A stretch of 24,403 nucleotides of DNA, from IMG/VR virus record IMGVR_UViG_3300024346_000494, positions 1-24,403 of that record. One strand, written 5' to 3'. The stretch's first letter is position 1. Every line of letters starts with the position of its first letter. The notes under the pieces are model-generated. The model was not told the DNA's origin. It searched no databases and worked only from the letters and a program-made list of their open reading frames with translations. Position numbers and translations under genes: made by a program. Of this stretch, positions 1 to 24,403 are shown one piece after another. This stretch comes from a virus.

Positions 1-208
1 TCCGAATTACTGCATTTTATATGTTTAGTCATACAGTACGTATAGTTTTTTTAAATTGTACGTATTGGTGTTAAAGGTTATCATTTTACACTTTGTGGCT
101 CATTTACTTTACACTTTGAGCCGTATTTGTTCTTTTTATGACCCATAATACTGAGTGGGGGAGGCGGCTTCTATCATCCATTAAATCCACCGCCCCCCAA
201 CAACCTAC
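1..208. other. Non-coding left edge of window
   Basis: No convincing gene is seen. The stretch is AT-rich and holds two copies of TTTACACTTTG (near 95 and 111), the second followed by GAGCC that can pair with GGCTC just before it. A GC-rich stem (separate entry) closes the leftward gene block. TACGTAT also occurs twice in the first 70 bases. This may be a boundary between leftward genes and whatever lies further left. Confidence 0.5.
158..198 (-). terminator. Strong GC stem-loop after the leftward gene block
   Basis: GGGG-A-GGCGG at 158-167 pairs with CCGCCCCCC at 190-198, giving nine GC pairs with one bulged A and a loop of about 22 nt. It lies about 10 bases past the stop of the last leftward gene. 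On the minus strand no U-run follows it, so it is not a textbook intrinsic terminator. It could instead protect the 3' end of the message or stop traffic in either direction. Confidence 0.35.
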
Positions 209-427
209 TCATAGCCAAGATATGTGTTTCCAATATTGTTCAACCTTTGGTTTGCGCACTCCTTCTTTACTGCCTAGTTCTTTTTGTTGTTTCCGATAGT
301 GAACATAGCAGTCTTTGCATTTTCCTTTGTAATGAGCATTAATCCCTTTCTTTTTTTGGATTGTAAATCTTTCAATATCCTTTACTTGATGACAAGTATT
401 GCATTGTTTCTCAGTTAGGATTTTCAT
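209..427 (-). CDS. Small zinc-ribbon protein (HNH-associated type)
   Basis: The 72-aa product has two CxxC pairs, CNTC near residue 9 and CKDC near residue 37, separated by about 25 residues, followed by a basic helix rich in K, R and Q. This spacing resembles the zinc-binding segment found at the N-terminus of many phage HNH/endonuclease VII proteins. The HNH nuclease part itself is absent, so it may be a stand-alone DNA- or RNA-binding zinc protein. The start at 427 (MKILTEK) was chosen because it lies 1 nt past the stop of the upstream 42-aa gene and follows a purine-rich stretch. A longer form beginning at 457 is possible. It is the last gene of the leftward block. Confidence 0.6.
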   Translation of the reverse strand: MKILTEKQCNTCHQVKDIERFTIQKKKGINAHYKGKCKDCYVHYRKQQKELGSKEGVRKPKVEQYWKHISWL

Positions 428-428
428 A

Positions 429-557
429 TTACTTGTTCTTTTCTTGCCATTTAACATACATCTTTGCCACCCATGCCGTTCGTTGTGGCTTGAATTTGTA
501 GATGTTCATAAGCCTAGCATTTGCTATACGCATGAATTGTTCTTTTTGCGTTTCCAT
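429..557 (-). CDS. 42-aa hypothetical basic protein
   Basis: A short open frame with an ATG at 555-557 and TAA at 429-431. It starts three bases after the 561-1088 gene stop and ends one base before the next start, so it fills the gap exactly. The product (METQKEQFMRIANARL...) is rich in K, Q and M with three tryptophan or tyrosine positions, and is probably helical. No family is recognised. Support comes from tight packing and the lack of any other use for this stretch. Confidence 0.5.
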   Translation of the reverse strand: METQKEQFMRIANARLMNIYKFKPQRTAWVAKMYVKWQEKNK

Positions 558-560
558 TGT

Positions 561-1088
561 CTATGGTTTTAGTTCGTAGTATGGGGAGAATCCAAAGTTT
601 TGTTTCCATGTGCGAACTTCATCGGGGGTAAAGTCAGCAATGACATACTCGTTAGGCCCGGTAAACAAAACGAAAATAACAATGTCCGATGTTTCTCGGT
701 TCATTGCTTTTACGTTGGCTTTGAAGGAGCCTTCACAAGCCTTGATAGACACTCTAACTCTAACCTCTTCTTTGTCTACAATCTTATAGACCTCAAGGTC
801 GCAATCATCCGTAACCAACTTTCCTTTTTTAATAAAGGAAGACGCTTTGAATCCTACAAACTCCGGGTTGATGTCATAGTGCCACCGAATGATTAATTCG
901 GAAATAATCCCAAGATAATCGGTATAATATGCTCGGTCAACCTCTCCTAATAGTAAAGAAATTTTACTTCCGGTTCTCTCTTTGTGAGTACCCTTGTACC
1001 TTTCTTTGTTAATCTCAACACGCTTTAGGGTAAGTTCATGGGCTTGCTCCTTCAAAAAGGAGGGAATAGACTCTTTCTTTATCATCAT
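561..1088 (-). CDS. Hypothetical protein, possible PD-(D/E)XK-like fold
   Basis: 175 aa, starting with two consecutive ATG codons (1088 or 1085). The first 35 residues are charged and helical. The central part has a glutamate in a hydrophobic helix (E64 in GIISELII), an acidic strand DDCDLEV at 94-100, and a strand ending SIK at 114-116. This E...D...xK order with alternating strands resembles restriction-endonuclease-fold nucleases, but the residue two before K116 is serine rather than D/E. The nuclease reading is therefore only a suggestion. It sits directly downstream of the tRNA gene in the same direction and is probably co-transcribed with its neighbours. Confidence 0.55.
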   Translation of the reverse strand: MMIKKESIPSFLKEQAHELTLKRVEINKERYKGTHKERTGSKISLLLGEVDRAYYTDYLGIISELIIRWHYDINPEFVGFKASSFIKKGKLVTDDCDLEVYKIVDKEEVRVRVSIKACEGSFKANVKAMNRETSDIVIFVLFTGPNEYVIADFTPDEVRTWKQNFGFSPYYELKP

Positions 1089-1108
1089 TCTATTAATTAT
1101 GGTTATTG

Positions 1109-1182
1109 TACCCCCAATAGGATTTGAACCTATAACCTACGCTTTAGAAGAGCGTTGCACTATCCAATTGTGCTATGGGGGC
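1109..1182 (-). tRNA. tRNA-Arg (anticodon UCU)
   Basis: The complement of this stretch folds into a full cloverleaf. The acceptor GCCCCCA/TGGGGGT has one G-U pair, the D stem is GCAC/GTGC, the anticodon stem is ACGCT/AGCGT with loop CTTCTAA, and the T stem is ATAGG/CCTAT with loop TTCAAAT. The loop puts UCU at 34-36, which reads AGA and AGG. CCA is not encoded: the discriminator A at 1109 is followed by CAA. Phage genes here use AGA heavily (for example runs of AGA in the terminase gene), so the tRNA fits supply of a codon that may be less common in the host. It lies between two leftward genes and is presumably cut from their transcript. Confidence 0.95.
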
Positions 1183-1187
1183 GTTAT

Positions 1188-1565
1188 TTAGGTGTCAGCG
1201 CTAAGTGGACATTTATCGGAATCACAAGGATAGACTCCATTTAAAACCTCTATCATAGGGGCTTCGCACTTGTTGCATGTGTAATGCTCACCGGTATTTC
1301 CGTTTTGAGAAATAATAAGCATTCGCTTTTCATCTGCATCTTGATTATCAACATGCTCTTGGGAATCTCCGGGGTCGTCCCAATAGAGAAAGATAAAATC
1401 ACTTCCGTTCATGGCTATATTTAATTTAGTTCCGCAATTGTCACAAATATGCAAAACATTTTGATTATTTGCAATTTTATTTACCACATAAGTAGACATC
1501 CATAGGTCGTTGTTTTTTAAACACTTAGGACACTTTGGGCTTATTTTTAAGGTCATTGATTCCAT
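1188..1565 (-). CDS. Zinc-ribbon hypothetical protein (four Cys pairs)
   Basis: About 125 aa. Cysteines fall in four clusters: CPKC near the N-terminus, CDNC about 27 residues later, then CNKC and CDSDKC near the C-terminus, with an acidic linker between. This suggests two zinc ribbons, each built from a pair of clusters. The frame opens further upstream at a TTG, but the first ATG is at 1563-1565 (another at 1556). The gene overlaps the end of its upstream neighbour by about 40 bases and ends six bases before the tRNA. Role unknown; zinc ribbons of this sort usually bind nucleic acid or act in protein contacts. Confidence 0.6.
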   Translation of the reverse strand: MESMTLKISPKCPKCLKNNDLWMSTYVVNKIANNQNVLHICDNCGTKLNIAMNGSDFIFLYWDDPGDSQEHVDNQDADEKRMLIISQNGNTGEHYTCNKCEAPMIEVLNGVYPCDSDKCPLSADT

Positions 1566-1794
1566 ATCCAATTATGGTTTTATAAGAAATGAATGAGATA
1601 ATTATGTCTTTATCTTGTTTTGTTTTTCCATATAACTCATCCCTTAGTCTATGCATTGTTTTTTCATCGTAACGCATTATATCTATAGGAGACTCATACT
1701 TTGTCACAATCCAATTTGTAGTCTCTAAATAACTTTTGTTTTTCTTGTACTTAATCTTTACATCCATGTAATAGATTGGAGCATTATCACCCAT
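1525..1794 (-). CDS. Hypothetical protein, 89 aa
   Basis: Starts ATG at 1792-1794, overlapping the end of the gene before it by 8 bases, and runs into the next gene. The product is lysine- and tyrosine-rich with a likely beta-rich N-terminal half (YYMDVKIKYKKNKSYLE) and a helical middle (DEKTMHRLRDELYG). An internal ATG at residue 10 is an alternative start. No family recognised. Overlaps on both sides suggest translational coupling in the leftward operon. Confidence 0.55.
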   Translation of the reverse strand: MGDNAPIYYMDVKIKYKKNKSYLETTNWIVTKYESPIDIMRYDEKTMHRLRDELYGKTKQDKDIIISFISYKTIIGYGINDLKNKPKVS

Positions 1795-2161
1795 CGTAAT
1801 TATCTATTTGCGCCTCAAACTTTCGCTTTATAATGCTAACTAGTTCTTTACCATCTATGGTGTTATCGGAAGATATTATAGACTTAAATTCAGAATCGTT
1901 TTTAATTACAATTGCGTTGTCGTTTGGCTTGTTGTGAATAACCAAAATAATATAGTTAGATAGTGAATTCCTTATGAACTCGTCCACCCGAATCTTGCTA
2001 CCTTCGGCTGAACAAACAAATACGGAAAACTTAGACTCACCATCTTTAGTCTCTGCCGTAAAAGAGTAGGGGGCGAAAGATTTAACCTTCAGCCCCCACT
2101 CAATTCCAGCATAAAGCCCTATGGCTTTAGATACATCTAAATTAGAAGGGCAAGTCCTCAC
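1787..2161 (-). CDS. Hypothetical protein, 124 aa, GTG start
   Basis: No ATG is available near the N-terminus. The best start is a GTG at 2159-2161, which overlaps the last codons of the SSB-like gene by 20 bases. The protein has alternating hydrophobic strands (SKFSVFVCSAEG, NYIILVIHN, NAIVIKND) and a C-terminal helix (GKELVSIIKRKFEAQID), so it probably forms a small alpha/beta domain. No motif recognised. Position directly behind a probable single-strand-binding protein gives weak support for a DNA-metabolism role. Confidence 0.55.
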   Translation of the reverse strand: MRTCPSNLDVSKAIGLYAGIEWGLKVKSFAPYSFTAETKDGESKFSVFVCSAEGSKIRVDEFIRNSLSNYIILVIHNKPNDNAIVIKNDSEFKSIISSDNTIDGKELVSIIKRKFEAQIDNYDG

Positions 2162-2447
2162 TTACTTGAGCAGGTGGGGGAGGGGTAGCGCCCTTGTAAG
2201 ACTGAGCCTTTGGATTTTGTCCGGGTTCGGGAGACCAAACCTCAAAGAATGCATAAGGCGCACCGGCCTTAGAGATTCCATTTACCAAAGTGCAGTAAGC
2301 GCGTTTTGTCTCTTTTCCCACCATGTTGCGCTGCAACTCTTCAATGTCCGCAGCGGTAAAGGAAATCTTCGTGATTGAGAGCGTTTCGCTCTTTTTTTCG
2401 GTAGCAGTAACGTACCCTACCTTCGGGTTTTGCTTGTAATCAGCCAT
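2142..2447 (-). CDS. Small SSB-like protein with DLPF tail
   Basis: 101 aa. The body (residues 1-75) has strand-like segments and ends with a proline-rich linker (GATPPPPAQ) and the tip SEDLPF. An acidic tip ending in D-[IL]-P-F after a disordered linker is the hallmark by which bacterial SSB recruits repair and replication enzymes. No clear OB-fold signature can be read by eye, so the single-strand-binding assignment rests on the tail and on context: a DnaA-like protein, an exonuclease and an annealing protein follow upstream in the same operon. It begins one base after the stop of its neighbour. Confidence 0.5.
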   Translation of the reverse strand: MADYKQNPKVGYVTATEKKSETLSITKISFTAADIEELQRNMVGKETKRAYCTLVNGISKAGAPYAFFEVWSPEPGQNPKAQSYKGATPPPPAQVSEDLPF

Positions 2448-2448
2448 A

Positions 2449-2760
2449 TTAAAATGAATTACGATTATTGAGAGACTTCATGTGTTTATTGAAATTAGTG
2501 TAGGTGTCTCTATAAACCTCACAATCTTCAATTCTTTTAGTGTGCATTCTAAGATGATGTAATGTAGTAGATGGCGCTGAGAAATGAAATACACTTCCCA
2601 TTTTATCATAGGTATATCTAGTATTAGTAAATACCCAATTCAAAAACATACGCTTTGCGTCAGTAGCGGGTTTTGTCTTAACATACGAAATCAGTTTAGA
2701 CTCAAAATCCTCAAACTTCTTAGCATCATCAAGAAAACTTTCAATGCTTGGTTTTTTCAT
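2449..2760 (-). CDS. DnaA domain IV-like helix-turn-helix protein
   Basis: 103 aa. Residues 50-95 (YDKMGSVFHF, then STTLHHLRMHTKRI, then YRDTYTNFNKHM) follow the layout of the DNA-binding domain of DnaA. There is a helix entering a turn, an S/D-H-[ST]-T-V-L-H-A-like recognition helix (here PSTTLHHL), then a helix with regularly spaced charges. The ATPase domain of DnaA is missing, so this would be a DNA-binding adaptor, for example for a phage origin or as a regulator. It overlaps the exonuclease gene by ATGA (4 bases). The family call is by eye and could be a chance resemblance. Confidence 0.5.
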   Translation of the reverse strand: MKKPSIESFLDDAKKFEDFESKLISYVKTKPATDAKRMFLNWVFTNTRYTYDKMGSVFHFSAPSTTLHHLRMHTKRIEDCEVYRDTYTNFNKHMKSLNNRNSF

Positions 2761-3524
2761 ATTTCTCCAAAAATGTAGAAACTAGTAGTAGGTTTCTCTT
2801 TAGAATCTAAATACAAACTAATGGTATCAATAGCCTTTTCAAACTTTCTTCTTCCGCTATTAATTGTATCATCAGTAGCCATGAATACGGCAGGTAGATA
2901 GGGATAAGTTTTTTCTTGGGCAACCCAATAAAACTTACCTCCAAATACCTTGGTATAGATGTACGCTTGGATATCATAACCAAACTTAAATGCATCGTAC
3001 TTGAATGTTGAAACGCTCCGTGCTGATTTAAGGTCAACAATATCTCCGTTAGCAGTTAAACAATCAAGAAAACCTCTTACCGGAATCTCTCCAATAAATT
3101 TATTAAACTCAACTTGATATTCACCTTCAAGATATGTTTCTGCTATACCACAATCTTGTAGTCTATTAATCATATCTATAGCCATATCATAGTCTTCTGC
3201 TTTGACAATTTTCTTTCCTACATTACTATCGGAAAGTTCTGCAAGCCACTCCTTGTACTTTTTTGTAGACCTAGGACTAGCGCCCCCTATCTCCTCAAGT
3301 ATTTGAGCATCATCAAGAACAATGTACTTGCTCTCAACATCTTCGCTAGATGAGAACAGAAGGTCATCGTATAGACTTCCAAATGTTAGGGCATCGGACT
3401 CTTTTCTCAATTGTCCTGCCATGTACATTTCAAATAGCCTCATGTCTTGCAGTGCGTACTTGAGGGAGGAATACGATAAGTATCCCTTCCCCGTTCTCTC
3501 TTGCAGTTTTAAAGCAAAGTCCAT
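2757..3524 (-). CDS. PD-(D/E)XK exonuclease (RecE / DUF3799-like)
   Basis: 255 aa, close to the usual size of phage recombination exonucleases. Seen in order: TFGSLYDDLLF at 47-57, matching the G-x-x-[LH]-[HD] helix of the family; RGFLDCL at 150-156 with candidate metal ligand D154; DIVDLKSA at 161-168, the D-x-K motif with D164 and K166; and FGYDIQAYIY at 181-190 with the conserved Q186-x-x-x-Y helix. Such enzymes resect double-stranded DNA ends 5' to 3' and leave 3' tails for an annealing protein. The annealing-type gene lies immediately upstream, its stop sharing one base with this ATG (TAATG), which is the classic paired arrangement. Confidence 0.8.
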   Translation of the reverse strand: MDFALKLQERTGKGYLSYSSLKYALQDMRLFEMYMAGQLRKESDALTFGSLYDDLLFSSSEDVESKYIVLDDAQILEEIGGASPRSTKKYKEWLAELSDSNVGKKIVKAEDYDMAIDMINRLQDCGIAETYLEGEYQVEFNKFIGEIPVRGFLDCLTANGDIVDLKSARSVSTFKYDAFKFGYDIQAYIYTKVFGGKFYWVAQEKTYPYLPAVFMATDDTINSGRRKFEKAIDTISLYLDSKEKPTTSFYIFGEI

Positions 3525-4063
3525 TACACAAACTTTTCTAGTGCAGCAACTTGCTTTTCACTAAATACTGAACCATACTTAGACATGATTGCATCAAGTC
3601 CATTTTTGCGTTTGTCTTTAGACATGCCCTTCAAGTACTCAATAGCCTTACTGAAAGCATCGTCCTCTGATGGAGCGGGTCTAGATGTTTGACTAGGCAC
3701 AGAATCTTGCTTTTTAATTGCCATATCAACCTCATCTGCCGTAGCAATTGATGTCTCAACTCCGATACCCAAGAATCCTAATGCCCGGCCAACTGCTGAT
3801 GTTTCGCAGTTTTCTACATAAGATGTTTGATTGATTCGGCTAGAAGATTTGTCTTCTTGTGCCATTCCTTGAGACACAACAACACCTTCAGCGTTTCGGA
3901 TAGTGCATCGCACTACACAAGACTCGGTATCCAAGTGCAACAACTCGTTCTCAATTGAGAATCCTTTATACTCTGATAGACTGCGCAAAGCAATCACTCG
4001 CTGATTGACCTCAACATACTCTTTACCCTTGATGTTGGTGGTCTTAAACTGATAGTTAGACAT
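3524..4063 (-). CDS. Single-strand annealing / recombination protein
   Basis: 179 aa. The stretch YVENCETSAVGRALGFLGIG at 83-101 is a signature seen in phage proteins paired with recombination exonucleases: an ETSA-[VI]-GRAL helix ending in glycines. It is preceded by a beta-rich core (residues 15-70) with an [A/S]-QE-D/K turn. A low-complexity linker rich in S, P and D (115-140) leads to a helical C-terminal segment. It would bind single-stranded DNA and anneal it to a partner strand, working on tails made by the adjacent exonuclease. Assignment to the Rad52/ERF-like group is inference from the motif and gene pairing. Confidence 0.65.
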   Translation of the reverse strand: MSNYQFKTTNIKGKEYVEVNQRVIALRSLSEYKGFSIENELLHLDTESCVVRCTIRNAEGVVVSQGMAQEDKSSSRINQTSYVENCETSAVGRALGFLGIGVETSIATADEVDMAIKKQDSVPSQTSRPAPSEDDAFSKAIEYLKGMSKDKRKNGLDAIMSKYGSVFSEKQVAALEKFV

Positions 4064-4080
4064 TTGTAAATAGAATTAAA

Positions 4081-4440
4081 TTAAACAAAATCGGTTGGGT
4101 CTTCTATCAAAAGCCAATCCGATATATGAATCAATGGTACATCTTCATTAGACTCCCATCCATGCGTTTCACCTTTGTAATTGTACTGCGCTAGAATAGC
4201 ATTGCCTCTAATAGGTGATAAGTAACTAGTGAGACAAAATGCATTCTTTTTGGTAAACAGACCTTCTTCATCTATCCATAGTTCTAGATTGTCGCCTAGT
4301 GAGACTCGCTCAACAATGTCGCATTTAATCTCTTTGTATAGGGGGGAGAGACTCTCAAGTCCCTCCTCGCTTACCTCTTCAATCTTAATGGGATAACATT
4401 TCATTTCATCCACATCAATCTTCAAAAACCATTTATTCAT
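4081..4440 (-). CDS. DUF3846-like protein
   Basis: 119 aa from the ATG at 4438-4440; the frame opens at an upstream TTG. The core reads SPLYKEIKCDIVERVSL, then LELWIDEEGLFTKKNAFCLT, then SPIRGNAIL. This matches the DUF3846 pattern of a short two-strand segment, an [LI]-[WV]-[VI]-D-E-[ED]-G turn, then A/N and a P-[IL]-x-G element. The function of that family is unknown; it is common in phages and plasmids. The start overlaps the stop of the gene upstream by 8 bases. Confidence 0.6.
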   Translation of the reverse strand: MNKWFLKIDVDEMKCYPIKIEEVSEEGLESLSPLYKEIKCDIVERVSLGDNLELWIDEEGLFTKKNAFCLTSYLSPIRGNAILAQYNYKGETHGWESNEDVPLIHISDWLLIEDPTDFV

Positions 4441-4810
4441 TGTCTGCAATTAAATTAATAACCTCACCCATAGATTCATGAATAGTCTCAAAGGCCTCGC
4501 TGAGGATATCTTCTTGGTCTTCATGCGTGCAGTTCTCAAAAGCATTCAGCATGCCTCGCTTGAGCGCTACCATTAGTGCCATCATCTCAAGTCGTGCAGT
4601 ATTCTCTGCGCCTTGAGTAACCATAAGTTCTAACATCAAAGCCTCCTTGGTATTCATGGTGATTGTTTCAATCATCTCAAAAATTTCGGACTTTTTCATG
4701 TTCTCTAACTTTCGCATGTCGTTGAACATACCCTTCAACTCTGCTTCTCTTTCTTCAGAAATGCCTACTGCTCGGAAGACATCTTCTTGATTGTGGTCGT
4801 ACCCTTTCAT
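4433..4810 (-). CDS. Hypothetical helical acidic protein, 125 aa
   Basis: The sequence is almost wholly helical and acidic, with many Met and Glu residues (EIFEMIETITMNTKEALMLELM and the C-terminal EAFETIHESMGEVINLI). No cysteine pairs, membrane segment or nucleotide motif stand out. It is preceded by about 70 bases without a gene that include a possible promoter, so it may be the first gene of a transcription unit running through the DUF3846-like gene, the annealing protein and the exonuclease. No family recognised. Confidence 0.55.
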   Translation of the reverse strand: MKGYDHNQEDVFRAVGISEEREAELKGMFNDMRKLENMKKSEIFEMIETITMNTKEALMLELMVTQGAENTARLEMMALMVALKRGMLNAFENCTHEDQEDILSEAFETIHESMGEVINLIADNE

Positions 4811-4842
4811 AGTTTAAAATTATAAAAATGATTTGTATTATG

Positions 4843-4850
4843 CAAATATT
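4843..4850 (-). promoter_or_regulatory. Possible -7 promoter element (AATATTTG)
   Basis: On the minus strand AATATTTGCA lies 33 bases upstream of the 4810 start. It differs from the TAnnTTTG box by one base but matches the ATATTTGCA core of the late-region promoters seen elsewhere in this window. It sits in the only sizeable gap of the 4081-5174 stretch. No clear -33 element was found. Confidence 0.3.
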
Positions 4851-4880
4851 TAGTAAAAAAAATAACGAAATATTTACCAG

Positions 4881-5174
4881 TTAGTTATTAAGTTTCTCTT
4901 CTAGCATACTAGTAATAGAATCCAACCATTTACCTTTTGGTTCTATAATAAAGTCCGGTGTAACTAGTATAATATTGTGTACTACATAGTATCCACCACT
5001 TGGAGGCGTATCATAGTCTCCCTCACATAGGGGAATGTATTCGGAATCCCAATCCAAATAGATATCACCACCTAACATGTCTCCATATAGTTCCGAATTA
5101 TCTCTTGAACCATATTGGTTGGTGTCAAAATTAATTTTAGAACCTTCAAGGTCGTATTCAAATTCTTTTCTCAT
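4881..5174 (-). CDS. Hypothetical acidic protein, 97 aa
   Basis: Rich in D, Y and G (GDIYLDWDSEYIPL, GGYYVVHNIILV), predicted beta-rich with a helical end (WLDSITSMLEEKLNN). No known motif. Its ATG overlaps the stop of the upstream 67-aa gene by 4 bases (ATGA). It ends just before the possible promoter for the next leftward unit. Confidence 0.55.
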   Translation of the reverse strand: MRKEFEYDLEGSKINFDTNQYGSRDNSELYGDMLGGDIYLDWDSEYIPLCEGDYDTPPSGGYYVVHNIILVTPDFIIEPKGKWLDSITSMLEEKLNN

Positions 5175-5374
5175 AGTTCTATATCTTCTTCGGGTTTGAT
5201 AAATTCAACAAAAGGAAAATTCTCTTTCATAATCTTTAAAAGATTTTCATAGTCTCCGCTCATCATTTGCGAACAGATAGCATTGCCATCTAGGTCTAGT
5301 TCTTTGGCCCATCTTCGGACGTAGCCCAAGAGAACAAATGCGTTCCCTTGGCTACCTCTCAAGTCTACAATCAT
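5171..5374 (-). CDS. Small conserved-type phage protein (DLRG-x-GNAF)
   Basis: 67 aa. The N-terminal IVDLRGSQGNAFVLLGYVRR and the later MMSGDYENLLKIMKENF are patterns that I recall from many short phage proteins of unknown function: a glycine turn, a helix, then [ML]-x-[SA]-GDYENL. The fold is probably two helices packed on a short strand. Function unknown. It is coupled by ATGA overlaps to genes on both sides. Confidence 0.6.
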   Translation of the reverse strand: MIVDLRGSQGNAFVLLGYVRRWAKELDLDGNAICSQMMSGDYENLLKIMKENFPFVEFIKPEEDIEL

Positions 5375-5583
5375 TGGTTTTCAATGTGTTTTCCGGTGAA
5401 AAACAAACCCACAAGAATGCACACAAAGCCCAGCATAATCCGTGTAAAGGCATTCCACTCAGCCAAGTCTGCTGATGCGCCAAACAAAATGATTGCAATC
5501 AAGCAAGAAACCCAAAATGATGCTACACTAACGATAGTAAACATTACCATTGGGAAGAAGAAAGAAAGAAGTGAATTCTTCAT
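5371..5583 (-). CDS. Small membrane protein, two TM segments
   Basis: 70 aa. After a short MKNSLLS start come two hydrophobic stretches, about residues 8-33 and 47-64, joined by a short polar loop (ASADLAEWN). The ends are polar. Size and layout would fit a class II holin-like or other small inner-membrane phage protein, but it lies among early genes far from the lysis-type gene at 9863, so no function is assigned. Confidence 0.6.
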   Translation of the reverse strand: MKNSLLSFFFPMVMFTIVSVASFWVSCLIAIILFGASADLAEWNAFTRIMLGFVCILVGLFFTGKHIENQ

Positions 5584-5659
5584 GTCTAAGGTGTGCGGTT
5601 ATAGCATTGCACTCTTCGTTTTAGTGAAAAAGATGATTTTAGATAGTGAATGATTAAAA

Positions 5660-5698
5660 GCATGGGTAGGGGCAGGGCGTACCCTGCTCCCTCCATGC
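5660..5698 (-). terminator. Probable terminator hairpin after the VWA-like gene
   Basis: On the minus strand GCAGGG at 5687-5682 pairs with CCCTGC at 5677-5672 around a four-base loop. The stem extends through further GC pairs to GCATGG/CCATGC at the base, with small bulges. CTTTTAAT follows immediately. Position 24-62 bases past the stop at 5722 fits transcription termination or 3' protection of the ribozyme-punctuated unit upstream. A second stem, GTAAGT/ACTTAC, overlaps the stop codon itself near 5706-5725. Confidence 0.55.
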
Positions 5699-5721
5699 AT
5701 GGCTTGTAAGTCATGTCCTAC

Positions 5722-6591
5722 TTACTCGCCCAAGAAGGCCTCAACCTTCCCCAATGTGTTCTTGATGATTTCAATGGCGCTCCCCATGTTGCGGAAATGC
5801 TCAGCGTTGGGCATCAACACCACCTCATCGCAGTTCGTGTGCTTTTGGAAGACATCCTTGCTGATTTTCAAGTCATCCCAAGACTCTACTGACCTGCCAT
5901 ATCCACCACTTACGCGGTTGGCCTTGCCTCCCATATCGCCCTTTCCGTTCTCAAGTATTCCGAATACTAGTCTGCGGAAGAAGGATGGATGGGTTACTGC
6001 GCCTAGTCTGCGGAAGTCTAGGTCTTCGTGGTAGTCCTTCAAGGTTAGCATTTGGATGGTGTTGCTACCATCCTCCAAGGATGCAAGATTGAACCAACAT
6101 GCCGTGATGCGGACATCGCATTTGTCTTGAATCATCTCAGCAACCTTGGCTACTGCTGAACCTTGGTGCAACCAATTCTCTGCATCAACCATGCAGTTAC
6201 CATTTGGTACAATCATTAGGTTGACCAAGGGTCTACGTACCTCGTTCACCTCGTTGAACCAATGCTTCAGTTCTCCCATGATTACGGATGCCGTATCAAA
6301 GATGTCACCATTGTAGTCCATTTGGATGTTTGTGTCCTCCGAATTGAATGCATCGGATAGGTCATCAAAGGACTCAGCAATTGCTTGAGCATTGTAGCCT
6401 TTGGTCTCTAGGGCAAGAGCGTTATCAAAGGACTCAGCAAATTCGCCATCACCATGGAAAGACCCGCTCCGCTCACTATGGCTAGAGGAATCACGCTTGG
6501 CGTTGTCTTTGGTGGCTTGGAAGAATCCTTCAAAGTCTGCTTGGAGCAAGTACGTCTTGTTCTTGCCCATCTTGGAAATAGTGTAAGACAT
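5722..6591 (-). CDS. VWA-like / DUF7192-type partner of the AAA+ ATPase
   Basis: 289 aa from the first ATG at 6589-6591. The N-terminal third is polar with a helix-rich segment (FHGDGEFAESFDNALAL). The middle has RRPLVNLMIVPNGNCMVDAENWLHQGSAVAKVAEMI (in part), that is a hydrophobic strand, a loop, then a helix after a G-S/A element, followed by a second strand VRITACWFNL. This resembles VWA-type domains that pair with MoxR/CbbQ ATPases in phages and operons, although a clean D-x-S-x-S metal site is not visible. The gene follows the ATPase, separated only by a hammerhead ribozyme. Cleavage there would leave a 26-nt leader on this message. Confidence 0.55.
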   Translation of the reverse strand: MSYTISKMGKNKTYLLQADFEGFFQATKDNAKRDSSSHSERSGSFHGDGEFAESFDNALALETKGYNAQAIAESFDDLSDAFNSEDTNIQMDYNGDIFDTASVIMGELKHWFNEVNEVRRPLVNLMIVPNGNCMVDAENWLHQGSAVAKVAEMIQDKCDVRITACWFNLASLEDGSNTIQMLTLKDYHEDLDFRRLGAVTHPSFFRRLVFGILENGKGDMGGKANRVSGGYGRSVESWDDLKISKDVFQKHTNCDEVVLMPNAEHFRNMGSAIEIIKNTLGKVEAFLGE

Positions 6592-6611
6592 TTCATTCAA
6601 TTTAAATGTTT

Positions 6612-6665
6612 GACATGGACATCCCCGAAGGGATGTTTCGGCTATTAAAGCCTCGTCAGCATGTC
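6612..6665 (-). ncRNA. Hammerhead ribozyme HHR1 (type I)
   Basis: Read on the minus strand. Stem I GACATG (6665-6660) pairs with CATGTC (6617-6612). Core CTGACGA is at 6659-6653. Stem II GGCT/AGCC (6652-6649 with 6643-6640) has loop TTAAT. GAA is at 6639-6637. Stem III ACATCCC/GGGATGT (6636-6630 with 6625-6619) is closed by a TTCG tetraloop. C at 6618 is the cleavage nucleotide, so cutting falls between 6618 and 6617. Every conserved core base of the hammerhead is present, including the A15.1-U16.1 pair. It starts three bases after the ATPase stop codon and ends 21 bases before the next ATG. Confidence 0.9.
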
Positions 6666-6668
6666 TGC

Positions 6669-7868
6669 TTAGATGGTTACACCATCCTTGAGTGACTTGA
6701 TTTGGTCATTGGCAAGACCTTCAAAGATGGTCATGCTCAAGGCCTCATCAATCGTGAACCCTGCCTCTACAAGGTCGTTGGCATCAATAGACTGCCGTGG
6801 TGAGATTACCAAGTTCATGGCGAAACGCTTAGCGTTAGCGCGGATGTCCTGCACAATCTGCGTGACCTTCGTGTCACCTGCGATTTGGCGCTCCAAGACC
6901 AAGTCGTAGTTCCAAGAGATTTTCACCCATCGGTTAAGCAAGGCGGCATCTTGGCGGTTACGGCCTCCGTACTCCTTGGATGCTCCGTACCCGAAGGTGT
7001 TCATACAAGCAATGACCTTGAAGTCATCGTGCTTTTTGACCATCCCATTGGGGAACAAGTACTCGTCTCCGCTGAGCATGTTGTTCAGCGCAAGGATGAC
7101 GTTGGGGTTGGCTGCATCCATCTCATCAAGGATGAGGACACCACCATTCTCAAAGGCATCACGAGTCGGGGTAGAAACATACTCGCCCATTGCCGTAGTC
7201 ATCCCGATTAGGTCAAACTTGGAAGTCTGATTTGAGAAAGACTGAATGTAATAGTCTAGACTCAAAGCCTTGGCGCACTGAACTGCTCCGTAGGTCTTGC
7301 CCGAACCTGCCTCACCGACTAGCATGACATTCTTACCGATGCCTACGGCACGGACTAGTTTGTCAAAGTTCTCATGCTGACCATCTACCTTCTTGGTAGA
7401 CTTACCGTACTTGATTTCCAAGGTGCGTATTTCACGACCCTCCATCATTCCCTGCACGATTTCCTTCACTCGCCCCTCATCCAAGGATGGCTTGATGAAT
7501 GGCGCAATGGCATCAATGATTGCCGACTCAAGTCCGTTAGACTTGGGGGTTGGCGCAGGAGCCTCCTCTACTTTAGGGGCCTCACCGCGACTAGAGCGGG
7601 TGATTATGTAGTACCCTTCTCCGGTAGCCTCAAACAATGCTCCGCACTCAAAACGTCCGGTCAAAGTTCCGCCTAGACGGCTGACTTTTTCGTAGACTTG
7701 GTTGGCGGATAGTTTGCCGACTCCATCGGCAGACTTGAGGCCTGCCATTACTGCAACATCTTGAAGGTTGTCGTTTTGCCATTGGCCATCGGGGGTGGTG
7801 ATGCGCCAATTTTGGGGGCTGATGCGACCATTTATAAGTTCGCCTTTCATGTAAGTTACCTTGCTCAT
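6669..7868 (-). CDS. MoxR/CbbQ-type AAA+ ATPase
   Basis: 399 aa from ATG 7866-7868 (MSKVTYMKGE). A longer frame to 7928 exists but would run through ribozyme HHR2. Residues 1-95 form a separate N-terminal domain, followed by a linker rich in A, P and E (about 98-110). The AAA+ module carries Walker A GEAGSGKT at 185-192, Walker B GGVLILDEMDAAN at about 242-254, a sensor-1 segment IACMNTFGYG near 287-294, and an arginine-containing NRQDAALLNRW at about 304-314. MoxR-type ATPases remodel protein complexes together with a VWA-domain partner, here the next gene. In phages their target is unknown. The gene is bracketed by two hammerhead ribozymes. Confidence 0.85.
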   Translation of the reverse strand: MSKVTYMKGELINGRISPQNWRITTPDGQWQNDNLQDVAVMAGLKSADGVGKLSANQVYEKVSRLGGTLTGRFECGALFEATGEGYYIITRSSRGEAPKVEEAPAPTPKSNGLESAIIDAIAPFIKPSLDEGRVKEIVQGMMEGREIRTLEIKYGKSTKKVDGQHENFDKLVRAVGIGKNVMLVGEAGSGKTYGAVQCAKALSLDYYIQSFSNQTSKFDLIGMTTAMGEYVSTPTRDAFENGGVLILDEMDAANPNVILALNNMLSGDEYLFPNGMVKKHDDFKVIACMNTFGYGASKEYGGRNRQDAALLNRWVKISWNYDLVLERQIAGDTKVTQIVQDIRANAKRFAMNLVISPRQSIDANDLVEAGFTIDEALSMTIFEGLANDQIKSLKDGVTI

Positions 7869-7917
7869 GGTAATAAGTATTGTGAGACTAATAGATTGCC
7901 CTAGTCTCTTGGGCGTT

Positions 7918-7971
7918 GACATAGACATCCCCTAAGGAATGTTTCGGATAGTGAACCCTCATCAGTATGTC
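7918..7971 (-). ncRNA. Hammerhead ribozyme HHR2 (type I)
   Basis: On the minus strand: stem I GACATA (7971-7966) with TATGTC (7923-7918); core CTGATGA (7965-7959); stem II GGGT/ATCC (7958-7955 with 7949-7946), loop TCACT; GAA at 7945-7943; stem III ACATTCC/GGGATGT (7942-7936 with 7931-7925), loop TTAG; cleavage C at 7924. Compared with HHR1 the stems carry paired changes: the stem I closing pair G-C becomes A-U, and a stem III C-G becomes U-G. Pairing is therefore kept while the sequence drifts. The TGA stop codon of the 80-aa gene (7964-7962) lies inside the CUGAUGA core. Confidence 0.92.
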
Positions 7972-8204
7972 TGAAAGAAGCCTAGGCCTTTCACGAAGCC
8001 TACATAGTCTAGTGCTTCATCTTGTGTCATGCCTAGACTCCAATCCATTCGGTGAAGGAATGAATCCCCATTGAATGCTTGTACCTCTTGGAATTCTAGA
8101 CCATCACGAAAGAAGGTATTGATGATTACCTTGTAAGTTCCGAACTTGTAAGTGATTTGGTTGCCTTTGTTCATGTTTTCTAGGGTTTTAAGTATGTTTC
8201 GCAT
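7962..8204 (-). CDS. Hypothetical protein, 80 aa, between two ribozymes
   Basis: The frame starts at ATG 8202-8204 (MRNILKTLENMNKG) or at an internal ATG at 8172-8174. The later start would keep coding DNA clear of ribozyme HHR3, whose stem II contains the first ATG. The product has a beta-rich half (NQITYKFGTYKVIINTFF) and a helical end (TQDEALDYVGFVKGLGFF). No family recognised. It is the first gene of the cluster with the AAA+ ATPase and VWA-like protein, and its stop codon is nested in HHR2. Only a few dozen bases of untranslated RNA would remain on the message after both ribozymes cut. Confidence 0.65.
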   Translation of the reverse strand: MRNILKTLENMNKGNQITYKFGTYKVIINTFFRDGLEFQEVQAFNGDSFLHRMDWSLGMTQDEALDYVGFVKGLGFFQTY

Positions 8205-8239
8205 TTGCTCATCAGTACGGCTTTGGCCGTAGACATACT
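8191..8239 (-). ncRNA. Hammerhead ribozyme HHR3 (type III)
   Basis: On the minus strand: stem III 5' arm AGTATGT (8239-8233); cleavage C at 8232; stem I TACGGC/GCCGTA (8231-8226 with 8221-8216), loop CAAA; core CTGATGA (8215-8209); short stem II GC/GC around AAAT (8208-8201); GAA (8200-8198); stem III 3' arm ACATACT (8197-8191). All core positions fit. Here stem III is the open stem, so the permutation is type III, unlike HHR1 and HHR2. The ATG at 8204-8202 is inside stem II. Stem II of two (at most three) base pairs is short and may reduce activity. Confidence 0.85.
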
Positions 8240-8760
8240 AGGTGGGCGTTGGGCAGGTTCTCCGAAGTTCTTCCCTGCTTACTAAGCCCACCAAGTACCC
8301 TTGCTCACAAAGCGAATGCTCTGTGACCACCTTGGTGGCTCCCCATTTAGATGCGCCCATCGTTCCCTTGCTCTCCCTATACCGCTAGATGTCTAGTGGT
8401 GTAGTTACCCCAAGGTGATTTGGCAAGTCTCAGTTTCGCAGGCTTCGGCTCTCAGTTTCGTTCCTCCTCCGCAGAGCATTCCAAGCGGACATCCGCTTGG
8501 GGCTAAGTTCGGGCTTGGTCTACTAGTGGAGGCCTCTCGTGGCTCACTTGCGACTTTGCATCCTAGTTCCTCCGTTGATACCGCCTGCTTTCAGCGCATT
8601 TGGTCACTCAAATCTACTTTCGTATCCTATAGCCTTTCGGGTTGGGAGGGTAGGTTTTTTCTAGCGCTTTATCCGATGTCTTGGTCGGGCTTACTAGAGG
8701 CGGTGGTCAGTCAGTCATTCAGTTCGTGTTGTTTGATGGTTCAAAGGTAGTCGCAGAGAT
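8240..8760 (-). ncRNA. Structured leader RNA candidate released by HHR3
   Basis: No gene-like frame is convincing over about 520 bases, and the stretch is visibly GC-richer than the DNA to its right. It holds strong hairpins. AGCC-ACCAAG (8340-8331) pairs with CTTGGT-GGGCT (8295-8285), enclosing TCACAGAGC/GCTTTGTGA (8326-8305). A 9-bp stem is at 8381-8400 and an 8-bp perfect stem CCAAGCGG/CCGCTTGG is at 8481-8500. There is also a GCAGG/CCTGC stem near 8255-8280. CTCAGTTTCG occurs twice (8429, 8451). The orientation is inferred from HHR3 and the downstream leftward genes. It may be a long structured non-coding RNA or an unusually long 5' leader. Confidence 0.45.
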
Positions 8761-8776
8761 TTAATAAAAAAATTTT

Positions 8777-8803
8777 GTAAGTACTTGATACTCAGTGGGT
8801 TAC
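8777..8803. repeat. 27-bp imperfect palindrome, copy 1
   Basis: First of five copies. The consensus has outer arms GTAACT and AGTTAC and a centre CTTGATnnTCAG. This copy reads GTAAGTACTTGAT, then ACTCAGTGGGTTAC. It lies closest to the leftward leader RNA. Likely a binding site for a dimeric DNA-binding protein. Confidence 0.75.
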
Positions 8804-8818
8804 GAAAAAAAATCTGAC

Positions 8819-8845
8819 ATAACTGCTTGATTCTCAGTTAGTTAC
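8819..8845. repeat. 27-bp imperfect palindrome, copy 2
   Basis: Reads ATAACTGCTTGAT, then TCTCAGTTAGTTAC. It starts 42 bases after copy 1, about four helical turns, so both could be bound on the same DNA face. Confidence 0.78.
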
Positions 8846-8885
8846 ACATAAAAAAACCTCTTGAAAAAAAAAGTGAAAGTTTTTT

Positions 8886-8912
8886 CTAACTGCTTGATTT
8901 TCAGTCAGTTAC
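8886..8912. repeat. 27-bp imperfect palindrome, copy 3
   Basis: Reads CTAACTGCTTGAT, then TTTCAGTCAGTTAC. Its right end overlaps by two bases a TACGTTTG promoter box on the minus strand (8918-8911), so a protein bound here would block the start region of leftward transcription. Confidence 0.78.
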
Positions 8913-8918
8913 AAACGT
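8911..8918 (-). promoter_or_regulatory. Possible leftward promoter -7 box (TACGTTTG)
   Basis: Exact match to TAnnTTTG on the minus strand, directly beside palindrome copy 3. Transcription from here would pass through the hairpin-rich leader and ribozyme HHR3 into the AAA+ gene cluster. No clear -33 TTTG is seen at the usual distance; TTTA near 8935 is the nearest approach. Confidence 0.4.
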
Positions 8919-8959
8919 AATTTATACTCATTCTAAATAAGGAATTAGCGGATATGAAC

Positions 8960-8986
8960 CTAAGTCCTTGATTATCAGATACTTAC
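8960..8986. repeat. 27-bp imperfect palindrome, copy 4
   Basis: Reads CTAAGTCCTTGAT, then TATCAGATACTTAC. The central TTGAT-N-ATCAG is close to a perfect inverted repeat. It starts 74 bases after copy 3, about seven helical turns. Confidence 0.75.
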
Positions 8987-9022
8987 GTATTATGGCCAAG
9001 TCTAAGGCCCAATGGATAGGTA

Positions 9023-9039
9023 AGTGTATGATGTACACT
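9023..9039. repeat. Palindrome AGTGTA-N5-TACACT
   Basis: Perfect six-base arms around a five-base spacer. TACACTAAG, its right arm plus flank, recurs at 9339-9347 and, reversed, at 9137-9145. This is a second class of candidate operator lying between copies 4 and 5 of the 27-bp element. Confidence 0.5.
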
Positions 9040-9139
9040 AAGTCTTTTATATGAGTATGTAATCCCGCCTATGCGCTTGATACAAAATAGATTGCAGGCT
9101 TCCAAATAAAAGTGCGTTAAGTTTATGTTAAATCTACTT

Positions 9140-9156
9140 AGTGTATAAAGTACACA
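9140..9156. repeat. Palindrome AGTGTA-N5-TACACA
   Basis: Second copy of the AGTGTA-N5-TACAC element, 117 bases after the first, with five perfect arm pairs. Its left flank CTTAGTGTA is the exact reverse complement of the right flank of the first copy. Confidence 0.45.
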
Positions 9157-9169
9157 CAGATTTGGACAC

Positions 9170-9196
9170 GTAACTACTTGATTATCAGGCACTAAG
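9170..9196. repeat. 27-bp imperfect palindrome, copy 5
   Basis: Reads GTAACTACTTGAT, then TATCAGGCACTAAG. The left arm and centre are intact; the right arm is degraded. It starts 210 bases after copy 4, about twenty helical turns, on the side of the rightward genes. Confidence 0.7.
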
Positions 9197-9299
9197 CACT
9201 TCTCCGCAAAAAGGTATCCGTACCCCATAACGCACAAAGTGCGCTTAAAACGGCTTTAAATGCGTCATGTCACACGGATGACATATGCAAATATTTTGT

Positions 9300-9321
9300 A
9301 CACATTTAACACACATTTAAC
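9300..9321. repeat. Tandem 11-bp direct repeat ACACATTTAAC
   Basis: Two perfect head-to-tail copies at 9300-9310 and 9311-9321, just after the AT-rich AAATATTTTGT. Spacing of 11 bases is about one helical turn, which suits adjacent protein binding. Confidence 0.55.
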
Positions 9322-9487
9322 ATTGTAATTGTACATGCTACACTAAGGGTATGTGTACCCAACATTGGATGTTACAACATGCATTTCTAGGTGGGGCAGT
9401 TTAGGTGGGGGATTGTCCTGCCCAAAAGCATTTCCGTGTTTGAACATCAATCGTTTCGGGTTTACTCCCGGCATCGGCTAGACTTTA

Positions 9488-9541
9488 TTAGGGAAGTCTA
9501 ACTATGTTAGGCAAAACGCTGAAATGTTAGGGAAGTCTAAC
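9488..9541. repeat. Direct repeat TTAGGGAAGTCTAAC, two copies
   Basis: Perfect 15-base copies at 9488-9502 and 9527-9541, 39 bases apart. The first can also pair with TAGACTT at 9480-9486 to form a 7-bp stem with AAGTCTA, and each copy has weak internal symmetry (TTAG/CTAA). This could be a regulatory site or RNA hairpins in the rightward leader. Confidence 0.55.
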
Positions 9542-9743
9542 ACAATTGGGTGGGGGGTGGGTTTGGGATTTGGTTTCCGGTTGTTTTGCGTTGCCGCATC
9601 GCATCGCATAATCCCCACACCACATATAACTCACCATTTTTTGCTATCAGTATGCGCCAAGCAGTTAAAGTTTTGCTTTAAGGTTGACTTTATCATTTTT
9701 TTTCGCTAACTTCGCACCACCGAATGCGGTGATACTGCATTAA

Positions 9744-9818
9744 GAGCAACTCAATAAGAAGGTCGGGTTGGTTAAAACCCCCCTCCTGATTAGAGAAAAC
9801 ACAAATAAGAGGTTGCTC
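9744..9818 (+). other. 75-nt folded element closed by a 7-bp stem
   Basis: GAGCAAC at 9744-9750 pairs perfectly with GTTGCTC at 9812-9818, enclosing GGGTT/AACCC (9765-9769 with 9776-9780). Size and closing stem recall a tRNA, but there is no D arm, no TTC T loop and no proper anticodon loop. It lies 33 bases before the first rightward promoter box. Could be a leader or terminator structure for transcripts coming from the control region. Confidence 0.3.
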
Positions 9819-9850
9819 GTTGAGTCAGCAATTCGGGGTGCTATTATTTA

Positions 9851-9858
9851 TATATTTG
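9851..9858 (+). promoter_or_regulatory. Promoter -7 box (TATATTTG) for 9863 gene
   Basis: Matches TAnnTTTG and lies four bases before the ATG at 9863. If it acts as a -7 box, the message would start at or next to the start codon and have almost no leader. No clear -33 element. Confidence 0.55.
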
Positions 9859-9862
9859 TCGT

Positions 9863-10315
9863 ATGAAACTACGAGTTATAAGGTACTATAGTGCTGACGA
9901 TTACACACTTGGTATGCTATTAGACGAAACAAGTGGACGAAAGTTCCTAGCCTACACTCTTGAAGACGAACACAGAGAGGTAAAGGTGGCTGGAGAGACT
10001 AGAATTCCCGCCGGGACATATAACATTACCCTCAGGAAAGTTGGAGGGTTCCATTCAAAGTATTCTACTAAGTATGGTTCAATGCACAAGGGGATGCTAT
10101 GGGTTAGAGATGTACCGGGATTTGAATATATTCTTATTCATACGGGAAATACGGACGAGCATACTGCTGGTTGTTTGTTAGTTGGAAATACATCAGACTA
10201 TAAAGGTATAATTGGCTCGTCTGTAGACGCATATAAGAGAATATACCCTGCAATAGCAAAAGTTCTTACTGATGGAGGCTCTGTAGAAATAACATACGAG
10301 AACTACGACCTGTAA
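9863..10315 (+). CDS. DUF5675 family protein, probable lysis enzyme
   Basis: 150 aa. The pattern LEDEHREVKVAGETRIPAGTY (in part, from residue 33), then WVRDVPGFEYILIHTGN at 80-96 and T-x-GCLLVG at 101-108, fits the DUF5675 family. In this family a conserved H, an N and a cysteine in IHxGN...TxGC form the likely active site (H93, N96, C104 here), recalling L,D-transpeptidase/peptidase-like folds. Members sit in phage lysis or structural regions and are thought to act on the host cell wall. No signal peptide or membrane segment, so a separate holin would be needed if it is an endolysin. It is the first gene of the rightward block. Confidence 0.75.
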   Translation: MKLRVIRYYSADDYTLGMLLDETSGRKFLAYTLEDEHREVKVAGETRIPAGTYNITLRKVGGFHSKYSTKYGSMHKGMLWVRDVPGFEYILIHTGNTDEHTAGCLLVGNTSDYKGIIGSSVDAYKRIYPAIAKVLTDGGSVEITYENYDL

Positions 10316-10337
10316 AAAAACGAATAAAAAGAATAGT

Positions 10338-10345
10338 TAAATTTG
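10338..10345 (+). promoter_or_regulatory. Promoter -7 box (TAAATTTG) for 10351 gene
   Basis: Exact TAnnTTTG match followed by CA, five bases before the ATG at 10351. Same close spacing to the start codon as the 9851 box. Confidence 0.5.
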
Positions 10346-10350
10346 CAACT

Positions 10351-10617
10351 ATGAAAACGATTAAAGATACCGACCCCAAGAAGACGAAGAAGTCTACTCA
10401 TTCAGTTATGCCTATGACTCCTGCAGAGCAAAAGGAATTTAAAGAAATGATGTGGCGCAAAAAGAATGAAATATCTTCATCTGCCCCAGTTGGCGGTGAG
10501 GCCCAGCGCAGTAAGTATGAGGAGCGTTTCGCAAGAATCCGCGACAGATTTGAGGCTGGAGGTAAACTTCGCGAATCATCTCGTGCCTATAGGCATGGTG
10601 GTAAAATGAAAAAATGA
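10351..10617 (+). CDS. Small basic protein, 88 aa
   Basis: Highly charged and probably largely helical: lysine-rich start (MKTIKDTDPKKTKKS), a central helix (TPAEQKEFKEMMWRKKNE), then an R/E-rich helix and a glycine-lysine tail (RHGGKMKK). No family recognised. Net positive charge suggests nucleic-acid contact or a small virion component. Its stop overlaps the next ATG (ATGA). Confidence 0.6.
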   Translation: MKTIKDTDPKKTKKSTHSVMPMTPAEQKEFKEMMWRKKNEISSSAPVGGEAQRSKYEERFARIRDRFEAGGKLRESSRAYRHGGKMKK

Positions 10618-10757
10618 AAACCAAGAGAAAAGAGGTAATGGTCTCTGCTCCAGATGGATACCACTGGATGGTTGAGCGCGGGCGTTATTATCTTATGATT
10701 GGAGATTATAAAAAACATAATGGGGCTGCAAAACAAGTTCCGTTTAAAGTTAAGTAA
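10614..10757 (+). CDS. 47-aa hypothetical protein
   Basis: ATG at 10614 overlaps the previous stop by 4 bases; TAA at 10755-10757, five bases before the next ATG. The product begins MKTKRKEVMVSAPDGYHWMV and has aromatic-rich strands (GYHWMVERGRYYLMIGDY), a likely small beta sheet. The APDG-[YF]-HWM pattern is of a kind found in short phage structural-region proteins. Function unknown. Packing makes it a convincing gene despite its size. Confidence 0.6.
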   Translation: MKTKRKEVMVSAPDGYHWMVERGRYYLMIGDYKKHNGAAKQVPFKVK

Positions 10758-10762
10758 TAGTA

Positions 10763-11857
10763 ATGCAAGCAAAGAAGAAAAAACCTACTGAACCTAAAAA
10801 CAATAGGCAATATAATAGAATTCTAAGACGGGTTGAGAAAAATAGAAACAACCTTGAAAAGACTTCTCCTATATACCAAGATTTGGATAGCCAATACAGC
10901 GTTCCGGAAGGTTACCCTTCTCTTGAAGAGTTTGCTAATCAAAGAGAGGCTGATAGAATATATGGTCAAGCGCATCCTTTAAGAGGGTATACTGCTCAAA
11001 TTCCCCTTGGCCCAATTGCTTATGAAAGATGGCTTGGCCCGCGTAGAAGTAGAGATGGTAAAGATTATAGACTTCCATATTTTGCTGAAAGAACAATAAG
11101 CAGAGGAAATCCTTATAATGTATGGAATACCGAGGGAACTGGTAAAAAAACAAAGTCAGAGCAAGATTGGTATTCTAACTTTGGTGCAACAACCAGCAAT
11201 GCTGGAGAATATTATCCTACTTGGCAGGCTAATAGGAACATGAAGAAAGGTCACCAAATTGAAAAATCAAACAGAACTTTATTAGGTAAAGTAAAGCATA
11301 CTCCCGGCTCTATAGTTCCACAAGCGAATATTTTGCTTGGCGGAGGAGCGTCTACGGGTGGAAATAGAATTCTTGACTGGCCACTAGAAGTTGGAAGTGT
11401 TGCGTTAGCAGCAAAAAATATCTATAATGCTGGTCGCAAACTCAGACCATCATATTCAGCATCTTCATCTGGATATAGTTCAGCAGCAAAAGATTCTGGC
11501 CGTTTTGCCGGTATTGGACTTGCCAACTTAGGAATGGCAAAAACAGCGTGGGATTTAAATGGTCAAGAGTTAGTTGTTCCGACAAGCGGATTTAAAGTTA
11601 ATCCTTACATCGGCGCAATGCGCAGAACTAGAAGAGAAGGAAAAGAAGAACAAGAAAAATACAAACGCTATAACAGGCTCAAGCCAGAGGCTCAGGAAAA
11701 AAGAAAAGAGGCTGAGCAAAAAAAAGTATCTAATCTTGTTAGACTGTATCAACAGCGCTATGGTGTTGAGCCGACCTATGGAATAAGTCCAAATTCAAGT
11801 ACTACTTCAAAGTATGGCGGTCTTGACCCTAACGGCAGTGACGTTAATCGTTATTAA
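10763..11857 (+). CDS. Hypothetical late protein, 364 aa
   Basis: Basic at both ends. Residues 1-35 are rich in K, R and N, and a long charged helix near 285-320 (RRTRREGKEEQEKYKRYNRL...) precedes a flexible S/T/N/G tail. The middle is rich in G, Y and N (LGPIAYERWLGPRRSRDG), and a hydrophobic, alanine/glycine-rich stretch lies around 210-255. No catalytic motif seen. Placement with late genes and composition suggest a virion-associated protein, possibly injected or DNA-bound, but that is inference. It ends tail-to-tail with the leftward regulator gene, the two stops overlapping. Confidence 0.6.
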   Translation: MQAKKKKPTEPKNNRQYNRILRRVEKNRNNLEKTSPIYQDLDSQYSVPEGYPSLEEFANQREADRIYGQAHPLRGYTAQIPLGPIAYERWLGPRRSRDGKDYRLPYFAERTISRGNPYNVWNTEGTGKKTKSEQDWYSNFGATTSNAGEYYPTWQANRNMKKGHQIEKSNRTLLGKVKHTPGSIVPQANILLGGGASTGGNRILDWPLEVGSVALAAKNIYNAGRKLRPSYSASSSGYSSAAKDSGRFAGIGLANLGMAKTAWDLNGQELVVPTSGFKVNPYIGAMRRTRREGKEEQEKYKRYNRLKPEAQEKRKEAEQKKVSNLVRLYQQRYGVEPTYGISPNSSTTSKYGGLDPNGSDVNRY

Positions 11858-12288
11858 AGTATTATAGCCTCGCTTCCGTCTAGTTTCCTGTAAAATTTTG
11901 TTACAAACAAACGACCTTTCTGGGTTAATGCGTAACGAACCTTGTAGTTAAATCTGGTCATTTCAGAACGAAAGTATTCAGAAACCTCATCGTTTACCGT
12001 CTTGGTAAGTTTATCATACTTTTTATATAAATAATCTTTTCCAAGTAAAGGATATATAATCCGCTGCTTAAGTTTTAATTCGCTTTGAAGCATATGCTCA
12101 GATATTGCTTCTGCTGTAAAAAACTCATAGTCATAAGCAAACAATAGAAATTCCATTTCTGACGGACTAACGTCATAGTTTGTTGTCATGTCCCTTAAGC
12201 ACAACTTATAATACTTTAAGTAATTTGCTTTTATTTTATCTGTTGGCATATAAGCAAACTCTCTGGCTTTACTTGGCTTAGACATCAT
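11854..12288 (-). CDS. Winged-helix regulator (MarR/PadR-like)
   Basis: 144 aa. Residues 38-84 (DVSPSEMEFLLFAYDYEFFTAEAISEHM and KLKQRIIYPLLGKDYL, in parts) give the order helix, short strand at the turn, helix, recognition helix. They are followed by a wing (YKKYDKLTKTV) and the [YR]-ALTQKG-[RK]-x-[FL] element at 119-127 that closes many MarR-type wings, then a C-terminal helix. It likely binds DNA as a dimer. It is the only leftward gene in the late block, and its promoter faces that of the 12331 gene. That makes self-control or switching of the adjacent fibre gene a reasonable idea. Confidence 0.65.
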   Translation of the reverse strand: MMSKPSKAREFAYMPTDKIKANYLKYYKLCLRDMTTNYDVSPSEMEFLLFAYDYEFFTAEAISEHMLQSELKLKQRIIYPLLGKDYLYKKYDKLTKTVNDEVSEYFRSEMTRFNYKVRYALTQKGRLFVTKFYRKLDGSEAIIL

Positions 12289-12300
12289 TTGAATTTTAGT

Positions 12301-12308
12301 TAAATTTG
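12301..12308 (+). promoter_or_regulatory. Promoter -7 box (TAAATTTG) for 12331 gene
   Basis: Exact TAnnTTTG match 22 bases before the ATG at 12331. It faces a leftward box two bases away, the pair forming TAAATTTGTACAAAATTA. Confidence 0.5.
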
Positions 12309-12310
12309 TA

Positions 12311-12318
12311 CAAAATTA
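12311..12318 (-). promoter_or_regulatory. Promoter -7 box (TAATTTTG) for the wHTH gene
   Basis: Exact TAnnTTTG match on the minus strand, 22 bases before the regulator start at 12288. Both promoters occupy the same DNA, so only one could be used at a time. Confidence 0.45.
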
Positions 12319-12330
12319 AAAAAACTAGAC

Positions 12331-13359
12331 ATGGCTCAGTTAACTGGCAATAAAGTAAAAGATACATACGGTCAACTTCTTAAAGTACAAACTTCCGGAA
12401 TTACTACAACACGCAAAACCGTAGAAAGCGGAATCGGTGAAGCAACCGCCCTTAGCGTTGGAAGTACTAGTGTTGGATTAACAAACCCGTATGCAACATC
12501 AGTACCTTCAAGTAATACTTTAAGTACCGCCTTGTTTCTTGATACAGATGGCCAAATTAAAACAAGGTCGCTAGGAAACCAAGCATTTGAAAATCTTGCT
12601 CCAGTAACAGACTACGACACCGGGTGGATTGAAATGGATTCTTTTGATGGAGTAAGCGGTTTGTTTAAACTTGATTCAAATCCTAATGCACCTAAGTATA
12701 GAATTGTAAATAGACAAGTTTTTCTTAAAGGATTTTTTGTTCTTCCTGTAACATCTTTGTATCAAGACCAAAATTCTCCAGCGGTAAGTATTTATAGCGA
12801 TGTAGAAACCATTCAGTCTTCTACCCTCGCCACACTTAATACAGGCGTAACACCTACGGCAGATGGAAGAATTATTTTAAATAAAATTTTTAATAATGAT
12901 TTCTTTTATCTTGACGAAGATGAGCATGGCGCTTTGTTTCTTCCAATGTTTAGATATGGTGTAGACCCAACATCTACACGAAAGTTTATGTACAACACGT
13001 TTGCTGCTTTTAAATTTAACTCAGACTTAACTGCTGAAGTTCAGTCTATGCACTACTATGAGCAAGCGGGCCAAGTAAATGCTATCCCGATGCATCAATC
13101 GGCTACTCATGAAGTGATTAATAAGTTTATTGGAGGTTCCGGATATACGTTTATGAACTATGATGGTACTGGTCAATACTATACTCATTTCTTAAATAAT
13201 ACAGACAAACGCGCTGTTACTGATTCTAATGTTGAAATTCCATATACATTCTTAGGTGATGGGGCTGACATGAACACTTGGGGTGGTGTCATAGTTCCTT
13301 TGGACGGGATTAGTTTCTTTTTATCAAGAAACCTATCTTTGTCTCAAATTCACCCTTAA
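12331..13359 (+). CDS. Structural/fibre-type protein with KDTYG anchor motif
   Basis: 342 aa. The N-terminus LTGNKVKDTYGQLLKVQTSG matches the start of the 19857 protein (YIKDTYGNVLTIGTVSG), a shared segment that probably docks both to the same virion part. The region 10-90 is rich in S, T and G, as in fibre shafts; the rest (about 95-342) has many F/Y-rich strands typical of a globular beta head. No enzyme motif seen. It lies apart from the other fibre genes, next to the winged-helix regulator. Likely a head or tail fibre, or a receptor-binding component. Confidence 0.6.
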   Translation: MAQLTGNKVKDTYGQLLKVQTSGITTTRKTVESGIGEATALSVGSTSVGLTNPYATSVPSSNTLSTALFLDTDGQIKTRSLGNQAFENLAPVTDYDTGWIEMDSFDGVSGLFKLDSNPNAPKYRIVNRQVFLKGFFVLPVTSLYQDQNSPAVSIYSDVETIQSSTLATLNTGVTPTADGRIILNKIFNNDFFYLDEDEHGALFLPMFRYGVDPTSTRKFMYNTFAAFKFNSDLTAEVQSMHYYEQAGQVNAIPMHQSATHEVINKFIGGSGYTFMNYDGTGQYYTHFLNNTDKRAVTDSNVEIPYTFLGDGADMNTWGGVIVPLDGISFFLSRNLSLSQIHP

Positions 13360-13363
13360 TGAA

Positions 13364-13684
13364 ATGGAACTACCAGAAGAATTAATTAAAAAAATTCAAG
13401 AAAAGATTCTTGAGATTCAGGACTTAGTCAAGGATTTCAAAGTTGATGATTTTGAATATGTATTTATTGGAGGACAGTATAAAGAAGCAGAAGAAGGTTC
13501 TGATTTTAGTTCAATGGATGTAATCTACTCTATGAAAGTTAACTCCGAAGAATCTTTAGATGAGTACCTATCATTTGTGTCAAATGCTTATTCCGATGAA
13601 GTAAGAAATGAATTTCCAAAAGGAGACACTTCAGACATTAATTTTTGGCTGAACCTAGGAGATTCAGATGATAGCATAAATTAA
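13364..13684 (+). CDS. Acidic hypothetical protein, 106 aa
   Basis: Strongly acidic: an N-terminal helix (ELPEELIKKIQEKILEIQDLV) followed by strands and a D/S-rich end (NLGDSDDSIN). Starts 4 bases after the preceding stop. No family recognised. A small acidic helper or inhibitor is possible. Confidence 0.55.
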   Translation: MELPEELIKKIQEKILEIQDLVKDFKVDDFEYVFIGGQYKEAEEGSDFSSMDVIYSMKVNSEESLDEYLSFVSNAYSDEVRNEFPKGDTSDINFWLNLGDSDDSIN

Positions 13685-13689
13685 ATGAA

Positions 13690-13929
13690 ATGGATATTAT
13701 TAGAAAAATTATTATTGGGGACAACCCCAAGAACGCTATGGCGTACTATGTAGGTATGTCTATTGGCGAAAGTGAAGTATGTAATATTGAGTTTGATGAG
13801 CGTACCTTTCACATGACCGGAAATATTTGCTATGTTATTTACATTTCTACTCCAGATGTTGGTATTATGAGATGGAAAAAAATTGACAAGTGTCCGGTTA
13901 TCGTAGAGTACGATTGTAAATTCAATTAA
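13690..13929 (+). CDS. Hypothetical protein, 79 aa
   Basis: Begins MDIIRKIIIGDNPKN and continues with strands (CYVIYISTPDVGIMRWKK, CPVIVEYDCKFN). It contains four cysteines without CxxC spacing. Probably a small beta-rich domain. Sits between an acidic gene and the GroES-like gene with spacings of five and one base. Confidence 0.55.
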   Translation: MDIIRKIIIGDNPKNAMAYYVGMSIGESEVCNIEFDERTFHMTGNICYVIYISTPDVGIMRWKKIDKCPVIVEYDCKFN

Positions 13930-13930
13930 T

Positions 13931-14506
13931 ATGAATCCCTTAAGAGATTTTATTATACATCTTCCTAAGAAGGTTAATGATACTGTTAATGTAGGTGGGG
14001 TTGAACTTTATATGGAAACAAAGTTTGATGAGTTCAATCACCGCTACAATTTCGCTGAAATAACCGCTGTCCCAACAAAGTATAAATTGGGTGCTAAGGT
14101 AGGAGATACTCTCTATTTTCATCATCACATTATTAGTAATACTCAGTTATTTATATACGAAAACCACTATATTGTTTCATATTCAGAAGAGAATGGTTAT
14201 CATAACCATGCATACGCATATGAAACAGAAGATGGCCTTTATATGCTTGGAGACTGGGTATTTGTTGAAAGCATAAGCGAAAACAAAGAAGAAACTAGCG
14301 CTTCCGGATTAATAGTTAGTTTATCTAAACCGGAAGAAAAAGAAGGAAGATTGCTTTATATAAACAAAGCAACTGAAGAGATGGGATTAAAAGTTGGAGA
14401 TGTAATTGGATTTTCTAAAAATTCAGATTATCAGATGACTCTCAAAGACGGAAGAAAAGTTTGGAGAATGAGAAATGATGACTTAATGTATGTCAAAGAA
14501 AATTGA
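13931..14506 (+). CDS. GroES-like co-chaperonin, probably two domains
   Basis: 191 aa. The first half (about 1-112) has FIIHLPKKVNDTVNVGGVEL, then a mobile-loop-sized segment, VPTKYKLGAKVGDTLYFHH and a final strand LGDWVFVE. This is the order of a GroES fold: entry strand, P-containing turn, K-[VL]-GD-x-[VL]-x-F. The second half (about 118-191) repeats the theme: GLIVSLSKPEEKEGRLLYIN, GLKVGDVIGFSKNSDY, then VWRMRNDDLMYV, close to the GroES ending where the R/E-DD-[IL] strand closes the barrel. Phage GroES-like proteins (T4 gp31 and others) help host GroEL fold the capsid protein. A two-domain form is unusual. Confidence 0.55.
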   Translation: MNPLRDFIIHLPKKVNDTVNVGGVELYMETKFDEFNHRYNFAEITAVPTKYKLGAKVGDTLYFHHHIISNTQLFIYENHYIVSYSEENGYHNHAYAYETEDGLYMLGDWVFVESISENKEETSASGLIVSLSKPEEKEGRLLYINKATEEMGLKVGDVIGFSKNSDYQMTLKDGRKVWRMRNDDLMYVKEN

Positions 14507-14783
14507 ATTCACAACACTTGATGCAGCCTATAGATTAATGAAGTCTATGGAGATTGCTATTGATAATATGATTACAGAAATACGAAAACCTGTTGACCAA
14601 GAACTTAGTGGTTCTCAACGAAAAGCAGAACTACAGTCAATAAAACAAACGGCAGTAGATGCACGTGAATTATTGCAAGAGCGGCAAAGACTAGAGGGAC
14701 TCATTAAAGAACTTTCTGATTCTGGCAACATAAGCGATGCTTCAGATTTTTCTGGCGGTTTTGCAGAGCAGTTTAGTAAATAA
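14490..14783 (+). CDS. Small helical protein before terminase (possible TerS role)
   Basis: 97 aa. A helical segment (TLDAAYRLMKSMEIAIDNM) is followed by a coiled-coil-like helix (SQRKAELQSIKQTAVDARELL, in part, to RLEGLIKELSDS) and a flexible tail. It overlaps the end of the GroES-like gene by 17 bases and ends four bases before the likely terminase start. Small terminase subunits often sit here and are helical, but no DNA-binding helix-turn-helix is evident. The role is a guess from position. Confidence 0.5.
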   Translation: MSKKIEFTTLDAAYRLMKSMEIAIDNMITEIRKPVDQELSGSQRKAELQSIKQTAVDARELLQERQRLEGLIKELSDSGNISDASDFSGGFAEQFSK

Positions 14784-14787
14784 AAGC

Positions 14788-16914
14788 GTGGCTGGATTAG
14801 TAGAAATAAAAGGATACGATGATTTTATCGTCAACTTATGTCCTGACGGAACGGCTGGAGAAGTCAATCTATTGGCTGACATTTATATTCAATTTCCTAA
14901 ACAGCCTTCATCTGATTTAATTTTATTTTCCAACCTTCCCAAAGAAGAACAATATTGGAAAAGAATTGAGCCTCCTACTGACTTAACTAAAATTAGGTCT
15001 ATGGATGAATGGTCGGAAATGCCTAGAGAGTTTAGAGAAAAATACTCATCTTATATTAAAGAAGAATTTAGAAGAAGAAGGCATGGTGTATGGTTCATGA
15101 ATAATGGTGTTCCAACATACATTACAGGAAGACACTATATGATGCTTCAATGGAGTAAGATTGACATTGGGTATCCAAACTATTTGGCCTTTCAAAGAGA
15201 TTTGTTTCTTCATGAAGCAGCGTGCGAACTTGACCCAAGAAGTCTTGGACAGTTATACACAAAGTGTAGACGTTCTGGATACACAAATATGTCAGCCTGC
15301 ATACTTGTAGATGAGGCTACACAAGTAAAGGACAAACTATTAGGCATAATGTCTAAAACAGGTAAAGATGCTCAAGAAAACATTTTTATGAAAAAGGCTG
15401 TGCCTATCTTTTTGTCTTATCCTTTTTTCTTTAAACCAATTCAAGACGGTACTACAAATCCCAGAATGGAACTAGCATTTAGAGAACCATCTAAGCGAAT
15501 TACAAAAAAGAATAAAACATCACAAAGAGGCGAGGCTCTTAATACAATTATCAATTGGAAGAACACAACCAATAACGCTTATGACGGTGAAAAATTACAT
15601 TATCTTTATCTTGACGAATCAGGAAAATGGGAAAAACCAACTGACATAAGAGAGTCTTGGCGGATTCACAGAACGTGTTTAATTGTTGGTAGGAAAGTTG
15701 TAGGTAAAGCGTTGGTTGGGTCTACAGTAAACCCATTAGAAAAAGGAGGAAAGGAATTTAAAGAACTCTGGAGAGATTCAGACCCTAAAGAAAGAAATGC
15801 AAATGGAAGAACGAAAACAGGATTATACAGGATATTTGTTCCGGCTTATCAGGCCCTTGAAGGATTTTTTGATAAATACGGCAACGCCGTGGTTGAAGAC
15901 CCAGATAAACCTTTTATTGGGCTTGATGGAGAGGTTATTAGTATTGGTGCTAAAACTTATCTTAAAAATGAGCGTGATGCTCTTAAACATGATGCTCGTG
16001 AACTTAATGAGGTTATACGACAATTTCCTTTTACCACAGATGAAGCGTTTCGGGACTCTATTGAAGGGAGCCTTTTTAACATCGGTAAGATATATGAGCA
16101 GATTACCTATAATGAGACATTGTATCCAAGCCCTATCCGCGTTGGTAACTTTGTTTGGAAGGATGGTAAGCCTGATACGGAAGTAATATTTGTTCCAGAC
16201 CCTAATGGTAGATGGAGAATAAGTTGGCTTCCAAAAAAAGAAAATAGAAACATTAAAGAATATAAAGGCAGTAAGTTAGTTGCACCTAAATCTGATATTG
16301 GAGTTGGAGGAGTTGACTCGTATGACATTGATGCCACTGTTGACGGGCGCGGCTCTAAGGGTGCTTGCCATTTATATACTAAGTTTAATATGGAAGCACC
16401 TCCGAATACCTTTGTTGCAGAATATGCGAGTAGGCCTCCTTTGGCTAAAATATTTTACGAAGATGTTTTAATGGCTGCATTCTTTTATGGATTTAGTTTA
16501 TTAATAGAAAATAACAAATACGGCATTGTTAGATACTTTGAAAGCAGGGGTTACGATGGATACTTAATGGAAAGACCTGAACATTTAGGTGGTTCAACAT
16601 CTAAAGTAAGCGTTAAAACAAAAGGCATTCCTTCAAACTCTCAGGATGTTATTCAGGCCCATGCTCAGTCTATTGAAGCGTACATTCATAACCATGTTGG
16701 ATACAATGAGTCTACCGGTGAGTACGGAAAAATGTACATGGACAAAACTCTTGAAGATTGGATTGGATATAAAATAGACAATAGAACAAAGTTTGACTTA
16801 ACAATTAGTTCAGGCTTAGCGCTTCTTGCTGCACAAAAAACAAAAATTAAAGAGAGGTCAACGGACTTTTCAGAGAAAAAATTCCTACGAAGGTATAAAG
16901 ACACTATACGTTAA
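14788..16914 (+). CDS. terL: Terminase large subunit
   Basis: 708 aa from the GTG at 14788-14790, four bases after the preceding stop; a longer in-frame ATG at 14737 would overlap it. Numbered from the GTG start, a Walker-A-like CRRSGYTN is at 160-167, where packaging ATPases of this group use R-x-x-[GS]-x-[TS]. Walker B LHYLYLDES is at about 271-278 with D276 and E277, and the coupling motif LVGSTVNP is near 310. The nuclease half has GVGGVDSYDID around 505-514 with a candidate metal ligand and IENN near 573-576. The enzyme pumps and cuts DNA into the prohead at the portal, encoded next. The length of about 700 aa is typical of Bacteroidota-phage terminases. Confidence 0.88.
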   Translation: MAGLVEIKGYDDFIVNLCPDGTAGEVNLLADIYIQFPKQPSSDLILFSNLPKEEQYWKRIEPPTDLTKIRSMDEWSEMPREFREKYSSYIKEEFRRRRHGVWFMNNGVPTYITGRHYMMLQWSKIDIGYPNYLAFQRDLFLHEAACELDPRSLGQLYTKCRRSGYTNMSACILVDEATQVKDKLLGIMSKTGKDAQENIFMKKAVPIFLSYPFFFKPIQDGTTNPRMELAFREPSKRITKKNKTSQRGEALNTIINWKNTTNNAYDGEKLHYLYLDESGKWEKPTDIRESWRIHRTCLIVGRKVVGKALVGSTVNPLEKGGKEFKELWRDSDPKERNANGRTKTGLYRIFVPAYQALEGFFDKYGNAVVEDPDKPFIGLDGEVISIGAKTYLKNERDALKHDARELNEVIRQFPFTTDEAFRDSIEGSLFNIGKIYEQITYNETLYPSPIRVGNFVWKDGKPDTEVIFVPDPNGRWRISWLPKKENRNIKEYKGSKLVAPKSDIGVGGVDSYDIDATVDGRGSKGACHLYTKFNMEAPPNTFVAEYASRPPLAKIFYEDVLMAAFFYGFSLLIENNKYGIVRYFESRGYDGYLMERPEHLGGSTSKVSVKTKGIPSNSQDVIQAHAQSIEAYIHNHVGYNESTGEYGKMYMDKTLEDWIGYKIDNRTKFDLTISSGLALLAAQKTKIKERSTDFSEKKFLRRYKDTIR

Positions 16915-16934
16915 TATATCATTGTGATTTTCAA

Positions 16935-16942
16935 TATATTTG
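16935..16942 (+). promoter_or_regulatory. Promoter -7 box (TATATTTG) for portal gene
   Basis: Exact TAnnTTTG match followed by CA, 24 bases before the portal ATG, in the 52-base gap after the terminase stop. No -33 box at the expected spacing. Confidence 0.55.
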
Positions 16943-16966
16943 CACAATACAATAGAATCCCATAAT

Positions 16967-19402
16967 ATGGACAGTAACCAGAATAAAAAGTTCGGGACTT
17001 TTCCAGACCCTTTTGCAGACCACGTCATAAAGTCTTCTAAAGGTTACGGACTTAAATACGCCAAGGCAATTGAGTCTCAATGGGGCAATGCGGACTCACA
17101 TACATCTTTGTACAGACAAAGACTAAAGAAATTTGAAGAGTCTAGAGATTATGCTGCTGGAACTCAAGATACAAATATATACAAACAAATCCTAAATAGC
17201 CTTGACCCAAATAATGGAGATGGCACGCTTTTGAATATTGACTGGTCTCCGGTTCCGATTATTCCAAAGTTTGTAAAAATTGTAGTAAATAAAATTTTAT
17301 CCAAGAAGCCATACCCAAATGTGGAGGCTATTGACCCGGTATCTCTTACTGAAAAAGAGTTTGAAAAAAACAAAATTCTTTTTACTCTTGAAAATAAAGA
17401 GATGATGCAGGAACTTGAGAACGCTGGACTTAAAGTTCCAGTTAATCTCAAATCTCTTCCTGAAACATCTGAAGAAGCAGAAATCTTTTTTGAAACTCAT
17501 ATTAAAATTGCAAGTGAAATTGCTGCACAGATTGCAACAAACTTAACACTTGAGTGGAATGAGTTTAATGATACTATCTACAGAAGGGCTGTAGAAGATT
17601 TAGTTACATGCGGTATGGCTGTAATTAAAAGAGAAAATGACCCTAACTATGGTATTCGTGAAACGTATGTAGACCCCGCATACTTTATTCACTCTTATAC
17701 TGAAGACGCAACCTTTTCTGATTTGGTCTACGCTGGACATATTAAAAGAATGTCCATTAATGATTTAAAAAGAATCGTAGGTAATGAACTTACTGAGGAG
17801 CAATACGAAAAAATTGCTAATCAGGTAAAGAACAAATACAATAACGACCCAAGAAGATTTGGAAGTTCTCAGTTTGATACTAACACTAGCAAACAAGTAT
17901 TTGGTTATGATGAGTTCCTTATTGAAGTTCTTGACTTTGAATTTCTCACCGTTGATAATGTATTTTACGAAGAGAAACAATCCAGATTTGGTAATGTCGG
18001 ATTTTACAACAAAGGTTTTGCTTACACCCCGCCTCAAGGCTCTGTATTTGACAGAAAGCCCGTTAATATGCAGACTGCTACAGTCTATGGAGGCACTTAC
18101 ATTATGGGTTGTGAGTATATAGTAAAATATGGAATGAAGAACAACATTCCTAAAAATATTCACGACATCTCAAGAGCAAGGCTTTCTTATTCTGTTGCTG
18201 CAACAAATATCCGCAGAATGATTCCCAAGTCTATGGTTTCGGGGATTATTGGATTTGCTGACCAACTTCAAATTACACATCTTAAAATTCAACAGGCAAT
18301 TGCTAAAGCAAAACCAGACGGAATTATTGTTGATATTGAAGGACTTGAAAATGTTCAACTTGGAATGGGTGGCGAACTTCAGCCACTTGATATTCAAGAC
18401 ATTTATGAGCAAACCGGTATATTTTATTACCGCTCAAAGAATCCAGAAGGCGGATTCCAAAATCCTCCTATCAGAACAATTGATAACCAAATTCGCAACA
18501 TCAACGAACTAATAGCCTTGTATAATCACTACTTAAGAATGATTCGTGATGCTACGGGAATTAATGAGGTGATGGATGGAACTACTCCAAAAGGGGAGCA
18601 ACTTGTCGGAGTAAGAGAACAAGCAATGAATGCTGGCAATAATGCTATCTATGATATTACTCATGCGTCACTTGTTCTGTATAGAAAAGTTTGTGAAGAT
18701 GTTGTTAGATGCATTCAGATTCTACCTAAACAATCTGTTATTTACAAAGTGTACGAAAAGGCTATTGGTAAAGAGTCTATGAAGGTTCTTAATCAATTCA
18801 GAGATTTACCTATGTACAATTTTGGTATCAAGGTTGTTACAGAGATGAATGAAATTGATAGGGTTCTTTTAGAACAAAACATTCAACAGTCTTTGGCTCA
18901 AAAAGAGTTAGACATTGAAGACGCTATTGCAATTCGCAGACTCAAAGATATTGACCAGGCCGAAAGACTTCTTGTTGTAAGACGGAAGAAAAGAATTGCT
19001 AGACTTCAAGAGCAGAATCAGCAAAACATAATGGCTCAGGCTAATGCTAACGCTCAGACTCAACAGATGGCTTCCCAGTCTAAGTCTCAAGAAATTCAAC
19101 TTACTGGTCAAGTAAAAGCGCAAATTTCTCAACTTGAAGCCCAACTTGAAATTCAAAAAATGCAAATGCAGCATCAGTTCAACATGGAACTTGAAAGAAT
19201 TAAAACTGAGACTTCTGCATTTATGAAACAATCTGACCATCAGATGCGTACTCAAATTGAAAATAAAAGAGAAACCGCAAAAGATGAAAGAGTTAAAAAA
19301 CAAGCAATTGAGCAGTCTAAACTCATTTCTCAAAGACAAGGCAATAGAGACGAACTCCAAGAGCCTGAAGAAGACCTTCTTTCTCAGTTGATGGGCATGT
19401 AA
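16967..19402 (+). CDS. Portal protein
   Basis: 811 aa from ATG 16967-16969; an upstream in-frame TTG falls inside the promoter box. Evidence is position right after terL, large size, and sequence layout. A mixed N-terminal domain has an early SWNAD/SxYRQRLKKFEESRDYAAG-like segment. A core carries IDWSPVPIIPKFVKIVVNKI and a long helix-turn region (IYEQTGIFYYRSKNPEGG, then INELIALYNHYLRMIRDATGI). A C-terminal tail of about 170 residues is rich in Q, A and K and likely coiled coil, ending EEDLLSQLMGM. The dodecameric portal ring is the DNA gate and binds the terminase. A diverged copy of its last codons recurs at 20871-20927. Confidence 0.82.
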   Translation: MDSNQNKKFGTFPDPFADHVIKSSKGYGLKYAKAIESQWGNADSHTSLYRQRLKKFEESRDYAAGTQDTNIYKQILNSLDPNNGDGTLLNIDWSPVPIIPKFVKIVVNKILSKKPYPNVEAIDPVSLTEKEFEKNKILFTLENKEMMQELENAGLKVPVNLKSLPETSEEAEIFFETHIKIASEIAAQIATNLTLEWNEFNDTIYRRAVEDLVTCGMAVIKRENDPNYGIRETYVDPAYFIHSYTEDATFSDLVYAGHIKRMSINDLKRIVGNELTEEQYEKIANQVKNKYNNDPRRFGSSQFDTNTSKQVFGYDEFLIEVLDFEFLTVDNVFYEEKQSRFGNVGFYNKGFAYTPPQGSVFDRKPVNMQTATVYGGTYIMGCEYIVKYGMKNNIPKNIHDISRARLSYSVAATNIRRMIPKSMVSGIIGFADQLQITHLKIQQAIAKAKPDGIIVDIEGLENVQLGMGGELQPLDIQDIYEQTGIFYYRSKNPEGGFQNPPIRTIDNQIRNINELIALYNHYLRMIRDATGINEVMDGTTPKGEQLVGVREQAMNAGNNAIYDITHASLVLYRKVCEDVVRCIQILPKQSVIYKVYEKAIGKESMKVLNQFRDLPMYNFGIKVVTEMNEIDRVLLEQNIQQSLAQKELDIEDAIAIRRLKDIDQAERLLVVRRKKRIARLQEQNQQNIMAQANANAQTQQMASQSKSQEIQLTGQVKAQISQLEAQLEIQKMQMQHQFNMELERIKTETSAFMKQSDHQMRTQIENKRETAKDERVKKQAIEQSKLISQRQGNRDELQEPEEDLLSQLMGM

Positions 19403-19434
19403 AATATTGGTTTTAAGTAAGTTGTATATTTGCA
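19382..19434 (+). repeat. 53-bp direct repeat, copy A (portal 3' end + promoter)
   Basis: Covers the last seven portal codons (SQLMGM and stop), the short gap and the TATATTTGCA box. It matches 20907-20959 at 52 of 53 positions (T/G at 19418). Confidence 0.92.
19425..19432 (+). promoter_or_regulatory. Promoter -7 box (TATATTTG) for 19469 gene
   Basis: TAnnTTTG match followed by CA, inside the 53-bp repeat. The leader to the ATG at 19469 is about 30 bases and almost only T-rich, with no ribosome-binding purine run, which fits Bacteroidota-style initiation. Confidence 0.6.
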
Positions 19435-19468
19435 TAAACCATTTGTTTTATTTGTTTTTTCTTTTATT

Positions 19469-19738
19469 ATGTCTTACTTGAACATTATTGCTCCAGCAAA
19501 TCACGCCCTGCAATCATTTGGGCAGTCTGGATTTAGACTTATTGACCCTACTGTTACTGTAAATCCAGAGGGCGAGTTTTACAGAGTTATCTATGCTTTA
19601 GATGATTCTATTATTTCTACTGTTTCTGCTAAAGGAGATTCTTTATCAAGCATTCCCGTACTTGCTGGCGCTGTTCTTTATGGACTTTTCAGTGAAGTTT
19701 ATTGTGAGACTGGTGTAATCATTGCATACATCGCCTAA
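19469..19738 (+). CDS. Small structural-region protein, 89 aa
   Basis: Start ATG 19469-19471; upstream frame extension into the promoter was rejected. Sequence MSYLNIIAPANHALQSFGQSGF..., then beta segments (GEFYRVIYALDDSIISTVSAKGDSL) and a hydrophobic C-terminal part (AGAVLYGLFSEVYCETGVIIAYIA). Probably a small all-beta domain attached to the virion. No named family recognised. Its stop shares a base with the next ATG (TAATG). Confidence 0.6.
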   Translation: MSYLNIIAPANHALQSFGQSGFRLIDPTVTVNPEGEFYRVIYALDDSIISTVSAKGDSLSSIPVLAGAVLYGLFSEVYCETGVIIAYIA

Positions 19739-19860
19739 TGTTATTGGGTCTTGGATTGCAGTTAAATCTGCTAAAAGGAAGAATCAAGCAGGCCTTGAAA
19801 ATCTGGAACATCAGAAATAAAAAATGGAATACTGAAACCTCTAAATGGAATCATAGATGA
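19738..19860 (+). CDS. 40-aa protein, translationally coupled
   Basis: ATG at 19738 shares its A with the preceding stop, and its TGA at 19858-19860 overlaps the next ATG by 4 bases. The product begins with a leucine/glycine-rich stretch (MLLGLGLQLNLLKG) and continues with a basic, tryptophan-containing helix (KQALKIWNIRNKKWN). An amphipathic membrane-active peptide or a small assembly factor are both possible. The overlaps on both sides are the main evidence that it is real. Confidence 0.5.
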   Translation: MLLGLGLQLNLLKGRIKQALKIWNIRNKKWNTETSKWNHR

Positions 19861-20546
19861 AACTCACAGACGAATATATTAAAGACACATACGGAAACGT
19901 CCTTACCATTGGAACCGTTTCTGGGCATCCAGTATCCGGAGTATTGTTTAATGGATATGGAGATACAATTGAGTCTATTGAAATTAAACATGGCGCTTTT
20001 CCTGCTACAAGCGTAAAAGTAACAAGCACTGTACATGGATACTCTTTGCTTTTAGGAGGTAGCGACATTTGGTTTACAAGACCATATCAAAACTCTTACA
20101 TTAGAGCAGCAGCCCTTGGTTCTGAAATTCGCTTTACTGCAAGTAACGCAACGCTTCACGACAAAAGCCCAATTACTATTAAACCAAATGGTAATGTACT
20201 TATTAATACAACCATTGATTCTGGATATAATCTTAGAGTAAATGGCACGCTTACTTCGGGAAGTTTAGATGTAGATGATGCTATTGTTGCTGATTCTGTT
20301 ACGGCTGTTTCTTTAGTTGGTGATGGAATTCAATCAAACTCTACTGTTACTGCTACTGACTTTATTGCAAGTGGAATTTTAGATGCTTCAGGAATTAGAA
20401 CTCTCGCACCTCTTAACGAGCAACAAGTTGCTGAAATTCGTTTTGGAGACGTTGCAGCCTCTGGTACTCAAATTGTTTTAGACAATGTTAATTATATCCC
20501 TATTGAAATTAACGGGATTACATTTAAACTTCTTATTTCTTTATAA
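19857..20546 (+). CDS. Fibre-like protein with KDTYG anchor
   Basis: 229 aa. The N-terminal EYIKDTYGNVLTIGTVSG matches that of the 12331 protein. Residues 105-135 (ITIKPNGNVLINTTIDSGYNL then RVNGTLTSGSLDV) follow the P-x-GNV-x-I-x-T ... L-x-V-x-G pattern common in trimeric phage fibre shafts. The C-terminal part (from about 185, NEQQVAEIRFGDVAASG...) looks like a small beta tip. Likely a short fibre or adaptor involved in host contact. Coupled by overlaps to genes on both sides. Confidence 0.65.
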   Translation: MKLTDEYIKDTYGNVLTIGTVSGHPVSGVLFNGYGDTIESIEIKHGAFPATSVKVTSTVHGYSLLLGGSDIWFTRPYQNSYIRAAALGSEIRFTASNATLHDKSPITIKPNGNVLINTTIDSGYNLRVNGTLTSGSLDVDDAIVADSVTAVSLVGDGIQSNSTVTATDFIASGILDASGIRTLAPLNEQQVAEIRFGDVAASGTQIVLDNVNYIPIEINGITFKLLISL

Positions 20547-20797
20547 TGGCAAGTATTACTATTCAACCTAAAACATATCCCAACGGAACTGCCGTTGGAA
20601 TGGAAGTAGTTGCTACTTCATTTAGTGCTATGGCTACTTATTGTGACCTTTATTGCAAACTTGTAGATGCTGAAGATGAAACTCTATACGAGTGCAATAT
20701 TCTTCTTGCTGACGAAGACTTTGCAAACTGGGGAGCAGATAATGGTTATATCATTGACTTTGCAGCAGCAAAACTAGAAGTTAATATTGTAGAATAA
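20546..20797 (+). CDS. Small structural-region protein, 83 aa
   Basis: Start and previous stop share a base (TAATG), and so do its stop and the start of the truncated 20797 gene. Sequence MASITIQPKTYPNGTAVGMEVV..., then DLYCKLVDAEDETLYECNILLADEDFANW, suggests a beta-sandwich tip or chaperone-like accessory. Two Cys flank the middle strand. No family named. Confidence 0.6.
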   Translation: MASITIQPKTYPNGTAVGMEVVATSFSAMATYCDLYCKLVDAEDETLYECNILLADEDFANWGADNGYIIDFAAAKLEVNIVE

Positions 20798-20883
20798 TGG
20801 CAACATCAGTAAACTTAGACATCTCCAAAAGAGTTGATATAACTTGCAGAAAAGGCGATAGTTTTAGTTTGGAAATGAGTTAG
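20797..20883 (+). pseudogene. Truncated N-terminal copy of the 20962 gene
   Basis: 28 codons, then TAG. MATSVNLDISKRVDITCRKG closely matches the start of the 20962 protein (MAYQINLDTSQRVDITCRKG), and the next residues DSFSLE match DTFTLV. After that the frame runs into foreign sequence derived from the end of a portal gene. The ATG still shares a base with the stop before it, so the fragment keeps its original operon position. It is a gene cut short by recombination, not a designed small gene. Confidence 0.85.
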
Positions 20884-20927
20884 AAGAGCCAGAACAGGAC
20901 TTGCTATCTCAGTTGATGGGCATGTAA
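20871..20927 (+). pseudogene. Remnant of a portal gene 3' end
   Basis: In the frame starting at 20871 the codons read GNELEEPEQDLLSQLMGM then TAA. The real portal ends with ...DELQEPEEDLLSQLMGM. The remnant differs at several synonymous and non-synonymous sites upstream of LSQLMGM, so it came from a relative's portal gene or from an old duplication. It cannot be translated as part of a full gene here. Confidence 0.85.
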
Positions 20928-20959
20928 AATATTGGTTTTAAGGAAGTTGTATATTTGCA
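20907..20959 (+). repeat. 53-bp direct repeat, copy B
   Basis: Second copy of the portal-end-plus-promoter segment, one mismatch from copy A and 1525 bases downstream of it, bracketing the 19469-20883 genes. It supplies the promoter for the 20962 gene. Confidence 0.92.
20950..20957 (+). promoter_or_regulatory. Promoter -7 box (TATATTTG) for 20962 gene
   Basis: Same box as at 19425, copied in the repeat, but here only four bases before the ATG, so the message would be leaderless or nearly so. Confidence 0.6.
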
Positions 20960-20961
20960 CT

Positions 20962-21321
20962 ATGGCTTATCAGATTAATCTTGATACATCACAAAGAGTA
21001 GACATTACTTGTCGCAAAGGCGATACATTTACTCTTGTTCTAACATTTAATGATGAATTTGGTATTCCATTAGATTTAAACGGATATGTTTGGAGTCTTG
21101 ATGTAAGAGAAACAGATACATCATCAGGTACAATTATAGATGCAGACCAGTTTTCATATACTGGAACATCTGATGGCAATCTAACAATAAAAGCAGATGC
21201 TTTAACGATGGCTCTAATTGAAGGTGGTATTTATGTATATGACTTACAATCAAGTAATGTTGGTAATGTTAAAACTTGGCTTTACGGTATATTTAAAATA
21301 AACGAGGACGTTACATTATGA
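20962..21321 (+). CDS. Baseplate/tip protein, BppU N-terminal-like
   Basis: 119 aa from ATG 20962-20964, immediately after the promoter box. The pattern RVDITCRKGDTFTLVLTFNDEFGIPLDLNGYVWSLDVRE (in part, residues 12-50) is the [RK]-G-D-[ST]-[FW]-x-L...D..G-x-P-x-[DN]-L-x-G-Y strand set of many phage baseplate upper or tail-tip domains. The rest (SDGNLTIKADALTMALIEGG, then YVYDLQSSN) completes a beta-sandwich. Probably a minor tail protein that helps attach fibres. The 20797 fragment is a broken paralogue. Stop overlaps the next ATG (ATGA). Confidence 0.65.
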   Translation: MAYQINLDTSQRVDITCRKGDTFTLVLTFNDEFGIPLDLNGYVWSLDVRETDTSSGTIIDADQFSYTGTSDGNLTIKADALTMALIEGGIYVYDLQSSNVGNVKTWLYGIFKINEDVTL

Positions 21322-21644
21322 GTAATATAACTGTAAATAGCGGAGAAAATATAAATGTAAGTGTAAAACAATCAACACTTCAAAATACCGTAGTAATACC
21401 AAAAGGACAAACATCTTTGTCTGTAAAAGGCGTTACTGGTGGCGGAGGAGATGCTCATTTTGTATTTACTCAATCAATCCCAGAATCTATTTGGGAGATT
21501 ACTCATAATCTAGGAAAGAAACCATCGGTAACGGTAGTTGACTCAGGTGACTCTGTTGTTGTTGGCGAAATAGAATATATCAACCTTAACTCTGTACGTT
21601 TAACATTTGCTGGAGCCTTTAGCGGTAAAGCATACTTTAACTAA
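21318..21644 (+). CDS. Minor tail/fibre-tip protein with HNLGK domain
   Basis: 108 aa. N-terminal half is a flexible beta strand set (ITVNSGENINVSVKQSTLQN). A GGGG linker precedes FTQSIPESIWEITHNLGKKPSVTVVDSG, followed by GEIEYINLNSVRLTFAGAFSGKAYFN in parts. The W-x-I-x-HNLGK-x-PSVTVVDS ... V-x-x-x-F-x-x-x-x-x-G-x-A-Y-x-N pattern is a common C-terminal module of phage tail and fibre proteins. Coupled to the 20962 gene, so both likely belong to one tip assembly. Confidence 0.7.
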   Translation: MSNITVNSGENINVSVKQSTLQNTVVIPKGQTSLSVKGVTGGGGDAHFVFTQSIPESIWEITHNLGKKPSVTVVDSGDSVVVGEIEYINLNSVRLTFAGAFSGKAYFN

Positions 21645-21649
21645 TAACG

Positions 21650-22870
21650 ATGGCTATTAATTATCTATCATCCATTAACCTTGGCAAACTGGAAATCCAG
21701 AATGCACGTGTACACAACTTGGCTAGCGCTCCATCAAACCCTGTTGCTGGTCAGATTTACTATGACACTACGTCATTTACAATGTACTTCTACAAAATTG
21801 TATATGATGGGTCAAACAATATTATAAGCCAAGGCTGGGTAGATATCCAAGGTGATATTCAAGAGGTAATTGCAGGTGACGGTCTTACTGGCGGTGGTGC
21901 TAGCGGTTCGGTAACACTTAACGTAGGTGCCGGTACTGGTATTACCGTTGCTGCTGATTCGGTAGGTCTTGACACACTCCACACTAGAAACGTAGCGCAC
22001 GACAGCATCACCCTTACGGCAGGCGCTGGCTTGACTGGTGGCGGTGATATCACTACTTCTCGCACGTTTGCTGTAGGTGCAGGTACTGGTATTACTGTAA
22101 ATGCTGATAGCATTGAGTTGACCAACTCCGGCAACCTGACTCAGTATAAGTTGTTGATGTGGGGTGCCAACCAACTTGAGCAACCAAACATTACACGCAC
22201 GGTAGACCAAAGTAGTAACGAGACAATCACGTTCGGTGGTGCTGCGGTTGTTATTGCTGGTAACCTTACCGTAAATGGTACTACTACTAGCGTAAACTCT
22301 AATGAGGTAAATATCGGTGATTCAATCATCAAGTTGAACTCTGATGAGACTGGCACCGCTTCACAAAACGCAGGTTTTGAAGTAGAGCGTGGCACTGACG
22401 CTAACGTGTCCTTCATCTGGGATGAAACCAACGACTACTTCTCTACGATTGACCAGCCATTCCATATTGGTAACGTAGCCACGATGACTCCTGACGGTAC
22501 GGACTTCTTCTATATGTATGAGAATGCTACAGGAGAGACTGGTATCGTTAAGAAGGCAAACGTCAATACTGTCGCTGACCTTTTGGGCGCTCCTAAGTGG
22601 TTTACCCTTGACTCAACGCAAGATTCTGTTAGTAAAGTAGGAAACACGTACACAATCACTCACGACTACAATACTCAGCGCATTATGGTTCAAGTGGTTG
22701 ATTCAACTACGTTTGAGACTGTGTTTGTTGATACGGCTAGACCTACCACTAGCACGGTCACTATTGCATTCGCTGCAACGGTTACTGAGGGCGCTTATAT
22801 CGCAATCCTATCTGCTGCTAAATTGAACGGTGATAGCCTCGTTTACGAAGGATTGACTCAATCACCCTGA
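21650..22870 (+). CDS. Tail fibre protein
   Basis: 406 aa. Begins MAINYLSSINLGKLEIQNAR and VAGQIYYDTTSFTMYFY, a segment seen at the base of many fibres. The shaft has repeats of the type AGDGLTGGGASGSVTLNVGAGTGITV (in part), occurring three times between about 78 and 155 as G-x-GLTGGG ... GAGTGI. Next come GNLTVNGTTTSVNSNEVNIGDSII (in parts) and SQNAGFEVERGTDANVSFIWDE, motifs of the trimeric fibre family. The C-terminal domain carries another strand set around THDYNTQRIMVQVVDSTTF, resembling the HNLGK module of the 21318 protein. Codon choice looks GC-richer than in upstream genes, suggesting exchange. A terminator follows. Confidence 0.78.
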   Translation: MAINYLSSINLGKLEIQNARVHNLASAPSNPVAGQIYYDTTSFTMYFYKIVYDGSNNIISQGWVDIQGDIQEVIAGDGLTGGGASGSVTLNVGAGTGITVAADSVGLDTLHTRNVAHDSITLTAGAGLTGGGDITTSRTFAVGAGTGITVNADSIELTNSGNLTQYKLLMWGANQLEQPNITRTVDQSSNETITFGGAAVVIAGNLTVNGTTTSVNSNEVNIGDSIIKLNSDETGTASQNAGFEVERGTDANVSFIWDETNDYFSTIDQPFHIGNVATMTPDGTDFFYMYENATGETGIVKKANVNTVADLLGAPKWFTLDSTQDSVSKVGNTYTITHDYNTQRIMVQVVDSTTFETVFVDTARPTTSTVTIAFAATVTEGAYIAILSAAKLNGDSLVYEGLTQSP

Positions 22871-22893
22871 TAACTAACGGATGACCGCTTATG

Positions 22894-22930
22894 GAGGGGG
22901 CAGGCTAATACCTAGTCCCCTTCTTTTTTG
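22894..22930 (+). terminator. Intrinsic terminator after the 21650 fibre gene
   Basis: AGGGGGCAGG at 22895-22904 pairs with CCT-A-GTCCCCTT at 22911-22922 with one bulged A and loop CTAATA, followed by CTTTTTTG. GC stem plus U-run is the classic form. It isolates the fibre operon from the next gene, which has its own promoter box. Confidence 0.8.
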
Positions 22931-22938
22931 TATTTTTG
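22931..22938 (+). promoter_or_regulatory. Promoter -7 box (TATTTTTG) for 22962 gene
   Basis: TAnnTTTG match directly behind the terminator's U-run and 23 bases before the ATG at 22962. The next gene is therefore probably a separate transcription unit. Confidence 0.45.
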
Positions 22939-22961
22939 ACAATCAGTAGATTACAAAGAAT

Positions 22962-24403
22962 ATGTCTCAAAAGTTTTTAAGTAGTATTAAGTTAACGGGG
23001 CTTACAGGGGGCTCTATTCTGAAGATAAATGCTGATGGCATTATTGTTGAGGCTGTTGCTGGAACCGATTACATTACTAGCGTATCTGCTGGTAACCTAG
23101 ATTCTCTCACGGATGTAGTTATTACTAACCCATCTGCTGACCAGATTCTAGTCTACGGACAGCCAGTGGGTGGAGAACCGGGAGTTAATATCTGGTACAA
23201 CAAGACACCGAATTATCTTACCCCAGCGTCTTCCATTAACGCACTTGGTGATGTATCTATTACTTCTATTGGCGTTGGGAACCTCCTTAGTTGGAACGGC
23301 TCTAATTGGGTTAACTGGGCACCTAACTTTCTAACGTCTTATACTGAGACTGACCCCATCTATACCGCATCTTCTTGGTATACTACTACAAACAACGCTA
23401 GTAATTGGGATACGGCTTACGGATGGGGGAACCACGCTGGGCTGTATGCTAATGCGGTTCACACGCATAGCGTCTTCACGCAGGCCACTTCGGGTGTTGT
23501 AAACGGAGAAGAGGTTACTGTCCCCGGAGAGAATGGATTCGTTCCTGCTTCAGGTCTTGATGATGGCGGTAAGTTCTTGCGTGGCGATGGTACGTGGCAG
23601 GTGGTCACTACAGACCTTACGGGCTATGCTACGGAGACTTGGGTGGGTCAGCAAGGGTATCTTACATCTTACACGGAGACAGACCCTGTATTCGCTGCTT
23701 CTGATGTTTACAGTGTCAGGACTGCTGATATAACAAATTGGAATACCGCCTTTGGTTGGGGTGACCACTCTGAGGCTGGGTACCTAACATCTTACACAGA
23801 GACTGACCCCATCTACACAGCCTCCTCTTGGTACACGACCACGAACAATGCGTCTAATTGGGATACCGCATATGGATGGGGTAATCACGCAAGCGCAGGT
23901 TATCAAGCAGCATCTACTGCTATTACAACAAGTAACATTGGAAGCCAATATGTAGAGGGAGCAAATAGGCTTGGAAGTTACACCGGAAATACAGCAAGTA
24001 GTTTTCAAGCGTGGAATCTTTACGAAGCCGGAACTGCACGATTAAACCCAACGGCAGACACTTGGTACTATGGTATGCGCATTTCTCACGGTGACGCAGA
24101 AAATTATTATAGTGCAACTCTTGCTATAAGTTTTTTTAACGAAGACCTGTACTTACGTAGGACTCAAGGTGGAACTCCAGCCACTTGGTATAGATTCTGG
24201 CACAATGGCGATTTTGGAACGGGGAATATCTCTAACTGGAACACGGCTTACGGGTGGGGTAACCACGCTGACGCTGGATACTTAACCGCTGAAACAGACT
24301 CCCAAACCCTTGAATGGAACCAAGGAGAGAAAACACTAACCATCAGCAATGGCAATAGTGTTGACTTAAGTCAGATGGCTTCTGTCCAAGATGTAGAGGC
24401 TTA
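22962..24403 (+). CDS. Large tail fibre with GWGNHA repeats (partial, runs off window)
   Basis: 480 codons stay open to the end of the window. Start MSQKFLSSIKLTGLTGGSIL resembles the base of the 21650 fibre. Internal repeats start with SYTETDP at residues 126, 236 and 277 and contain NW-[DN]-TA-[YF]-GWG-[ND]-H; a fourth NWNTAYGWGNHADAGYL begins at about 425. Such repeats form long trimeric shafts in many phage fibres. GLDDGGKFLRGDGTW near 195 is a common fibre linker. A likely host-recognition head around 330-415 (TWYYGMRISHGDAENYYSATLA and the following WYRFWHNGDF, in parts) resembles side-fibre knob modules. The 3' end lies beyond the window. Confidence 0.8.
   Translation, partial: MSQKFLSSIKLTGLTGGSILKINADGIIVEAVAGTDYITSVSAGNLDSLTDVVITNPSADQILVYGQPVGGEPGVNIWYNKTPNYLTPASSINALGDVSITSIGVGNLLSWNGSNWVNWAPNFLTSYTETDPIYTASSWYTTTNNASNWDTAYGWGNHAGLYANAVHTHSVFTQATSGVVNGEEVTVPGENGFVPASGLDDGGKFLRGDGTWQVVTTDLTGYATETWVGQQGYLTSYTETDPVFAASDVYSVRTADITNWNTAFGWGDHSEAGYLTSYTETDPIYTASSWYTTTNNASNWDTAYGWGNHASAGYQAASTAITTSNIGSQYVEGANRLGSYTGNTASSFQAWNLYEAGTARLNPTADTWYYGMRISHGDAENYYSATLAISFFNEDLYLRRTQGGTPATWYRFWHNGDFGTGNISNWNTAYGWGNHADAGYLTAETDSQTLEWNQGEKTLTISNGNSVDLSQMASVQDVEA

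Follow-up and report, generated by a model that had tools for sequence, protein, structure and literature searches.

Gene content of the leftward operon

The window analysed here, the whole 24,403 nt of a metagenomic viral contig, belongs to a tailed phage whose terminase and portal are like those of Flavobacterium and Cellulophaga podoviruses. A second, near-identical contig was found (L006/L010, 99.9% over 6.8 kb), and a blastn search of the region against cultured phages gave no match. From right to left, the leftward operon and the region upstream of it hold the following features:

8778..9197, strand not given: five repeats of 27 nt (TAACTGCTTGATTNTCAG...), within the divergent region
8232..8750, minus strand: non-coding leader of about 500 nt, 52% GC, between the repeats and HH1
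8239-8191, minus strand: HH1, type III hammerhead, predicted cut at 8232/8231
7962..8174 (70 aa), or from a start at 8204 (80 aa), minus strand: small orphan ORF, no family match
7971-7918, minus strand: HH2, type I hammerhead, predicted cut at 7924/7923
6669..7868, minus strand: MoxR-type AAA+ ATPase (AAA_5, phrog_249)
6665-6612, minus strand: HH3, type I hammerhead, predicted cut at 6618/6617
5722..6591, minus strand: DUF7192 protein, presumed MoxR partner (Pfam PF23822, 2.6e-21)
5698-5660, minus strand, TTTT tail to 5656: terminator-like hairpin, read directly

The divergent region upstream of the leftward operon is non-coding over about 1.6 kb and includes both the 27-nt repeats and the GC-rich leader. 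The five repeats likely represent a control region between divergent operons, and are candidate operator, promoter or origin repeats. The leader, whose 3' end is set by the predicted HH1 cut, has no homologue among the loci fetched and was rejected as a known RNA since it matches no Rfam family. It was also rejected as an unusually stable fold, with a z of −0.76 over 559 nt; only its 3' part comes to a z of about −3, a value also seen in some of the coding windows used as controls. Several possible GNRA-type loops can be seen within it.

The first-pass annotation had described a three-gene operon with a hammerhead just upstream of each gene and a terminator-like hairpin closing the set. It is clear that the leftward cluster is longer than this, as it runs on with more genes to the left end of the window, and that only the first three junctions carry ribozymes, with no further hammerheads among the leftward genes beyond them. 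The hairpin is present but ends in a tail of only TTTT, is not listed by the scan, and is followed by the rest of the cluster. The ribozymes do occupy gene junctions, with HH3 starting 3 nt past the MoxR stop codon and the TGA that ends the 80-aa ORF (7964-7962) falling inside the CUGAUGA core of HH2, but the description is approximate for HH1, which contains the possible ATG (8204) of the 80-aa ORF, with another ATG in frame further on, at 8174.

Regarding gene identities, the MoxR-type ATPase holds, while the product of the third gene, which had been called VWA-like, matches no VWA model in Pfam and is instead matched by DUF7192. Its predicted structure is of low confidence (pLDDT 51.5), and the best PDB match of this low-confidence model, the NorQ-NorD VWA domain complex, is weak (E 0.02); that the protein is weakly VWA-like is a fair guess from the model.

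The start of the MoxR gene allows several readings. Its frame is open across the HH2 cut, with further in-frame AUGs at 7922 and 7928, of which the one at 7928 would be removed by the cut and the one at 7922 would start one base into the cut message. The AUG at 7868 is preceded by a hairpin (GAGACUA...UAGUCUC).

Cores, folds and detection of the three hammerheads

The window was searched with a strict scanner, for which a match needs CUGANGA, a GAA with A as its next base, the U of a U-H cut site, and three adjoining helices. It returned exactly three matches, all on the minus strand, compared to none from 400 Markov-shuffled windows (9.8 Mb). These matches confirm the three positions first proposed; in each of them the core is complete, three stems are present and the base at the cut site is C. 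Written 5' to 3' with the cut marked by a caret, the three ribozymes are:

HH1: AGUAUGUC^UACGGCCAAAGCCGUA-CUGAUGA-GCAAAUGC-GAA-ACAUACU
HH2: GACAUA-CUGAUGA-GGGUUCACUAUCC-GAA-ACAUUCCUUAGGGGAUGU-C^UAUGUC
HH3: GACAUG-CUGACGA-GGCUUUAAUAGCC-GAA-ACAUCCCUUCGGGGAUGU-C^CAUGUC

All of them have the CUGANGA and GAA core with the A15.1-U16.1 pair, and all have GUC as the NUH cleavage triplet. Stems I/II/III as counted by the scanner comprise 6/3/7 pairs in HH1 and 6/4/8 pairs in both HH2 and HH3, with stem II reaching 2-4 bp in the minimum free energy (MFE) fold. The MFE structure of each isolated ribozyme is the hammerhead fold; with flanking context the MFE keeps the hammerhead in HH1 and HH3, and HH2 is less secure, as it competes with neighbouring pairings. 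Loop-loop or pseudoknot contacts are needed for fast hammerhead cleavage at low magnesium. Stem II of HH1 has only 2-3 pairs, and a two-pair stem II is common among natural hammerheads (Perreault et al., 2011; PMC3088659). It was also observed that the cut strand of HH1, AGUAUGUC (8239-8232), is exactly complementary to the first eight bases of HH2, GACAUACU (7971-7964, minus strand), and so the two ribozymes could cross-pair over these 8 bases.

HH2 and HH3 are identical at 45 of 54 bases (83%), and this similarity fades directly beyond the ribozyme borders. Among the nine differences, two base pairs show compensatory changes in both partners and one U-G pair has become C-G; the others fall in loops or at the free N of CUGANGA, so that all pairs and the core stay intact. 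Judged from these sequences, HH2 and HH3 are copies of one another that have kept their pairing while diverging; HH1 is without a diverged copy.

Scoring with the Rfam covariance models does give matches, but all three fall below the gathering score, which is the curators' cut-off and not a structural feature. HH1 scores 35.7 bits against RF00008 (E 1.5e-5 for the short stretch searched; gathering score 48.5), while HH2 and HH3 score 24-25 bits against their best Rfam match, the RAGATH-1 hammerhead (RF03152), far below its gathering score of 56.3 and with that family's extra 5' hairpin poorly matched. When the whole window was scanned with cmscan, none of the three was listed even at E 1, and Rfam at the gathering score likewise reported none of the six hammerheads of another phage contig (L177). 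Since all six of these were also missed, it is likely that the cut-off rather than the motif is responsible. Hammerheads below the gathering score, such as those in the window, would therefore be overlooked by routine annotation, which suggests that the class is commoner than records imply.

Hammerheads and pistol ribozymes at other phage gene junctions

We surveyed type I hammerheads with a DNA pattern that fixes only the core bases of one type I subclass, so the counts describe that subclass, and they are further shaped by the scanner's requirement for paired stems. Among 2.9 million viral contigs there were 38 stretches matching the core pattern, and bacterial genomes totalling 257 Gb yielded 29. 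All three stems are present in 27 of the 32 distinct viral matches as opposed to 1 of the 29 genomic ones, which marks this subclass as a phage feature; the matches in bacterial genomes are nearly all chance. With relatives found by gene included, the survey amounts to 53 distinct type I hammerheads; these lie in 32 viral contigs, most of which come from one narrow pattern. Many contigs carry two or three hammerheads, and L177 carries six in one operon with Shine-Dalgarno leaders (8745-13228, minus strand). Stem III varies in length and is misaligned by MAFFT. Two scanner matches were discarded, one lying inside a coding gene (L153) and one having long irregular stems (L123).

The positions of these ribozymes relative to genes are strikingly regular and give a positional rule: stop codon, ribozyme, leader of about 26 nt, start. 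In 35 of the 53 cases (5.6% of random sites), the stop codon is placed between −12 and +5 nt relative to the ribozyme, and an ATG lies 10-40 nt 3' of the ribozyme in 40 (12% of random sites). Both occur together in 28 of 53 (53%), whereas the figure for random sites drawn from these contigs is 0.8%. The leader that would remain after the cut has a median length of 26.5 nt, with an SD-like sequence in 23 of 40. As a separate observation, a 347-kb phage contig (L187) has two type I hammerheads within a 21-tRNA array (6470-6760), one directly preceding tRNA-Tyr, and tRNA 5' ends in this array may be made by hammerheads.

Cultured phages show the same kind of arrangement. Cellulophaga phages phi19:3 and phi18:3 each have a type I hammerhead at the same junction; the two share stem II, are nearly alike in stem I and differ entirely in stem III, which is paired in both, so that pairing is again preserved despite divergence. 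In Flavobacterium Elemovirus, a type III hammerhead precedes the first gene of the divergent operon, as HH1 does here; the region is present in 68 of 68 Elemovirus records at an identity of at least 99%, for which reason these are not independent observations. The hammerheads of phi19:3, phi18:3 and Elemovirus are found at the same kind of junction, in the early operon of related podoviruses, but number one each in the parts scanned, compared to three in the window, and they carry no annotation in the records shown. Pistol ribozymes, also not listed in the record annotation shown, were found at gene junctions of three phages, including phi19:3, which carries one besides its hammerhead:

L173: 20369-20436, strand not given: pistol ribozyme, gene junction of Cellulophaga phi19:3
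L245: 4456-4523, strand not given: pistol ribozyme, gene junction of Cellulophaga phi46:3
L175: 2564-2642, strand not given: pistol ribozyme, gene junction of Tenacibaculum Gundel_1

The special connection to an ATPase machine suggested by the first-pass annotation is not supported: the MoxR-DUF7192 pairs of four relatives (L036, L007, L008 and L093) are all without hammerheads, and in other phages hammerheads precede unrelated small genes. We therefore rejected conservation of hammerheads with this gene pair and do not consider the ribozymes a MoxR-DUF7192 feature; among open-licence papers, we found none linking MoxR with phage hammerheads. Most of the terminase or DUF5675 relatives fetched are also without them. 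Since relatives keep these genes in their absence, hammerheads are, by this comparison of sequences, dispensable for the terminase, DUF5675 and MoxR-DUF7192 genes.

Probable processing of the leftward transcript

We consider it probable that HH1, HH2 and HH3 are working hammerheads that act as built-in processing sites of the leftward phage transcript. This reading starts from what is directly observed, namely the motifs, their positions, the divergence that preserves pairing in copies and orthologues, and the recurrent layout of stop, hammerhead and start. Cleavage in the window phage we infer from the intact motifs together with the published activity of similar sets (PMC3088659). That the sites are placed to cut one transcript into single-gene messages, as was first proposed, is supported by both sequence and comparison.

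In the proposed mechanism, each ribozyme would fold as RNA polymerase passes it and cut once, co-transcriptionally. The HH1 cut would free the non-coding leader of about 500 nt from the first message, which would then begin with a 5'-OH and a 6-bp hairpin and retain the ribozyme itself. HH2 and HH3 would remain on the 3' end of the upstream message, just past its stop codon, where they would form a compact structured terminus carrying a 2',3'-cyclic phosphate; the message that follows would start with a 5'-OH and a short leader. The RNAs expected from these cuts are the leader, a 308-nt small-ORF RNA, and messages of 1306 nt for MoxR and about 960 nt for DUF7192. Such cutting could uncouple the decay of neighbouring messages and define both of their ends without a host nuclease, and it may affect message stability or protein ratio.

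An alternative that we regard as unlikely is that translation gates the cut. With the upstream stop codon next to or inside stem I, the terminating ribosome would cover the core and block folding; cutting would then be restricted to times when the upstream gene is not translated, and the ribozyme would sense translation or a shortage of ribosomes during infection. In line with this, 35 of 53 type I hammerheads have their stop codon between −12 and +5 nt, with the stop overlapping the ribozyme in 19, and the HH2 stop lies inside CUGAUGA, but such tight spacing may merely reflect compact phage genomes, and hammerheads can cut before the ribosome arrives. Moreover, the stop lies more than 5 nt away in 12 of 53 cases and none is nearby in 6 of 53, and HH1 as well as the Elemovirus hammerhead precede a first gene, where there is no upstream ribosome. 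The broader proposal that the subclass serves as translation-gated punctuation and as a general nuclease-free means of setting boundaries and ratios, with hammerhead and pistol interchangeable at such sites, seems to us similarly improbable.

We give no more credence to the ribozymes being selfish or decorative cassettes, small duplicating elements tolerated at gene ends that cut but are useless to the phage. The sharp borders of the near copies HH2 and HH3 and the scattered presence of hammerheads among relatives would be expected of such elements, but the orthologue stems stay paired despite complete sequence change, the placement from stop to start is strong and constant, and pistol, another ribozyme class, occurs at junctions in operons of this kind. 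The fact that pistol occupies the same kind of junction suggests selection for cutting and not for one element.

Finally, it is very improbable that a host or phage ligase circularises the 308-nt RNA between HH1 and HH2: its predicted 5'-OH and 2',3'-cyclic phosphate ends are of the kind that suits RtcB-type ligases, and a tRNA-splicing ligase and an RNA ligase are annotated in Cellulophaga phi38:1 and phi19:3, respectively, but no ligase was recognised among the ORFs searched in the 24-kb fragment, phi38:1 shows no hammerhead, and circular or spliced products of phage hammerheads were sought and not found by Perreault et al. (PMC3088659).

Processing sites for the leftward transcript, the reading that we prefer, have precedents. 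Perreault et al. (2011; PMC3088659) described clustered hammerheads flanking individual prophage genes, among them a triple set around ardA in Agrobacterium tumefaciens and sets in Azorhizobium and Clostridium scindens, and proposed processing into single-gene messages; the tandem phage hammerheads cleave in vitro, and the triple set also in E. coli. The window is a further case of what was described there, with several hammerheads on the same strand flanking single genes and a phage context given by terminase and portal, and the arrangement, which had been called unusual, was thus already reported and active in 2011 and extends to the 32 viral contigs of our survey. Unlike the published sets, the window has an orphan ORF, MoxR and DUF7192 as its genes, is a Bacteroidota podovirus-type contig, and combines one type III hammerhead with two duplicated type I copies. 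Theta ribozymes at phage tRNAs (PMC10879173) are likewise self-cleaving and process the phages' own transcripts, but have an HDV-like fold and process tRNAs, whereas the window hammerheads would process messages.

Compared with open-licence literature, such that later papers may report parts of it, the present work extends the account of Perreault et al. (2011; PMC3088659) by a stop-ribozyme-start rule set against random sites as its null, whose spacing we did not find stated in the accessible text of that paper, as well as the divergence of paralogues and orthologues, cultured hosts for tests, pistol at the same kind of site, and Rfam cut-offs that hide the class. The purpose of phage hammerheads, still an open question in 2011, is now testable since the arrangement recurs in dozens of surveyed phages and in cultured ones: phi19:3, phi18:3 and Elemovirus would allow RNA ends to be mapped and the ribozymes to be inactivated. 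We also observed the anti-restriction gene ardA, the gene flanked by the published triple set (PMC3088659), in the leftward operons of Cellulophaga phi18:3 (L243: 3961-4527) and phi13:2 (L244: 3930-4496).

Follow-up and report, generated by a model that had tools for sequence, protein, structure and literature searches.

A phage type I hammerhead that holds the stop codon of the upstream reading frame in its core, an instance of a wider pattern at phage gene ends

The stop codon of an 80-codon open reading frame (ORF) lies within the catalytic core of a type I hammerhead ribozyme, here called HHR2, in the window, by which we mean the whole 24,403 bases of an IMG/VR virus record that were analyzed. 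Small type I hammerheads such as HHR2 are widespread at phage gene ends, and HHR2 illustrates this general pattern clearly and is not an isolated switch. It probably serves to separate messages, the stop staying on the 5' side of the cut, with the stop in the core as a recurrent end-point of ORF creep into the ribozyme. The features discussed below all lie on the minus strand:

8191 to 8239, minus strand: HHR1, type III hammerhead at the head of the putative leftward operon, predicted cut between 8232 and 8231 (Rfam, motif finder, fold z -2.57)
7962 to 8204, minus strand: 80-codon ORF with stop TGA 7964-7962 (ORF list)
7918 to 7971, minus strand: HHR2, type I hammerhead whose core holds the stop of the upstream ORF (covariance model R1, motif finder, fold)
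7959 to 7965, minus strand: CTGATGA core of HHR2 (sequence reading)
7923 to 7924, minus strand: predicted HHR2 cut, between these two bases, 38 nt past the stop (hammerhead geometry)
6669 to 7868, minus strand: AAA ATPase gene, ORF opening at 7928, stop TAA 6671-6669 (phrog_249, E 2.8e-50; AAA_5, E 1.7e-14)
6612 to 6665, minus strand: HHR3, type I hammerhead, predicted cut between 6618 and 6617 (covariance model R1, Rfam, fold)
5722 to 6591, minus strand: DUF7192 gene, likely start ATG 6591, 26 nt past the predicted HHR3 cut (DUF7192, E 2.7e-21; phrog_1909)

In triplets of the upstream frame, the minus strand reads CAG ACA TAC TGA TGA, then GGG TTC ACT ATC CGA AAC ATT CCT TAG, then GGG ATG TC/T ATG TC, with the slash at the predicted cut. 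The preliminary description of this DNA had placed the stop inside the catalytic core, and this is borne out: TGA 7964-7962 is the first UGA of the core CUGAUGA 7965-7959, U4-G5-A6 in hammerhead numbering, and a second UGA (7961-7959) follows directly and in frame. That the last two sense codons form stem I, as was also claimed, holds broadly but is off by one base at each end. The 5' strand of stem I, GACATA 7971-7966, which pairs with TATGTC 7923-7918, takes in the final G of CAG, the whole ACA codon and the TA of TAC, whose C is already the first letter of the core. The register of the stop is not in itself improbable, because any ORF that enters the core in one of the three frames must end at this first UGA.

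HHR2 has the core CUGAUGA 7965-7959, GAAA 7945-7942 and a cleavage triplet GUC ending at 7924, in accordance with the UH rule, and stems of 6, 4 and 6 bp with stem I open, as expected of type I. It is matched end to end by R1 (58.6 bits, E 8.7e-15), a covariance model built from 48 hammerheads of other phage contigs, with the studied DNA left out. With this E value, and with 0 motif matches in reversed sequences, the match is not due to chance. Pair counts were left out of the evidence, since the rows had been chosen for pairing and such counts are circular. The predicted fold of the isolated 54-nt HHR2 is exactly a type I hammerhead, at an unremarkable energy (-13.7 kcal/mol, z -1.07; 31/200 shuffles as good). 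An Rfam scan of the whole 24,403-nt stretch up to E 1 found no hammerhead, and a scan of a short stretch brought up RAGATH-1-hammerhead (RF03152) for HHR2 at 24.8 bits (E 0.065), below the gathering score of 56.3.

Three hammerheads, HHR1 of type III and HHR2 and HHR3 of type I, flank genes of one co-directional run, and judging by their placement they would separate the first genes of one putative operon. HHR1 is found by Rfam Hammerhead_3 (RF00008) at 35.7 bits (E 4.3e-6 in a 501-nt search), short of the gathering score of 48.5. As the first ATG of the 80-codon ORF (8204) lies inside HHR1 stem II and starts after type III cuts are mostly 50-75 nt away in our survey, ATG 8174, 57 nt after the predicted HHR1 cut, is the likelier start and gives a protein of 70 aa. 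The 80-aa protein has no PHROG and no Pfam family above cut-off; in viral_contigs it is encoded solely by a near-identical contig, and in phages it has one insignificant match (E 0.3). The likely start of the ATPase gene, ATG 7868, is 55 nt past the predicted HHR2 cut, and by eye the leader in between contains a possible 7-bp hairpin (GAGACTA with TAGTCTC, minus-strand 7908-7884). The preliminary description did not contain HHR3, which lies between the ATPase and DUF7192 genes. R1 finds it at 60.8 bits (E 1.9e-15), with a fold z of -3.14, and RAGATH-1-hammerhead at 25.5 bits, with the gathering score of 56.3 not reached. Its stem I (GACATG/CATGTC) differs from that of HHR2 (GACATA/TATGTC) on both sides of one pair, so that pairing is kept. 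A 9-mer, CAACGCCCA, occurs just before HHR1 (8251-8243, minus strand) and again at the 3' end of HHR2 (7918-7910, minus strand). The terminase is 42-48% identical to those of listed Flavobacterium elemoviruses and of a Caudoviricetes record, a likeness that suggests a Bacteroidota host.

The position of the stop was compared with that in other phage hammerheads by running two type I patterns and one type III pattern, with the two bases before the core fixed, on viral_contigs. The motif finder demands core, cleavage triplet and stems, and returned 285 matches in the loci of this stage, whereas reversing these sequences gave 0; this and all other survey counts hold among the matches listed. Clusters join matches whose flanks agree at 65% identity across 110 nt; gene calls follow a crude ORF rule, and the stop measured was the nearest same-strand ORF stop relative to the 5' edge of the ribozyme. 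A first set, among the matches listed, comprised 134 type I, 54 type III and 6 type II clusters, and a repeat set of clusters without any old member comprised 127 type I and 3 type III.

An upstream stop within -15 to +20 nt of the 5' edge is found, among the matches listed, in 193/261 type I clusters compared with 280/5220 random positions (96/134 vs 131/2680 in the first set, 97/127 vs 149/2540 in the repeat), and 68/261 have no stop near the 5' edge; 13/134 and, in the repeat, 13/127 have none in range. Lone CTGANGA heptamers on the same strands served as a second control (n=308; repeat n=321). Stops at -15 to -1 from the core occur in 74/134 and 63/127 type I clusters among the matches listed, against 14/308 and 11/321 heptamers, and stops in the core in 8/134 and 26/127 against 5/308 and 5/321. 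When ORFs of at least 100 aa alone are counted, again among the matches listed, the contrast stays for -15 to -1 (35/134 and 38/127 vs 7/308 and 5/321), and for the core it is seen only in the repeat (9/127 vs 3/321; first set 1/134 vs 3/308). The nearest stop lies 3' of the cut in just 2 type I and 3 type III clusters among the matches listed, and the next start peaks 20-30 nt past the type I cut, with which HHR3 agrees at 26. An extreme case is a 22.5-kb contig (G001) with 14 model matches, 12 motif matches falling within 11 kb and mostly between successive genes, which has the appearance of a ribozyme-punctuated operon.

Type III hammerheads behave differently. For those ribozymes of the matches listed whose stop falls between -60 and +40 nt of the 5' edge, overlap of stop and ribozyme is seen in 129/205 of type I vs 0/27 of type III (Fisher p 3e-11), and the spacer from stop to cut in these 27 type III ribozymes is 9-54 nt long. 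All spacers of at least 22 nt (17/17 among the matches listed; e.g. L127, L152, L157) fold into a hairpin at -4 kcal/mol or better, and the hairpins beat 95% of mononucleotide shuffles in 15/17 long spacers and in 18/27 overall. In shorter spacers the hairpin can share letters with stem III. As the type III cut is near the 5' edge and the type I cut near the 3' edge, both arrangements keep the stop and some RNA on the upstream piece, and the predicted hairpins of the long type III spacers give the same order of stop, hairpin and end as in type I.

The last base of the stop relative to the core C has, in the pooled sets and among the matches listed, peaks at -6 (40), +3 (34), -7 (26), -1 (26) and +13 (14). 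The +3 peak is the register of the HHR2 stop, and the -7 and -6 peaks are UAA followed by G, and UAG, both of which use the A and G that border stem I on its outer side. These two bases are kept even where the stop lies elsewhere (A -7 0.87, G -6 0.79 in 52 ribozymes among the matches listed), and over all registers of the repeat set they stand at 0.93 and 0.90 in 108 ribozymes. A-7, A+7 and A+8 flanks and 5-nt loops II recur among type I hammerheads, in which loop II may make a tertiary contact with the stem I region. Registers are mixed in 20/35 clusters, among the matches listed, that have two or more members near a stop, some of which join unlike genes. In one pair the proteins have a common end, and the stop is at -6 in one (L071, ...VVPFIPR*) and in the core, at +3, in its relative (L062, ...VVPFIPEKAY*); L056 (-7) and L011 (-3) likewise share a protein end and differ in register.

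We infer the following course of events, including their order, cleavage in vivo, the stability of the messages and, for the 80-codon gene, creep itself. As RNA polymerase passes beyond the junction, HHR2 would fold and cut the polycistronic transcript 38 nt past the stop. The message for the 80-aa protein would keep its whole ORF and stop, with a 38-nt 3' end closed by the stem III hairpin of HHR2, and the ATPase message would begin at 7923, with a short leader just before the gene. The stop would usually sit on the conserved A-G that borders stem I, as UAA followed by G or as UAG. If this edge stop is lost, the ORF would continue inside the ribozyme, where one of the three frames leads to the core UGA. 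As the core UGA cannot mutate without killing the ribozyme, a stop in the core would be a recurrent resting state. Some findings count against this message-separating role. Among the matches listed, 68/261 type I clusters have no stop near the 5' edge, and in a few clusters the nearest stop is 3' of the cut. The predicted mean pair probability of the HHR2 stems falls from 0.71 to 0.39 once 40 nt of upstream sequence are added, and ribozymes of this kind are sparse among the relatives of the phage. L244, a syntenic terminase relative, has the ATPase and a DUF7192-like gene adjacent and no ribozyme between them, and of 80 loci with a related terminase just 4 have a motif match, including the near-identical contig of the studied phage. 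The ribozymes are therefore dispensable in this lineage.

The preliminary description had proposed that a ribosome finishing the 80-aa gene would cover or unfold the ribozyme. The footprint of a ribosome extends about 10-12 nt past the stop. With the stop so often near the 5' edge, most type I hammerheads would have stem I or the core hidden by a ribosome at termination, which makes translation-gated cleavage sterically possible. That a ribosome terminating on the core holds HHR2 unfolded, so that cleavage is prevented or slowed by translation of the upstream gene, is nonetheless rather improbable. In its favor, the stop is in the core here, most phage type I hammerheads have theirs within or close to the 5' half, inside that footprint, and ribosome occupancy of core sequences of the T4 td intron is described as leading to a splicing defect (PMC3073962). 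The overlap on which the proposal was built is real, and among the matches listed a stop near the 5' edge is indeed typical (193/261), but the in-core register is not conserved (34/261 type I clusters overall; 20/35 mixed), the stop upstream of HHR3 sits 3 nt outside stem I, and type III hammerheads are not overlapped (0/27). The comparison with relatives, for which a stop well away from the ribozyme had been named as evidence against coupling, thus goes partly against it: a stop near the 5' edge is common, but the register differs from relative to relative. Moreover, a ribosome stays on a stop codon only briefly, and native upstream sequence has no specific effect on folding. With the native 40 nt upstream, the mean stem pair probability is 0.625, vs 0.623 with swapped sequence (144/261 better, Wilcoxon p 0.37, among the matches listed), so that there is no signal of a switch. 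A stop kept 5' of the cut together with ORF creep explains these patterns, and no computational result here favors gating of cleavage by translation. The opposite coupling, in which the ribosome would aid the ribozyme by keeping upstream coding RNA from mispairing with the core, would fit the drop in stem probability in native context and the ability of UCAG 7974-7971 to pair with CUGA 7965-7962, and the ribosome has been described as a chaperone for group I introns (PMC3073962). We regard it as quite improbable: swapped upstream contexts lower HHR2 further (mean 0.23, with native at 0.39 ranking 179 of 200), so that there is no sign of a designed inhibitor, and the energy model behind the drop ignores tertiary contacts. 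A further speculative variant, likewise rather improbable, is that termination times the cutting: the ribosome that finishes a gene last would sit on letters of the type I hammerhead and free the ribozyme on leaving, with gene-by-gene cutting behind the leading ribosomes; the 5' strand of HHR1 may also compete with HHR2. Ten nucleotides of that strand (8240-8231) are complementary to the HHR2 stem I strand and core start (7972-7963, minus strand), and the minimum-energy structure predicted for the entire stretch contains this 10-bp pairing. The idea that it locks the two ribozymes thermodynamically was dropped, because HHR1 stem III is predicted to form at 0.78-0.93 in the nascent 96 nt.

Two further explanations do without the ribosome. 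Ribozymes could merely be squeezed into compact genomes, with the stop position having no functional meaning. The tight gaps on both sides and the freely varying registers speak for packing of this kind, but type III hammerheads also lie between phage genes and yet are not overlapped, and the long type III spacers have hairpins, which leaves this account unlikely, though worth keeping in mind. It is hardly probable, on the other hand, that cuts by HHR1 and HHR2 release a 308-nt RNA (8231-7924) destined for ligation into a circle or belonging to a mobile cassette. One small gene is flanked by two ribozymes, the 9-nt repeat lies beside both, and hammerhead cleavage products carry ligatable ends; against this, the two are of different types, HHR2 has one match in the record and no second copy, and a third ribozyme follows the next gene. 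Circular or spliced products were also not detected in the cases described in PMC3088659.

Among named phages, R1 finds type I hammerheads in 5/8 regions, in elemoA_7-9A, elemoB_14-3B and the Pelagibacter phages HTVC019P, HTVC131P and Jormungand. By eye, elemoA has an unannotated ORF of 21 codons that ends with TAG at register -6, and the next ATG is 28 nt past the predicted cut. Ahead of the first gene in this run stands a type III hammerhead, so that the order is as in the studied phage. An elemovirus that infects Flavobacterium sp. BAL314 (L418) carries both types. Neither the strict-core finder nor R1 found a hammerhead in Bcep176 (44.8 kb) or in HTVC115P (first 30 kb); Bcep176 is listed among variant cores in PMC3088659, and such cores would escape a strict-core search. 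A match in Streptomyces R4 was not matched by R1 and was set aside. In L244, a small gene before the syntenic ATPase gene has a stop whose last base is also the first base of a tRNA-like minihelix (3994-4035, minus strand), with an outer stem of 6 bp and a T-arm-like hairpin of 7 bp whose loop is UUCGAUU. ARAGORN reports no tRNA there, and a similar minihelix is present in L281, the sole other case among 13 sources scanned. It could be another kind of message-processing mark.

Hammerheads that flank phage genes are already known. A rule by which the upstream stop lies on or a few bases from type I hammerheads, with type III not overlapped likewise, would tie phage hammerheads to gene-by-gene message making. 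We found no statement of such a rule in the open PMC literature, which is weak evidence of absence. It would predict that 5'-OH ends lie 20-30 nt ahead of start codons, that the stop remains on the 5' side of the cut, and that a hairpin closes each newly made 3' end. The junction also offers a small natural system for ribosome-ribozyme conflict.

In mitochondrial transcripts, tRNAs serve as punctuation, structured elements that abut gene ends being processing sites; unlike hammerheads, they are cut by separate enzymes and do not cleave themselves. Retrozymes carry two hammerheads of one type in direct repeats and occur in many copies. The present pair does not fit a retrozyme-like element, with types III and I and a single copy in the record. 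Among Rfam families, RF03152 (RAGATH-1-hammerhead) is the best match of both HHR2 and HHR3 and has the same core and type I order, although with 24.8 and 25.5 bits they are not members by score; HHR1 matches RF00008 (Hammerhead_3) end to end, but has a very short stem II and stays below gathering. The closest arrangements are the prophage clusters of Perreault et al. (2011; PMC3088659), with several hammerheads of different types around single genes. Those flanking prophage genes were proposed to process long transcripts, and multi-hammerhead transcripts were cleaved in vitro, one also in E. coli. Stop codons are not mentioned in the parts of that paper drawn on here, whereas in the present phage the stop is built into the 5' half of the ribozyme. 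For this feature the nearest parallel is the "core creep" of the I-TevI ORF in the T4 td group I intron (PMC3073962), in which the end of an ORF likewise supplies nucleotides of a ribozyme core and for which a conflict between ribosome and ribozyme is documented; there the ribozyme is a self-splicing intron with the ORF inside, whereas here it is a self-cleaving ribozyme between genes.

Follow-up and report, generated by a model that had tools for sequence, protein, structure and literature searches.

A type III hammerhead motif in the putative 5' leader of an early phage operon with three predicted ribozymes

We identified a type III hammerhead motif, HHR3, at 8191..8239 on the minus strand of an uncultured virus, followed on the same strand by two type I hammerheads, HHR2 and HHR1. 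The window analyzed here is the entire virus record of 24,403 bases. We consider it likely that an early operon on the minus strand carries HHR3 in its 5' leader, that the three hammerheads cut the operon transcript into single-gene mRNAs, that the first gene starts at the ATG at 8174, and that another ATG, inside stem II of HHR3, is incidental. The observations behind this reading are the anatomy of the motif, the gene order, and the recurrence of hammerheads in such spacers. The virus is an uncultured relative of Flavobacterium and Cellulophaga phages, grouped by its terminase with the elemo-type phages of Flavobacterium and with those of Cellulophaga. Across 7.8 kb the window shares 99.95% identity with a twin contig, IMGVR_UViG_3300027571_000120.

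Structure and detection of HHR3

Read 5' to 3' on the minus strand, HHR3 consists of AGTATGTC up to the predicted cut between 8232 and 8231, and then TACGGC-CAAA-GCCGTA-CTGATGA-GC-AAAT-GC-GAAA-CATACT. Three helices of six (I), two (II) and seven (III) base pairs surround the core. Stem I (8216..8231) pairs 8231-8226 with 8221-8216 and is closed by the loop CAAA; stem II (8201..8208), GC-AAAU-GC, pairs 8208-8207 with 8202-8201 around the loop AAAU; and stem III pairs 8239-8233 with 8197-8191. The cleavage triplet GUC (8234-8232) has the NUH form, and with CUGAUGA at 8215-8209 and GAAA at 8200-8197 every hammerhead core base is present. This order of stems bears out the type III topology proposed in the earlier note, with stem III open and stem I closed by CAAA, as well as its statement that the permutation differs from that of HHR1 and HHR2, both of which are type I.

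The Rfam model Hammerhead_3 (RF00008) matches HHR3 exactly from end to end (8239-8191), including all core bases, with 35.7 bits (E 4.2e-5), under the gathering score of 48.5. A phage type III hammerhead with a two-base-pair stem II in L107 likewise falls under the gathering score (35.6 bits). In dinucleotide shuffles of the window, searched on both strands, a type III match of the quality of HHR3 arose 8 times in 12,421. The minimum-energy fold of a 51-nucleotide segment containing HHR3 is the hammerhead structure (-13.5 kcal/mol, z -2.7). Moreover, HHR3 is the sole match in the window (37.6 bits, E 6.9e-9) to a model built from 20 phage type III sequences, drawn from the pattern-recovered hammerheads with a two-base-pair GC stem II described below. 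These comparisons confirm HHR3 as a real type III hammerhead motif, for which self-cleavage is predicted.

The early operon and its leader

A divergent spacer (~8240-9860) separates the early genes, on the minus strand to its left, from the structural genes, on the plus strand to its right. The minus-strand order in the operon is HHR3, a small protein, HHR2, an AAA+ ATPase, HHR1, and a DUF7192 protein. The small protein (7962..8174, from its likely start) is not assigned a function; it has no Pfam or PHROG match, and the only homologues found were in the twin contig and in one weak match (E 0.2). The ATPase (6669..7868) is CobS/MoxR-like (Pfam AAA_5, 1.6e-14; PHROG 249, 2.8e-50). The DUF7192 protein (5722..6591; Pfam DUF7192, 2.6e-21) has homologues in several related loci, where they come after the ATPase gene. 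Three hammerheads thus accompany three genes on one strand, each hammerhead closely upstream of a gene.

HHR2 (7916..7973) lies downstream of HHR3, and HHR1 (6610..6667) begins approximately two nucleotides past the ATPase stop codon; both are on the minus strand. They are copies of one another, with 84% identity across 58 nucleotides, and their likeness to HHR3 is confined to the core. It had been argued that two topologies in one operon point to independent origins. A separate origin of HHR3 is plausible given how it differs outside the core; against this, tandem copies of a type I hammerhead could likewise have given rise to a type III form. Within the operon, coding sequence and ribozyme overlap most clearly at HHR2, where the UGA codon that ends the small protein (7964-7962, minus strand) lies inside the CUGAUGA core, so that terminating ribosomes could interfere with this ribozyme.

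Cleavage, the extent of the transcript, the start codon and the biological purpose are the parts of the model that we infer. Transcription of the operon would begin upstream of ~8740, and the nascent RNA would be cut by HHR3 between 8232 and 8231. This cut would free a leader of approximately 500 nucleotides with a 2',3'-cyclic phosphate end, and the downstream mRNA would start with 5'-OH UACGGC. HHR2 and HHR1 would then cut the gene spacers, to yield separate mRNAs for the small protein, translated from the ATG at 8174, for the AAA+ ATPase, and for the DUF7192 protein.

The -7 promoter box of Bacteroidota has the consensus TAnnTTTG (PMC6847099). Such a box is absent from the minus strand between 8609 and 5133, and the operon is therefore probably read from upstream, through HHR3. 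A candidate box, TACCTTTG, is located at 8742..8749 on the minus strand; it has no -33 box, and TAnnTTTG is no more frequent in the window than expected by chance. A second candidate, TACGTTTG (8912..8919, minus strand), lies in a 35-nucleotide stretch held in common with the relative L068 (31/35), where this stretch precedes the first early gene.

Several other features were observed in the divergent spacers. Positions 8778-9197 of the window carry five copies of a 27-base-pair repeat, TAACTGCTTGATTCTCAGTTAGTTACA, which may represent origin or operator sites. The divergent spacers of L031, L050, L062, L068 and L149 have in common an element, GGGGATTATATATATA, with CGC and CCGAAACG after it, which may be a replication origin, and a weak version of GGGGATTATATATATA-CGC-CCGAAACG is present near 9625 on the minus strand of the window.

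The putative leader (8232..8740, minus strand), with a 3' end set by the predicted HHR3 cut and a 5' end placed by inference, raises another possibility, namely that the chief role of HHR3 is to generate the 3' terminus of a functional noncoding RNA of approximately 500 nucleotides (~8740-8232) and that the downstream mRNA is a by-product. A terminal hairpin (8298-8235) would compete with stem III before the cut and keep the freed AGUAU paired after it. This explanation deserves attention although we regard it as distinctly less probable than operon processing. The leader has no long open reading frame, and its composition (A 31%, U 16%, G+C 0.53) is unlike the remainder of the window, giving the top A-over-U skew among all 500-nucleotide windows tested. 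In addition, its 3' part (8425-8232, 194 nucleotides) has a strong fold (z -3.1), equalled by 1 of 200 shuffles, the terminal hairpin stops just a few bases short of the predicted cut, and the first candidate -7 box is directly upstream. However, the opposite strand of the 3' part folds equally well (z -4.1), and the fold of the whole region is unremarkable (z -1.2). No homologue was found by BLAST in phages and plasmids or in the loci of close relatives. One repeated-motif pattern, searched in 2.9 million viral contigs, likewise gave none, its 92 matching stretches having the appearance of coding repeats. Comparison with Rfam yielded chance matches only, and no GOLLD or ROOL match even at E 10. 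Since the twin contig carries no change there, the leader is in effect a single sequence, which precludes a covariation test.

Further candidates were set aside. Matches to RAGATH-7 and snoZ6 within the leader are far under cutoff. A 20-base-pair long-range helix between 8728-8702 and 8331-8306, which would close the leader, seemed striking but was equalled in 30 of 1000 shuffles.

The leader may be an undescribed phage RNA. The fuller proposal, that HHR3 serves to mature the 3' end of an undescribed noncoding RNA of ~500 nucleotides and that its cleavage is tuned by the choice between the last hairpin and stem III, seems to us slightly more doubtful again. The large phage RNAs GOLLD and ROOL (PMC12286853) resemble the leader in being large and without an open reading frame; in contrast, the leader has no Rfam match, lies outside a tRNA island, and has a hammerhead at its 3' end. 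Should the leader prove to be a genuine RNA, it would be a large noncoding RNA of phages with a 3' end defined by a hammerhead. It is a lead worth following, whereas the features of HHR3 that seemed surprising in the earlier note are mostly ordinary.

Stem II, loops, and the start codon

One such feature is the two-base-pair stem II, which had been called small for a natural hammerhead. This was mistaken. Perreault et al. (2011) found that stem II commonly has just two base pairs (PMC3088659), and 31 other IMG/VR contigs carry type III hammerheads whose stem II is GC-N4-GC, as in HHR3. These were recovered with the core pattern CTGATGAGCNNNNGCGAAAC, which matches stretches in 63 viral contigs. 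All stems are present in 32 type III (twin included) and 7 type I examples, that is in 39/63 contigs compared with 95/12,800 when the flanks were shuffled; this is the less biased measure, as other pairing counts are partly circular where sequences were chosen by their pairing. The 31 phage hammerheads are like HHR3 in topology, in their six-base-pair stem I, in stem II, and in their intergenic site, often between open reading frames.

The loops differ. In the other phage hammerheads with this stem II, stem I is closed as G-UNNNAGU-C and the stem II loop is ANNA, while HHR3 has CAAA and AAAU and so lacks the shared loop motif. A search of 84,980 species genomes for the CAAA loop together with the stem layout of HHR3 gave 115 pattern matches, none of which is a hammerhead. 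Fast, extended hammerheads have a tertiary contact between the loops of stems I and II; in HHR3, inspection by eye, which covers Watson-Crick pairs, showed no complementarity between these loops. HHR3 is thus ordinary in size but unusual in its loops. Because these loops lack the motif of the other phage hammerheads and no relative was found, cleavage could be slow at cellular magnesium concentrations. Folding is also affected by context. In longer predicted transcripts the probability of stem III falls from ~0.99 to ~0.37 as a result of the competing upstream hairpin, in which GUACU (8298-8294) pairs with AGUAU (8239-8235). The terminal hairpin and stem III share AGUAU and are nearly balanced in prediction.

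The atypical loops, the Rfam score under the cutoff and the competition for stem III are also what might be expected if HHR3 were a degenerate or inactive relic that does not cleave. All core bases and stems are intact, however, although drift would be expected to erode them, and we consider a relic unlikely.

The start of the small protein was the other point raised. As the earlier note stated, the ATG at 8204-8202, made up of two loop bases and one base of stem II, opens the reading frame of an 80-amino-acid protein (8204..7962). The alternative it offered, the ATG at 8174, is favored by context and would give a protein of 70 amino acids. In Bacteroidota, which initiate without Shine-Dalgarno sites, A at -3 favors initiation (PMC6847099). 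The ATG at 8174 has A at this position (GAAAAC ATG) and an upstream score that ranks it among the highest 18% of ATGs on the minus strand, while the ATG at 8204 has C and ranks among the lowest 12%, as judged by a position model trained on just 23 genes of the window. Folding predictions of start-codon accessibility contradicted each other between precursor and product and did not enter this choice. The ATG at 8174 is 17 nucleotides past HHR3, and with this start all three operon genes begin roughly 17-50 nucleotides downstream of a ribozyme. An AUG within a hammerhead means little, because every CUGAUGA core contains one, and the ATG inside stem II is probably a coincidence rather than a start codon. 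The notion that it is used, with initiation competing with ribozyme folding, is very improbable despite the open frame from 8204 to 7962, given the poor context of this ATG, the better one at 8174, and the lack of an ATG in stem II of the other type III relatives.

Hammerheads in relatives and known arrays

Hammerheads recur in the spacers of related and more distant phages. Type I hammerheads are also present in the terminase relatives L021, L050 and L062, and L149, which shares the exonuclease gene, has one between a stop codon and the next start. Directly past the stop codon of an AAA+ ATPase gene, in a placement like that of HHR1, type I hammerheads occur in L183 (6973-7001), L189 (3550-3578) and L190 (5354-5382). 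The ATPases of L183 and L189/L190 are just 34-35% identical to that of the window, and these phages are distantly related to it. Most other ATPase loci have no hammerhead. With three hammerheads in two permutations beside an ATPase gene that is followed by a hammerhead in distant phages too, the operon is a compact system in which ribozyme processing of mRNA can be tested.

Two separate observations were made in these loci. One phage contig (L131, 101-6631, minus strand) carries six type I hammerheads in under 7 kb. Near-perfect long hairpins lie between the first early genes of L050 (1195-1145), L062 (2400-2340) and L068 (3975-3905), all on the minus strand, at sites where one would expect the transcript to be processed or terminated.

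Tandem hammerheads that flank genes are known in phages and prophages, and three such arrays cleave in vitro (PMC3088659). The haloviruses HF1/HF2 have a hammerhead 13 nucleotides ahead of the gene that comes first in an early transcript, and the mapped 5' end of this transcript is at the cut (PMC3088659). The array described here resembles those of Perreault et al. (2011) in that single genes of an early operon are accompanied by several hammerheads, one of them shortly ahead of the first gene, and in the common two-base-pair stem II (PMC3088659). It is unlike them in combining one type III with two type I hammerheads and in having a leader of ~500 nucleotides and unusual composition upstream.

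Follow-up and report, generated by a model that had tools for sequence, protein, structure and literature searches.

A probable recombination scar joining two alternative gene layouts behind the portal gene of a flavobacterial-type virus

The window, that is, the whole 24,403-nt stretch of DNA analysed, is a 24.4-kb virus record of flavobacterial type, and its positions 20797-20961 are in all likelihood (a probability of about 0.85) a real, non-functional recombination scar, at which a phage of one gene layout (B) was joined to a phage of another (A). In layout A, the portal gene, a promoter of the pattern TAnnTTTG and a gene of the 20962 type stand in direct succession, and in layout B a 19469-type gene, a variable cassette and a full-length 20962-type gene come after the portal and the promoter. 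The window has layout B at its left and layout A at its right, and carries the TAnnTTTG promoter twice, at 19425 and 20950. Its right half holds a terminase gene (phrog_6681) and the portal gene (phrog_6547), after which the order is 19469, 19857, 20546, a 28-codon open reading frame (ORF) at 20797, 20962, 21318 and 21650. The features of the locus are as follows.

16967-19402, plus strand: intact portal gene (phrog_6547 portal, E 1.6e-190); the ORF opens with TTG at 16940 and has its first ATG at 16967
19382-19434, plus strand: 53-bp tract, copy 1, with the last six portal codons, the stop and the promoter TATATTTG at 19425
19469-19738, plus strand: first cassette gene, G19469, a small beta protein, directly after the portal in B-type relatives
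19857-20546, plus strand: second cassette gene, G19857, its N-terminus common with cassette genes of relatives L005 and L029
20546-20797, plus strand: third cassette gene, G20546, present in the window lineage only
20797-20874, plus strand: truncated 5′ end of a 20962-type gene, with 26 codons clearly of that family
20874-20875, plus strand: putative recombination junction, placed by the relatives' sequences on either side
20875-20927, plus strand: remnant of the 3′ end of a second portal gene, ELEEPEQDLLSQLMGM-stop, recognized by tblastn and by nucleotide comparison with the portal tail
20907-20959, plus strand: 53-bp tract, copy 2, 52/53 identical to 19382-19434, with the promoter TATATTTG at 20950
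20962-21321, plus strand: intact 20962 gene (phrog_1084), with a predicted Ig-like/BppU-N-like fold
21318-21644, plus strand: tail-fibre-type gene 21318, adjoining 20962, with A-type phages as closest relatives
21650-22870, plus strand: tail-fibre-type gene 21650, 83-84% identical to A-type relatives

The ORF at 20797 begins with MATSVNLDISKRVDITCRKGDSFSLE, and its codons 1-25 match the 20962 product at 18 of 25 residues (47 of 75 nt), which confirms the preliminary description of this locus in taking it for the 28-codon start of a 20962 paralogue. Its ATG overlaps the stop of the 20546 gene, and several B-type relatives have the same overlap between the cassette and their 20962-type gene; the truncated gene therefore occupies the site of the B-type 20962-type gene. 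By comparing relatives on both sides, the switch to another sequence, previously set at about 20871, was upheld and its position moved to about 20874/20875, where, going by the relatives' sequences, perhaps 0-2 bases match. Beyond the switch, the second portal end, the promoter and the intact 20962 gene were all found in the order described before, except that the 'GN' of GNELEEP, formerly counted as portal, is probably not, because the left homology to the 20962 type extends through TTGGAA (...SLE) and the portal homology of the remnant is clear from ATGAGTTAGAAGAGCC (compare 'GATGAGTTA' in L005). The fused ORF terminates at the TAG at 20881-20883.

The portal of the window, whose C-terminal end is DELQEPEEDLLSQLMGM-stop, has its nearest relative in L005 (72%). 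With the portal tail as the query, tblastn matched a second portal end further downstream, past the portal stop (E = 1.1e-5), and nucleotide comparison aligned it with the phage's own portal over 76 nt at 91%. Between the two ends, mismatches were found at 12 of the 33 nt directly upstream and then at 1 of 53 (Fisher p = 2e-5), in agreement with the earlier remark that the remnant has diverged from the own portal end except in the last 53 bases. The single difference between the 53-nt tracts (19382-19434 versus 20907-20959) is T at 19418 versus G at 20943, and the tract holds unchanged synonymous sites together with a spacer of ~15 nt absent from all other relatives. To account for this near-identity, either a further exchange or a donor of close kinship is needed. 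Probably the two copies of the last 53 bp became alike through a later exchange, in which the own end would have overwritten the scar copy after the join, as fits the sharp mismatch step, or else the portal end of the A donor was closely related from the outset, as fits the ATGAGTTA that the remnant has in common with L005.

Alternatively, the own portal end could have been copied downstream into a second 20962-type gene by local duplication and then diverged, which would explain the last 53 bp being nearly identical to the own copy as well as the resemblance of ATGAGTTA to L005, the sister of the own portal. Nevertheless, the sharp step to 12 differing positions in the 33 nt directly upstream speaks against such a copy, many of the changes are synonymous or conservative, like those between homologous genes and unlike those of a decaying copy, and the two 20962-type genes, the A-type start context and the A-type downstream genes would be left unexplained. 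We consider this duplication improbable.

To place the locus among its relatives, some 110 loci whose portal belongs to the window's family were collected, and the counts given here are of distinct sequences. A portal followed directly by a 20962-type gene, which the preliminary description had suggested looking for, was found in the 55 sequences of layout A, in which the 20962-type gene lies within ~15-30 nt of the portal stop. The other parental layout, with a full-length 20962-type gene after the portal, the 19469-type gene and a cassette, was found as layout B (24 sequences); there, zero, one or several very different genes come between the 19469-type gene and the 20962-type gene, the ATG of which in most cases adjoins the stop of the last cassette gene or overlaps with it. 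TAnnTTTG precedes the 20962-type gene in 55/55 sequences of layout A versus 1/10 of layout B, and follows the portal in 24/24 of layout B (background 2.7%), which indicates that the promoter belongs to the portal end. A sigma-70 promoter scan gave nothing above chance. TAnnTTTG is the −7 box of flavobacterial sigma-A promoters (PMC9723704), and likewise in both window copies TATATTTG stands a short way ahead of a start codon or an untranslated leader, the likeness being one of motif match.

On the portal tree, the A or B label changed at least eight times on well-supported branches. A portal-end block, TAACCAGTAA...TAnnTTTG, precedes both 20962-type and 19469-type genes, so that a short conserved sequence stands ahead of alternative downstream modules among the relatives, as in linker exchange. 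In the form TAA[CT]CA[GA]T[AG]A...TAnnTTTG the block occurs in two reading frames with respect to the portal, and depending on the phage it provides the last portal codons (DNQ-stop or GNQ-stop) or is untranslated after an earlier stop. Since it precedes either gene and is either coding or untranslated, the boundary between the portal and the next gene has been re-joined on many occasions, and since this phage group has alternated repeatedly between A and B in the slot, the event of the window is one of many. Despite this repeated switching, the window lineage alone keeps a portal remnant: relatives that share the arrangement with a conserved fragment, named beforehand as a finding that would count against a scar, were looked for, and a systematic scan of the relatives' loci found no second portal remnant in any other lineage. 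A match in L159 was rejected as a remnant, being that contig's own portal with frameshifts that are probably sequencing errors. Separately, at 5938-6062 of L065, between the portal and the 20962-type gene, we noted 29 codons that resemble the C-terminus of an L029 cassette gene, followed by the promoter; this segment may be a mirror case, a scar of cassette loss, its match being weak (E 0.23).

The two flanks of the join have different phylogenetic neighbours. In the portal tree, the window pairs with the B-type L005 (100/98, full support), and forcing its portal to join the right-hand A relatives was rejected (p-AU 4e-8 and 6e-6). The closest relatives of the 21318 product, at 77-81% identity, are A phages, and the clade that it belongs to contains layout A alone (97/91). 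The tree of the 20962 product is weak here and admits L005 (B) into the same clade (82/74), and the foreign origin of the right side therefore rests on 21318 and the portal remnant. The start context of the scar, TATATTTGCACTATGGC, is that of the A relatives L283 and L332. With both parental layouts existing separately and with flanks that differ in their nearest relatives, the earlier proposal of an illegitimate recombination between two relatives gains support.

The region is spanned by three IMG/VR contigs (L002, L003 and L004) from three datasets, with 99.95-99.99% identity to the window, and the junction is thus present in independent assemblies. It is identical letter for letter in L002 and L003; L004 differs by one base at 20918, within the portal remnant, and therefore represents a different haplotype. 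Some of the three datasets could share one sampling programme, and the SNP-bearing L004 is independent evidence.

The AlphaFold model of the 20962 product (pLDDT 89) has an Ig-like fold, for which Foldseek found T5/DT57C tail tip chains and the 80alpha baseplate as the closest structures, and its BFVD matches include a BppU N-terminal protein. The product is thus predicted to have an Ig-like/BppU-N-like fold as in T5-type tail-tip proteins; by sequence, it had no match in PDB, Pfam or NCBIfam, and matched phrog_1084 only, a family of unknown function. Its likeness to BppU-N-like/T5 tail-tip adaptors is one of modelled fold, and the nearest named relatives are podoviruses. A functional arrangement, in which the short ORF served as a leader and, with the second promoter, was retained to tune the fibre genes, would agree with the promoter motif that is always ahead of the 20962-type gene in layout A and with the fixation of the structure in all contigs of the window lineage. 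However, most of the predicted fold is missing from the 28-codon ORF, neither the leader nor the portal remnant occurs in any other lineage, and the remnant of one contig carries a substitution, which makes this arrangement still less probable than the duplication. An assembly chimaera, in which two co-occurring phages were wrongly merged at their common 53-bp promoter region, is the least probable reading and very unlikely. Both layouts do circulate, and a repeat of this length could deceive a short-read assembler, but the same join recurs in three contigs of three datasets with long flanks on both sides and with one SNP inside the scar, and a mis-join at the repeat would not produce the break of the 20797 gene at 20874, which lies 32 nt outside it.

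For the recombination scar that we favour, a mechanism can be proposed from sequence comparison. A B genome and an A genome would have been joined, presumably during co-infection, at a point without evident homology, as judged from relatives rather than from the parents, the join running from codon 26 of the 20962-type gene of B into the last codons of the portal gene of A. The recombinant would keep the portal and the cassette of B and a dead 28-codon gene start, together with a piece of the portal end, the promoter and the intact fibre genes of A. The retained promoter would then drive 20962 and the following genes, which in B phages are mostly without a promoter of their own, and by its motif match it may still serve the downstream fibre genes. 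As the join brought in the fibre genes intact and with a complete promoter of type A, it was probably tolerated. A later exchange between the two portal ends, or a donor closely related there, would have given the alike 53 bp.

That the window has a gene for a RecE-type exonuclease (phrog_412, E 8e-44) makes phage-borne recombination plausible, in line with work on lambda Red and homeologous recombination by phage-encoded recombinases (PMC2327257). In the window, the alike portal ends likewise suggest exchange between diverged copies, but the primary join is without clear homology. Profile and family searches named no annealing partner of the exonuclease with confidence, and the candidate at 3524-4063 was not nameable. 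The exact parents were not found: searches with the promoter pattern and with the 20546 and 19857 proteins returned the window lineage only, and a QLMGM-stop pattern returned that lineage and many contigs, among which the sole full portal relative, L179, is distant (31%) and has another ending. The window DNA had no match in the named phage collection, a protein search of named phages found distant relatives only (the Cellulophaga phi38:1 group and Flavobacterium elemo phages, ~28-32%), and a search of a genome collection gave one match, a 33% relative in a Sphingobacteriales MAG.

Clean module boundaries are usual in phages, and their origin is debated between illegitimate joining followed by selection and exchange at shared boundary sequences. 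Both illegitimate recombination and short conserved boundary sequences have been discussed for phage mosaicism (PMC3029335), and as there, diverged modules were joined in the window near a gene boundary, with the portal end and the promoter as the shared boundary; in the window, however, the join is not a clean boundary but has remained imperfect and still has a second portal end beside a truncated gene. At this locus, a join without evident homology lies beside the common promoter boundary, present in two nearly identical copies, and the whole is an untidy intermediate preserved in a slot for which the portal tree requires eight or more switches. The finding is ordinary phage mosaic evolution in an unusually clear form, and what it adds is the repeated switching of the slot and a rule for this phage group, that the promoter goes with the portal end and the following module is exchanged behind it.

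The direct repeats around the cassette are near-identical and 1,525 bp apart, and a recombination event pairing the two would remove the cassette and bring back a clean layout A. That the 53-bp repeats thereby make the 1.5-kb fibre-associated cassette a reversibly lost unit, with mixed populations with and without it, seems doubtful. In the Cluster I mycobacteriophages Brujita and Island3, a repeat-flanked insertion/deletion pair is known (PMC3029335), and the repeats flanking the window cassette could similarly yield a shorter form via general recombination; unlike that pair, an excised form was absent among the window-type contigs found, as an exact promoter pattern search of the assembled contigs returned no cassette-deleted form. 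In the cassette gene G19857, the N-terminal motif LTxxxIxDTYxNVLTIG also occurs in cassette genes of L005 and L029, the remainder being unrelated.

Several other elements were observed in the window. Two different genes have, at 12331-12400 and 19857-19930, a common N-terminal motif, LTxxxxKDTYGxxLxI, which also begins cassette genes in L005 and L029 and is possibly a shared virion-anchoring segment. A GroES-like co-chaperonin gene (13931-14506; phrog_13932, Pfam Cpn10) adjoins the packaging genes, and a tRNA-Arg gene with the anticodon tct lies at 1108-1182 on the minus strand. The non-coding region 8770-9350, with five TAACTnCTTGATTnTCAGnnAGTTAC-like repeats and three copies of GTAAGTGTATnnnGTACACTAAG, is possibly an origin or a regulatory region. 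Next to it, ~550 nt at 8205-8760 are GC-rich (52%), without convincing genes or an Rfam match, and may be a structured RNA, the plus strand folding somewhat better than mononucleotide-shuffled sequence. Finally, two 84%-identical elements at 6613-6667 and 7919-7975 (both on the minus strand), each adjoining the start of a minus-strand gene, contain the core of a hammerhead ribozyme (CUGANGAG ... GAAAC ... GUC), are both predicted to fold into the same three stems, and gave weak RAGATH-1 hammerhead matches in Rfam (24-25 bits, under the cut-off).
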